Shown here: piece after piece, positions 1 through 64,000 of the stretch
Layout: each line of letters opens with the position of its first letter
Position numbering within the stretch: the first letter of the stretch is position 1
From: Watersipora subatra
Taxonomy: Eukaryota; Bryozoa; Gymnolaemata; Cheilostomatida; Watersiporidae
Direction: 5' to 3'
DNA: 64,000 bases
NCBI RefSeq assembly: GCF_963576615.1
Contig: NC_088717.1
Location: forward strand, 51,065,026-51,129,025
Notes under the pieces: generated by a model
Seen by the model: only the letters and a program-made list of their open reading frames with translations
What the model was told of the DNA's origin: nothing
Database searches by the model: none
Program-made: the position numbers and the translations under genes

Positions 1-61
1 TCATTAGCAGATTTCATTTTTAGAGGCCAGAAAGAATAGACAAGTATTTTTTACCCAAGAC

Positions 62-119
62 ACAAAACACTTTAATAAAAAAGGATATATATATATATTT
101 ATATATATATAAAAATGCT

Positions 120-191
<72 letters not shown>

Positions 192-260
192 CTTGCATAA
201 ATATACATATATAGATATACTTGTATAAATATAGATATACTTATATAAATATACATATAA
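62..260. repeat. TA/ATA microsatellite
   Basis: Nearly pure alternating TA with occasional AAA interruptions. The apparent minus-strand reading frame of alternating Ile and Tyr is a by-product of the repeat. Confidence 0.95.
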
Positions 261-579
261 CTACAACTAAAGTTTTACTATACATGTATTATAAAATAAT
301 GTAGTAAAATAAAAGAACTCTGCAATAAATTGAAGCAAGTAGTAAAAGTTATGTAAAATAGTTACACTTAACTTTCAGCTACTGGCAGTTTCATGACTTG
401 TTCTGTCAATTTTCACTTCTTTTGTTAAGTGGCTGGAATCTTAAGATTGGCAAAGACATAGAAATGCAATGATATATTATATACACAAATACTTTGGCAG
501 TCTAGAGCGATCTCCGATATCGCTAGATGCGCCAAAAAAACAGAGAATAGTTATAGATACAATGATTCTACTATACTGA

Positions 580-735
580 AAAGTCGATGGTTAGCCTAGT
601 TGCTAGAATGTAGCGCTGCCAAACTGAAAATCAGAAGATTTCAAACCCATATGAAACAATCATTTACCCCAAATGAAAACCACAGCTTCAGAAAAAAGAC
701 GAACATACAAGGCTCTTCTTGTACTAAAGATAATG
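580..735 (+). mobile_element. old tRNA-derived SINE-like copy
   Basis: It resembles the copy at 29949-30166: a tRNA-like stretch (ggttagcctagttgctag), a decayed B box (atttcaaaccc) and the same downstream order of short motifs. It is heavily diverged, so its ends are approximate. Confidence 0.35.
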
Positions 736-950
736 TAATTTAAAAATTTTGAGAAACTCTATGACAAATTTTTACAACTGTCACCATCTGCACTCCTAGG
801 GTATGTTGACTGCTTGCCTTCTTTGTAGACAGCAAAGAGTCAGACCATGTAAAGCCCGTGTCTTAATGTTTATTCACTTCTGGCCTTCTTCTACTTTTAT
901 ATTCTATTCACCTTCAGCTATCCTTCACACGCTACCTGTCAATTTATTTT

Positions 951-1169
951 ACTATAATAAGAACTGTGTCCAGCCATCTTTCTGTAGCCATGCTTAGAGA
1001 TTCGGAAACTAAAGTTTTCAATTAGATGCTAAGCTATGGCTTTCTGCCTGGCTAGCTGACACTCATCATCTGCAACAATCAACCACTTTGCTGCACTTTG
1101 GAATCACTGCGCAGTTACTTATTACACCAAACAGTTTCACACAGTGCTTTGAACAACCAGGGTATTAGT
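951..1169 (-). mobile_element. SINE, TTATTATAGT-tailed family
   Basis: Its low-coordinate edge is actataataagaac, the reverse complement of the family's 3' tail. Its other edge carries the decayed head motif (ggtattagtt, compare actagtac). The middle contains the shared block around tttggaatcactg, matching attatggaataattg in sister copies at 3621-3832 and 21871-22090. Confidence 0.5.
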
Positions 1170-1639
1170 TGTCTTTAAAAGCCAGTAACCTTCCAAGAGC
1201 AAATATTTGTTTGATCACCTGTCTGGTAAACAGATTCATTTTCTAAAAAAAGTCTTTTAATTCAAAAGCCTTGTGCATGGAAAATTGTACTTTACTAAAT
1301 AATGTTTTCATGTCATCTCAAAAAGCCTTCCAACTGATAGTTCTATTAAATATTTTTCAAGCAACCATGATTATATTTACTCTCTTTTGAAGCTTAATTG
1401 AGAAATCTTGGTTGGATGATAATGAAACTGAAATAGAATGTAAAACTGTGGAGCAGACAAGCGGAGCAGTAGCAGCTTAATAAAGATGACTTGCACACAT
1501 AGTTAAATATAAAACGGAATAAAGATGGATTATAATATAGACAAGGTCAATGACAGGAAAGACAGCTGATTGAAGATAAACATATGTACATGTGGATAGA
1601 ATATATATTTGTGCTGTTGGACAGATTGATACTGGTGAA

Positions 1640-2698
1640 TTATTTAGATATTTCTGGTGTGCTGTTGTAGTTTGCTTTAAGCTCCTCTTTCTCTCTCTTC
1701 TGGTTGTGTTCATAAACCACAGCAAAGTTTCCTCCCACGATTGCAATAGGAAGAGCGGTTATTGTTAGACCCACAAGCATCACCACGATGGTAACTAGAT
1801 AGCCCGGAAAAGTTGTAGGATACATGTCTCCATAGCCAACTGTTGTCATAGTGACAATCACAAACCAATATGCTACAACAACACAAAATAACTGTATTTT
1901 ATGTGGAGAAAAAGAATTAATTTGATACACTCATGACTGCATGTATACATAGGCACACACACACCCACACATGCAAACACACACACTTGTACGCACGCGC
2001 GCGCACACACACATGCAAGCGCGCATGCACACACACACGCACACACATACACACACATATGGATGCACACACGCACATGAACACACGCACATGAACACAT
2101 GCACAGGAACACACGCACATGAACACACGCACACACATGAACACATGCACACATGCACACACATGGACAGACACACACAAATGGACACACACACATATGG
2201 ACACACACATGGACACACGCACACACATGGACACACACACACATGGATGCAGGCACACAAGTTGACCAACGCACACACATAGACACCACACACACATAGA
2301 CACACGCATAGACACTGCACACACATGAACACATACACCTGAACACATGCACACCCATGAACACACGCACACACATGGGCACACGCACACACACGGACAC
2401 AGACACACATGGACACATGTACACTCACACATGGACACATGTACACTCACACACACATGGACACATACATGTGCACCCATACACATGGACTCATATATAT
2501 GCACACACACATGAAAACCTACACATGCACAAACACATTGACACATATATATGCACGTACACATGGACACATACGCATGAACATACTCATGGACACATAC
2601 TCATGGACACATACTCATGGACACACACCAACACATTCCCACACATGCACGCTTACTCGCACACACAGACACATGCACATGTGCGCATCAATCCACTG

Positions 2699-2766
<68 letters not shown>

Positions 2767-5700
2767 TGAGCGACATAATCATGTCGCAGGTGTTGTGTAT
2801 AGAAGCCTATGTGATGAGTATGGCCTTAATAAACCACAACACTGGTGGGAAGCTCCTGGTAAGGTCAATGAAAATGACCGCGCTAAGATCCTCTGGGACT
2901 TCTACATCCAAACTGACAAGCATGTCCTAGCAAACCAACCAGATATAGTGGTGGTAGACAAGGAGAACAAGAGGGCTACTATAATAGATATAGCAGTACC
3001 CAATGACCACAATATAGCCAGCAAAGAAAAAGAAAAGGTAGAAAAATATCTCCCTCTTGGAGAAGAAATTGAAAAATGCTGGAATGTAAGAACAACTGTA
3101 ATCCCAGTAGTCATTGGGGCACTGGGCGCAATAACACCGGCGCATAAAATGTGGCTTGCCCAAATACCAACAACAATCAACTCAGGTGAGCTGTAGAAAA
3201 GTGCGCCATTAGGAACAGCTAAGATCTTGAGGTGAGTGCTCAAACTCCCAGGTCTCTAGTAGGAGACCCGAGTTAGAGCAGAATTTACCGCCCATACGGG
3301 GTATTCGGGGTGAGGAAACAATTTTTTATATATAGATTGTTATATATATAGATTGTTATATATATATTATGTATATATTGCCAGTTATTCATCTTCTACA
3401 GCTCGTTTTTAACAAATAAACTACTATTTTTTCCGTCACACTTGGAGGTTGGGGAAAAAGAATGTACTGTATGACTATGGGCTTCAGCACCATGCACACT
3501 ACCACCTGCATTAACTCTTTGCCATACATGTTTAAGAATAATTGTGTACATACATGTACTTATTTTCTGGCACACACGACGATCCCTCGCAACACAGCGG
3601 ACTGTCAAGGTACCACTTTTTACTATAATAAGAGTTGAGTATGTTAGAAGACACGCTTAGAGGTTAGGAGAAAATAATGTCTAGTGCAGGTATCGAACTT
3701 AAACATTCAGCTTAACAGCCAGGCACACTACCAACTGCCACTTAAACACCTTGCTGCATTATGGAATAATTGTGGAAATAGCTGTTACACACAAAAATCT
3801 CTCACAGAACACTAGACTCCCAGGGCACTAGTCATGTTAATTTAGGTAATACATTCATCACTAGTAGCTGCATGTACCTGAGGGAACACTACTAATGGTA
3901 TTCTCCTGGTCCGTGGCAGTTATTGAAGAGAAATAGATCATGGGTCCAAATATGAGAACTGACATGGTAAGCAGAGAGACAAGAAGAATTAACTCTTTCC
4001 AGCTTCTGTAGAAGGTTATTAGCAGTACCTTTAGTCCACTACAAGCAACTCATTCAGCTGGAATCACAGAAAATTTTCAAAGGAGCAGATAACTCTTTTA
4101 AGGCTGCTCATATGCATTATCTAGCCTACATCTAGCCTTGTGTTCTTTAGTGGGAGTTGATTTTTCTATCACTGTTGTCAAGATATTTCCTAGTTGGAAA
4201 CAAAGTGCATGCCCGCCTTTCAACTGGTTATTGTCAATGTGTGAACATACAAAGTGTGTTTAGATGAAGGTGCTTAAATGGGATTTCTGTTCTTTTACAA
4301 AAACTGAAAAGCCTCTTATTCTGCTTTTTTTGATTCAGTCTTTTAAGATTTGACCAAGTTTATAACTTTATATCATAAATATATATAAATATGTATATTT
4401 GTACCCATTTGAAGCATTTTCTATTCTCATATGGAGAAAACAAACTGGCATAACCTCTGCAATCAGAGCTTAAACAAAAATGTATTAATAATTTACAGTA
4501 AATCCTAAAGAGGAAAATGGGTACTTGGTCGTTGATCTTAGCGGTTTACCAGCAAGTAGTTTTGTTCATTTTGACTACAAAAGATTTTACTTGGGTGGCT
4601 TTTAATTAAGGATGATGGAGTTATTTACCCTTAAATTATGGTCAAGAAATACTTTAGCAGAGAGGAGACAACACCTCCAACTGCTCGCAAGTTCATGCTT
4701 CTCTCCTATTCTGACAAATAAATTAAGGCAGCATTAGGTTCAAGGTTTTTAGTTTTTACTCTCAAGTCGCTAATTAAAGTCACTCTAAAGTACGCTAATT
4801 TAAAGCCAGGTGTCTACATGAACAGTGGAACCATAAACACATGTAGCTCTCTATACTTGGATAATTCTATTGTGCTGGTTACCAAGTCATGTATCATATT
4901 TAGCATTGATTCAGTAAGCGATGACGATGGCGTTGATTCTGCTGAGAGATGTTTGGCCAAGATATTAAATGCATGAGAGCAGTTAAGACAATTTCCTGGT
5001 CATACAAAAATAGAAAGTCTATCGGAATGTGTTGGTGAACATGTTTATATAATATACTCTGCGTGCGAGAGGAGTAAACAGAAATTGTATAACTTTATTT
5101 GCATGAGATATTTAGTCACTGAAATCTCAATTTCAATAAATCGAGTGTGAACATGCCATATTGATATACAGTTACAATGCATAGTGCACTGTATGAACTA
5201 TGAAACGCAGTTTAACAGCATTTGTTAAATGTTAAAATTCTCAAAAGTAGAGCTTTGATACTGCATCACAACTTGCCATTGCCTAATATTTTGTCATTAA
5301 TTCTGCTGCTGTTATTGTAGGTAATGTAGCGTGATCTAAGGCTTTTCTTTAAGGTCTGAGTTCAAATCCCATTTCTGTACCATTATTTATAGTACTTTTT
5401 TCATGTCTAACACTGCTTACTGTTTTATTATTAGTTCTGTTGCTACTATTGCAGTTGTTGCTATAATAATAATTATTGCTGCTATAATCTATCCTATAAT
5501 ATGAGCAGCGTTTGTATGTCTAAAGTCAAGTTAAGAAAATTGTAAAAAAAAAAAATGGTCTCACAAAGGAATTGAACCCAGGTGTAAGTTTCAAAGGTAA
5601 GCTCACTACCATTACACCACTAGTAAACCCTGACCAGTACTTGGATAATTCTTCATATATCCTAATTACTCATGATGATCTCTCACCATGCACAGACTTG

Positions 5701-8700
5701 CAAGTGAACTAGTAATAATAATTATTGTTGCTGTTCTTATTGTACATTACTTGAGGTGGTATGCAATTAACTGAATTTGTTCCAATCACATTAAAAAACT
5801 GTTCAATATTTTATCTTTAAATGTTAGAGAAATGTCACATGGTTCAAACAAACAACTTACTAGTGTAAGTTCAAAACAGCAGAGAGCAGTTTGTACACAA
5901 ATATTCCATAGGACTAGGAAGAGTACCAACCTGTAAACAGACGCATAGCTGAGAAGTCGCAAGTATCTCATCTGTCCCACTCCAACTATGATCATTTGAG
6001 CGCAGAAAGCGGCAACGCATAGCGAAGAGCTGTTTTCAAACTGATCTGCGTTTGGCACAACCACAAAGATACCAAAAAGTGCAATAACGTAGAATACAGT
6101 TTCAGTGAGCGAAATGAGCATATCGACACCGTTTATCGATTTCCAAAACTTTCGTTTATTTGGACACGTGATGAACCTGATCCAAATCTCAATCGCGTAG
6201 ACGATGAAGCATAAGAGGTTCAAATAGCCAAAAACATCAGGAATGAGAACGAGCCACATGTCGTTGTACCCTTCGCAAGAAGTGTTGTACTTGATGTCTG
6301 GTAACCGAGTTGGTTGAGAGCTTGAGTTTGTCTCGACATTATTCCATGCAGCTGGTAAAGTCGAAATGGCAGATTGTAGAGCCGAAAACAGAGTAAATAG
6401 CAAATAGCCCACAGCAAACGCTTTTGAACCAGCGCGATACTGCGTATCTGGCCCGAATGGGTCGGTCAGAAAACACCAAATCAAGTATGCTTTCTGATTT
6501 TTTGAACCACCGTAGGTCTTGGCCTTGACATTTTTATTAAAATAATCAAATTGTTTGTCTAAGTCGCTACTGCTTTTCGCTTCTTGAATGCAGCATTCCG
6601 AAATATTTTCTGCAGCAACTTCCCAAAATTCCAAGTGAGACAGAAAGTCTGAATAGCAGATGTTCTTAGGGCAGTGCAGCTCACCGCCTATGTAAAACTT
6701 GAGAACCTCCTTGAATATTTCTGCATCGCTTTCAAAGAAATAATTGGTACCAGAAGGATCATTCCGTACAAGTTTACCGAGCCGAGATTTTGGATATTTC
6801 AGCAAAGTGCCGACAGTACTAACAAAGTTCTGTCCAGAAATGTTGATTATTATCTTTTTGCTCTTCATCTTTTCTGATGCCACAAAGTCTTGAATGTCAA
6901 CACTTTGCGGATTGTCATCAATGCCTGTTGGGAATATGGCAGCGATGTCTACCTACAACACAACATCATGACTCTAAATGTACGCTGACTTATTTTTTGG
7001 GTTTTCATTGCTTAAATGATAACTAGTATACAAAAATACTGAAAATAAAACACATTAATAGCCGGCAGCGCTGGAAATAAAATCTCTGGACCTTTACCAA
7101 AGAACAAGTTGGGTATAGTAAAGCTACCATCTTTTTAAAAATCAATACAGTAGCTGTTGCGTAGTAGTCTAGAATACCTGACCTACAAACAGCAGGTCAT
7201 GTTTCAATTTCAACAAGAGACGCAACGCCGGGAAGCACGGCTAGCACAGATATATAAATAAGGAATGAATTCTTTGACTCTCCACCATGTCTGCTGATAT
7301 GTATTATTAACAGCTATAGAATTTTATGGATTTACTGCCTGCATATTTTATGTCCATTTCATCACAGCCAGAAACCGGCCAAGTACTGTCATTAAGGTCT
7401 AAACCACAGCTAGAGCATTCTGGTATACATACATTCTCAATTATGGTTTAATACCATTTTCAAGGTTTTTCTTGATTTCTTACCAAAAGGTTATACAAAG
7501 GTCAAAGGTAAAGCTAATAAACAAAGTAAAGAGGATGACTAGCTCAGTATAGCTTACTAACCAGCCACTAGATCAACCAATCACCAGTGAGGATTTTAAA
7601 ACAGAAAGTTCTTAGAGCTAAGTAGAATAAAGAAAGAAATAGTAGTTGGGAGAATTAATTAATTAATTAATTAGTAGAAAGATTATCAATGATTCGCCAT
7701 AGTTATGGAATTTATGGAATTATTGTGCAGTTCACATTAGACAACCTTTTAAAATTAATAGCACAGAAGTAGCTTCAGGGCCAAAAATATTCCATTCTGA
7801 AGGTTTTCTGTTTCAACAGAACTTGGTTTTATGTCTTCCATTGCATGATGATTATATTTTTAGTAACTTGATGTTGAAAAATAGAGCTTGAAGCACTTAA
7901 AATGCAAGTTAATCATCATAGTATAAACTACATATATGTAGACATATAAAGATATACAGCGCAAACATCCGCGTTTCCGCAGGTAATATAAGTATGGTTC
8001 ATTTATGTCACTTGTTCATGTATATATATATATATATATATATTTGTTGCATTTGATGGATTATCTTTATTTAACTTATAAATTTGCAGATTTATAACAT
8101 ATTATTTGATAGCATCATTGCGGTAATCTATTCTTACAGTTGATTGACGCTCGTAACCCCGCTTTTAATTCATGTAAAAAGCTAGTCTGGCTGCGAACTT
8201 TAGCTAACATATCAATGAGTACAATGAGTTTTTATGCGACATTGGTAAGTATAAATATAAATTAAAAATATATCTTCAAATTTAGAATGAAGTAAAAATT
8301 GAAAACTCCAATAAATTGCAAAGCAGTACACAGGCTATAATATCATCGCAGGTGAATTTTAAGCAATAGATATCAACTGGTAGAGATGTTTCTTGGTTTC
8401 TCTATGCATATTTATTAAGAGATCTTTGCGAGTGGGAAGTAAGTTAGCAGATTTATTGCATCCAAAAGGCTTAATATCGCTTCACTGAAAAAAGAAGGCA
8501 AAATATAGGTGAAATTTGCCTCCTCCATAAAAGGGCTAAATTTATTTTATCAAAATTCTGACGAATCATATAAAAATACACCGTCAGCCTTTATTTGAAT
8601 GCCACCTCCAATTGACCACCTCTATAAAAGAAGGGTTAGAAATAGAGCCTCACGGTGTTCAATTGGAGGTTTTACGGTATATAAATAAATACGTATATGC

Positions 8701-8848
8701 ATTTTATGTATATATATACATAAATAGCTATTAGGATAATAGAATTGAAAAATATTACATTGAAAAGATAAGCAGAAAATAAGGCCTGTTGTGGTCAGAG
8801 CCATCTCTATTGCTTAAAGCAAGATAAGTTAGCATTTACCTTTGTCAT
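1640..8848 (-). CDS. Kv-type potassium channel subunit, gene 1 (degenerate S4)
   Basis: Pore-forming or modulatory subunit of a voltage-gated K+ channel in the plasma membrane. Four coding exons on the minus strand: 8840-8848 (ATG plus two codons), 5931-6952, 3878-4038 and 1640-1872. Phases agree throughout, giving 474 aa. The T1 domain (about 37-130) has the HX5CX20CC zinc motif (H96, C102, C123-C124) typical of Shab/Shaw/Shal-class Kv channels. Six membrane segments follow. The filter TVGYGD is at 408-413. S2 keeps the inner Glu and S3 keeps its Asp, but S4 reads GQMRYLRLLSY, so only the Shaker R3 and R4 equivalents remain. S6 has LPIAIVGGNF in place of LPVPVIVxNF. Only the 9-nt start exon is uncertain: upstream of 6952 the frame runs into an intron acceptor, and ATGACAAAG followed by gtaaat at 8839 fits in phase. 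It may be a silent (KvS-like) subunit or weakly voltage-dependent. Confidence 0.88.
1940..2699. repeat. CA/TG-rich tract in the last intron of Kv gene 1
   Basis: A run of (CA)n mixed with ACACATGGACACAC-type units, about 760 bp long, inside the intron between the S5 exon and the pore exon. Long open frames on both strands (Cys/Val-rich on minus, Thr/His-rich on plus) are simple consequences of the repeat and are not genes. Confidence 0.95.
2701..2765. repeat. (TA)n microsatellite
   Basis: A pure TA run that directly abuts the 5' edge of the LINE fragment starting near 2766. Confidence 0.97.
2766..3325 (+). mobile_element. LINE 3' end with restriction-like endonuclease domain (R2/R4-type)
   Basis: The 3' fragment of a non-LTR retrotransposon ORF. 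The reading frame gives a Cys/His-containing stretch (HNHVAGVVYRSLC) and then the core QPDIVVVDKENKRATIIDIA, which fits a PD-(D/E)xK restriction-like endonuclease as in R2/R4-clade LINEs. It continues through VVIGALGAITPAHKMWL to an in-frame TAG near 3194 and a C-terminal LGTAKIL-like block after it. There is no reverse transcriptase here, so the copy is 5'-truncated. It is flanked by TA repeats on both sides and lies in a Kv gene 1 intron. The clade is inferred from the domain only. Confidence 0.75.
3326..3385. repeat. TATATAGATTGT short tandem repeat
   Basis: TA-rich tail next to the LINE 3' end, with tandem tatatatagattgt units. It may be the element's own 3' tail or the continuation of the target microsatellite. 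Confidence 0.7.
3400..3612 (-). mobile_element. tRNA-derived SINE-like copy
   Basis: Reverse complement shows an A-box-like ggtggtagtgtgcatgg followed by family spacing; the motif ctttgccatacatg and the cgatccctcgcaacac edge match the head of sister copies. It lies directly next to another copy in the same orientation. Confidence 0.4.
3621..3832 (-). mobile_element. SINE, TTATTATAGT-tailed family
   Basis: Begins with tactataataag (reverse complement of the tail) and ends with the actag head at 3826-3832. It contains the reverse complement of a tRNA-like promoter (ggcacactaccaactgcc, tatcgaact) and the shared attatggaataattgtg block. Confidence 0.5.
5555..5712 (-). mobile_element. tRNA-derived SINE copy
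   Basis: On the minus strand the A box (tgtaatggtagtgagc) and B box (gggttcaattcc) are both well preserved and about 30 nt apart, which is RNA polymerase III promoter spacing. The remainder (gatgatctctcaccatgc, actag) matches the family head. It is not a functional tRNA: no acceptor stem can be formed. Confidence 0.6.
7998..8677 (+). repeat. dispersed repeat family, copy A
   Basis: Aligns by eye over almost its whole length with 42121-42791, for example ttcatttatgtcacttgttc, catattatttgatagcatc and acatatcaatgagt. It ends with the same ggttttacgg at the right edge. It lacks the left part seen in copy B, so it is truncated or rearranged. It lies in intron 1 of Kv gene 1. Confidence 0.75.
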
Positions 8849-9412
8849 GATGGAGCCTCTGTTGTATTCCCTTAAGTGGCTCACAACACCAGCAGCTCAG
8901 ACTCACACAGACTAATGTGTTATTTAACAGATGTATTGCTGATAATAGAAATTAAAGGATGTACATTTGAATTATGCATTATTTTTAGCCAATGAAAAAC
9001 AAATAATTATTCAAAAGCTCATCAGATTTCCGATACAAATTTCATAGGTCATGTACAAGATCAATGCATGCATCGCAAAGAGTGAAAGTTGTTAGTACGG
9101 ATGTGGTGATAACAACTCACATATTATGTGAGTTGTACAATAACTTATTGAGCTGTGTTCACTAGCCAACTTTGCATGATAACGAAAGTCATTGCTAATA
9201 CCGATAGTAGTTAACAAGTAGGGCCTATAGTAGAATTACTTATGAAATATGCTAAAGTTATTAAAGAATTTGTTATTAAAGAATATAAAAATATAAGCTC
9301 AAAAGAAATAATAAAAGCATATAGAAACGTTTTTCAATGTTTATTTGAAATGTACAACAAACTATTGAAATATAAAACCAAAAGTATCTATTTTAGTTAG
9401 TTTTTAAGGCTA
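8849..9412. other. intergenic region between the two Kv genes
   Basis: A 564-bp gap containing the 5' leader and presumed promoter of Kv gene 1 on its low-coordinate side and the 3' UTR of Kv gene 2 on its high side. No exon or convincing core promoter element is visible. Short AT-rich runs only. Confidence 0.5.
9340..9345 (-). promoter_or_regulatory. poly(A) signal AATAAA of Kv gene 2
   Basis: The plus-strand tttatt reads AATAAA on the minus strand, about 70 nt after the Kv gene 2 stop codon, the position expected for a short 3' UTR. Confidence 0.6.
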
Positions 9413-12400
9413 CTAAACGCTAACTGTAGAACTTCTGTTCTGCAAAGTTGCTGTTAAATGTTCTTTTTTGCCAGATTGTCTCTTCGCACGCTCTTGATTG
9501 TGTTTATAGACTATAGCAAAGTTTCCTCCAACAATAGCAATAGGAAGGGAGGTCATCGTAAGTCCCGCTATCATTACAACAACAGCAATCAGGTATCCAG
9601 GAAGTCTAGTCGGATACATGTCTCCATAGCCAACTGTTGTCATGGTGACTAGTACAAACCAATATGCTGTAAAGATACATTGAGATATATGAGAGTTAGT
9701 TTACATAAACAATTTTTAGATTAAATAACTTGGTAACTTACAGAAAAGAGTTTACCACTCTTGTAGCTTGTGTAGATGTCAATTCTCAAGGTCAGTTCTT
9801 TAACTTTCTCTGTTAACTGATACTGTATGTTTTTTTCTCAAATGTCCAACTATTACTGCTTAAGAACCTACTTGCTACCTAGGCTTTGTGCTTGACAGGT
9901 TTCCACTACATGCATATTAAAAAATAAAAGTTGTCTGCACCTGGAACACTTGCTCAAATGCATACTAGTAATTGGGAGATGAATACATGTAGAACTGAGT
10001 CAGCTTGCTTGAAAGCCAATTTTTTCAACATCATTTTTGAAAAAATTACAAACTACAAAATTTTATCTAAACTATTTGCTAGTCAAACTGACTGTTGAGA
10101 AGAACTAAATTTGCATCTCACATTTATGTGTGAGCTGTGCGGAGTTGCAGCACTAAAATATTTTATGAGTTTTATAATTATCAGAGTTAATAATATAGTG
10201 ATAATGCAGATATGTAATAGTTTACCCTCAGGAACACTTGTGATGGAAGGTCTATCATTCATTGATCCTAGTGACAAGAAGTAGACCAGGGGACCAAATA
10301 TGAGGACAGACATAGCCAACAGGGCAAAAAGTAGCAGGATTTCCTTCCAACTTCTGTACAGAGTGATTAGTAAGACCTTTAGTCCACTGTAAGAAAAATA
10401 CTGAATTGTTGAAAGTTACTAATATTATCCTGAGGGACTAATATGATACTGAGTGACTAATATAATACTGAGTGACTAATAGGATACTAAGTGACTAATA
10501 TGATGCTGAGTGACTAATATGATACTGAGTGACAGATATGATACTGAGTGACTAACATGATACTGAGTGACTAATATGATGCTGAGTATGTAATATGATA
10601 CTGAGTGACTGATATGATACTGAGTGACTAACATGATACTGAGTGACTAATATGATGCTGAGTGTGTAATATGATACTGAGTGACTGATATGATACTGGG
10701 CGACTAATATGATACTGAGTGACTAATATGATACCGAGCGACTAATATGATACTGAGTGACTAATATGATACTGAGTGACTAATATGATACCGAGTGACT
10801 AATATGATACTGAGTGATTAATATGATACTGAGCGACAAATATGTTACTGAGTGACTAATATGATACTGAGTGACTAATATGATGCTGAGTGACTAATAT
10901 GATACCGAGTGACTAATATGGTACTGAATGACCAATATGATACGAAGTGACTAATATGTTACTGAATGACTAATATGATACTGAGTAACTAATAGGATAC
11001 TGAGTAACTAATATGATACTGAATGATCAATATGATTATGACTGACTAAAATGATACCGAGTGACTAATATGATACTGCGAGACAAATATGTTACTGAGT
11101 GACTAATATGATATTGAGTGACTAATATGGTACTGAATGAATAATATGATACAAAGTGACTAATATGTTTACTGAGTGACTAATATGATACTCAGTGACT
11201 TATATGATACTGAGTGACTAATATGATACTGAGTGACTGATATGATACTGAGTGACTAAAATGATACTGAGTGACCAATATGATACGAAGTGACTAATAT
11301 GATACCGAGTGACTAATATGATACTGAGCGACTAATATGATACTGAGTGACTAATATGATACTGAGTGACTAATATGATACTGAGTGACTAATATGATAC
11401 TGAGTGACTAATATGATACCGAGTGACTAATATGATACTGAACGACAAATATGTTACTGAGTGACTAATATGATACTGAGTGACTAGTATGATACTGAGT
11501 GCCTGATATGATACTGAGTGACTAATATGACACTGAATGACTGATATGATACTGAGTGAGTAGTTAGCATTGAATGATTATTATAGAATTAAGGGAATGA
11601 CATAATACTGCGTAATAAAATAAGAAAATTCGCATCAAGATAATAAACGATTGACAAAATATTAAGTTAGTAAAATAGCTTTGATCGGCTAACACACTTC
11701 AAGTAACTAATATCTTCAGCTTTAATCAGAAAAAAATTTACAAAATTCGAAACTCGGTATACCTGATTTGAGAATCTTACTTACAGTGCGTGTATCAGTA
11801 AATGACCAATAAGACAATCCTTCTGTTGCTAGATAGTCTTATCTGCATATTAATGTACAGCTAGCCAAACAGATGTACTTGAATTGTTGGTGACCTTGTC
11901 TATGTGTGTATAATTAAGGTGACAATATACCTCAGTCGAAATATTGATGTACAATTAACGATTCAGTTGCGTCTCAATTTTGGAAAAAGTAAGTTAATAT
12001 ATTGACAGACAATATAAAACAGGCATACATCATTTATTTGAGCAGCTTACCTGTATATCGTGGCATAGCTAAGGAGACGGACATATCTTAGCTGTCCAAC
12101 TACCAGAATTATCATTTGAGAGCAAAAAGCGGTTACGCACCAAGCGGAACTGTTGCTGAAATAAACTGGCCTTTGTGCGACAAAGTAAATTCCAAAAAGA
12201 GCTAAAGCATAACATATCGACTCGATCAGAGATATTGTAAAGTCGAGTGCGTTAATCGATCTCCAGAAGCCATGTTTACTGGGACACGTAATGAATCTTG
12301 CCCAGACTTCTAGAAGATAAATGAAGGAGCAGGATAAGTTAAGGAATCCAAAAATGTCAGGAATCACATCGAGCCACTTAGAAGCGTACTCCTGACATGT

Positions 12401-13051
12401 CATGTCAAATGAAAGCTCTGGAAATCTTTGAAGAACCTGTATACTTCCATTCGAAGTGTTACCAGGTATCCATGTACCCGGTATAGTTGCCACTGCTGAA
12501 ACAGTTCCAGCAAACAGAGTAAATAGAAAATAGCCTAATGCCCATATTTTGGCACAAGTTTTATATTTGGTATCTGGTCCAAAAGGATCAGTCAAGAAGC
12601 ACCACACAGCGTAAGACCACGAGTATTTGTCATCAGTATTTGCTGATGTTAATTTAATTCGCCGGTTAAAAAACTCAAATTGCTTCTCCAAGTCGTGTCT
12701 TTCATCAAGATTCTGAGCGCAGCAGTCTGATACCGCTGCAGTGTCAATCTCCCAAAATTTCAAGTGAGACAGGAAGTCTGAGTAGCAAATATTCTTAGGA
12801 CAGTGAAGCTCACCGCTTATATAGAACTTGAGAACCTCTTTGAAAATTTCAGGATCGCTTTCAAAGAAGTACTTGGCACGGGACGGTTCCTTTTGTACCA
12901 ACTTGCCGAGTCGAGATTCTGGGTATTTTAATAAAGTGTCAACATTACTAACAAAGTTCTGTCCAGAAATCTGAATTAAAATTTTACATTCTTCTTTTCT
13001 CAAACCCAGCTCTGGAAAATCTTCAAGGATGCAATCTTCCAACGTTTCCAT
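9413..13051 (-). CDS. Kv-type potassium channel subunit, gene 2 (degenerate S4)
   Basis: Paralogue of Kv gene 1, lying directly upstream of it on the same strand. Coding exons 12051-13051, 10226-10386 and 9413-9666 are in phase and give 471 aa. The ATG sits immediately after a strong acceptor (tttttttggcag), so a 5' untranslated exon probably lies further upstream. T1 has HX5CX20CC (H83, C89, C110-C111). S2 keeps the inner Glu (LLEVWARF) and S3 keeps Asp. S4 reads GQLRYVRLLSY, again with only two arginines. The filter TVGYGD is at 398-403, and S6 has SLPIAIVGGNF. Introns fall at the same places as in gene 1: phase 2 inside S4 and phase 1 just before the pore helix. The exon holding S5 is exactly 161 nt in both. 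The two are a tandem duplication; gene 2 could be the partner subunit of gene 1. Confidence 0.9.
10417..11560. repeat. 19-bp minisatellite, about 60 copies
   Basis: Unit actgagtgactaatatgat, mostly 19 bp with single-base variants, filling most of the intron between the S4 and S5 exons of Kv gene 2. Confidence 0.97.
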
Positions 13052-13227
13052 CTGCCAAAAAAATACTGACAAGCAATAAAGGAATAGTATTTCACGCAAA
13101 CACCAAGGTAGACCTGTTTAGTAGATTTATAACTATAGCAACTCAGTTTGATTTGGCTAAATACATATCTATACAAGTATATATATATATGTGTATATAT
13201 ATATACATGTATATATATTTATATAAA

Positions 13228-13388
13228 TTGTTTCTTCACCCCCTGGTTAACACATATGGGTGGTAATTTCTGCTCTAACTCGGATCTCCTACCAGAGACC
13301 TGGGAGTTTGAGCACTCGCCTCAAGATCTTAGCTGTTCCCAACAGCGCACTTTTCTGCAACTTATCTGAGTTGACTGCTGTCGGTGAA
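13228..13388 (-). mobile_element. LINE 3' end, second copy of the RLE-type element
   Basis: The reverse complement matches 3180-3325 closely: the same LGTAKILRRVLKLPGLW-like C terminus, then a stop codon, then a short 3' UTR ending gaagaaacaat. TA microsatellite borders it on both sides (13175-13227 and from 13389). Confidence 0.8.
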
Positions 13389-13577
13389 TATATATATATA
13401 TATATATCTATATATATTCTTCAAGCTGTAGACTTCAACGTCTACAGCCTAAAGAATGCACTAGCGGGAAACTGTCAGTCGCTGAAAAAAAAGATAAGTG
13501 AACTATTTAATTTTCCAATTTATACTGCTCCATCTTATGTTGAGCACTCTGATTTTAGTTCTAAGTATGATACATTT

Positions 13578-13666
<89 letters not shown>
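13389..13666. repeat. TA microsatellites around a 130-bp unique insert
   Basis: TA run at 13389-13421, then about 150 bp of non-repetitive sequence (13422-13578) open in one frame (starting LQAVDFNVYSLKNALAG), then a long TA run 13579-13664 followed by gtgcacaataaagttttattattatg. The insert may be another retroelement 3' fragment; its family was not recognised. Confidence 0.6.
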
Positions 13667-13667
<1 letters not shown>

Positions 13668-14544
13668 CACAATAAAGTTTTATTATTATGAAAAATGCTT
13701 TCAATGAAAATACCAAAACAAAGTGACCTAAGTAATATACATACCTACGTAACATACATGCCTAAGTATTATGCGCATTTACGTAACATACATACCTAGT
13801 TAAAAAAACACCTAAGTTACATACACACCTGAGTAACATACACAACTACACCCATAAGTAACAGCTCTAAGAAAATAAGGATTACCTGTATTTCAGTCAG
13901 AGTTCATTTATGAATAGGTTACGTCAGTCGACTGTTCAACAAAAACTTCCTCTAATGGTATCACATCTAATTTGAACACACTGGTGCTCACTAACTGGTG
14001 CAGCTCTTCAAGCATGCATAAAAATGATGTACATAACCTTAAAGTAGATTTCCCTTGACAGTGCATAGCAAGTGCTCAAGACGTACATTAACGAGTGGTG
14101 TATGTCCATGTCAAGTAATAAATCAATATTATTGTATGTATGGATAATCACAGGGAAACGGACAGAGAGCCAGTCGCACTTTGTTTGCTTAACCCAAACA
14201 TTATGTAGACCTTTCGTAAAATTGGTTGAAAAGATATTCTGTATCAAGTTTGGAAACTGACTTCGTGAACTAAATAAATAATCAATTATTTCAAAAACTT
14301 CAACTGTTGTTTGAAGTAAAACAACTCTTTTATTGTTTGTATTAATTTACTCAGATATGCTGATTCTAGTTCCTGATCCAGTATCGAGATTGCTTGCAGC
14401 TCAAGCAACTATCAACGCTTCATAGAATCACACGGCTAGTAAGATGCTACTAGAGTTATCCTCTCACTCTGCAAACATTTTTATGCATCTTTTTTTCTCG
14501 CTCAGCTCACAATGCAAGCTCCATTTTCATTACAAGATGTAATA

Positions 14545-15050
14545 TAGCCCAAGGTTTATTTCTAACTCAAAGTTTAAGGATAGCTTAAGGGTTAGGTTTC
14601 AATTCAGCCGAAAGTCTTGCTACAGCCAAAGGTTTAACTATAGCATAAGATCTAACTGTAATGGCTGAATAATAGCTGAAGGTTTGAATATAGCCAAAGG
14701 TTTAACATTTGTATGCCCAACGTACGTTATACAATACATTATATAGCCCAAAGTTTAAATATAGCCCTAAGTTTAAATATAGCCCAAAGTTTAAATATAG
14801 CCTAAGGTTTAAATATAGCCTAAGGTTTAAATACAGCATAAGATGTAACTGTAGCTGAAGGCTTAAATATAGCCAAAGGTTTAAATATAGCCAAAGGTTT
14901 GAATATAGCCTAAGGTTTAAATATAACCTAAGGTTTAAATATAGCATAAGCTTTAAATATAGCATAAAATGTAACTATATCTGAAGATTTAAATATAGCC
15001 TAAGGTTTGAACATAACCGAAGGCTTAAATACAGCCTAAAATTGAATATA
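14545..15050. repeat. 18-bp minisatellite
   Basis: About 28 diverged units of aaatatagcctaaggttt. The unit is a multiple of three, so it creates a false minus-strand frame of repeating LYLNLR. Confidence 0.95.
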
Positions 15051-15599
15051 AGTCTACTTATTACAATAAGAGCAAATGATGAGAAGTACTAAAAGAATAC
15101 AAGCAACTGGAACCAACTCTGACATGCCTCATGTGATTACAACCACTCTTGCATTGCTTCAGTTATTGACAGGAAATAATCACAATATCTGCTATGGAAT
15201 ATGTCCTATAATATTATACATTTTACATGAAAAGTAGTCTTTCTTTGGTTTAACCCTGGTTCATAGCAACAACCCTGTACAGAAGGACGTTAGAATAGTG
15301 GATAGAAACTTCTCAAACTATTCTACTATTACAATTATTGGAACGTTTTAATCTGTTTAAAAACTAAAAAATAGCCTTTTCAAATGAGCTTTTAATACAT
15401 AAGTATACTGAATTTATTGTAGATAATCTAATAACAGAGCAGACTAGACTGGAGATGTATTGCAGAGTTTGTAGCTACTCATAGTTTTATTGTAATAGAA
15501 GATAACAATGAAATAATAAGCTAATACACAAGGCAAAGCACAAAATAGAATCATCGCTTTGTAAACCGCAACAACCATTTATGTATAAAATAGTGAAAT

Positions 15600-15860
15600 A
15601 TAAGTAGAATGAAGAAGGAAATCGAGAGAGCGAGAGAGAAAAAGATGAAAGAGAAAAAAAGAGATAAGAGTGAGGAAGATGAAGAGAAAAAGAAGAGCTG
15701 AAGGAGAGATAGACAAGAGATAGAGGAGGGAAATAGGAGAGATAGAGGAGAGATACATGTAGAGGGGAGATAGATGAAAGAGAAGAGGGATAGATGAGAG
15801 ACAGAGGAGAGATAGAGGAGCGATAGAGGAAAGATCAAAGAGAGGAGAGAGAGCATCAAA
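15600..15860. repeat. polypurine (GA-rich) tract
   Basis: Almost entirely A and G on the plus strand, with gagagatagaggag units. The Ser/Leu/Phe-rich minus-strand frames are by-products. Confidence 0.9.
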
Positions 15861-16660
15861 TGGCATTCAAGCCATGTTGTTGGGTTTTCTCAGCTTATCT
15901 GAAAGGAATTTAGGTTCCAGATTTTGGCACCCGACTCAAAAAGTGTCAAATCTTGTTCAAATATTGGTTTATGTAGACCTGAGATGATTGAAAATCAAGG
16001 GTGAACTGCTTACTACTATCTTCCTGCTTTTTATGTTCATTCAGCTGTAATCCTGTTGACAAGACATTTGTAGAGGCCAACACGCATAAAAGCAGCGCAG
16101 CTCCTGTCTGTTCGCTTAAAGCACGTCCGTTACACCAGTGCAATATTTTTTATTGTCACTACTCTACATACTGACCTACCATTTTGTAACCAGGTAAACT
16201 TTGCACACCTGTATGCGCGATATGAATTAAAAATTTACACATATCTATGAACAATACAATACAGCCAATGGGTACAGCATTCCGAATGTGGTTATTGTTT
16301 TAGAATGAATGCTTTGGAGTAATAGCTAACGCTCACGCCTAATGAAAGGTATTATTTAATTGTCTCAAATCAGGACTGTTTATTTTACTGAACGACTTAA
16401 TAAAGAGGAAAAGCAACAGTGTCATTAGAATATTATCTAGACTCCAAATGCATATTATTAATTTACTAGAGGCTTTCAGAGACTCGAGGCACCGTATCTA
16501 CGAGTGCCAATCAGTCTCAATAGCTTTTCTTCATCCATGAAAGAACATTATTGAGCACCCAGATCATTGGCATCGCTGCTGATGCTCCTATTTAACCAAA
16601 GTTTTCACTCTGTTCTCTGATTAAAGCAGGAAAGAAAGCATTATAGTTGACAGCTTAGAT

Positions 16661-19600
16661 ATGGAAGAGCTGATGCCTTCTAATGCTGATGGGAAAGGTT
16701 TAGTAACCACAAACACTGCAGTAATCCGAGAATGTCTCAAAGAATGCTCGGTAAGTTATGTACCTGTACGTTTTCAATCAGTCTATTGGTTGAAGAGCTA
16801 TATGCTGTAATCAGAACTATTGATTGACCATTTAGATACTGCGCTATTTATTAATCAAGTCAACACTGCAGTCAGTAGCAATTGACTTGAAAAAACTACA
16901 ACTATTATTGGTAGTAGATCACTTGAAGCAAACACTGAACACCGAGTTTTTAATAAGACTGACACTAGGTTTTGGTGCAAACAAAAGCAAAGTGAATTAA
17001 GCTAGCTATAGTGATAAAGTCCACGGATACGCGTTAAGTTGTGTGATATTCCCTCGTCCAAAATGTCACTAAAATGATATCTTCAGCTAGTAATTCCAGC
17101 ACAAAATGTTGCTACTAAACTCTGTGGCAAACTTCGTTAATTTTGTTAATGTGTTTGTTTATAAGATTAACGACAAGCCAACTATTTCTCCTCAAGTTAG
17201 CACAGCTTTTTGTTCTAACTTGAATAATTAAACCAGTCATATCACAAGTAATCACAACCCCAGAAATGGTGTATTACTGGAATAGAGAAGACATTACTGC
17301 AGTAATATCTTCTCTGCACAGCAGTATTACCTGATCAAACAACTGCTATCTTCCTCTACACTGTTGCTACGATGCTGATGACCTCATTATTGCTATAGAT
17401 ATTCTCATCACATAGATCCATGCTAACTTGAAGCTGGATTTTAGTATTTCTTTGGTCAAGGATGCTTTGAATACACTGTAATGTACGATTGTCAGATATG
17501 TAACAATATATATTTGATTTGAGCTCAGATCTGCTGATTACCTTCAAAACAAGATTTGACTGTATCTTTTACAATTTTGAATATCAACATGAACAGAACA
17601 ACTGATACCTAGCAGTTTCTATAACTGATACCTAACAGTTGCTATAACTGAAATACATCATTTTTAAGCTAACTGTACAATTTAACCCTGGCCATTACGG
17701 TTTAGATCAAACTTAGGGTGGCCATCTTAGAATTTATAAAACCTTGTAACTGCATTCACCTAACCTGCAAGAATAATAAAGCAATGGTAAATAGACTCAA
17801 GTTGTTGCCGATATGAGACTAGGAGAGACTAAGTCAAAATCGCATTCAAAATTTTGATGGTAGCTCTTACATACACGCAGTGATATGCTGTATGTGTCAT
17901 ACCTAACTTATACATAGTCATATACTGTAGGTGTCCTACCTAACTCCTACATAGTCATATACTGTAGGTGTCATACTGATATTTACTTTGTTTTATGTAT
18001 TCTACTACTAGTATACATTTTCTCCAGCTACAGTTCAACTCTATAACCATGTGTATGACTCACATCACCAACATCCTCTTTGACTTTGTCAATGATGATG
18101 TACAAGGGTCAAGGTCAGAGATTCTTCCTCGTATTTTGCAGTTAATGGTAAGTTCAGCTATTGCTACTTCAATCACCGGTCGATTGAGAAATTTTATCAT
18201 TTGCATGTTACTTGTGATTTTGCTGAGAGTTATTTGTTAAAATATTTTACTGTATATATTCCTTTTTATACAATAAATCTTTGAAATGTGTCCAATATAT
18301 TTTCACTCATTCAAGCCTTTAGCTACATGTATATGTGTATTTTGAACTATATCCCAGTTGTGAGCAAAAAGAACAATTTCTTACTTCCTTGGTAAATTTT
18401 ATCTTGGCAACTCCCGAGTAGGCGTTTCATTTGGCAAAGCCCACTAGTTAAAATGGTTTAACCTAATTTTTTTGATGATGTAACCTTATTCAAGCCAAAA
18501 ATTATATAACATTGCGATTGCAAATTACAAACCGTTGTTATCACTGCACGTGGTTTAGAGATTGCTTTGTAACTATATGTCATCTATTTAGTTAGTTGTT
18601 GCTGATGATTTATTGATGGACTTGTGTTATTGCCATTATTCTTATTATTACTATTATTATTATTAGTACTATTATTATTACCATTATTATTATTACTATT
18701 ATTACCATTATTATTACTATTATCACCATTATTATTATTACTAATATTATTATTATCATTCCTAATATTGTTCCTCAGAAAGACATAAGTGGAGATAAGA
18801 TGAAGGAGATGACAGCTGATCTTCCGCGAGGAGAAAGGCGAATCTTGACTGGTATAGCAGACCGGTTCTCTGAGTGTGAACAGCTAATCTATAAGAGCAT
18901 GAACAGAGTAGCTGACCTGAGACATACTGATGAACACAAGCAGGCCATGCAAATTGTAGCTCTGCAGAAACTGCTAGAAAGCAAAGACAAAGAAATTACT
19001 AGGTGAGTATTCTGATGACAAGTGTCTCTGTGGATCTGCATCCACTGGAATGCAACTTATCAGCTGCATTGGATTTACACAGCTCTGCAATATACCTAAC
19101 TTAGCCTGTGCTTCTTACAGTTTTGTATGAGGCTTAACTTAGCCTGTGCTTCTTACAGTTCAACATGAGACTTAACTTAGCCTGTGCTACTTACAGTTCT
19201 GTAAAAAACTTAGCCTGTGCTACTTACAGTTCTGTGTGAGACATAACTTAGCCTGTGCTTCTTACAGTTCTACATGAGCCTTAATTCAGCCTGTGCTACT
19301 TACAGTTCTGTATAAAACTTAGCCTGTGCTACTTACAGTTCGGTGTAAGACTTAACTTAGCTTGTGATTCTTTGCAGATTTTCTGACAGCCTAATATTAT
19401 TATAGTTAACTTAACAAGAGCTGCAGACACTTCAGCGCTTGGTTCAACTTAGCCTGTGTTTCTTGCACAGTCGCTGCTTTTTGTTTTCCAACCCGTAATG
19501 ATAATCGTTAGCCCTGATGCTAAAGTTGCATGCTTTTGTTAGTCTAAAGACAAGTGAAAACGTGACCTTGTGGCAGAAGGAAAAAGTTCGGATTTTAAAA

Positions 19601-22600
19601 GACCACGAAGAGAAAATAAACAGTCTGAAAACAAGAATATCTGAAATGGATCGGGAGAAGGAGGTGCTGAGGCAGAAACTTGAAGATAGGAATGATGCAT
19701 TAAAAACTGAAAAACTGCGGGTAGAGGTTACAAAAAAAAGATCATCAGCTAGCCTGCCCCCTGGTGAGCTGCTTACCGCTACCAGTACGACATAAAATAG
19801 CTGTTTCCTTGATCGGAACCAATGACAGCCATCCAGCATGTCAGCTGCCAAGCTTTAGTCACTCCAAAAACTCATCTTTCCTGAAAGTTTAATAGCTTTT
19901 GTCAAGAATTAGTGTGCAGCTGCTCAAATTCTTAAACTGTTTGTAAGAATTGTCTTTACTTGAGGTTTTTTGCATCTGTACGGTTTTCCAGACACCCTAT
20001 CTGCTTTTTGAATACGCCAATTTACACACCTTCTTTAATAACTTTAAGGTCAATGTATTTTATTCTCATGTTTTCATTGTATGAAGCATAAAATACAGAT
20101 AAGTAGCCTAATCCATTCCAAGGTCTTCCCAAACAAACTCCTTTATACGTTCAAACTAGACAAACAACTAAATTTACTTTTTTAATATAATGATTATACA
20201 GCAACTAAGGTATTACTGATTTGTATCAACAAGTTTTTTCTTTTTTTTATAACGTTCACATGATTTAGCGTCTCTGATTACAATAATGTTACGCTAAGTT
20301 AAAGAGAACACAAACCTTCAATTTCAATTTATAATGATTTTTTGTCACTATTTCTTCATTGAAAATTTCTTCTTCCAAAGAATAACTAAGCATAAAAGAA
20401 AGTGAAAAATGGATAAAAATAGATACCCTAGATGCTATACGTTGTTTTCTTTCTGAGTTCCAGCAAGAAGGAAAAGGATTCTTTGTAGGCTAAATATGAG
20501 CACCTTTTAATTCAAATAGAATCTGAGAACTTACACTTAATGGAAGCTATACGTTATATGAAATTCCTTATGTAATACGAAGCAAAAACTTCTCATTAAT
20601 TCTTTACGTTAAGTAGAATTTACATACAAAGACATTTAGGTTATAGAACTGTTCAGTGCAATTTGAAGCTGAATGTCAAGCTAAATGATTATTGTTGGGA
20701 GACTACAACGTGTCGTACTGTGAATTTTCTTTCTACTCTTCTTGCAGAGGAGTCAGACCTGGCCCTACTTGAGGATCTCAAGAGGAAGGTCTATCTCTAT
20801 GACAAAGACCTCCAGCGCGCGGAGTCCCAGATGGGCAACTTTCAGTCTGACATGCTAGGCATGATGGGAGGAATACAGGGGGAGATAATGTAAGTCACAT
20901 GTAGCCCACTATATTAATTGTGACTCGAAAATCAGCTCAAACATAAGGTAGCTAGCAAAAATAACACAATAATAAAATGACATGAACTTATATTGAATAA
21001 ACAAATTGTTCTTCTGATAAGGGACACAATTTGTATAAACACACAGCAATCATGCAGACCTTTGGAGTACGTATAATTGGACAGCTTTTTAATAAAAAGA
21101 CTCAACTTAAGAGTTAAAATTTTACACGTAGAAATTATGGGAGATAAAATATAAAAAATCAACTTCTTATCAGAAATGAAGCATTCCGGTCAATTAGGTT
21201 TCTTTGTTACTAGAGAACAAAAAGATTTCAACGTACTTTAAGCCTAGACTACTGCTTAAAAATGAACTCCCATAAAACTTTAGTAGATCTTTTCCAAAAG
21301 TATCAGTATTTTTACTTCATTTATGATTGTTTTTGATGTTTGAGGTGATCTGATTCAAGATTTTTCAAATTTAAAATCGACAAAACTGGATCACGGTTCA
21401 ATGTTCAGATCTAGGGAAAATGTGATTATGATATCTATAGTTCCAAAAGACCAACAGAATACAGACGCGTAATACTGCAACTTGAACACAATAACTGATA
21501 TCAATAGCAATGATAGCAACTAGTGACATCATTTCACACGTATTTTTCTTCTGAGCATTTTTATCTAAGCTTCGAACAAACGAACAAACACAGTTCTTAT
21601 TATAGTAAAGATCCTTGTTGTATGGACTTCATTGTTAAGACTGATTTAGAGATTTTAGTTACCTAGATCTTACATTTTTGAAGTTATGTATAACCTAAAA
21701 ACAATAAATAAATCCTTAATTTAGGTTACAACGATTTGTGGTATTGACAGACGATATGCCTACATTCTTTTTCAACTTCCAAAGGTCATTTGAACCTTGT
21801 TCAAAGCTGCTAAGAAATGCAGTGATCAATTTGTGCTGTAAGAAAGCTAATAGATATCTCAGAAATATTTACTATAATAAAAGCCTTGCCAGTTGGTCTG
21901 TTCAGACTCATGCTAAGAGTGTTACAAGAAAAATTGTTCCATAACTGAATTGAACTCAGGTATTTCATTTTGCTGGCAGGCAAGCTAACCACTACACCAC
22001 TCCACCACCTTAGAACATTCTGGAATAATTATGCGGATCCTTATCAAACATGATGATCTCTCACAGCAAACGAGACTGCCAGCGTACTAGTTATATCACT
22101 CTACGCTGTAGACATATTTGCGAATATGCTGATAACAAAAGTTCAAATGAAAGCACTAGGGAAAACAAGGTGGCTGCAAGCGTAAAAAGCTTGTCACTCT
22201 GCCTGACAGTCATTGTCAATAGTAATTAGAGCATGTTTGATCCAAATGTCATGTGATATGTCATGTGACTAACTTTTTGTTCTTTGCAGGACTGCAGGAT
22301 CACATACAAAAGACACTCTAACTTCCACACAGCTGTCTAAACTCAACGACAGGATAGATAAAATTAAGGCAGCCATAGCGGGTGACATGGATATACAAGT
22401 AGTACGGGCTGATTTAAGTGACAAGTACCTGCCAAGCAAGTCTGGCCTGGTTAGTAGCTTGATTCTCTAAGGCTCATTTATATCTCTTCTAGTCTCTGTG
22501 TTTATTGAGCTAAACGTGAAACATTAGATAGGTTACCCATCATCTTTATGACCAAAGACTATACTAAAACTGAATGATTGTTCTTAAAAATTTAAACATA

Positions 22601-25600
22601 CTGGTTTGTATTTTCAGGATTTCTTTGTGACCAGGAATGGAAAAAAAGTGGTGAGTATTTAAACAAATGATAGCCTCCGAGCCACAACTTGGTCCACATT
22701 AAAATGAGGAGTATCATATTTATACACATATTATACATGCTGCCCTGCTTCCAAACTGGCAGTTTAAAAGTGGCATAACAAATGTTCCTTTAGCCGTGAC
22801 TCTTCACTGATTATTATAGCACAATTATGATAAATACCTTCATTTAACTTTTTATTTTAAACTCAACATAGTTGATCGTTTAGTCACCAAAGATTTTTAG
22901 GACAATGGTCTACACCTGTCTAAACTCTACTTTTTCAGTGTGTGTGTCTCTTTCTTGGTCTGCATTAACTCACTGCGTTCTCACACTTTTTTGGCCAGTT
23001 TTGTCTAAACTTCCCACGCATATGCCGCATGCCTTCTGCCAGATTGCTAAAAATCTGGTTCATGAAAACCAGCGCCTTAACCAATCACTTGAAGGAGATC
23101 TGATTAAAAATGAAAGGAACGCCCTCATCGCCGGGCTTATTGCTACTGAATATTAAAAATATTCTAGCTTTTAGTAAATAATTCACATACTTGAAAACAT
23201 TTTTTATTGTGATTTGAATGAATTACTTACTAAATCTGTTAGAGAAGTATGCTCTATCTTGCCGCCTGTCACAGGTCGTACAACCGATGCGTGTTCGCCG
23301 ACATGATCGATTACCAAACAAGAACTTGCCTCCGCTGTCGAAGCGTAGAGACTCCAAACACGAGCTAGCGGCTCTATCCATGAAGAGAAGAGACTCAAAA
23401 CAACGACGACAATCTCAAATCATTCAAAGTGAAGGTAAACAGCGCTACAGAACTAGAGCAGCCTTCTCTATACTTCACCACTATTCTAAACTTATTATCA
23501 GAAGGGAAGGCTATATAAGCATTTTAGTGCCATCTTTAGTATTAAAAGTTTACCATAACTGTAATATTATAAAGATTGACTACACAACCAGCCAATCAAA
23601 TAAGCAAGTGAAAAAAATGGCAGAGTTTAGCAAGTTTTTAGAGGTAGTTAAATTTGGAATTTCCCAAATACATGCATCATGGACTTCCCGTTTAGTATGA
23701 GTTAGCTTGTCATTATTGCAAGTGTTCTCAAACCTGTTTTAAACACGATACTAAATTTAATATGGAAATCTTTTAATTCTTGAGTTTGTTTATGAGCAAG
23801 TTTTCGGACTTTTCCTCTAAATAGCGTTAAATTCTCAACCAATATTGGGAATTGTAGGGGAGCTTTCTTGTTTCGATTATATGCCCATTTAATATTGCTG
23901 CAAACTAATAGCTAAGAAAATTTTTAATACAAATCACATCTGTTTTTAAAGACACTAGCTTATTTTTACTAAATCGCCAAGAGTTTCATTAAAAACAGAG
24001 AGCAATTTTTAATAAACTCCATCAAATTGATTACAGGTATCTCTAACCCGCGACTAATAGACGCCAGTCAGAGCACTCTAGACACCTTGGCTGTCATGAA
24101 GCATTTTCCTACACTGTCTGCCAGCTATGTTAAGGATCAGTGGAATAACTTCAAGAAGTATGACACTGATCAAAATGGAGAACTGGATATGTCAGAGGTA
24201 TGTCTGGGCAACTTGGCAGTATGTAATAAGATACACATATCTGGCAGCATTTGAAACATTGGCACCTAGTACACATGGATCTTTAAGAATGATGATATGG
24301 TACAAACAGTTTTGGAATGAAATATCAGCCGTGACACGATTTTCAAAAAATGTTTCTTTTTAATTTTTAGCTCAACAATAAGCATAGTGAATAAAAAAAT
24401 GGATACCGTGATATTTTGTTGCTATGTAGAATCGTGCAGTCAAACAAGAGACGTGGATGTAACATAAATTATTAGCCAAGTTTCAATTTTAAAGCCGTGT
24501 AATCTTATAAACATGACTTTGAACTTGTGCAAATGTTCTTGTTCTTTTTCTCATGCCAAAGTTTATGTTACAATGTCTCCAACTTTCTGAAACTCTTGCA
24601 GATTATGAGCGCAATAACAGGCCTGATGCCAGGTAATGTTAAACCCGCACACATAGAGGTAAGTTAAACTTTGCTTCTAGTAGTATATAAATAATAAATA
24701 TAATAATAAGTATATAATAATACAATAGTAATATAATAAGCAATATGTGTACAGACTCCTGTTTATTAACTTACTAACTTACTTTCCGATTTAATTTGGC
24801 CTTTTTCTACTTATTAAAATATGCTAAAAAGTTAACACTATTTAGAGATTTTTGCTTTAGAAATGATAGCCTATGAATGACCGCAAACATCTTTGACAAT
24901 GCATTATTTTGGAAACTTAAACATGTTAGAAAAAAATAACTTTAGTTCAAGCTCACTTTAGTTGCAGACTTTAAATTGAGTCTATTAATTTTACTAGACT
25001 CAAATTAAAATTTAATATTAGTTTTTTAAACCTTAACCTGAGAATTTTGCTGACTTGAGACATGACTTTAGTGCATTGTGTCATAATCAATAAGGTGAAT
25101 TCTCCAGCCTTCAAGTCAGGTCTCAGCTGTAATATAAGGCTATTGCTAGTGCTACAAAAATTATATGTATAGCATTTTATTGGCATTAGTAATCATCCAC
25201 AAAATAATGTTTTTATTGCATGCCAAAAGAAAAAAAAATAAGAAGACAAAACTTGGGAATTATTGAGTGAGTAGAACAGACATGTTTTAAAAGTTAGTAA
25301 TCTGAAAGTATTGCGGAGAAGTCGAGATATTGAATTGAAAGTTGGAGTAACAGAAAGTTCATAAAAAGAAATATATGATAGTGTATGTAATATATTGGTG
25401 TCACGGAGTAGAAAACGATGTCGGTCATACGTGTAGAAGGATATATAAAGATATATTGTCTGCTCCGCTCCAACTCAACAATAAGCAATAGAACTCCAGA
25501 ATTCTTCTTCTACTGACAACCGGTTTGGCTTCTTTAGACTTCAGTAAAACTGAAAGAGACTGCTAGAGATTGTCTAGCAACTTCATTATTCTAAGCACAA

Positions 25601-27638
25601 TTTTCCGCCTGCTTCTTATTCCTATTTAAGTATTTTGGGGTCATCATGAATATTCAACTATGATAGATTTATGCTGACAGACTTGTATTCCGCTTCATTA
25701 CTATAGTAACAAACACGTGTTGAAGTCCATCTAGAAAAGCTCTAGAAGTTGATATACTCCATAGAAGATAAATAAGGTTTGATATACTTTAAAGGCAGCA
25801 GTGAGAGAAATAGACATCGATGGTTCGGGAACGCTAGATTTCTATGAATATCTTCAAGTTGCCATGCTGCTAGAGAGAAAGAAAGGTCAGATATCCATGA
25901 CAGCTGCTCTAAGTGATACATTCATTACCTTGGCTATATGTAATTAGAGTAACGTAAGCATGACCATGAGTTGTCTGCTCAACAAAAGAGCTGCTAACAA
26001 TGGTAGAGCTGCTACCTCGCTATTACTTAACGATTTTAATGGCAATCGAATACATTAGAAGATTACTGCTGGATATGGAACCTTACAGCTCAAATCACTT
26101 AATTCAACTAACTCTATGAGTTCTATAAGCAGGAAATGTGGTGATTGCGTACAAGCTGGTAGAATTCTGTAATTTGAAAAATGAGTGGTGACGATGTCTG
26201 CAATTGTTGACCCTCATTAGACACTGCAAGTCATTCTTGAGCAGGCTCTGTCTCACACTTCAGAAGCCATAATGCTTTCATGAAAGTTAGTGATGCCTAA
26301 GATTACCCAAAAGAATTTTGCACATTTTTTGCGTCGCGCAACACAAATATTTTTCAGCTTTTTTAACATATTATTATGTTTATAAATGTTTTACTCCTTA
26401 TATTATACTGAATTTAATATAATAGTATTATGTTTAACTTAGTATACTAGATTAGTGTAGTATAATTTAGTTTAATTAGTTTAGTATAATAACTACGTAT
26501 GTTTGAGAAAGATGTTTGAGAAACAAGTTTAATCCTGTAGCAGATGTTGTTCTTCAGCTCTATAGTTACCAGTCTGAGCGATAATCATTAATCTGATTTT
26601 GGTTATTAATTTAATTTACCAGTAGGGAGCAGCAGTAGTTTAGTGATTAGTACGCTGGCATACAACCAGTAGGTCAGAGGTTCTAATCACAGACGGGTCA
26701 TTGACAGTGTTAGGAAGAGCATCCGGCCATGATTGCCCATGAGCGAATGGTCGATTGTGGTCGCAATACACTCTGCACCATGGTATACCATTTGTGCTGG
26801 TGACACCCTAAACCACCGCTGCTCGAATCATGTATTTATCTGAAAGAAAAAAACTTAATTATTAATTAAACAATTCAATCTGACACACATGAGTATTAAC
26901 TAATTTATGGAAAGTTAATAATCATGTATGACATCTTTAGTTTTCCATTGATGAGCGTATTGCTACCATTGACCAGTTTGTTGCATACTGAACTAATTAG
27001 AGATTCTAACGAATGACATGTTCATTTGAAGTGGTCCCATGATTACGATCATCACTACATGTCAAGCCAGCCAACTAGCTGAATGTACTTACATGTAGAT
27101 CTATGATAAGGAAGATAACTTTTGTGTTAACATAGTTACAATAAGCATCACTATTCCTAGAATGGATGCCTTTCAGGCCTAAAATGAAAGTTTTCTGTAT
27201 TTGAATAACTATAAGAATATAATGATATTATATTTATCTACTACCCTTATAAGATTTTATAATATCTTTATAGGCTTTTTATTGAGCTTACTTGTGTTTT
27301 TTTAGAACTTATGCTATTCTTTGTCACCACACCCATGCGATCAGCTGAATCTAATATGGCTCCTCTCTATGCTAACTGTACAACTATCATATTTGTTAAG
27401 ATGTCATCTACAGACCTTTACAGTTACTCAGCATTTACAGATTAATGGTCAAGTTCTAGATAAGAGCCACATCATACTGCAGGAAACAAAAGAAACATTT
27501 TTGGTAGATATCAATCTAAAAAGATCTTGGCATATACTTATTGTATTTTGATGGTTTACAGGTAAATCTGAACTGTTTCACAACCCGGAGGTCACTCAGT
27601 ACAACAAACAGATATCCAAGACATGCAGTATACAGTAA
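16661..27638 (+). CDS. coiled-coil protein with two EF-hands (family not recognised)
   Basis: Twelve exons join in phase with GT-AG edges: 16661-16750, 18034-18147, 18779-19002, 19543-19763, 20748-20889, 22290-22449, 22618-22650, 23275-23434, 24037-24197, 24602-24658, 25795-25885 and 27562-27638, giving about 509 aa. The N-terminal half is helical and charged (residues about 70-230, heptad-like Leu/Ile spacing), consistent with coiled coils. A basic, Arg/Ser-rich linker (KRRDSKHELAALSMKRRDSK) follows. Two canonical EF-hand loops are near the end, DTDQNGELDMSE and DIDGSGTLDFYE, each with acidic residues at positions 1, 3 and 12 and Gly at 6, so calcium binding is likely. There is no signal peptide or membrane segment, so it is probably cytosolic. 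An alternative last exon at 23043-23156 would remove the EF-hands. No name is assigned; a cilium or cytoskeleton role would be guesswork. Confidence 0.82.
17875..17975. repeat. 43-bp direct repeat, 2.5 copies
   Basis: Units containing catatactgtaggtgtc and tacctaactcctac, in intron 1 of the EF-hand gene. Confidence 0.8.
18635..18772. repeat. (ATT)n microsatellite
   Basis: Imperfect ATT triplets with ATC and ACT variants, ending next to the acceptor of the third exon of the EF-hand gene; it may form part of its pyrimidine-rich tract. Confidence 0.9.
19095..19375. repeat. about 40-bp tandem repeat, 7 copies
   Basis: Each unit contains aacttagcctgtgcttctta and then cagttctgt with variable spacing. 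Every copy carries a cttcttacag-type string that looks like a splice acceptor. It lies just upstream of the real acceptor at 19541-19542. Confidence 0.85.
21871..22090 (-). mobile_element. SINE, TTATTATAGT-tailed family
   Basis: The minus strand reads from an actagtacgctggcagtct head, through tgtgagagatcatcatg, a tRNA-like A box (ggtgtagtggttagctt) and B box (gagttcaattc), to a cttttattatagt tail. It is one of the best-preserved copies and shows the tRNA-like part in the middle of the element, not at the 5' end. Confidence 0.65.
23043..23156 (+). other. possible alternative terminal exon of the EF-hand gene
   Basis: After the acceptor gccttctgccag, a 37-codon frame (IAKNLVHENQRLNQ, then LIATEY and TAA) follows in phase 0 from the exon ending at 22650. 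It contains no usable GT donor before its stop except ctg|gttcat. The exon at 23275 is also phase 0, so skipping this exon restores the EF-hand product. Using it gives a shorter protein without EF-hands. The composition (charged, Asn/Leu-rich, helix-like) looks like coding sequence. Confidence 0.5.
26625..26850 (+). mobile_element. tRNA-derived SINE with GCATCCGGCC core
   Basis: The A box (agtttagtgattagtacgc) and B box (gaggttctaatcac) have tRNA spacing. A central block gaagagcatccggccatg resembles the conserved core found in some invertebrate SINE families. It ends in an A-rich stretch near 26850. It is different from the TTATTATAGT-tailed family. Confidence 0.55.
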
Positions 27639-28054
27639 ACGTACGAGAAAGAGAATATCTGAACTATAAGAAAACACGAATCACATTTTACTGTGGCGAA
27701 GATATAATTGAGCAATATTCAAAGAAATTGGGTGGCTTGTCTAAAGCTCTCTATATATAAAATAAGTCCTTGCTGTGCAGGGTTGTCTGTGCACGCTTCT
27801 ACTGAACATTTGAACTTTTGACTTCCTATAATTTCCCATAATTGAGTTTTGTCACCTCTCTTAATGCTATATTTTATGAATAATCAATGACATTCCTCAG
27901 AGAGTTTATAACTGCTTCACAATCACAGTTTGAAGGACACTTAAGTCCAGGTTGAGCGTAAAATACAATGAAGGAGAAGACAACTCCACGATGTATGGAG
28001 CAAATAATTGTAGTAAAAATAGTTGAGGATAAACTGTAATGCAATTGGTTGGAG
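27639..28054. other. convergent 3' intergenic region
   Basis: 416 bp between the stop of the EF-hand gene (plus) and the stop of the LRR gene (minus). It must contain both 3' UTRs. No perfect AATAAA is visible on either strand close to the stops. Confidence 0.45.
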
Positions 28055-31000
28055 TCATTCTTCGAGATTTTCGGTGTAGTTGAGAACTAGTTCTGAGAGT
28101 CTGGCCTTATTCTGTGTGAAGAGTTTGGAGCAGTAGTGGGAGCATGATTTAAACATGAAGGGTACATTCTTCACTCCATATATGCTGCCGGGTCTGATTA
28201 TAGTCAGTCCATTGCCTATCATGGGCCCATGGCAGCAGTCACACGTCCTCCCTCTGAAATGTGTAAGAAGCATTCATGAAGCGCCGTGAGCTAAAAAATG
28301 TGTTTCATCAACAAATACTTGAAAACTAAAAAAGACGAAAAAATCTATTTTATCGGACCTAAAGTTGCTGATACCATGCGTTAGAACGCATACAAGTTTG
28401 ACAAAATACCTCTACTGGTTTCGTTCAACAATGCATATGCATATACACAAAACAACTACATCTATAAGGTAGCTTTGCCATTCAAAGTCTCCTTCAGTAT
28501 TTGGAGTTTAAATAACTTTGCTCTGTTTGGAAACGCTGTAATTGTATTAAAATTTCAAGTATTTATTTAGTAGATTGATGGAGGTTTGAGGCTGTGCATG
28601 GTCATACCTGTCACAAAAACTACTGTTTAAATTTGCTCATCGATCAAAAGTAGTAAAAGTGATCAACCAGAATGAAAAATTGAAACTTTGATGAGAAAAC
28701 TAATTCTTGTTTGATCCACAACGTTTCTGGTTATAGAGATGCAACTCCTATACACTTGTATTAACTCTTTGAAACCAGAGGCTCAGCAAAGCATATTCTA
28801 AAAATTAGTAATTGTACTATTTTTTTGCTAGCCTGAGAACAACAGCTAAGCATCTAGGATCCAAGACTAGACTTACCCTCCACACAAATCTCTAAACAAT
28901 TGACACTTACGAGCTGAGTATATCTTTAGCAGCCTTTGGCAGCTTGCTGCCGTAGCGAGTGTCAAGATCTAGTTGCTTCATGAGCAACCCGCTTAAATCC
29001 CTGAGGCTTTGTGGTTCATCATTGTCCTTCATGTAGCCTGGCCAGAATATCGGGTGCATGAAGTTGTTGCGGACACGAATATAGCGGAGGTTTGGAATAG
29101 CCAAGCAGGCACAAGGAAGAGCCACTAGCTGGTTGCCTTCCACAAAAAGCACCTGCAGACTTCTGAACACATAAACAAGAAATAGAGAAAACAGTAATAT
29201 TACAGAATCTAATACAATCAACTTGAGACAACAACAATGATGCTTTTACAGGGACAGAACATATTTGATGTTAAGCCTTTTGTTAGCTTTATACAGAACT
29301 AGCCGAATGTCCGGCGTTGCACAGGTATTAAAATCAGCTTATAAACAGTGGCAGGTAATGAAGTTGCCTGCCACTTGCCATCAGCCTGGCACATTGCCAA
29401 TGACTAATTTGAGTAAGCTACTATCCGTATTGCTAAACTTACTAATACAAGCCGTGAGAGCAAACATTAAAGACGTTGCGTAACACAGAGTGCCATGTGT
29501 ATTTAACCAACATATTGCCTAATGCATTCATTGCATTTCTCGTTGGTTAATTGATTAGGTTATTGCCTGCTGAGCGGGAGGTTCTGAGATCAAATCCAGT
29601 GCAAAGCGGATCTTTAAATCCTAGATTTTAATAGCGATAGCTGGACACACCGAATGACGGACTTTGAGATTTATAGATGAAGACTATGAATTTGTACCAT
29701 TAAGGTACCATTTGAAGGCGTATCCATCGATGCATTTTTTGGGTGCTGCCTAGTAGCCAACAGTTTCTAGCAAAGAACTGCAACAGATACAAGCTAAAAA
29801 GTACAAAATATTCTTGATATTTGCCGGAGTTGACTGATAGATAAAAGCTTCCATCCAACAGAAACTTATGACTTTAGTAACTGTAAAACATAGATGGATC
29901 GTAATGCAAATGGCCAAGAAGATGAGTACGAGTGAGAACTCATTTACGTACTAGCACGATGGTAGTGCAGTGCACTGTGGGAGATCGTCATGCGTAACAA
30001 GTATGTCTGCAATTATTCTTACATACAGCAGGGTGGTCGAGTGGTGCAGAATGTAGCCTGCCTGGTTGCTAAACCAAATGTGAGAGTTCGAAACCCATGC
30101 GAAGCAATTTTTTGCAACATTCAAATGTGTTTTCAGACAGACGGACATGGGCTTTTATTATAGTAGAGATTTACTCACTGGAGTTGCTTTATCTTGTCAG
30201 GCAAGAAGGTGAGCTTGTTGTAGGAAAGGTCAAGGTACTGTAGGTGGATAAGAGTGAGCAGACCTTGGGGAACTTCAGAAATGAGGCAGAATGGAATTTC
30301 AAATGTTCTCAGATATCTCAAGTGCCTTATCTCATCTGGTATTTCAGATATCGGATTGTTTCTTAGCTTAAGAACCTCTAGATGTGTAAGTGTAAGCACC
30401 TCGGGTGGGATCATCTGAGCAACAAAACCAAAAACACCTGGTCTAGTGTTTTCAAGCAATTGAAAAATAGCACTACCAAAACATATTAAATACGTATAAA
30501 ACACCATTTCACCCGCATCAGCATCCGTTTAAGAGTAACATAGAACACTTGTGACTAGTGACTAACTCTCTCATATACACCGAAGGTGTATCAAATGCAA
30601 CATTTGTATTTACCATCGCTCTGAGGAACAGAGCATATAACAATATGTGTTCTGAAAGGTAACCCTTAAGTGTATTTACTGGCGATCTAAAGAGGCAGAA
30701 AGCTATCATTTGTTTTGTTAGCCTTTGTAGCTAGTACCGCTGTTAACAACAGACACCTAAACAGTATACAGCCTACTAAAATATTCTAGTATGTTCTAGA
30801 ATAGCAAGTGATACATTCTAGACAGAACTTTGAGGCATACTATTGTTTTAGAACCATAAAAAGCTTAGTGTACAAAACAGGCTATGTTTGAAGATTAACA
30901 ACAAACACTTCAAAAAGTATTACTTACCGTAAAATTATTAAATGACAAATTTAAATATCTCAAAGTCTGTGTAATTGGACACACGTCTGGCATTGTTTCA

Positions 31001-34000
31001 ATAAAGTGTGCTTTTAGACTGAGAACTGCGCCTCCAGTAACTAAGGCATCCAGAACAGCTATGTCAGTAGGGTCAAGGCCGCCTTCACCAGCAAAATCTG
31101 CAAATGCATACAAAATCAAAGGATGAATACCACTCTGGCAGCCTTTGATGTGGTGATCAACTAAGCAGACAAACTAAATACTCACCAAATGGAGTCCGGT
31201 TACGTTTTGAGTCCATAAAATGCTTTTCAGATGTGTGTCTCATTATAACACCGGGTGTGTCTTGCCCCTCCCCTCTATAAATATATGAACAACCTGCTAA
31301 GTAATGATCAAATTATATTTCTATGCTTAAGTACAATATATGATACCACTAACTCCTGAACTGCTGTAAATATGTTCTGCGAATACACAGACCTTGACCT
31401 TTACTAAGAGCCAAGGTCATTAATTTGCAGGTCTAAAGTGTTTTACCACTTCTTATAGTACATTACAGTAGAGCCTCTTATTGACAGAATATTACATGCA
31501 TTTATTTTCTATTTATTATTACCTATATCCGATATTACAGTCAATGATATTACTCAAAAGATACTACTGTTCAATACCGTGTTTGAGCTGTCAGTCATTG
31601 ACATGCAGGTCAGCCTTAGTACCAACATTTACGATGGCAAACTACTGCATATTACAGTCAAACCCCCATACGCTGTTAGTATTAACGAACTATCAACATA
31701 CTGTAATAGTTATCTATCAACATTCACAAGTCAACAAGAAACAAAACCAAATGACTTGCTTACCGGACAACAAGTTGCAGGTTATTTTCCTCAGTTGGAG
31801 TGTCAGCTTGTTCGTAGAGAATAATTTCAGCCCGAGGCATCTCATCAATGGGTTTGCTCGGGGCCCATTTAGGAAAGGGTCTGATCAGGGCTCGAATGTT
31901 GCGCCCTATTCAGTGTAATAAGATGAAAATGTAGCGCAATCGGTAAGCCAAGAGACAAAAGGAGAAAAAATTGGCAATTACCAAAAAGGTTCTTATTTCT
32001 AGCTCAATGCCTAAATGTTCATGTGATTAATGTAGAAACCCAAGTGTTCTGTGATTACTGTAAAAACCTAAGTGTTCATGTGATTACTGTAGAAACCCAA
32101 GTGTTCACGTGATCACTCTAGAAACATATGAAAAGGTTTATGACTGGCGATAGACTCAAACTCATCAAATGCAATGATAAGAAAATTAACTGGATGACTG
32201 GAAAAGGTTGGTCCAGATAAAACTGTTACAGAAACCTCTGATGAGCACCTGAATATCTTATGTAACACTAAAAATTTAAATATTACGAGTAGAAAAAAAA
32301 TGTCTACCTTCTGCTGTAGCCTGAATTTGTTCTGTGAGCATTGATGCCATCTGTATAAGAATTTGAGTCTGAGGAACCCTTGAGCCAGTCACAGCATGAG
32401 AAGAAGGTCGATATGGCAGCTCTGTAATATTGTATGAGAGTACTGGGGGTCTGTATATTATCAGTGAATCGAGGAATTCACTCTCAACTTCCATCCCCAA
32501 GGGCTCGACGGAAAAAGCACGTTTTAGGGGTGTTTTTTGGTGGCCTGACATTCTAGAGTGTTTCTTAAAAAAAGGTTATGCTTTTTAGCTTGGTATATGA
32601 ATACCCCTTTCAACACAGTGGAAAGGGGTATTCATGAACAAAGAAGGCACAATTAGTTTGTAGTGATGAAGTGATAAGGGGTAGTTTTTTATTAATGTCT
32701 ATGTCAGTGGAAAGGGTGCATTTTATAACCTCTCAGACTAGCCCTTGGGGATGAATAGAAGAGAGTGCAACCCCTGGGGGACAACCCTACTCAGCACACA
32801 AATGAATGGTAGTATAAATTTTGGTACAATGTACAATGTCACAATGTCATACGCTGTACAATGTACAACGATATGACTGATGTGACATACTAACAGCAAT
32901 AAGGAATCTAAGTTAACGAGCTGATTTCATAACACTATGGCAGCTCTGTCGCTCCAAAATCTGCTATGCATAACAAGCCACTACGGCAGGTCTGTGACTC
33001 CAAACTCTACCATTAATAAAAATCAACGATGGCTCAACAGCTACAGTCATAAGAATAATGACACTACAGAATACAATCTACTCATTTATAGATATATAAT
33101 TAGTAAATTTATGTAGAATATAGTTTGTAAAAGATGTTAGTAGGAAAAGTGTGAGAATTTTGAATTAAATGAGCCTGAAAAATGACAAACCAGTGAAGGG
33201 CATTTATTACGAGTCATTTATGAATAATAGAGTCAGTCTTTGAGGCTGTTAAATGTATTCCAGGTACCTTTCTGAGAAATTTGCTGGTTAAGGTTTTTGT
33301 GGGTTATCTTTCCTTTCTTTCGATTGGCCTCAACGGAAAGTTGTTCGTGGACTAGTTGCGTGAGCTGCTCAAAATTGGACCTGTAATCGATGATTAGAAA
33401 ATACTAATGATTAGAAGATGGCAAACATTACGCCTTATCTTTTTCTTAAAACACTGCAAGCAATTATATTAAAATGAAAGATGCTGGATATTTTACTAAT
33501 AAAGAATCTCAAAGACAATAACTCATTTAGCCTACAAGTGAACTTTATACATGATACTCCAAGGAGGTAATTATATATTATTAACTATTATATTATAATA
33601 ATTATTATATTATTATAATTAGTATTATAATTATATAATCATAATTATAATTATGTTTTCAGCAGAAAAACTGAAAACAAAAAGCAGGTTAAGCTATGGA
33701 AACTTTTCACAACAAAGATGAATCCAGTTAACAATCAGGGTGGCTTCCTTTGTAAACTGTATCTAGCAGCAGCAGAACTAAACCCTATAAGATTTCTAAG
33801 GACATTCACATGTAGCTGTATGTAATGATAGATACCTTCCATCCCAACTTGTAGTAATCTATATATAATTTTAGCTCATATATATTCTCTTGGGGCCCTA
33901 CCCGAGAAAAACACAGCACAGCCGTGTCACACAAGGCGCTATGGCTAGGGAAGTTGTCCACAAAATCATTAAAGAGAACGCAACTTCAGGAAATATGCAA

Positions 34001-36670
34001 AACGCACCTTGAAAACATGACAGTCTCTATACACTCCTGGCTAATGCTCATGTCTTTCGCAACTTCTTTGAAAAACTCATTGACCCTCAAGGCAGGATCG
34101 TTCTCGGCAGCCGAGCCTAGGTTCAACGTCTGCATATGGCTCAGCTCGCTTGGCCCCTTCTCTGTTACAAACCAAATTAGTTTCCTCAGCGATAGAGAAG
34201 AGATACTGAAATTATGTTTATTAGAATAAAAAACTATCAATTATTTATTTGAATCATCTCGATGATTTAAAAAAGGAGGGAATAACTCCTACAAGCCAAA
34301 ACTTCACAAAATGTTTAAAGGACTTTTTAAATAAAAGAGGACTTTTTCTTCCTATCAAAAGTGCTTTTTCCAACTTAAAGAAGGGAATCACGTTGAGTTT
34401 ATGCCCGCTTTCAATGTTTTGCTTAATCTACTACTGCGGAGCTAAATACAGGGATTTTGATGTTATTGTTAATAGCAGTTCTGGATAAGAACTACCATGG
34501 TCTTTTCAAGCTTCTTGCATGAGAACATAATTCCTCTGTGAAAAACCTGCCAAGTTCTTGATGAAGTATGTACAACCCTGCGAGGCGCCCAAATAACAAC
34601 AGACTGGACCATCTGACCAACTAGTGTAACAAAATGCTCTTTCATAAAATAACTCCTTTAAGATGAATCCTTTGATTAAGTGATTCTCCCATGAAATTCC
34701 CTTCTATTACATTATTTCTCTATGAACCACACTTCCATTAAATTATTCTTCTTTGAAGTGCCCTTCTATTAAATGTTTCATCTATGAAGTGCCCTTTTAA
34801 TAAATGATTCATTTATGAAGTGCCCTTCTATTAAATGAATTTCTCGTAAAAATGCATTTCTATTAAATGATTTCATTATCATTTTGCCTTTATTAAATTA
34901 TTTTCCTATGCTGTAGTCTATTGAGTTTCCCCTATATAAATGAACTAATAAAAACATGATGAACTTACCCATCACCGTTTCATAGGGAATAACACTTCGA
35001 GGCTTTCTAGGTTTTGGGGGTGGTAACCCTTGCGGCCCTGCATGTACTGTGGTGTGAAGGAGAACCTTGGCTGATGCCGTAGGCATAGGACGAGATTTAA
35101 CCAAAGACATATATGCTTCAGCCATCTCTTGAGTCATCTGACCGTCATACTCTCTAGATGTCTGTTGTTCCTGTGATGGCTGCAATAAAACAGAGTGCAT
35201 GCATACATCTGCCAGACAGCCTGCTAACATAATATTTAGAGAGTGAGTACATTATATGACAGCTGTTGATACACTGCAGTAATTTTAGCTACGGCATCTG
35301 GTGACAGCAGACTGCCCATACTTACAGATAACAGTCTTCTTTGGAATAAATTACAGTGAGGCCCTTTAGCTTTACTGATAGCAGCGCATAGTCGTTTTTT
35401 TAGAAAGATTATAAGATTAAGAGGGGATTAAGAGGGGTTTATTATCAACCATCCTTTACACAAGTTTAACATCGACTATACGTTTCTGTAAAGACGTTAT
35501 TAGATCACGAAAAAAGTGGACAATCTTTGCTGACAGATAAAAAAGTTTATTTTTTATTATTTTACGTGAAGTGTGTTTCCCACTATTAGTATAGGCTATA
35601 TCTGAACTTAAAACCTATTAAATGTAATTTATAGCAGTACGTGGATCAGTAGCACAACTAAAGAACACCTTCATACACTCAAGACAGTTTGAAACGCTGC
35701 AGACTATAACCTCTTTTATGTGCATGGTATTTTGATAGGCACAAATATATTACTAGTTGGTAATATTTTAAAACACATAACGCAAAATAAAATAGAAAAA
35801 ATTTGAAACCAAACAGAAAATTACCAAGACGCACCGCAGGACGTGGCCTATATCGGCGCACTGTCTGAGGAGGATCTATAGGTGTTGTGTGACCTGCAGG
35901 AACATGTTGAGGTTCTATGTTTACGGCGAGTAACCAATCATCCTGCAATACATGAGACACAGACGGTAACAGTAAGATACTAACAGACGCAAAAGCAAAG
36001 GGGAGATAACAAACGAAAACGCTGTTAACTTTTTAATGTTTATACAAATTTAGGGTTACTCTTTCATAGAATTAATTTACTTAACTGATGGTTTCCACAA
36101 AGTAGAACAGAAAATTCTTACAAACAAACAGATGCCCTAAACTGAATAGTGATGTTAAGCTGCAAGCCTTCATATGTACACTTAACTCTACATTGACCTG
36201 TGATAGTCTCATGTAGTAATAGGCATTGATATCGTTGGTACTAATGCGCCTAGCATGCGTAATTGGAATTCAGAGTCTAGCTGGACTGATCTTTTTATAG
36301 CTCACTGTGTATTATACAATAAACTCTATATATAGCTACTATCTACACGTTATGACAGAAACAGTCTATGAAAACTGACAACTAATTGCCACAGATTTGC
36401 AGAAATCTAGCAGTCTATTCCTTTTGACAAACAAACCAATCACAGCTCAGCTTCTACCATCCATAACCAATCACTGATTATGACTCTTGTACTCACCACA
36501 GCATCCTGTTCTTCAGCTAAAAGGTCCGGATCAGGACTGACAGCATGAGGTTCTGGAGATGAATCCGGTGTGAGACATTGGCGGAGTGGCTCAAGTTTGC
36601 GAGGCTGAGGCTTCCGAAGCAGGCGGCCATTGTTGGCTGTGCGGTTAGGCAAGAAGCAAGGAATCTGAAC
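28055..36670 (-). CDS. leucine-rich-repeat protein, LRRC63-like, with Cys/His C-terminal module
   Basis: Exons on the minus strand in transcript order: 36497-36670, 35835-35942, 34969-35179, then one unresolved junction, 34008-34205, 33268-33380, 32308-32544, 31764-31905, 31186-31274, 30928-31097, 30179-30414, 28911-29162 and 28055-28253. From 34205 to the stop all phases agree. The N-terminal half is Pro/Arg-rich and low-complexity (about residues 1-450). About six LRRs follow, with LRYLNLSFNNFT, LEVLKLRNNPISEIP, LQYLDLSYNKLTFLP and LQVLFVEGNQLVALP. The last exon holds CDCCHGPM and CSHYC, a possible zinc-binding unit. An exon of length 3n+1 is missing between 34206 and 34968, because the phases on its two sides differ. 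The true start lies upstream of 36670. The LRRC63 name is from overall architecture only; another LRR protein is possible. LRR proteins usually act in binding. Confidence 0.75.
29270..29690 (+). mobile_element. probable retroposon (tRNA-like, ACTAGCC..CCGGCGTTGC edge)
   Basis: Starts with aactagccgaatgtccggcgt, a string recurrent in invertebrate retroposon ends. It carries a tRNA-like block (ttggttaattgattaggtt, then gaggttctgagatcaaatc) around 29545-29605. Intronic. Ends are approximate. Confidence 0.4.
29949..30166 (+). mobile_element. SINE, TTATTATAGT-tailed family
   Basis: Plus-strand copy running actagcac head, gggagatcgtcatg, A box (gggtggtcgagtggtgca), B box (gagttcgaaaccc) and gggcttttattatagtag tail. 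It matches the reverse complement of 21871-22090 block by block. It lies in the LRR-gene intron directly beside the donor of exon 30179-30414. Confidence 0.65.
32010..32125. repeat. 36-bp tandem repeat, about 3 copies
   Basis: Units of gttcatgtgattactgtaga then aacccaagt, in an LRR-gene intron. Confidence 0.85.
34665..34910. repeat. about 35-bp diverged tandem repeat
   Basis: Six to seven units of the type tgaagtgcccttctattaaa with tgattcat, next to the exon at 34969. Confidence 0.75.
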
Positions 36671-36789
36671 CTGCGAACAGCAGCAGAAAATGATTACTAG
36701 ATGCTCAGATGAGTTTAAGATAAAGCACGTAGATAAACCGCCACTTGCAAAAGATTCTGTCAATAACGCCAAAGAGCTGATTAACAGAA

Positions 36790-37300
36790 CCACCTGTGAG
36801 ACCAGCTAGAAGACCAGCTGCGAGACCAGCTGTGAAACCAGCTGTGAGACCAGCTATGAAACCAGCTACGAGACCAGCTGTGAGACAAGCTATGGGGCCA
36901 GCTGTGAGACCGTCTATGAGACCGGCTATGAAACCATCTATAAGACTAGCTATGAGACTAGCTATAAGACTAGCTATGAGACTAGCTATGAGACTAGCTA
37001 TAAGACTAGCTATGAGACTAGCTATGAGACTAGCTATAAGACTAGCTATAAGACTAGCTATGAGACTAGCTATGAGACTAGCTATAATACTAGTTATGCG
37101 ACTAGCTATAAGACTAGCTATGCGACTAGCTATGAGAGTAGTTATGAGACTAGCTATAAGACTAGCTATGAGACTAACTATAAGACTAGTTATAAGACTA
37201 GCTATAAGACCAGCTATAAGACTAGCTATAAGACTAGCTATGAGACTAGCTATAATACTAGCTATAATACTAGCTATGAGACTAGCTATGAAACCATCTA
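36790..37300. repeat. 12-bp minisatellite, about 42 copies
   Basis: Unit agactagctatg, alternating with agactagctata, which gives a 24-bp higher-order pattern. The left end has agaccagctgtg variants. The plus-strand frame of repeating Arg-Leu-Ala-Met/Ile is a by-product. It lies just upstream of the first confirmed exon of the LRR gene. Confidence 0.95.
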
Positions 37301-37720
37301 GTGACTAAGTGCAATTTAAAATCTTTTCAAAGATCAAAAATTCTATGCAGAATAGGTTTTATTCTTATTGAGATGAATAGCGAGTATAAGTGATGTTGCG
37401 CGTTGAGATGTCACAAAAATTCAACATCATATAAAAGTGCAGAATGACTTTTCCCTGAAAACATCTGTAACTGCAGCAACCTATTTGATGTTGTGAACAT
37501 AAAGATGACCAATATGAGAAGGCTCAAGAGAGGCAAAAAAAGATGATTGTTCTTTATTATGAAAGCAACTATTGAATTGATTAGAAAACCAGATGGTGAA
37601 AAGCACTGACAAAATCTTACCAGTGGTACTTGTGGTTTTCCCATTACTGTACATCAGTGTATTCAGTGCTAACAGCTCTCAAGTCATAACCTATAAATGT
37701 GCAACAAAAGGCCAACTTAC

Positions 37721-37749
37721 AGAACCAAATCCAGCAGTTTTACAAGCAT
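37721..37749 (-). other. candidate upstream micro-exon of the LRR gene
   Basis: 29 nt between an ag acceptor and a gtaagt donor. In one phase it reads (A)CKTAGFGS and joins in frame to the exon at 36670. It is too short to prove. Confidence 0.3.
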
Positions 37750-38259
37750 CTAGCCATAAGAAAGTGTCCATAAGTAAAATATATATCTAGCAACTTAGGC
37801 AAAACCGGAATAAACAGCAATGAGAATAATTGTATAACTCAACCTTAGAAAAGTACGATCCATTTCAAGATAGGCACTGGTGTGCAGCTCACATGCTTCA
37901 AGATTAAAAAGCAGTGGCTCGATATATAAAAACACCTAGCTCCATAAAATTTCAGCTGGCAAGCTTGCTGACAGTAAAAAATTGCTTCCATGACCCAATA
38001 AAAAGTTGAAGTCATTAAATGTTTTGTAACAGCAAATAGTGAATAATATGTTTTACTGTACACTGACAAATCCATCAAACTTAGTGCAGTCTAACTGAAA
38101 CAACATCTTAAAGGTCTGCAAAGAACACAGGGCTTCACAAATGACCCAAAATATAATCAATGCCAAAAATGATTACGTCCATATAATTGCTTGCATGCTT
38201 TGTCAAAAGCGACAGTTGAAGTGTCGTGTTGAGGATTTATAGAAAAAGCATGTACTCAC

Positions 38260-38306
38260 GATTTCAGAACGGTGATCGTCAATAAGAAGTCTTCGTGAGA
38301 CCGCAT
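38260..38306 (-). other. candidate first coding exon of the LRR gene
   Basis: ATG at 38306 opens MRSHEDFLLTITVLK and ends at a good donor (gtgagt). Its phase does not match the candidate micro-exon at 37721-37749, so either another exon exists or one of the two is wrong. Confidence 0.3.
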
Positions 38307-39729
38307 TTACATTATTATTTGAAATTTTAAAAACTTATGCAACATTTACTTTAACTTGTAGCACTCTGTACATGCAAGTAAGTAGTACGGACACGGCGAA
38401 AATGCAAACTTAGTGAACTACTAATGAGTACTACAGGCGCCAATTGGTGTAGCGGATGCTGTTGCTACATGCATCGAAATCACGCACAAGCGTCAATGGG
38501 TAACTTTAATTGGTTAAAGAAATATATAACGAGTCTAAATTAATTCATCTTACAAACGTTGTAGCCTGTGTACTATTGTAATTGATTTTATTTTATCACA
38601 AAACGTATAATGGATCAAAACAAGTGTGTACTTACAGGCTGCCGCCGGTGTCATTAAGCACCAAGCGTATTTTCGCAAAGGAAAAACCGTAAACGTCCAA
38701 TTGTCAATATTTTAACACGTTATTAATGACTTCGGTTGCTGCTGGTGAGATGATACATGCAGTACTCATAGCATATTTGTTTTTATTTTAGTTGTGACAA
38801 TTGTTGGTAGCTCAAGCGCTTCCCCATTTGTATTTTCAATTGTTCACTCAACTTGAAACACAACCGTTCATACAGTACGCATTATAGTAATATTTGTATA
38901 CGACGCTTTTATTGCTGTAGAATCGTAGTAAGACTATACTTTTTATGTTAGTTATTTAAGCTTGCATATAATGATTACTGAATAATGCTACGCTACAAGT
39001 ATAAACTTATACTGCTATCTCACAAACACTGATAGCAAAGTAGAACTAATAAAGAAACATAGGTAGTAAATCAGTATAATAAAGACAATTGTTTTTATAA
39101 GGTATACCAAATGAATTATGTGGTTGAGGAGGAAGCTGATTTTTGCTCTGTTAAATGGCATCTTTCTGTTGCCTAGTGGGAAAAGAGCTTGTTACTATTA
39201 CTTACAATTTGCTTACCTTACCTACCTTGCATTTATGGTTGAAGTGTGATATCTAATACGTATCAGTGTATATCAGCTTTTTTATGGTCAGTGTAAATTT
39301 TGTTCATGTTTAATTTCTATTGAAAAACTGTTTAGTTAGTCTAGTCAGCCTTATTGCAATTGTAGTAAGCCTACTGCTCACAGCTCTGCAGTATTACTTT
39401 GGTAGGAGATATCTAAATATTTGTAACTTTTCTTGCGCTCTCTGATCATACCATACCATATCATATATGTACCGTTGTTTATGAGCTGTCTCGTGTGCAA
39501 GTCTTATGCGTCACACCATCATTATCCTTTAGAAATTGTCTACTTATTAGGGTTTAGTGCATAGCTATGCATTTTCCTAATGATCATTTGTTACACTATC
39601 TGATTGCAGCATACAAAAAGTACAAAGGTTTTTGCTCAGAATGCCCCTGAACCAGTTGCAGTCAAATTAAGGAACACATACATGTATTGTTTTTACTATA
39701 AAAGCATTTTGGTTTATTTTTCTAATCAG
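38307..39729. other. region between divergent LRR and ECSIT genes
   Basis: It should hold both promoters and the ECSIT first exon. No exon can be fixed. ATGs followed by possible donors occur at 38376 (atgcaa|gtaagt) and 38610, but neither joins in phase to the exon at 39730. No clear TATA or initiator element was picked out. Confidence 0.4.
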
Positions 39730-42700
39730 ATTGCAGCTATTGCTGCCTCCGATGTCTCAGGCTTCAACGAGTTTCAAAATTCACTCATCGAGTCTTTCAA
39801 AACCCACAATTTCAAAAGGCACCCATCTTAACCCTTCCTACATACTCGCCTTTACGACCACTTCACACGACAAATGCTACAGAACACAGAGAGTAAGTAG
39901 AGTGTGAACAACTTTTGTAATCTGTATGTTAAGCTTTATACTTTCTGTTGCTACCTTTTTATTTTATTTTTATAAATTTTTGGGGCAATAATGTTTTAGA
40001 GGTACAGTTGCTGAGCGGAAAGAAGAACGCTACCGACAAAGAAAGGAGTTGGAATTATTTAATGAGTTGGCGCAGCTAAAAGAAGCCAGAGACAAGGAGA
40101 CTTTCATGCAAGTGGGTTTATAACCTCTTAGTCCAAGACAGTACTTTGTTTTAGAGTTGCCCCGATACTAATAACGGAATCGGTATTGGTGCCGATATGG
40201 GTGTTGAGTATCTGAATCGGTATCGGCCGATCTTTTCTTGAAAAATCAGAAACTTCAGATACTTTTTACAGGTCAACTATTTAGCAGAAAACCGTATTTT
40301 AGCCTGCTACACTAATAACAAATCATCAGCTGCAAGCTCCTTCTTTTTACTTGATGAATTGCGAGCCTGTCACACAATCTATTTCATGTCTATAGCCTAA
40401 TAAACATCCACACAGCTGAGGAATCTTTTGGCTTTAGTCAGGACGTAATCACAAAGTGCGGTATTTCCCAATTACGGCGATATGATTTATTGCAGCCAAT
40501 CATGAGAAAATGAAATGAGAATTATCTATGCAACCCAAAAGATCTGAATCGGATTATTTTTCAATAAGAATCGGTGTATCGAATCGGTATCTGAATCGGC
40601 TGGTGAAATTAGAATCGGGGCATCTCTACTTTGTTTTCATTTTCATGATGAGTCATTAAAACCTTTTTAATGGGCCTACTTGTGAGTCATTTTGTATTCC
40701 TTGTAGTAATCTTCACTGGTTGCCTAGTGACTTACTTTATTATTACCTTTTTGACCATCATAATAATCGTAATAACCATTTTAAATGTTTATCCGTCAAA
40801 GCTAAGTATGACTATAAACCACTGTTCATGTACTGATAAACTTTGTGACTTCTTATGAAGTTTAACTAAACAAACACTAATAGGAAATCATAATTCAAAC
40901 CAATTTTGTCAAATAATTTACAAATTATCATGCATACGTGTGCATATCCATGTATATGTCAAGAACAAAAGGAGATAATTACATAAGTATTTGCAGCCAG
41001 TTTGCCAGCTTATTTTGTTTTTGCACTGGACACTGTCACCTGTATGGCACTGTCACCTGTATGGCGCTGTCACCTGTACGGCACTGTCACCTGCACTATT
41101 GTACTTTCTCATACCTACATCTCACCAATCGCAGGAAGTCAATTCTTACATGCCTTCTTAGAGGCCGAATATCTAATGTGAGTTTTATGTATAACTTATT
41201 TAACAGGCCATTGATATCTATCTGCAAAAGCAATCAGTGTACAAGAGAGGTCATGTGGACTTCATACAAGGCGCTGTTAAAGAAATGCAAAGTTTTGATG
41301 TACACAAAGATGTAGAAGTATACAAGGTAGGTGTATTTTATGCAGGTTTACAATTGCTAGCAGAAATTATTTATAGAAAAGGTAAAAAGGACTTACAGTA
41401 ATGCTTGTTGAATGGTTGCTAGATGTATACAATTTTAATTATATAATTTATGTATACCTTGAAGTGATAAAATTAGTGTTCGTCACATGGCTGATGTTTT
41501 GTTGCTCTATTACAAATAAGGAGAATAATTCTGAATTTTCAGATGTCAAATGCTAAAAATATTCAAGTACTATTTGGTTTTAAGTTAATGCAAAACCCCG
41601 AATTGAAAGCCACATTTATGTGAGCACCACCTCAATTTGACCGCCGATATAGGAGAAGGGTTGAAAAATAGAGGCTTAAGTTAAATAGAGGTTCAATACG
41701 AATTCAAGGGTTGAAAACCCTTCAATTGAATGCCACTTCTATTTGACTGCTACTTTGAATTTCTTTGATTCTATTACGAACCATAATAGCAAGTGATCTG
41801 GAGAAAAGTGTCCACAAAATCGTACTAATAATGACCCGTTTACATCGATTAAGTCTTTCGTTGTTTTTATTCATATCGAAGTCCGTTTTCCAACTCCAAG
41901 CTTTTTGATTTTTTTCATCGCAACTTTGAAAGTAACACCATGAAATATTTAGTAACTGTATCAGGCTAATGGTAGTTTTTTGTTTAACACGGTCTTGGTA
42001 CTTCGACTATGTGAAAAACTGTTTACATTTACGATGGTATATGAATGACTATTTTTAGGCTAAAAATTGTGTGAAATGCAATGTGTAAAAGTTTTGCTCT
42101 GCTAAAATTTGTTCGGATGCTTTCATTTATGTCACTTGTTCTTGAATATATATTTGTAGCATTTGATAGATTATTATTATATAGCTTATAAATATGCAGA
42201 TTCATAGCATATTATTTGATAGCATCTTTGTAGTAATCGGATATTACAATGGATCGACGCTCATAACTCCTGTTCTATTGCACATAAAAAGCCAGTTTTG
42301 GCTGCAAACTGTAGCAAACATATCAATGAGTGCGATGAGCTTTTAAGCAAATTTGTTAAATATATTTATAAAATGAAATATGCCTTCAAATTTAGAGTGA
42401 AATAAAAAAATTAAAAGCTCCAACAAATTGCACAGCAGGGTACAGGCTATAATGTCATCGCAGGTTAATTGCAAGCAATAGATATTAACTGGTAAAGATA
42501 TTTCTCGGATTCTCAATGCATATTTATCTAGAGATTATGACAATTTGGAGGTAAGTTAACAAATTCATTGCATCCAAAAGAGTTAATGTCGCTCCACCCG
42601 AAGGGGAGTGCAAAATATAGGCGACATTCGCTTCGCCCGTAAAATGATTAAATTAATCTTCCCAAAATTCTGACAAGCCATTTGAAAAATACAAGACCCA

Positions 42701-45700
42701 CCTCTATTTGAACACCGCCTCTATTTGACCGCCACTATAGAGAAAGGGTTGAAAAAAAGAGCGCCATGACATTCAAATAGAGGTTTTACGGTATTTTGAG
42801 TTTTGTTAGGTGCTAGGATGGCTGATCATCATTGTTTCTGTTGTCATTGTTGCCGAATCATCTTAGAATTATTGGTAGGCATATTTGAATAAACTGTATC
42901 ATTATCATAAGTATTAGAAATTCCCCTGTCATACAGCCCATGACCTGATAATGGAATAAGTGATAATGGAAAAAAGAAATGGCAGTGCTGGTTGTTGAGA
43001 AAGTAGTTGTCAAAAAGTATGTTTTACAACAATAAATCACACCTAATCACACAAAAAATCACACCTAATCTGCTACTATCTCAAACCTATGTTTTACAAC
43101 AATAAAATAAATATTAATTAAAGCTGTAGGCCTAACCTACTGTAATGTATGTAATTTAACAACAACAATAAGGAAATATGTTGATTATAACTCGGAAATG
43201 CAAAATTACAAATAAAATGGCAAGCTGCTGTGTACTATACACAGTTTGAAAGTTGGTTGTGTTGTATGTAGAATGGTTTTGATAGCGATCTTTAACAGAA
43301 ACCAAGTATGAGCGTTCACGCGCCTGAAAGTTTTCTGCAAACTGTAGCAAAATAAAAAAATGTTCTCGTCATAAAGGGGCATTGTAGTTCGGCCCTAGCT
43401 TGTACAGAAATTGTAAAGAATTTCGGCTAACGTTTTAAATAATTTAATGAAACCTTCGGTAATTGGACAGAAAAACATAGGCTGATAAACTGTGTACCAC
43501 AATTTCGTACCTGTAAATCGGTCTACGCCTCAAACGGTCTGCGTTTATTACAGAAACCTTTTGGTAAATTCGATTAATTATTCTTATAATTAAATCTAAC
43601 AAAAACATTAGAAACCTTAGCAAGTAAACAATGCCATAGGCTGGTGAAATGAGCACGTTTTTCTCGTGAAGTGCGCACTGCTAAATAGTTCTACTATCTG
43701 TCACACGGCTTTATTGGCGTATCGTAGGCCGGTCTTAACTATTATTAAACCAAGCTTTTCAAGCGTTTTGTGGCGATTTTTGGCTGAATTAATAATCTGT
43801 CTATTTATGTATAATCCGATCAGATGGGTAAGTTTTAAGATACTGTCGACACTTTTCAAAGACTTGGTAATATATTTAAATAGGTTTATATGTGTTTTGT
43901 CTCGTTATTATACTTAAACGGCTCTACAAAAAATGGTTAAATTTGTTGATGAGATTTCGATACAAGGGTTTGCGACGTTGTTGATGAATAATTTTCGTAA
44001 GTTGTGGCACATGCATTTATCATTAAAACTCTCAAACATTCGCTCCGCTCGTTTGGTCGTGGGAATACCATTTAGATATTTAATATTGTTGAATATGTAA
44101 TACATCATTAGTTCGGCAATGGCTCAAGTCTCTGTTGCAGAAGTTGGTGCTTTGCAGTGGCCCTGCTTTTCCATACGCAAATTTAGTTTTATCTTTGCGT
44201 TAAGGGTTAGTGTATTACTGAACACCAACTACTGCTGTTTATGGATTCTTTGCACTCTATTGGCTTCATAGGCCATCATTTAGAAAGGTAAAAACTCATT
44301 GGTGATATTAGTTGGATATATTTGAAGTAATTGTTATTATTATATGCTGTTGATATGAGTGTTTTAGTGTGAGGTGTAAGACCAGGTGATTGTTCACCGT
44401 TGAGTATCACTGCATCGCAGTACCTATCAAGTAGTATGTATGTATCTTCAGGTACATACATAATATTCCATGTAGTAATGTTCATAGCTTTTTTCTCTTG
44501 CAGGCACTCATGGAAGTATTTCCTGAAGGAGAACTCGTTGCAAAAAATCTCATTCAAGCCGAATTCATGCATTTCCCTCGACAGCAACACACAGCCATGG
44601 AGCTTCTCTCAGCCATGGGCAATAATGGTCTGTTTTATACTTCTGACTGTCTATAACAGTTATGTTTCACGTAAGCGCAAGGTTCGTGTGTTTAAAGGTT
44701 ACATGTCATGGGTATTCACTGTTTAGTAGGCTATACTTGATAAGTATTGTCCACCCATATAATTTTCATCAAGGCCTATTTAGCACATCAGCTAAATATT
44801 GTTAAGAGGAAATAATGGGTTTTTCTTATCGAGTTGCTACTATTGTAACCAGCTGCTGTTTTTAAATGTTTGACTGTACATTCGACTCCCGCTTCTTCAG
44901 ACTTCCAACTGTTCGGACAATGTCCGGGGTATGGACAATGTCCACAGTCCGATGTAGCTTTGTGTGTCCAAAGAATGACAACATCGATCGATAGGGAGTC
45001 TTGCGAGCGACGCGTGAGCATGACTTTCCCGCCAGAGTGCTGTACTGTAATTCTCATTTGTTATTATTACTGTTATTAATATTATACTGTATCTTATTAG
45101 AGATATAACCATATTTTACTCTCTCATGTATACTGTATATGCATATTGTACCGTGTTGTAACTTAGGAGATTGTGTACGAGACAATATAGGCTGTTTAAT
45201 GTATGGTACAGTACAGCATTCATTTTTAAATGTCTGAAAATGGCCGAGTCTTTGTTAGATTGAACAAACAAGGGTTGACTGTATTTTGTTTTGCTGGAAC
45301 TACTTTTTGACTGACACATAACCACTGTTTGCACTGCTTTTTGTAGGAGTTGTCCCTGCTGACTCCACTGTTTGCACTAATCCTCTTAGGAGTTGTCCTT
45401 GCTGACTCCACTGTTTGCACTGATCTTTGTAGGAGTTGTCCCTGATGACTCGATGGGGGACATAATAGTCAGCAGATTTGGTAAGCATTCGTATGTGATG
45501 AAGAAATATCGGCGTATGATGTATTGGATGCCAAAGTTTAAACATATGAATCCGTATCCTCTACCAATGATTCTTCCTCGTTCAGTAAGTAATATAACTC
45601 ATTTATGGCAGGTCAAAATATTTTATGCCTTGGCATGATTTTAAAACCTTATTTTTATTTATTTTCTTGTATAAACTTTACTCGAGGCGGATGGGCTACT

Positions 45701-48700
45701 CTTTTCAGTTTACCAGGTAAATATGCCACATTTACTGCTTGTCTAGAGAATAAACTGTTGGTTATATTTTTGTACAAACCTTTTTGACTAGCTTATGCTT
45801 TGAATTTGTTGAGTTGATTAGCTTTGGTTTATATAGCTGACCACTGAATACGGGTTGGATTAAATATCACCCCTCATTTTGATGGCTCTTCTGTAACATA
45901 GACAGAAGTATTGTAGATAGATGAGGGATATGGAATACCTCGATTGTCTGTTATCAAATATTCTATGGCTTTTAGATCAGAAGCCGCAATTTTTCTCTAC
46001 TGTATTCTTATCTATAATATCAGTAATGGCTACCAGCAGCTTTCAAACAACACCAAGTCATATTTCTAGAGGTTCTAGTCAAAACCTGAAAGCAGTTTGC
46101 TTTCAAGAATTTCGGAGCTATGATAATGTTATGACGATGTAGCAATGATGTGGGATAATTTGCAATACATTTTTGTATCAGCTAAATCTTATCTTTCATT
46201 CTCATGCATGAATATATGTGCATGGTATGATGATGAACCGATGCCTTATGAACTATTTAGAGTGTGGAACTCGCAGAATTAGCTTTGAATAGAATGGCGG
46301 TTGACAAGCTAAATGACGTCACTGTGTATGACTCTATGGATCTGGAGTCTGCCTCAGACGATACGTTTATTGCGAGTGCTATCAGCCCTTCACAACGAGT
46401 AGGTACACACTCTGCATATTCAAGATTTATATATGCACACGTGGCAGTAGCTATTGCTAACTCTTTCAGATCATCAGTTTTTACCAAAACTATGTCAAAT
46501 CTTTAATAGTCTTGATTGACAAAACCTACCTTACCTACATACTGCATTTTAAGTTCATCTCTAAGCATTAAATAGATGAAACTGGCCTGTAGCCAGACGC
46601 AATTAATTTCAAACCATGAAATTTGATTATCCAGTTAGGAATGTCTTGTAGCCCCTATCTCTGCTCTTGCTGAAAATATTTTAATAAATAACAAATTAAA
46701 TCAGATCCATGTGTGATTCTGTTTGCAGTTTAGATGCATTTTCTTACTCTCCTTCTGTGTAGTAGTTTAGGAGTTCGGTAAATCTATAAAAAGCGTGCCA
46801 CTTGTGAAGCCATAGTAACAATTGATGTCAAACTCTTCCTATGATGTCTATTTGATGCATAGAGCATACACTATAGCACCAGATCATGTGCTATAAAGTT
46901 CTACCAATACGTCTAGTGTCAAACCTTTGAGGATCTTTTGCGGGATAACCAACCATAAGAGCAGGAGGTTTAATATATAAATTAAACTTTCTCGGAGGAC
47001 CATTTTTGCCAATACTTAATTTGAACTAATTTTTGAACGTAGACCATTAATTGACAAACAGTTTATATGTTAGAACGTGTTTAATTTTACTCTGCATCTC
47101 CTTAAAATGTTTTATTGAAAGGTTATTGTCAAGACAAATCGTATTTAGAGACTGTAACCATTTTTAGGAGTTGCTCAACCAACATGATAAAAGGAAGGCA
47201 CTCTTTGTGGAAGGAGGTTTTAAAGTCTGGCTAAAAGATCAAGTACTCGTTTACTTCATACTGCGGGCTGATCCTCGGCCTGATCTTTTAAAGTATAACG
47301 AGAGGGTCGATGATGTGGACAAGGAAGATGTTAGCTCAGGTTTCTACACATTTATTGGTGAGACACATTTTACTTGTAATGTTTAAGGATACATTCGTCA
47401 ACATTGTTCTGTAATTGAGATTTATCTGCTACTGTTCAAACCAGTTGCACAAGGGAAAACAATTACAGGTTTTTGCATTGATAAAGCTTTTTCCATTGCA
47501 TTAGGTCATGCAATTAGTTAGGTGAAGTAGTATGTAAACGTTACTGTGCCGTGGTTAATGTTATGGAACAACTAGTTCCAAAAAACTTTATAAAGATAAA
47601 CAATTTTGTTTGAAAATTGAAGAAAGTCAACTTAGAGTTTTTATTTTGATAATGACGTGAATCCAAAAATTGTAATTGCTGAAAAAAGTGACCTTAACTG
47701 TGAACTAAATAACTGTTTGTGCAGGTGCTGAAGATGAGGAAAAGCGTGCTGTGATAGCAGCGCCCTCTGTACACGAGCAGCCAGAGGGAACCATAATGGC
47801 CATGTGCATCACAGGATCTAGCAGTAAAGACTCTCTTGTTGCGTGGATTAACTTTCTTCAGGTAAGACTCCACGAGTTGCATATTTGCCATGTTTAAATC
47901 ATTTGTTTTTAGGGCTATTAATATTATACATAGCAGAACTTTGAACATAGATGTATTCTGAGGTGCTTTATAAGTTATTAATATTAAACATAGATGTGTT
48001 CTGAAGTGCCTTATAAGTTATTAATATTAATGTGGAGTAATTTAATATTTAATATTAATTATTAATATGGAGTAAAAGCCTTATAACTCTGACTACAAGC
48101 TCTAATACTTTTTTTACAAAAATGTTGGTATTTTGGATTTTCACATTTAAAAATTCGGAGCTTTTAAACAATATATTTAACACGGCAATTCTTAGGTTAA
48201 CTATTAGGAGTGATGTGTAGCTTTACAACTAGATTTTTTAGTTAAGCCTTTATTAAAGCTAAAGCATATATTACTATGGTAAAAAACTAAATTACCGAAA
48301 TAAGAATCAATAAAAAACTTTTTTTACATATCCTTTGTTTAACATAGTAGATAGAGGTGTAGCCTTGGCGGTACAGGAGACAGTGTTGTGGTAATACAGA
48401 TACGAGCTAGCCTAATTTGAGTTACATTAACTCATAATAACCACCATTTATATTGTTTTTATAATTTGGTAATTTTTTCGTTCTAATATTATCAGTCTCC
48501 GTGTGTGCTCATTGCTAGTTTCTTTTACACATCACTTTCATGTTATTTTCCACAATCACTTCATAACTCTAATATATTTTAGAGTTAGCCCAAAAATGTT
48601 TAATGTTTTATCTTTAATTTTTTTTAAATCAATGGAATGCATTGTCTTCCTCATTTTGACATCATAACAAATTGCAGTCTTCTTGCGACCTGATTTTGTA

Positions 48701-49160
48701 TCACAAGTGGAAGGAATGTAGCGCTGTTTAATATTATTCCAACAGAAAACCAAGCTCATAATAATGTGAACTGTATGTACTTTTGGAACATTGTAGTTTA
48801 CAAATCGGTGTAAAGGTACATGTATACATGTACCTTTACACCGATTTGTAAACTACAATGTTCCAAAAAGCTTCGAATATTCCAAACATAAATAATGTAT
48901 TGCAAATTGCTTCCAATTTCACATCAAATATTCACTCAGCTTTGACATATTCTGAAGGTTCTTTACACTAAGGCGATTGTTGAAGTTGAGGTTTGACTTA
49001 TGAACTCTTTTCTGATTTTATACAGAGGGACAGCCCGTGTCTTGCAAATATCCCGATAGTTTTTTCTCTGAGGACGCCAGAGTCTGGCGTGCAGCCTGCC
49101 GACTACACTGCAGAACCACTAGAGGAGGGCATGACCCAGCTAGAGTCTGGACCAAGCTGA
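39730..49160 (+). CDS. ECSIT: ECSIT, mitochondrial complex I assembly / Toll-pathway adaptor
   Basis: Exons: 39730-39892 (approximate 5' edge), 40000-40111, 41207-41326, 44504-44627, 45433-45584, 46261-46398, 47168-47357, 47725-47861 and 49026-49160, all in phase to the stop TGA. ECSIT is known to serve in mitochondrial complex I assembly (MCIA complex) and as a TRAF6-linked intermediate in Toll signalling. Family landmarks are clear: KRGHVDFIQGAVKEMQ, then VYKALMEVFPEGELV, FPRQQHTAMELL, YRRMMYWMPKFKHMNPYP, ALFVEGGFKVWLKDQVLVY with ILRADPRP, AMCITGSSSKDSLVAWINFL and IPIVFSLRTPESG. The first exon reads SPLRPLHTTNATEHR, basic and without acidic residues before it, which fits a mitochondrial targeting region. 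Its start Met must be in an upstream exon not identified. Acceptor duplication at 45340-45455 and a perfect palindrome at 48781-48868 lie in its introns. Confidence 0.9.
40152..40628. mobile_element. hAT-type non-autonomous DNA transposon with 8-bp TSD
   Basis: A 477-bp element flanked by exact 8-bp duplications CTTTGTTT (40144-40151 and 40629-40636). Terminal inverted repeats are TAGAGTTGCCCCGAT at the left and, reversed, TAGAGATGCCCCGAT at the right (14 of 15 match). Sub-terminal copies of aatcggtatc on both sides and tatcggccgat are typical of hAT ends. No transposase frame. It lies in an ECSIT intron. Confidence 0.9.
41028..41092. repeat. 17-bp tandem repeat, 4 copies
   Basis: Unit cactgtcacctgtatgg, with copies nearly identical, just before the ECSIT exon at 41207. 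Confidence 0.9.
41590..42791 (+). mobile_element. dispersed repeat family, copy B (MITE-like)
   Basis: The longer relative of 7998-8677. The left edge gcaaaaccccgaattgaaag and the reversed right edge gtaaaacctctatttgaatg form an imperfect terminal inverted repeat. Near both ends are further inverted blocks of the type ctctatttgaccgccactat. There is no open frame of length. The right edges of both copies are followed by TA. This suggests a TA-target non-autonomous DNA element, but the family is not proven. It lies in an ECSIT intron. Confidence 0.65.
45340..45455 (+). repeat. 43-bp tandem repeat carrying splice acceptor and exon start, 3 copies
   Basis: Three successive copies of a tag|GAGTTGTCC junction at about 45347, 45390 and 45433. 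The last is the ECSIT exon used in the model. The unit covers the pyrimidine tract, the acceptor and the first exon bases (gagttgtccctgctgactcc). 43 is not a multiple of three, so the upstream acceptors would shift the frame. Confidence 0.9.
47943..48035. repeat. about 47-bp direct repeat, 2 copies
   Basis: Two copies of gaacatagatgtattctgag with ttataagttattaatatta; AATATT-rich sequence follows. ECSIT intron. Confidence 0.8.
48781..48868. repeat. 88-bp perfect palindrome without spacer
   Basis: Two 44-nt arms starting ttttggaacattgtagttta are exact reverse complements and meet at acatgta|tacatgt. It lies in the last ECSIT intron and has no coding content. Confidence 0.97.
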
Positions 49161-49257
49161 ATCCCATTCAACTGAGGTCTATATGAAAGCTGACTCGCCA
49201 ACAGTTACAAGATGCAATTCAATGAGACTGCTGGATTAGTTCTACGCAGCATTTGAA

Positions 49258-49263
49258 TTTATT
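49258..49263 (-). promoter_or_regulatory. poly(A) signal AATAAA of the THOC2-like gene
   Basis: tttatt on the plus strand, 110 nt downstream of the THOC2-like stop codon in its direction. Confidence 0.6.
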
Positions 49264-49295
49264 CTAAATCATTTGTACAGTCTCTATACATTAAT

Positions 49296-49301
49296 AATAA
49301 A
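49296..49301 (+). promoter_or_regulatory. poly(A) signal AATAAA of ECSIT
   Basis: aataaa 136 nt after the ECSIT stop. It lies beyond the poly(A) signal of the oppositely directed gene, so the two 3' UTRs overlap. Confidence 0.65.
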
Positions 49302-49372
49302 AATAGAAATGTCTTTGCAGCTATAGATATTTCTGAGTTATTGTCACTATGGAGATTCCCTGCTGACTCTCT

Positions 49373-52300
49373 CTAGTCAGTCTTTCTTGTTGCTGACCGA
49401 TGTTTGTCAGCTTTTCTGTCCTTTTCTCGCACCTCATCCTAAAATGAAAACAGATTAAGGTTGCGCACAATTCATCAAATAGTCAATTCAAAAATGCATA
49501 TATAATGCTATTTCAGACAGGAGCGGGGAGCGGGATTTGAGATTGTGGTTAAGAGTGTAGGGTTGGCAGAAACGAAGACTTAAAATTTTGTCGCTGATTG
49601 GTGTCACATAGCCACTGTCCTTAATAAATATAGACTGATATTCCAGAGACTTGACCTTGCTGCAGTAGGAAATTTGTTAGATGATGTGATATTTGTTCAG
49701 CGGTCCACATCATTACTCTTCCCAAGGATTTCAGAATGTCAACATAACTGTTGCTTTCAAGGTTGAGTAACATTGATAGCTAAAGTCTGAAATTATTTTA
49801 CTCTTATGCTATAGTTTTCTTATTCTTCCAATCACCATATATATTACTTAGTAATGACGCAGTCTACTTTTGACTACTACCAAATCAGTATTTCAGAGCC
49901 CATTTATTGCAGTAACTAATATTTTTTGACAAGATGACAACCTTCACAATTGTACCGCAGCAATTGCATTAGCCCAATGGCTATCAATCTTTCCAGGCAT
50001 ACTTTTATTTCATTGCTATACATTCAAACTCTCATGTATCAACCTTTTACGGATGGTGGCATGTTGATGTCTATGGTGTATGAAAGATCGTGCACATTCA
50101 CAATACAAATCAAGCTGAGCTACGAGCAGTTTTAGGCCAACCTAACATCTATTCAAACCATGATAATGGTAGTGTAATCATGTGACAGACACTTGCTGAT
50201 TTTGGCTGGGCAAGACAACGCAGGAAAGCAATATCACCTAATGACTTGGATAGGTCAAACATAAAGATTGTATAAATACCTTGGAACGTTTGGCAGGTCT
50301 GGGCTCTACATCTCCACCATTTTTGTGTCTGTCAGACTTGGAGTTCATGTTGCTGTCTGTCTGTGCCACATCAGATCTCCTCTTTTTTGATACTTCCTGT
50401 TTTTCACTGCTGGGCGACTCCTGAAAATGAATAATAAAACTGATATTAGCATATGAATTTGACAATTGATATATTTAACAGGTTTAGATTCTGCAGGAAA
50501 CCAACTTAAAACTGTCGAATAACCATCCAATGCCATGTGTTTTGTGAGTTTGTGGCATTCATCTTGAATGACAAATAAAGCAGAGCAAATTTCTTGTATC
50601 AACCTGTTGCACAAATCAAGAATTTGTGCAATTTGAGAATGCCAAGAAAATACATATGTATATTGTAATTAAACCAATAAGAATAATAATAGGATGATAC
50701 CAATAGGATGAACGGACAGAAAGACCAAGGTGTCGGTTATTAATTAGTGTTTTGCAACAAATTTGTTTTGCATTACAGCCTTTATTATACATAATCACGG
50801 TATCATCAAGTTCGCCAGGATCTATGACAAGTTCAAAATAGAAAAAAGCTCACCATAGCTTTTTTGCTAGAGCGAGGCGTCTCCCGTTCTCTCTTCTCAG
50901 ATTTAGCTGTGGACTCTGCAGCATTCTACAAAAGTAATATAATGCATAGCATATTCTATCAATATATATTTCTCACAAAACAGTTTGAAGGACACCTGAC
51001 ATCGAAATTTAACAAACATTATGCACCCAATGCTATGCAGAATCCTGCTTTTTCATAAATTCATCTTTTTCATAAATTCATATATGTCAAAATCTTAGAT
51101 TTTCTTTCCTTGGTCCGCGATACAAGGGAAGCCAGTCTAAGATTTGCTTATGCAATGATACGTTCAAAGGCTGCTTGCTGTACACGTCTATTTCAAACGG
51201 CTTTCTATTTACAGAGGTATTGGCAGTTTTCCTATTTTTAGTAAAGCTAAAATGGAAGATTCTGCTTAACATTTTTCATTAAAGTAGGTTTGACAAAAAC
51301 AAAAATTCAAAATGAAAATTTACTAACTCTGGAACATGTGCAATTGAGATGTGTTATGACTCAAACAATCGACAAATTCCTTAGCTTAGGCGACCAATAG
51401 CTCAGTAAGATTTGTTATTGTGACCAACATAAGATTATTTGAACCTAAGTTATGTGCCAACCTCGGACAAAGAAAAAAAAAGTCAAATGTGTCGGTCAAT
51501 GGTCATAATAGTAAGTATTTTAGTTAAGTAGTTAAGATATATAACTAGATATGAAACTTCAGATTCCTTATCGGTTCGTACGCCGCTAATACGCAAGTGT
51601 GCCAAATTATTATGAATTGCTTCATGGGAAAATCACTTCCAATCGAAATGAAGTTATATGCCTCCTAATAATTTTTATTGCAAAATACATGAACCGTTGC
51701 TGCTTCACCTCCTTCAATTGCAGGAATACTAACAGCTAAAATCCTAAAAAGTAGGTATGACCTGGAAAGCAGTCATTATCATTATGAGCACCTAGATTTT
51801 TCTGCAACTCACAGCAAAGTTAGCAATGATATCTAACCAAGGAATTTGCATTAAAAGACACACTATGCTGCACAATACATTGATCCCCCATTTATCGACA
51901 TTAATAAGGCCCCACACTGACTGCAAAGTAAACCTGCTAGTAGCATCACCAGCCTGCAGTTTTAAATTCACAAGTTCACAAGTTGTGAGCCAGTTAGAGC
52001 AAAAATATTTCAAATGAATTAATTTATAGGTAGAAGTGTACAACTACTTCTAAGTAAATCATATTTTTACGTGTATACTCTATATCTAGAGCTCTTATGT
52101 CCTGATAACTAATGAACCGATGAGAGTCGCAAACAGGCTTATCCTCCAATGAAGCACACCAACACATGAAAGATCATTGACATTACGATGAACCTGTAAC
52201 CGTGTTAGGAGACATTACCGCAAACCTGTAGCGATGTTAGGAAACGTACACAAGGTGGTTAACATTTAGCCATATTATGAGATATACATATTGTAGTGAA

Positions 52301-55300
52301 CCTGCAGTCATATCACGAAACATACATATGTAACATTTTCCAATCAAATTAACCATAACTAGGCAAGTAGATAATTTGAGTTATGCTTATTGGACCTAAG
52401 ATTTCCACCAATTAAACCCATGTTTACATTTTCTTTCTAGCTTAAAAAATACATTTCGAGAGAACAAATGACATTTTGACTTGGTGCGCGACTGATTTTA
52501 GAAAAAGTGAGTTAAACATTAACACAGCCGATTTTGATGCATTTGGTCTGTTTATTAATTAAACCTCTTTGCACCAGCTATACGACAACGCCTAGCCTGT
52601 CTTGACAAACTGTTGTTTTGGCGGAGTTGTCCCCCGTCGAGCGGAGCGAGCAAAACAACAGCTTGTCACATTACGCACTGCACCTGATGCATCAGCTGCA
52701 CTGAAAGTGAGCTGTTCTCTTCCGTCTATGCGGCTTGGTTGCAATGTTATGTCGGTCGCTCCATTGGTAGTCATAACGGATTTAGCCCAAAATTTAAGTA
52801 GAAAAAAATAAGATAGAAAAATTTAATCAGAGACCAGTCTCTGAAGAAAACTTTAGTAAAACTTGAGAAAATAGGCAACAACATCAACTAAGCATGTTGT
52901 TATTTGTGAGCTCAGTCAGTTTTATTTTTATATCGGTCAGTTTTATTTGTTCTTATTGATTTTATTTTTAATTTATTTTATTCATAAGTTTTACTAAAGT
53001 TTACCGCAGAGACTGGTCTCTGATTAAACGTCTTCATCTTATTTTTTCTAAATAAATTTTTTGGCTAAACCCGTTAGGATTACCAATGGAGCGACCAGCA
53101 TAACATCGCAGCCAAGCCGCATAGACGGAAGAGAACAACTCCCGTTTAGTGCAGCTGATGCATCAGCTATTATGGATACACACCTCTATTTTGGATAATG
53201 CTACGTATGCCTAATAAGTTTCAAAGATGAATTCAGCTGGTAGTAAAACCGTTTAAATACTTTTTATTGCATGTTGTGGAAGACGGGTTTGAATTGGTAG
53301 CATATTAAAATGTTCAAAAATTACGCGAAACCAAAGAAATTTGGACGCGCTAAGCTTTAAAGCAGTCACTGTAACTGAAAAGTACAACTGTCCAATTACG
53401 GTCAGTTTGGGTGGATACATAACATACTGTAATGAACAGGTTTATCACTTGGATTTAAAATTTGAATTTAACATGTAGTCAAACCTCGAGATGAGGAGTT
53501 TATTCATTCCAAGAGCAACATGTTGGACAAAATGTTTCCAGAATACACAGTGATTTGTTTAATATTTTTTATGGGCTAAAAACTTACGGTAACTATAAGG
53601 ATTGCAGGTAACTACACAGAAAAAGAAAACAAAATGTATCATATAAAACTATGCAGAAACTAAATGTAAAAACTTAATAAGTGAAAACACTCTATGCTAT
53701 TAGTTAATACAATAAGCCTTTTATTGTTATCTTAGAGAAGAACAAATGACCATGTAAGCTTTGCAATGTGTAAGTGAAGTTTAAAATAACATAGCTTCTA
53801 GACTATTAATGTTTTAATATATTCTACATTATATTTTCAATTCGCGCAAATCTTTTTTATTGACGATTACCAAAAGTGACGTTTTGACTGCATTAGCTTC
53901 AACAAACCAAGAAACCAGGTGGTTATAGCAGGAAATACCGTTAGTGACAGGACAGTAAAATGGTTTACAGACAAACAAATAGAGAGATCATTCATTCTGA
54001 AGGGTAGACAGAAAAAAGCGATACTAACCAACTTAGACATGTCGTTATGTGACCTTACTCTCTGTAATGGTATGAGGATAAGGACATAGATAAGAGCTAA
54101 TGAATGAACGAACATAACAGCTTACTTTGTAGTTGTTATCAGGTTTATAATTTACACCTCTCTAGTTAGATGAGTGAATGGTTAAAGGAGCCTATCAACG
54201 GGAGGCAACTCAAGTTTTATTTAGAGACATGTTAAAATTATCCGAAGAGACCAACCATTCCATAACTATCACAATAGCGATTGGTCAAACTTCCAACACA
54301 ATACCTTCATGCCAGATTCAGGGGCCAATGATTTTCCTTCAGATGATCTGCTGCGGGAATTCTTAGCAGAATCACTCTCTACTTTCCGTCGCTTATGATC
54401 CCGGTCTTCCAGGATCTTGATAGGTGAGCTGTTTTCTGACCTAAAGTTCCAAAATATTCTCTTATAATTTATAGTTTATAAAATAGCAATTTTTTGATCC
54501 TAAAAGTGTCAAGATCTTTTTAAAACATGAAAATGTCATTTTAAATTATACAGACAAAACTGGAATATGATTTATTCAGCAATAATTTAAATGACTGCTT
54601 AACTCTTTCACTACCGCATTAAATTCTGACCGAATAATTACTCTGCCCGAATTAATTTGTACGGATTTTCGAAAAATCGATATACCGCTAGTATTTAAGC
54701 AATATATTGAGAATGAAAACAGATATCGTTTTAATGTAATATGCATCTTATTCAGAACGAAATTTTCTACAAGATAAGTATAAAATTGTTTAATGAATCC
54801 CACTCTCGTCAAATCTTTGACGCTGTCTTTGCGTTGATTGAACGCGTGTGGGCTTCGTAGGGAAAAGCAAAGTGAAACACTATTGATAAGCCGATATATC
54901 GGCTTACAGTCAGTACTTACATTACCGCAAAAGAGTTAACAATTTAACATTGACTCGACATTAGAATGAACCGCATAAAAACCGTAACAGACATAGCAGC
55001 ATTAAAAACAGATACAAAATACATCACCGTTATGAAGTCACAATTGGAATAAGTGATCCGGTTTTTTGCTACATGACCCCCCACATTTTGGTTCATATGG
55101 CTTACCAGAACACGAACTAATAGTAATTTATGTTGAGGCCTTCTAACATTTATAAATCCTATAAAAATCTAAGTTACAATCATCATCAAATAGCCCTCCA
55201 ATAGTCTGATGGAAAAACGTAAATCACTCTCAGGAGCGACTACACAAAAGTGCGTCTGCCCTTATATAATAACGACCCTTCCAGAATGTGATTTATATTG

Positions 55301-58300
55301 ATTACAGATACACTTAGTAACTGTTCAAACACAACTGCCAAGTTAAAGCTTTAAAACTGTAAATCTGTAATAGGTTTCAAATGATTTTTAGTCTTTCATT
55401 TTCACTTCATTTACATGCAAGCTGTGAAAAACAACAAAAGTTGACAATGAACTCACCAAACAATCACTCTATACCTGTACAGTGCTAACCAAACAATTAC
55501 TCTATACAAGTACAGTGCTAACCAAACAATTACTCTATACAAGTACAGTGCTAACTAAACAATAACTCTATACATGTACAGTGCTAACCAAACAATCACT
55601 CTATACCTGTAGAGTGCTAACCAAACAATCACTCTATACCTGTACAGTGCTAACTAAACAATCACTCTATACCTGTAGTGCTAACCAAACAACCACTCTA
55701 TACCTGTACAGTGCTAACTAAACAATCACTCTATACATGTACAGTGCTAACCAAACAATCACTCTATACAAGTACAGTGCTAACCAAACAGTCACTCTAT
55801 ACAAATGTACAGTGCAAAAGTATTGAGCCGTCCTATAGTTTTCATACAACTGAACTTTAGAATTATATAAGCCCAATATAACCAAATCAAATATAGATGA
55901 GTAATATATCATTTTAATCTTTAAAATGTACACATTTTAGTGATGTTATTGTATTGCTTGCGAGTTGAAACTTATCCCTCCTAATCATGTAATACTTTCA
56001 CGCAATGAGATCTGCTCTGTATTAATCTCTCATTTAGAAAACATTTAGTGAAAAAAATATGCTTCGCAATTTAACAGTCAGAGTATTGCTTATAAAGACT
56101 AGTGGATAGGAAAATCAGATATAGATTTCAAGCAATAAAATGATAAAAAATTTGTCTTCTTGTACTTTGATAACTGGCTATAAATATTTCAGAATTACTA
56201 AATTGAAGTAGGCGGCTCCATGCTTTTTCAAATGATTGTTTATACCCTTCGAGCGGTTTCTATGGCCATGAAAATAACTATAGCCAACAATGTCCGATTG
56301 ACAAAGCAAAGATTAAATTTTTCTATATACCAATATTAAAGACTGACGAAACATTTATTTTGTTTAAGAAACCAGTTTCGCATAAAAGAAAACTCAAGTA
56401 TAATTATTCATGAAACTTATTTGTTTGAATTTCCAGATTGTTTCAATCTGAACACTAGTTATTTAATTTCAAATACCAAATTCAACACAAACTACATTGT
56501 AGTTCGCTTCTATTTATCTGAATATTATTAGAGTGGTGTTATAACACACTACGCATGTTCCATTTATCTGAATATTATTAGAGTGGTGTTATAATACAAT
56601 AAGCATGTTCTATTTATCTGAATATTATTAGAGTGGTGTTATAGCACAATACGCATGTTCTATTTATCTGAATATTATTAGTGGTGTTATAACCAGGGTT
56701 GGGTAATTGATTTTATTTCAAATAGATCTATTTGCAAATTCAAATACCAAATACTATATTTATTTGATTTGGTATTTGGTTTCGAGAATTTCCAGTATTT
56801 GGTATTTTATTCGGTATTTTATTCGGAAATTTCACAATATAACTATTTGATTTGATATTTAATGTCTAGAAATTGCAGAGTTTGGTAATTTATTTGGTAT
56901 TTTAATATAAAATTTCCCATTATCCCTATTTGATTTGGTAATGAGATTTCCAAGTATTTGATATTTTATTGGGTATTTCGTTTTAAAATTTCCAAGTATT
57001 ACTATTTGATTTGGAATTTGGTTTCAAGAATTGCCAGTATTTGGTATTTTGTCTTGGGATTTTCACGTATTACTATTTGATTTGATATTTGATTTGAACA
57101 AATGCCAATATTTGGTATTTCACTTAGTATTTGGTTCTCAAATTTCCCAGTGGTACTATTTGATTTGGTATTTGATTTACAAAATTGTGAGTATTTGATA
57201 ATTTATTTGGTATTTAGCTTTGAGATTTTCAAGTATTTGGTATTTTATTTGGTATTTGGTTATGATATTTTCCAGTATTTGGTATTCTAATTGGTCCGCC
57301 AAATTGGCCAATTACCCAACCGTGGTTATAACACACTACGCATGTTCTATTTATCCGAATATTATTAGAGTGGTGTTATAATACAATACGCATGTTCTAT
57401 TTATCTGAATTTTATTAGAGTGGTGTTATAATACAATACGCATGTTCTATTTATCTGAATATTATTAGAGTGGTGTTATAACACACTACGCATGTTCTAT
57501 TTATCTGAATATTATTAGAGTGGTGTTATAATACAATACGCATGTTCTATTTATCTGAATATTATTAGAGTGGTGTTATAACACACTACACATGTTCTAT
57601 TTATCTGAATATTATTAGAGTGGTGTTATAATACACTACCCATGTTCTATTTATCTGAATATTATTAGAGTGGCGTTATAACACACTACGCATGTTCTAT
57701 TTATCTGACTATTATTGGAGTGGTGTTATAATACACTACGCATGTTCTATTTATCTGAATATTATTAGAGTGGTGTTATAACACACTACGCATGTTCTAT
57801 TTATTTAAATATTATTAGAGTGGTGTTATAATAAAATACGCATGTTTTAAAATTGACTTTTGAAGTGTATGTGAGCATTTATCAGCAGCTTGGAATGAAA
57901 TAAAACACAGTTTAAATTAAAAGTAGAAAGGTTCATGGGAATTATTTTTGCCGGCTGGCACTTACTCTGGTCAGTACCAGAATGAGGACTTGTGCCTGAG
58001 GGGGCCTGACGATGACTATAGCAAGAATGAACCTGAAACTGCAATGTCTTACTTGATTATTATATCTGGATCTTTGCGCTCTCTCTTAGTTTTCATCTCC
58101 TTTGTGCTACCTTTAGTTTCCTGTAGGCAAAGAACATGACAGCTGAATGATCGAGTAATAAGTGACTACGTTACATGTTGGCTACTAATGAAAAAGCTGC
58201 AGTGAAAAGCTAACTGTTGACTTTATCTTAATAACCATAACGGAACCAAGATTTTAACTACAAGAACAGTGGTGGTGATATTACATTTTGCATGATAGGA

Positions 58301-60020
58301 GCAAAGGTATAGTGTAAAGTAACACTAGGGATTTGAAGTGGTTTGGTATGGTCTAGATAAGCACCAGCTATGACATTGCATACTTTTGAATGCGCTAAGA
58401 GTGCACAGAACCAAAGTGTTTTACAATATGCCGAAAAGGTGTGACGATATTACCACTAAACTGCACAGGTGTGATATTAGGTACGCTAGGTTATGCACCA
58501 CACATGTAGAATGATATTATGACCTGACTAAAATTACAGTGTAGGCCTACAGTGCACCCTCAAAATATGATTTTAATTCGATCCAGGGTTGGCATCATAC
58601 GGAGAAAAATCGTATGAATGGGTATAGAAACCATAGTAATTATATAATGCAAACATACCCTTCCCTGGTAAAAATGGTATAGTGTATTTGTAAAATTTGT
58701 CTGGTGTATTTAGTGTATTTATTGGTTTATGATCTGCACTAAAACGTAACAACGTCCATGAGCAGTACTACGTACCGTAGAGAGTTCTTACCTTCCGGAC
58801 AGCTGTGCGTATAACATATACTTTAAATTCACGTCAAATAAGTTTAGTTTACTAAACACAGCTAAGTTTTGTATGTATTTGCAACTATTTGATTGAATTT
58901 CAACTTTTAATCACTAAAGTTTTATTACCTATTAGTTTGTCTTCGTTTCTACCAGCTGTTTTAGCCGACCTGATTAAAACCTTTTTCCACCCAATTGGAC
59001 AAAAAAGCCCGAGCGATGCTGTTTTCGAAAATGTTCTATTTAATACATAATAAAGCGGATTTTTGTTAGCAGGTTAAAATATCACTGACATTCTGTTTGA
59101 AGGGATCGCAACTCAAAATTTGCTACTGGTTTTAAAGGGAAAATATTACCATTTTTCTCACAAAAAATATTGAACTAAATGAAATTGGTCATTGTGTCTC
59201 GTTCAAGCGTTGTAAAAATGTTTTCGGCGAACAGCATTACGGCATTTGTTATTTTGACGTACGTAATAAGCACACTGACTGCCAAATTTGAACTCGATCG
59301 AAAATTTGGTTGAATTCGTATGGTGAAATAAGATTGGTATGTCGAGGTGAAAAAAATCATCATATGCCACTTCGTAAGGTGAAAAAATCATATATATCAG
59401 ATTAATCGTATCCTTAGGGTGCACTGTATAATGATATTACGACCAAACTACATGAGTGATGACATTGTGTCAGACGCAGAAGATGAAAAGACATGAAATT
59501 ATGAGAAGAACAATAAGAGTTATGGCGAAGTGACAGAAACACTAAAACATATCATCTGTATAGACGTACCTTACTGCTCACACCATTGCTTGATGCAAGG
59601 GTCTTTAAATCTGACTTAGCATCTGCTTCAACCTTTTTACTTGGGGGTAGTTCTACAGTGTCAACCTTCTTACTTTCCTGCCAAAAGCACAGTTAATGAT
59701 GGACAACATTCGGCCACTGGCAAACATAGCTCTGATGGCAAAAACCTACTAGCCAACATCTCGCATACAAGCGTATTTAAAAGTAGACATCTGATGTTAT
59801 ACCTTGAGGAAAGCGGCGGCTTCTGCCCTGTCCTTGTTTGTTTTAGACGAAGCAGCAGCCGTAGATTTCAGATTAGATGACTTTGGCCCATTTTGAGCAC
59901 TACCGGAAGAACCGCTAGAAGTTTTGTGATCGACAATGTCAGCCTTCGAGTCTGCCTTCACAACCTTGACAACAGTAACTGAATCCGACTTGCAGCTCTC
60001 AGTCTTGGCTTCCCTTGCTG
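49373..60020 (-). CDS. THOC2: THO complex subunit 2-like, C-terminal tail (5' part outside window)
   Basis: Exons in transcript order: 59803-60020, 59570-59677, 58053-58120, 54305-54440, 50854-50925, 50280-50420 and 49373-49438, all in phase to TAG. About 269 residues are present; the first exon enters in phase 1, so more lies upstream. The tail is Lys/Arg/Ser/Glu-rich and disordered, with no folded domain, and probably nuclear (basic clusters AKRSK, KKRRSD). The block SPIKILEDRDHKRRKVESD and the ending KADKHR followed by SATRKTD match my recollection of the metazoan THOC2 tail, which has a similar SPIK/EDRDKKRRK segment and ends DKHR. THOC2 is the large scaffold of the THO/TREX mRNA export complex. 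Without the N-terminal domain the name is likely but not certain; another basic nuclear protein is the alternative. Confidence 0.65.
52685..53165. repeat. large inverted repeat, 180-bp arms, 121-bp spacer
   Basis: Left arm 52685-52864 and right arm 52986-53165 are imperfect reverse complements, sharing tgatgcatcagctgcact, tcttccgtctatgcggcttg, gtcgctccattggta, aatcagagaccagtctctg and actttagtaaaactt. The spacer is T-rich. A smaller 11-bp hairpin (ctgttgttttg / caaaacaacag) lies outside the left arm at 52611-52663. Intron of the THOC2-like gene. Confidence 0.9.
55455..55815. repeat. 33-bp minisatellite, about 11 copies
   Basis: Unit ctaaccaaacaatcactcta followed by tacctgtacagtg, with small variants. 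THOC2-like gene intron. Confidence 0.95.
56500..57845. repeat. 50-bp minisatellite split by a transposon
   Basis: Unit catgttctatttatctgaat with attattagagtggtgttata and acacactacg. About four copies lie left of the element at 56694-57324 and about ten right of it. Copies differ by few bases, so the array is young or homogenised. Confidence 0.95.
56694..57324. mobile_element. hAT-type non-autonomous element with internal repeats
   Basis: 631 bp, flanked by exact 8-bp duplications GTTATAAC (56686-56693 and 57325-57332). Terminal inverted repeats are CAGGGTTGGGTAATTG and, reversed at the right, CACGGTTGGGTAATTG (15 of 16). The interior is a run of diverged T-rich units (tatttgatttggtatttggt). 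There is no transposase. It interrupts the 50-bp minisatellite, so it is younger than the array. Confidence 0.92.
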
Positions 60021-63000
60021 CTACAGTAAATGCAATAGTGGGACAATAAATAACTGCGTACATACTAAATGTATGCAGATAAACAGTGGGTGTGTGTTGA
60101 ATGAAACTGCAATTGGGCACAGAAATTCAATGCGCACATGGGAAATAGAGATCAGCTTCTCAAATGTCTAGATTATAATTATCAGATTTAGACCAAATTA
60201 ACAATCAATGAGATTAAAGACAAATGATTTAGTTGAAAAAAAATAGCTAAGTGGTAGCATCTGCTCTTTAAATTAGTAAGGCATCTACTGTATAATAAAG
60301 ATGGAAGAGGCATGTCCAATATCTTTCATCACCAACATCACTACTTGGGTCTTACAAAGTTCATAATCATTGTATTTAGTGGCAGTAACTAACCACAATG
60401 AATTATTTTTTGGGTGCTGGAAAGCTACTTCTTGCTGAGTACAAAAACTAGTGAGACAATCCCGAGAGTAGTGTTGCACAAAGAAGTAGTTTTCAAAAAT
60501 ACGAAGAGGCTCATCATGAACATGGGACAACAAAATAAGAACAAATAAGAACAGCTTGATAAAGCGTGAAATACAGGGTCAAGTCGCTATCCCATTTACT
60601 GTGATAGTATTTAGTGGCAGGAGCTATGAAAGACTTTCTGCGGTACTGTAAACTTCTTGGTGAGTACTAAAACCAGTGCCAAAACAATTCATAGTGTAGT
60701 GTTGCACAAAGAAATAGGTTTTAAGAATACGAGAAGCCCATCATGAACATGGGACATGGCAACAAATCAGAAATGCATGAAAAAGTGTGAAGTACAGGGT
60801 AAGGCATTTTCACCTTTACTATGATTGTTGTATTTAGTGGCAGGAGTTGAAAACTTCCTGCGGTGCTGTAAGCCTACTTATTGTTGAGTACAAAACCAGT
60901 GTTAAGACAATCCAGGGTGCTCTTGTTGGGCACTGAAAAGTTGGTGTCAAAAAAGTGAGGAGATCCATTCGTGAAGATGGGGCCTGACAACAAATGAGAA
61001 GAGTTTAATGAAGCAAATAGTACAAGGTGGAAACAGCTTGGATATACCACCTGAACTTCTGAGCTAACTTGCAACTACGAGTTATCTGTTGATTCTATGG
61101 CTGCTAAGAAATGACGATGTAGTCATATCTTTATACTTGTCATCAGTTGCAATAGACAATACAATAATAACTTGAAATAGAGTGCTTTTCTTTTAGGACA
61201 GACCAAAGCTAGAGCTAACAAAGAGACTGAACAAATGGTGAAGAAATTCTGTCAAGGATTCATCAAAAGTTAATTAAATAGTACATTCATAATGCAAGCA
61301 TTGAAGAAGCAGCCAAAGCCGATATTCCGACATTCCGATATTGTAGATCTCTAAGTTCATCTCGGCAAAAGCAAAATATTAAATTTCTAGTCGGCATTCA
61401 GTCCTTTTATTTTAGAGATGAGAAATATGATCAGGTTGTAAAATTATAGCAAACCAAAGGCTGCTATCACTTTGAAGGAAGTCTTTTCTCACCATATGCA
61501 GTTGAAATAGATCATTGATGCTAGCGCAAAAAAGAGTGAACTACAACAAAAGTACAGGCTGAGCTGTCCATAAACTTGATATCATATACAATAGATACAG
61601 AAAAAGCCAGGCCATACAAACAGAAGCAACAAGCCTATGTGATCTAAGTGATACCCATGCACACAAATGCTTGCTATAACTTCTTTAGGAAATTAACTGG
61701 TCACTGCAAAAGCCGCAGTGAATTTTAAAGAAGCCCACCCTACCCATAATTCTTTAGTTTGAAAAAATTGAGGTACTGCATGCATGTTAATGTTTGACAT
61801 GTTAATTCAGTATAACAATTAAAGTGAAAGTATAGTAATGTGTCTGTGCATGTAAACTGGTGCATGCTTGATCAAGTATTTTTAAAAGCATGAGGTTGAG
61901 AGATAGTCCGACTTCTATTTAGAAATCGTGCAATAGTCAACACTGCAAACTTTTAAAGAAATTTTTTAATAATTTCGAGAAAATATAAAAAAACTAAACA
62001 CTCGAACAATTAAACATGTTAACGAGACTGCAAGCAATAAAGGCACAATGACAGATCGTCACCAAAGTACATTTTTAGTTTTTTTTTAGCAAATTGAAAA
62101 CTTCTAGCCATGCTATTCGTCGCAACATTTGCAATTGTGTTATGCCTTTCACTATATTATAAAACATATTGTTTGTGCAAACTAATTAATATAGGCAAGT
62201 AATCTCATTCCTGAAGTGAGGTGAATCTTTTACTCAACGATTCTATTTTGAACAGATTATTGAGTCGTAAGGGTTACATATATATGTAACACCGCATCAC
62301 CTAGCGGTTGCTGAAACTAAATGTCGGAGCTGCAAAAGATAGAACAAAAAAACAATCACCTGACTTTCAAAAAGATATCATTAAAGAGAAATGCTCAGAT
62401 CTTTGTACTAAACTAGACTATCCAAAAAGGCCAGACAGCCCTGCACTGGCGAACCACACTTCAGTCAGCACACTCATATTCATCAGTGCCTGCTGCGAGT
62501 TCAGCAAGATCTGAAAGTCTGTATTCCAGATTTAAGATAAAATGAAGGGAAGTTACTAATCAGTTTAATAGAGTACATCGCCAACAGCCAAACATCTACC
62601 AACAAGTAACTGGTGCACTAATCTGGTTCCGACCAATAAAGTGTGTCCATGACAACCGATCTCAATACTTTAAAAGCCCAGAGCATATCTCAAGGTTTGA
62701 CTGAATTGAAAGACATTCCATTCCATGCTTTTCGCACATAAAACGACACTATTTAAGAACTTGAAAAAATACAATGCAAAACCAATAAGTTACCCGGTGA
62801 AGAACAAATAGCAATAGGAAGCATGTGCTCAGAAAATATAGAGATGAGCCAAATTTTCAGTTGAGTTTCAACTTCGTATAAGTTTTGTGTCTTATTGTCA
62901 TCAAAAGTAACAGAAAAAACTAGCAAAAATGAAAAAATGAAGAGAAGACGGAAAATAAAAATACGAGCCAACAGGCAGCAGATAGCCAAAAACCGAGCAG

Positions 63001-64000
63001 GAATAATTACTAGTTATCCCGGTTCTTTACACACATTGTTATGGTTAATGATCAACATGCAGAAATACTATGGACTAGCCCAAAACTGCAATAGACAGGA
63101 AGACTGTTGGAAAAAATTAAGCTGAACCGGCTTTTGAGATGACCATGGACTGATTGAAGGAGGTGTATCAAGGTAACACCTTAAAACTGCTAGAAAGATC
63201 TTATGGTGCCATAGTCACACACACACACCCAAATATATCTAAAGAATATCTAAAGAAAAAGGTGGACTCTAATTGTCTCTTTTGAATATCGACTCAACAA
63301 ATGCATGCAAAATAATGTAATTAATAGATAAAACTCCTTGGCAGCTCCTCATAATTGTTTTATGCTATTTACAGATTGAGGCAGGCTCTAGAAAGCTTTA
63401 GAGCTACAATGCTAAAAATATCTTCAAATTGATATGTTGTTCGAGGAAAACTGACTGCAACAGAGAAGCTGTTGTGGAGATATAAGGGTTATGTTAGGAA
63501 AAATTGTGGCGGTTAAAATTTCTGTAGCGGTGTTTGCAATTTTGTATGCAATTCTTTTCTATAATTGGAATAGGCAAAAACTGAAAAAATAACATCAAGG
63601 ACAAAGCTGACAGATGGAGATCAATATACAGCACCAGCACCGTATATGCAGCGAGAATACTAGGGCAATTTCGAGTAATAATAGTTCTTTAGAAATCCTG
63701 CAAGGCCAATTGATCAATACACATAAATATACACCATAAACTAGATAGAAACTGCAATAAAAATGAAGTGTATTTGGAAAAATAATACAGCCTTAACAGC
63801 TTTTCAGATGAACGAAAAACTGATAAAGAGTAAAGTAACAGGCAACTATTAAAGCCTCCAACACGATTTATGGCTGGGATGATGTTCACCCAAATATATG
63901 AAAAGATAGAAGCGATTTCTACATGTAACTACCTTATGGGCTGATGACCGAGGAAAGGCGCACAAAAGAATGTGAAAAGATTTGCAAGCCGTAAGTGACC
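60021..64000. other. upstream intron of the THOC2-like gene, no exon seen
   Basis: No stretch joins in phase to the exon at 60020 or shows THOC2 folded-domain sequence. It holds the 230-bp triplication at 60373-61030 and otherwise plain AT-rich sequence. Short plus-strand frames (62308-62514 and 62895-63125) have no supporting signals. Confidence 0.5.
60373..61030. repeat. about 230-bp tandem repeat, 3 diverged copies
   Basis: The anchor gtatttagtggcag recurs at 60373, 60607 and 60830. Shared blocks in order are gagtacaaaaccagtg, gtgttgcacaaagaa and catcatgaacatgggaca. The third copy is the most diverged. Confidence 0.85.

Follow-up and report, generated by a model that had tools for sequence, protein, structure and literature searches.

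Two neighbouring genes of Watersipora subatra, called A and B here, are best read from their sequences as members of a distinct, tandemly expanded clade of Kv channel genes, in which the voltage sensor would be disarmed and the K+ filter and T1 domain are kept. The genes lie in the window, the whole 64,000-nucleotide stretch that was analysed (C10:51065026-51129025 of a 784-Mb genome). Each is a Kv gene on the minus strand with three exons, a T1 domain and an intact TVGYGD filter; their parts were placed as follows (positions are those of the window).

5931..6952, minus strand: gene A, exon for the T1 domain plus S1-S4, its coding part beginning at the acceptor, 6952 (BTB_2, splice joints, gene model)
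3878..4038, minus strand: gene A, exon for the S4-S5 linker and S5 (gene model, splice joints)
1640..1872, minus strand: gene A, exon for the pore and S6 up to the stop codon (Ion_trans_2 and Ion_trans)
1827..1843, minus strand: gene A, stretch coding for the TVGYGD filter (pattern match)
12051..13051, minus strand: gene B, exon for the T1 domain and S1-S4, with a Met right after the acceptor (BTB_2, gene model)
10226..10386, minus strand: gene B, exon for the S4-S5 linker and S5 (gene model, splice joints)
9413..9666, minus strand: gene B, exon for the pore and S6 up to the stop codon (Ion_trans and Ion_trans_2)
9621..9637, minus strand: gene B, stretch coding for the TVGYGD filter (pattern match)

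The phases of the exon joints are identical in the two genes (TAC AG/T GGA CTA past S4 and G/CA TAT TGG ahead of the pore helix, the slash marking the joint). The first exons carry the T1 domain of Shaker-superfamily Kv channels (Pfam BTB_2, 5.7e-15 in A and 3.6e-17 in B), and the last exon of each gene was matched by both Ion_trans and Ion_trans_2. The filter-coding stretch was found twice, at the positions where the earlier note had reported an intact TVGYGD in each gene, and in none of 100 shuffles. A search for a start codon or upstream start exon of gene A was negative, and its model therefore lacks an upstream exon; in gene B, the Met at 13051 is a possible start. An AlphaFold model of the first exon of gene A (ten sequences; mean pLDDT 69.3, pTM 0.47) returned Kv channels in a Foldseek search, with 72 matches at E <= 0.001. 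Whole-chain TM-scores were 0.24-0.40 for the full channels among the matches listed, so no conclusion on the position of S4 was taken from Foldseek.

The earlier note had described A and B as a tandem pair. They are indeed sister genes (tree support 95/93), but they form part of a cluster of eight intact-looking genes that has further relatives elsewhere in the genome. A genome search with the first exon of gene A gave 26 matches, and one with its pore exon gave 35. The cluster, at C10:50.87-51.08 Mb, consists of P1-P4 on the plus strand, M1 and M2 on the minus strand, and A and B, all of them with uninterrupted reading frames and splice joints that match. At 51.039-51.045 Mb of C10 lies a degenerate copy of A, rearranged and broken by in-frame stops, and near it are an S5 fragment and a pore fragment in opposite orientation. 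More distant relatives were found at three other places: D1, D2 and the additional first exon D3 at C10:2.33-2.35 Mb, E1 at C4:2.62 Mb, and F1 at C3:48.92 Mb. When the first exons of D1 (25 matches) and F1 (17 matches) served as queries, the only additions were canonical Kv genes and one candidate, at C3:57488100-57488700, which was ruled out as a clade member by its well-charged S4.

All counts below refer to the 12 fully modelled genes, a set apart from the degenerate copy of A, from D3 (a T1-S4 exon to which no pore exons belong) and from weak pore-only matches such as C2:75468998, C6:44033043 and C10:32782891. The pore joint of E1 was set at a GT donor, and the S5-pore joint of F1 is uncertain. 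In a tree built without the S4 columns, the 12 genes fall on one side of a branch with support 100/99, separate from the animal's own Kv1-Kv4 genes, and the branch of F1 is very long. AU tests, for which F1 and Kv1like_L034 were left out of the tree, rejected none of the constraints that joined the clade to Kv1, Kv2 or Kv3 (p-AU 0.158, 0.329 and 0.31 respectively). Kv4 is the neighbour of the clade in the best tree, with support of just 56/30. Assignment of the clade to any of Kv1, Kv2, Kv3 or Kv4 was thus not adopted, as these values single out no sister. The clade is also marked by FLTDP ahead of S1, which is present in all 12 genes and in none of the 14 canonical sequences of the alignment described below. 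The T1 zinc motif HX5CX20CC occurs in 11 of the 12 and in all six own-genome Kv2-Kv4 sequences that span T1; it is missing from the five Kv1-type sequences, one of which has a partial T1.

The voltage sensor was compared in an alignment of the clade genes with 14 canonical rows, namely 12 Kv1-Kv4 genes of the same genome and the PDB sequences of Kv2.1 and Kv3.1. The own-genome Kv1 and Kv4 labels were given by recognition and grouping, with a PDB search for L003, L007 and L008 only. The S4 segments of A and B were located as follows.

5933..5986, minus strand: gene A, S4 between the R1 position and the end of the exon, basic residues at R3 and R4 only (alignment)
12053..12106, minus strand: gene B, S4 between the R1 position and the end of the exon, basic residues at R3 and R4 only (alignment)

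The earlier observation on A and B was confirmed with one small correction. As it had stated, both genes have Arg at R3 and R4, Gly at R2 and Ser at K5, with Ser (A) or Thr (B) at R6; Val at R1, noted for both, holds for A and is wrong for B, where the residue is Leu. The same reduction extends to the whole clade, in which R3 and R4 are basic and R1, R2, K5 and R6 are non-basic in all 12 genes (R3 is Lys in D1 and D2, and R4 is Lys in F1). None of them has the at least four regularly spaced basic residues in S4 by which Shaker-superfamily Kv channels are recognized. In the canonical rows, basic residues were counted at R3, R4 and K5 in 14 of 14, at R6 in 13, at R2 in 12 and at R1 in five. Half of the clade (P1-P4, M1 and M2) has one basic residue immediately ahead of the R1 position, so S4 is slightly less bare there than in A and B.

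The alignment also bore out what had been said of S2 and S3 in A and B: Asn replaces the outer S2 acid at the E283 position, the inner Glu of S2 and the Asp of S3 are retained, and F290 corresponds to a Tyr. All 12 clade genes retain the S3 Asp, the acid on the inner side of S2 and an aromatic residue at F290. The further proposal, that the outer arginines and their acidic partner were lost in a coordinated change, was not supported in that form. Asn at E283 is confined to A and B, the other members having A, S, D, G, Q, E or K, which rules it out as the matched partner of the lost arginines. The outer acid is gone in 10 of the 12 genes and is kept by E1 (Glu) and M1 (Asp), in which S4 is equally stripped. 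Unlike the change at E283, two changes at the S6 gate, P475A and V478G, strictly accompany the stripped S4.

The gate codons of the two genes are the following.

1733..1750, minus strand: gene A, S6 gate codons P-I-A-I-V-G, P473 to V478 positions (exon model, alignment)
9527..9544, minus strand: gene B, S6 gate codons P-I-A-I-V-G (exon model, alignment)

The altered S6 gate is a feature that the earlier note had missed. The PXP motif and V478 form part of the hinge and seal of Kv channels, as described in passages of PMC3440756. The gate reads P-x-A-x-x-G in every modelled member of the clade, and the PXP hinge is therefore absent from all 12; both its second Pro and V478 are replaced by small residues. 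Neither Ala at P475 nor Gly at V478 occurs in any of the 13 canonical rows with a residue at these positions (P475 is Pro in all 13; V478 is Val in 12 and Thr in one). Among the 23 pore columns that are invariant in the clade, three have a letter absent from the canonical rows, and A475 and G478 are two of these. At F484, 11 of the 12 clade genes have Val or Ile, and Ile is also found in both own-genome Kv4 genes. VGYGD and W434 are kept throughout the clade.

Retention of the stripped S4 without decay, as had been claimed for the pair, was upheld: it is common to all 12 modelled genes, and every computable dN/dS value, whatever the region or pair, is below 1, dS being saturated or non-computable for several pairs and regions. 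By the NG86 method, dN/dS ranged over 0.05-0.26 for the pore and 0.11-0.26 for T1 where computed. For pore, T1 and sensor domain respectively, NG86 gave 0.077, 0.164 and 0.244 for M1-M2, and 0.093, 0.185 and 0.501 for P1-P4; the YN00 values for P1-P4 were higher (0.147, 0.286 and 0.733). Purifying selection acts on T1 and the pore, with a looser constraint on the sensor domain. A and B are sister genes but an old pair, with a whole-length dN of 0.335 and a dS of 2.12, which is near saturation; dS of their sensor domain was non-computable. Sensor and pore identities are 52% and 71% for A-B, 57% and 95% for P3-M1, and 71% and 97% for M1-M2. Four canonical pairs gave 83/93, 72/82, 70/88 and 85/87%, and the divergent Kv1-like pair L032-L034 gave 54/70% (66 pore columns), like A-B. 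The idea of an unusually fast change of the sensor domain was weakened by this comparison, since the looseness is clear against the four canonical pairs and is equalled by L032-L034.

A weakly voltage-dependent channel or a modulatory subunit would be the natural inference from a stripped S4. In every clade member the charges that serve the two ends of the S4 stroke are gone. By the Shaker gating scheme, R3 and R4 would pair with the inner S2 Glu and the S3 Asp, which are kept along with the F290 aromatic, and the sensor would probably move little charge across the field. The reading favoured here, at a probability of roughly one half (0.48), is that A and B encode modulatory (R-type, silent) subunits with a disarmed sensor, which would assemble through T1 with a conducting Kv subunit and change the voltage dependence and inner-gate energetics of that partner. 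The clade support of 100/99, the S4 stripped to R3 and R4 in all 12 genes, the zinc motif in 11 of 12, the low dN/dS of pore and T1, and A475 and G478 in every clade gene and no canonical row are in its favour. It counts against this reading that no clade member has a canonical gate, so that the conducting partner would have to be a Kv1-Kv4 subunit to which the T1 of the clade would have to fit. In the literature, the second Pro of PXP is described as absent from all vertebrate silent Kv subunits (PMC3440756), and altered gates are given for 43 of 44 R-subunits (PMC9989356). The clade shows the altered S6 gate by which R-subunits are recognized in the latter account, with A475 and G478. It is this published regularity of the gate in R-subunits that ranks the modulatory role ahead of self-sufficient channels. 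The same account puts the gate changes of R-subunits down to relaxed selection and treats them as a marker, and not a cause, of R-type assembly (PMC9989356). Against the modulatory role, the gate is identical in all 12 genes, and variation would be expected under relaxed selection.

The two readings, modulatory and self-sufficient, are graded close to each other. A possible but less probable explanation is self-sufficient K+ channels whose voltage dependence is weak or absent: tetramers formed within the clade would conduct near rest or open under another signal. The small residues at 475 and 478 would then loosen the inner seal, so that the pore would need little help from S4. The filter and W434, kept in every gene, the uniformity of the new gate, and the place of A475 and G478 among the three clade-specific letters all agree with this. 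Shaker P475D/Q raises unitary conductance (PMC10140501), and Shaker P475 mutants show constitutive conductance (PMC3406610). It counts against this reading that Kv channels are described as tolerating Ala at the PXP prolines poorly (PMC3440756), and a Shaker pore uncoupled from its sensors can stay shut (PMC3406610).

A naturally locked sensor is an unlikely explanation of the clade. In this reading, the S1-S2 loop would be joined to the outer end of S4 by an extracellular disulfide, which would fix the two-arginine S4 as a scaffold, and the co-inherited P-x-A-x-x-G gate would let the pore work without the sensor. The disulfide is suggested by two cysteines, which the earlier note had not mentioned; in gene A their codons are placed as follows.

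6275..6277, minus strand: gene A, codon for the Cys of the S1-S2 loop, residue C206 of 320 in the exon product (alignment)
6017..6019, minus strand: gene A, codon of the Cys 11 residues ahead of the R1 position, C292 (alignment)

The first Cys column is occupied in all 12 clade genes and the second in 11, and D3 carries both; neither is occupied in any of the 14 canonical rows, 13 of which are gapped at the second. F1 has two Cys in the S1-S2 loop and lacks the one ahead of R1. The two cysteines may form a disulfide that tethers the outer end of S4; under the modulatory reading this might, speculatively, restrain S4 further. Three Kv1-like genes with full S4 charge (L032, L034 and L006) likewise carry a single Cys in each of the S1-S2 and S3-S4 loops, the second at other distances from R1 (14, 14 and 7 residues). 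The locked sensor was rated lower because of these genes, and together with the gap in the canonical rows they weaken the cysteine pair as a clade-only mark of a locked S4.

An ordinary voltage-gated channel, in which two arginines per subunit suffice for a depolarisation-opened current with a shallower slope, is improbable. R3, R4 and the kept S2 and S3 partners would serve it, as would the basic residue just ahead of R1 in six members, and the own-genome Kv3b and Kv3c lack R1 and R2 with PXP intact. R1, R2, K5 and R6 are, however, lost jointly, and PXP is broken, in every clade gene. That A and B are themselves decaying or unexpressed copies is more improbable still: the degenerate copy of A, the two other fragments in the cluster and the missing start exon of gene A would fit, but the eight cluster genes have open frames with matching splice joints, and dN/dS stays below 1 where computed.

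The clade resembles several known systems in part. A two-arginine S4 and G478 are not known to be fixed features of the vertebrate silent subunits, which were compared by published description. The silent Kv5, Kv6, Kv8 and Kv9 are, like the clade, T1-bearing, with the K+ filter kept and the second PXP Pro lost (PMC3440756). They belong to the Kv2 subfamily (PMC3519636); the clade is separate from Kv2 in the best tree, but a tree that joins the two was not rejected (p-AU 0.33). Several animal groups are known to have expanded their Kv genes independently and to have R-subunits, and lophotrochozoans to have large Shaw sets (PMC3519636). The cnidarian Kv regulatory (R) subunits share with the clade large independent expansions and a gate altered in most members (PMC9989356, PMC3519636). 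As published, they sit inside Shaker, Shaw and Shal, and their gate changes vary; in the clade, both gate changes occur without exception in the 12 genes, accompanied by a reduced S4.

Lophotrochozoan Shaw (Kv3) expansions, with 13 genes in Lottia and 9 in Capitella, are likewise large sets of T1-bearing Kv genes (PMC3519636, Table 3). The clade could be counted among these Shaw-type sets, with which it was compared by gene counts. The own-genome Kv3-type genes, however, lie outside the clade in the best tree, though a join to Kv3 was not rejected (p-AU 0.31). Kv7 (KCNQ) channels have an S6 without PXP and no T1 domain. The clade similarly lacks PXP but has T1, and KCNQ2 pores were among the weaker PDB matches to the pore exon of gene A. 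A literature search that covered titles, abstract openings and cited passages, with most subscription journals and supplementary trees and figures outside its reach, gave no description of a two-arginine S4 together with a P-x-A-x-x-G gate.

The loss of S4 charge and the rewritten inner gate co-occur uniformly in 12 genes, which makes the clade a naturally occurring test of how far a Kv channel depends on its voltage sensor. Laboratory channels can be given each change singly, or have it taken out. Subunits that proved modulatory would represent another independent origin of that role; if clade members conduct alone, they would show how a Kv pore gets freed from voltage control.

The deepest member of the clade (12 fully modelled Kv genes in which S4 is basic only at R3 and R4 and the S6 gate reads P-x-A-x-x-G) is F1, located at C3:48.92 Mb. 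The zinc motif of T1, the N-terminal assembly domain, is absent from F1, and the joint between S5 and the pore is unusual.

D2, a more distant member of the clade, and the extra first exon D3 are found at C10:2341099-2353348 (L051, L052), where the exon order is a T1-S4 exon (D3), a second T1-S4 exon (D2), one S5 exon and one pore exon. Because no pore exons were found between D3 and D2, the D2 gene may use D3 as an alternative beginning, or D3 may be a remnant.

Two features were recorded in the window itself:
2312-3196, long open frame inside an intron of A, a three-exon minus-strand Kv gene
36705-37308, short-unit repeat stretch with three reading frames open on both strands

A Pfam search of the 2312-3196 frame returned no match; its last third resembles part of a mobile-element protein.

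Outside the clade, the Kv1-like genes L032, L034 and L006 have a fully charged S4, and each carries one Cys in the S1-S2 loop and one in the S3-S4 loop. In L032 (C3:73579765-73580517), Leu replaces the first proline of the PXP hinge in S6. In two Kv3-type genes of the same genome, L008 and L055, S4 position R1 is Glu and R2 is Ser; by alignment, both genes retain R3, R4, K5, R6 and PXP. This S4 reduction is milder than that of the clade and lies outside it.
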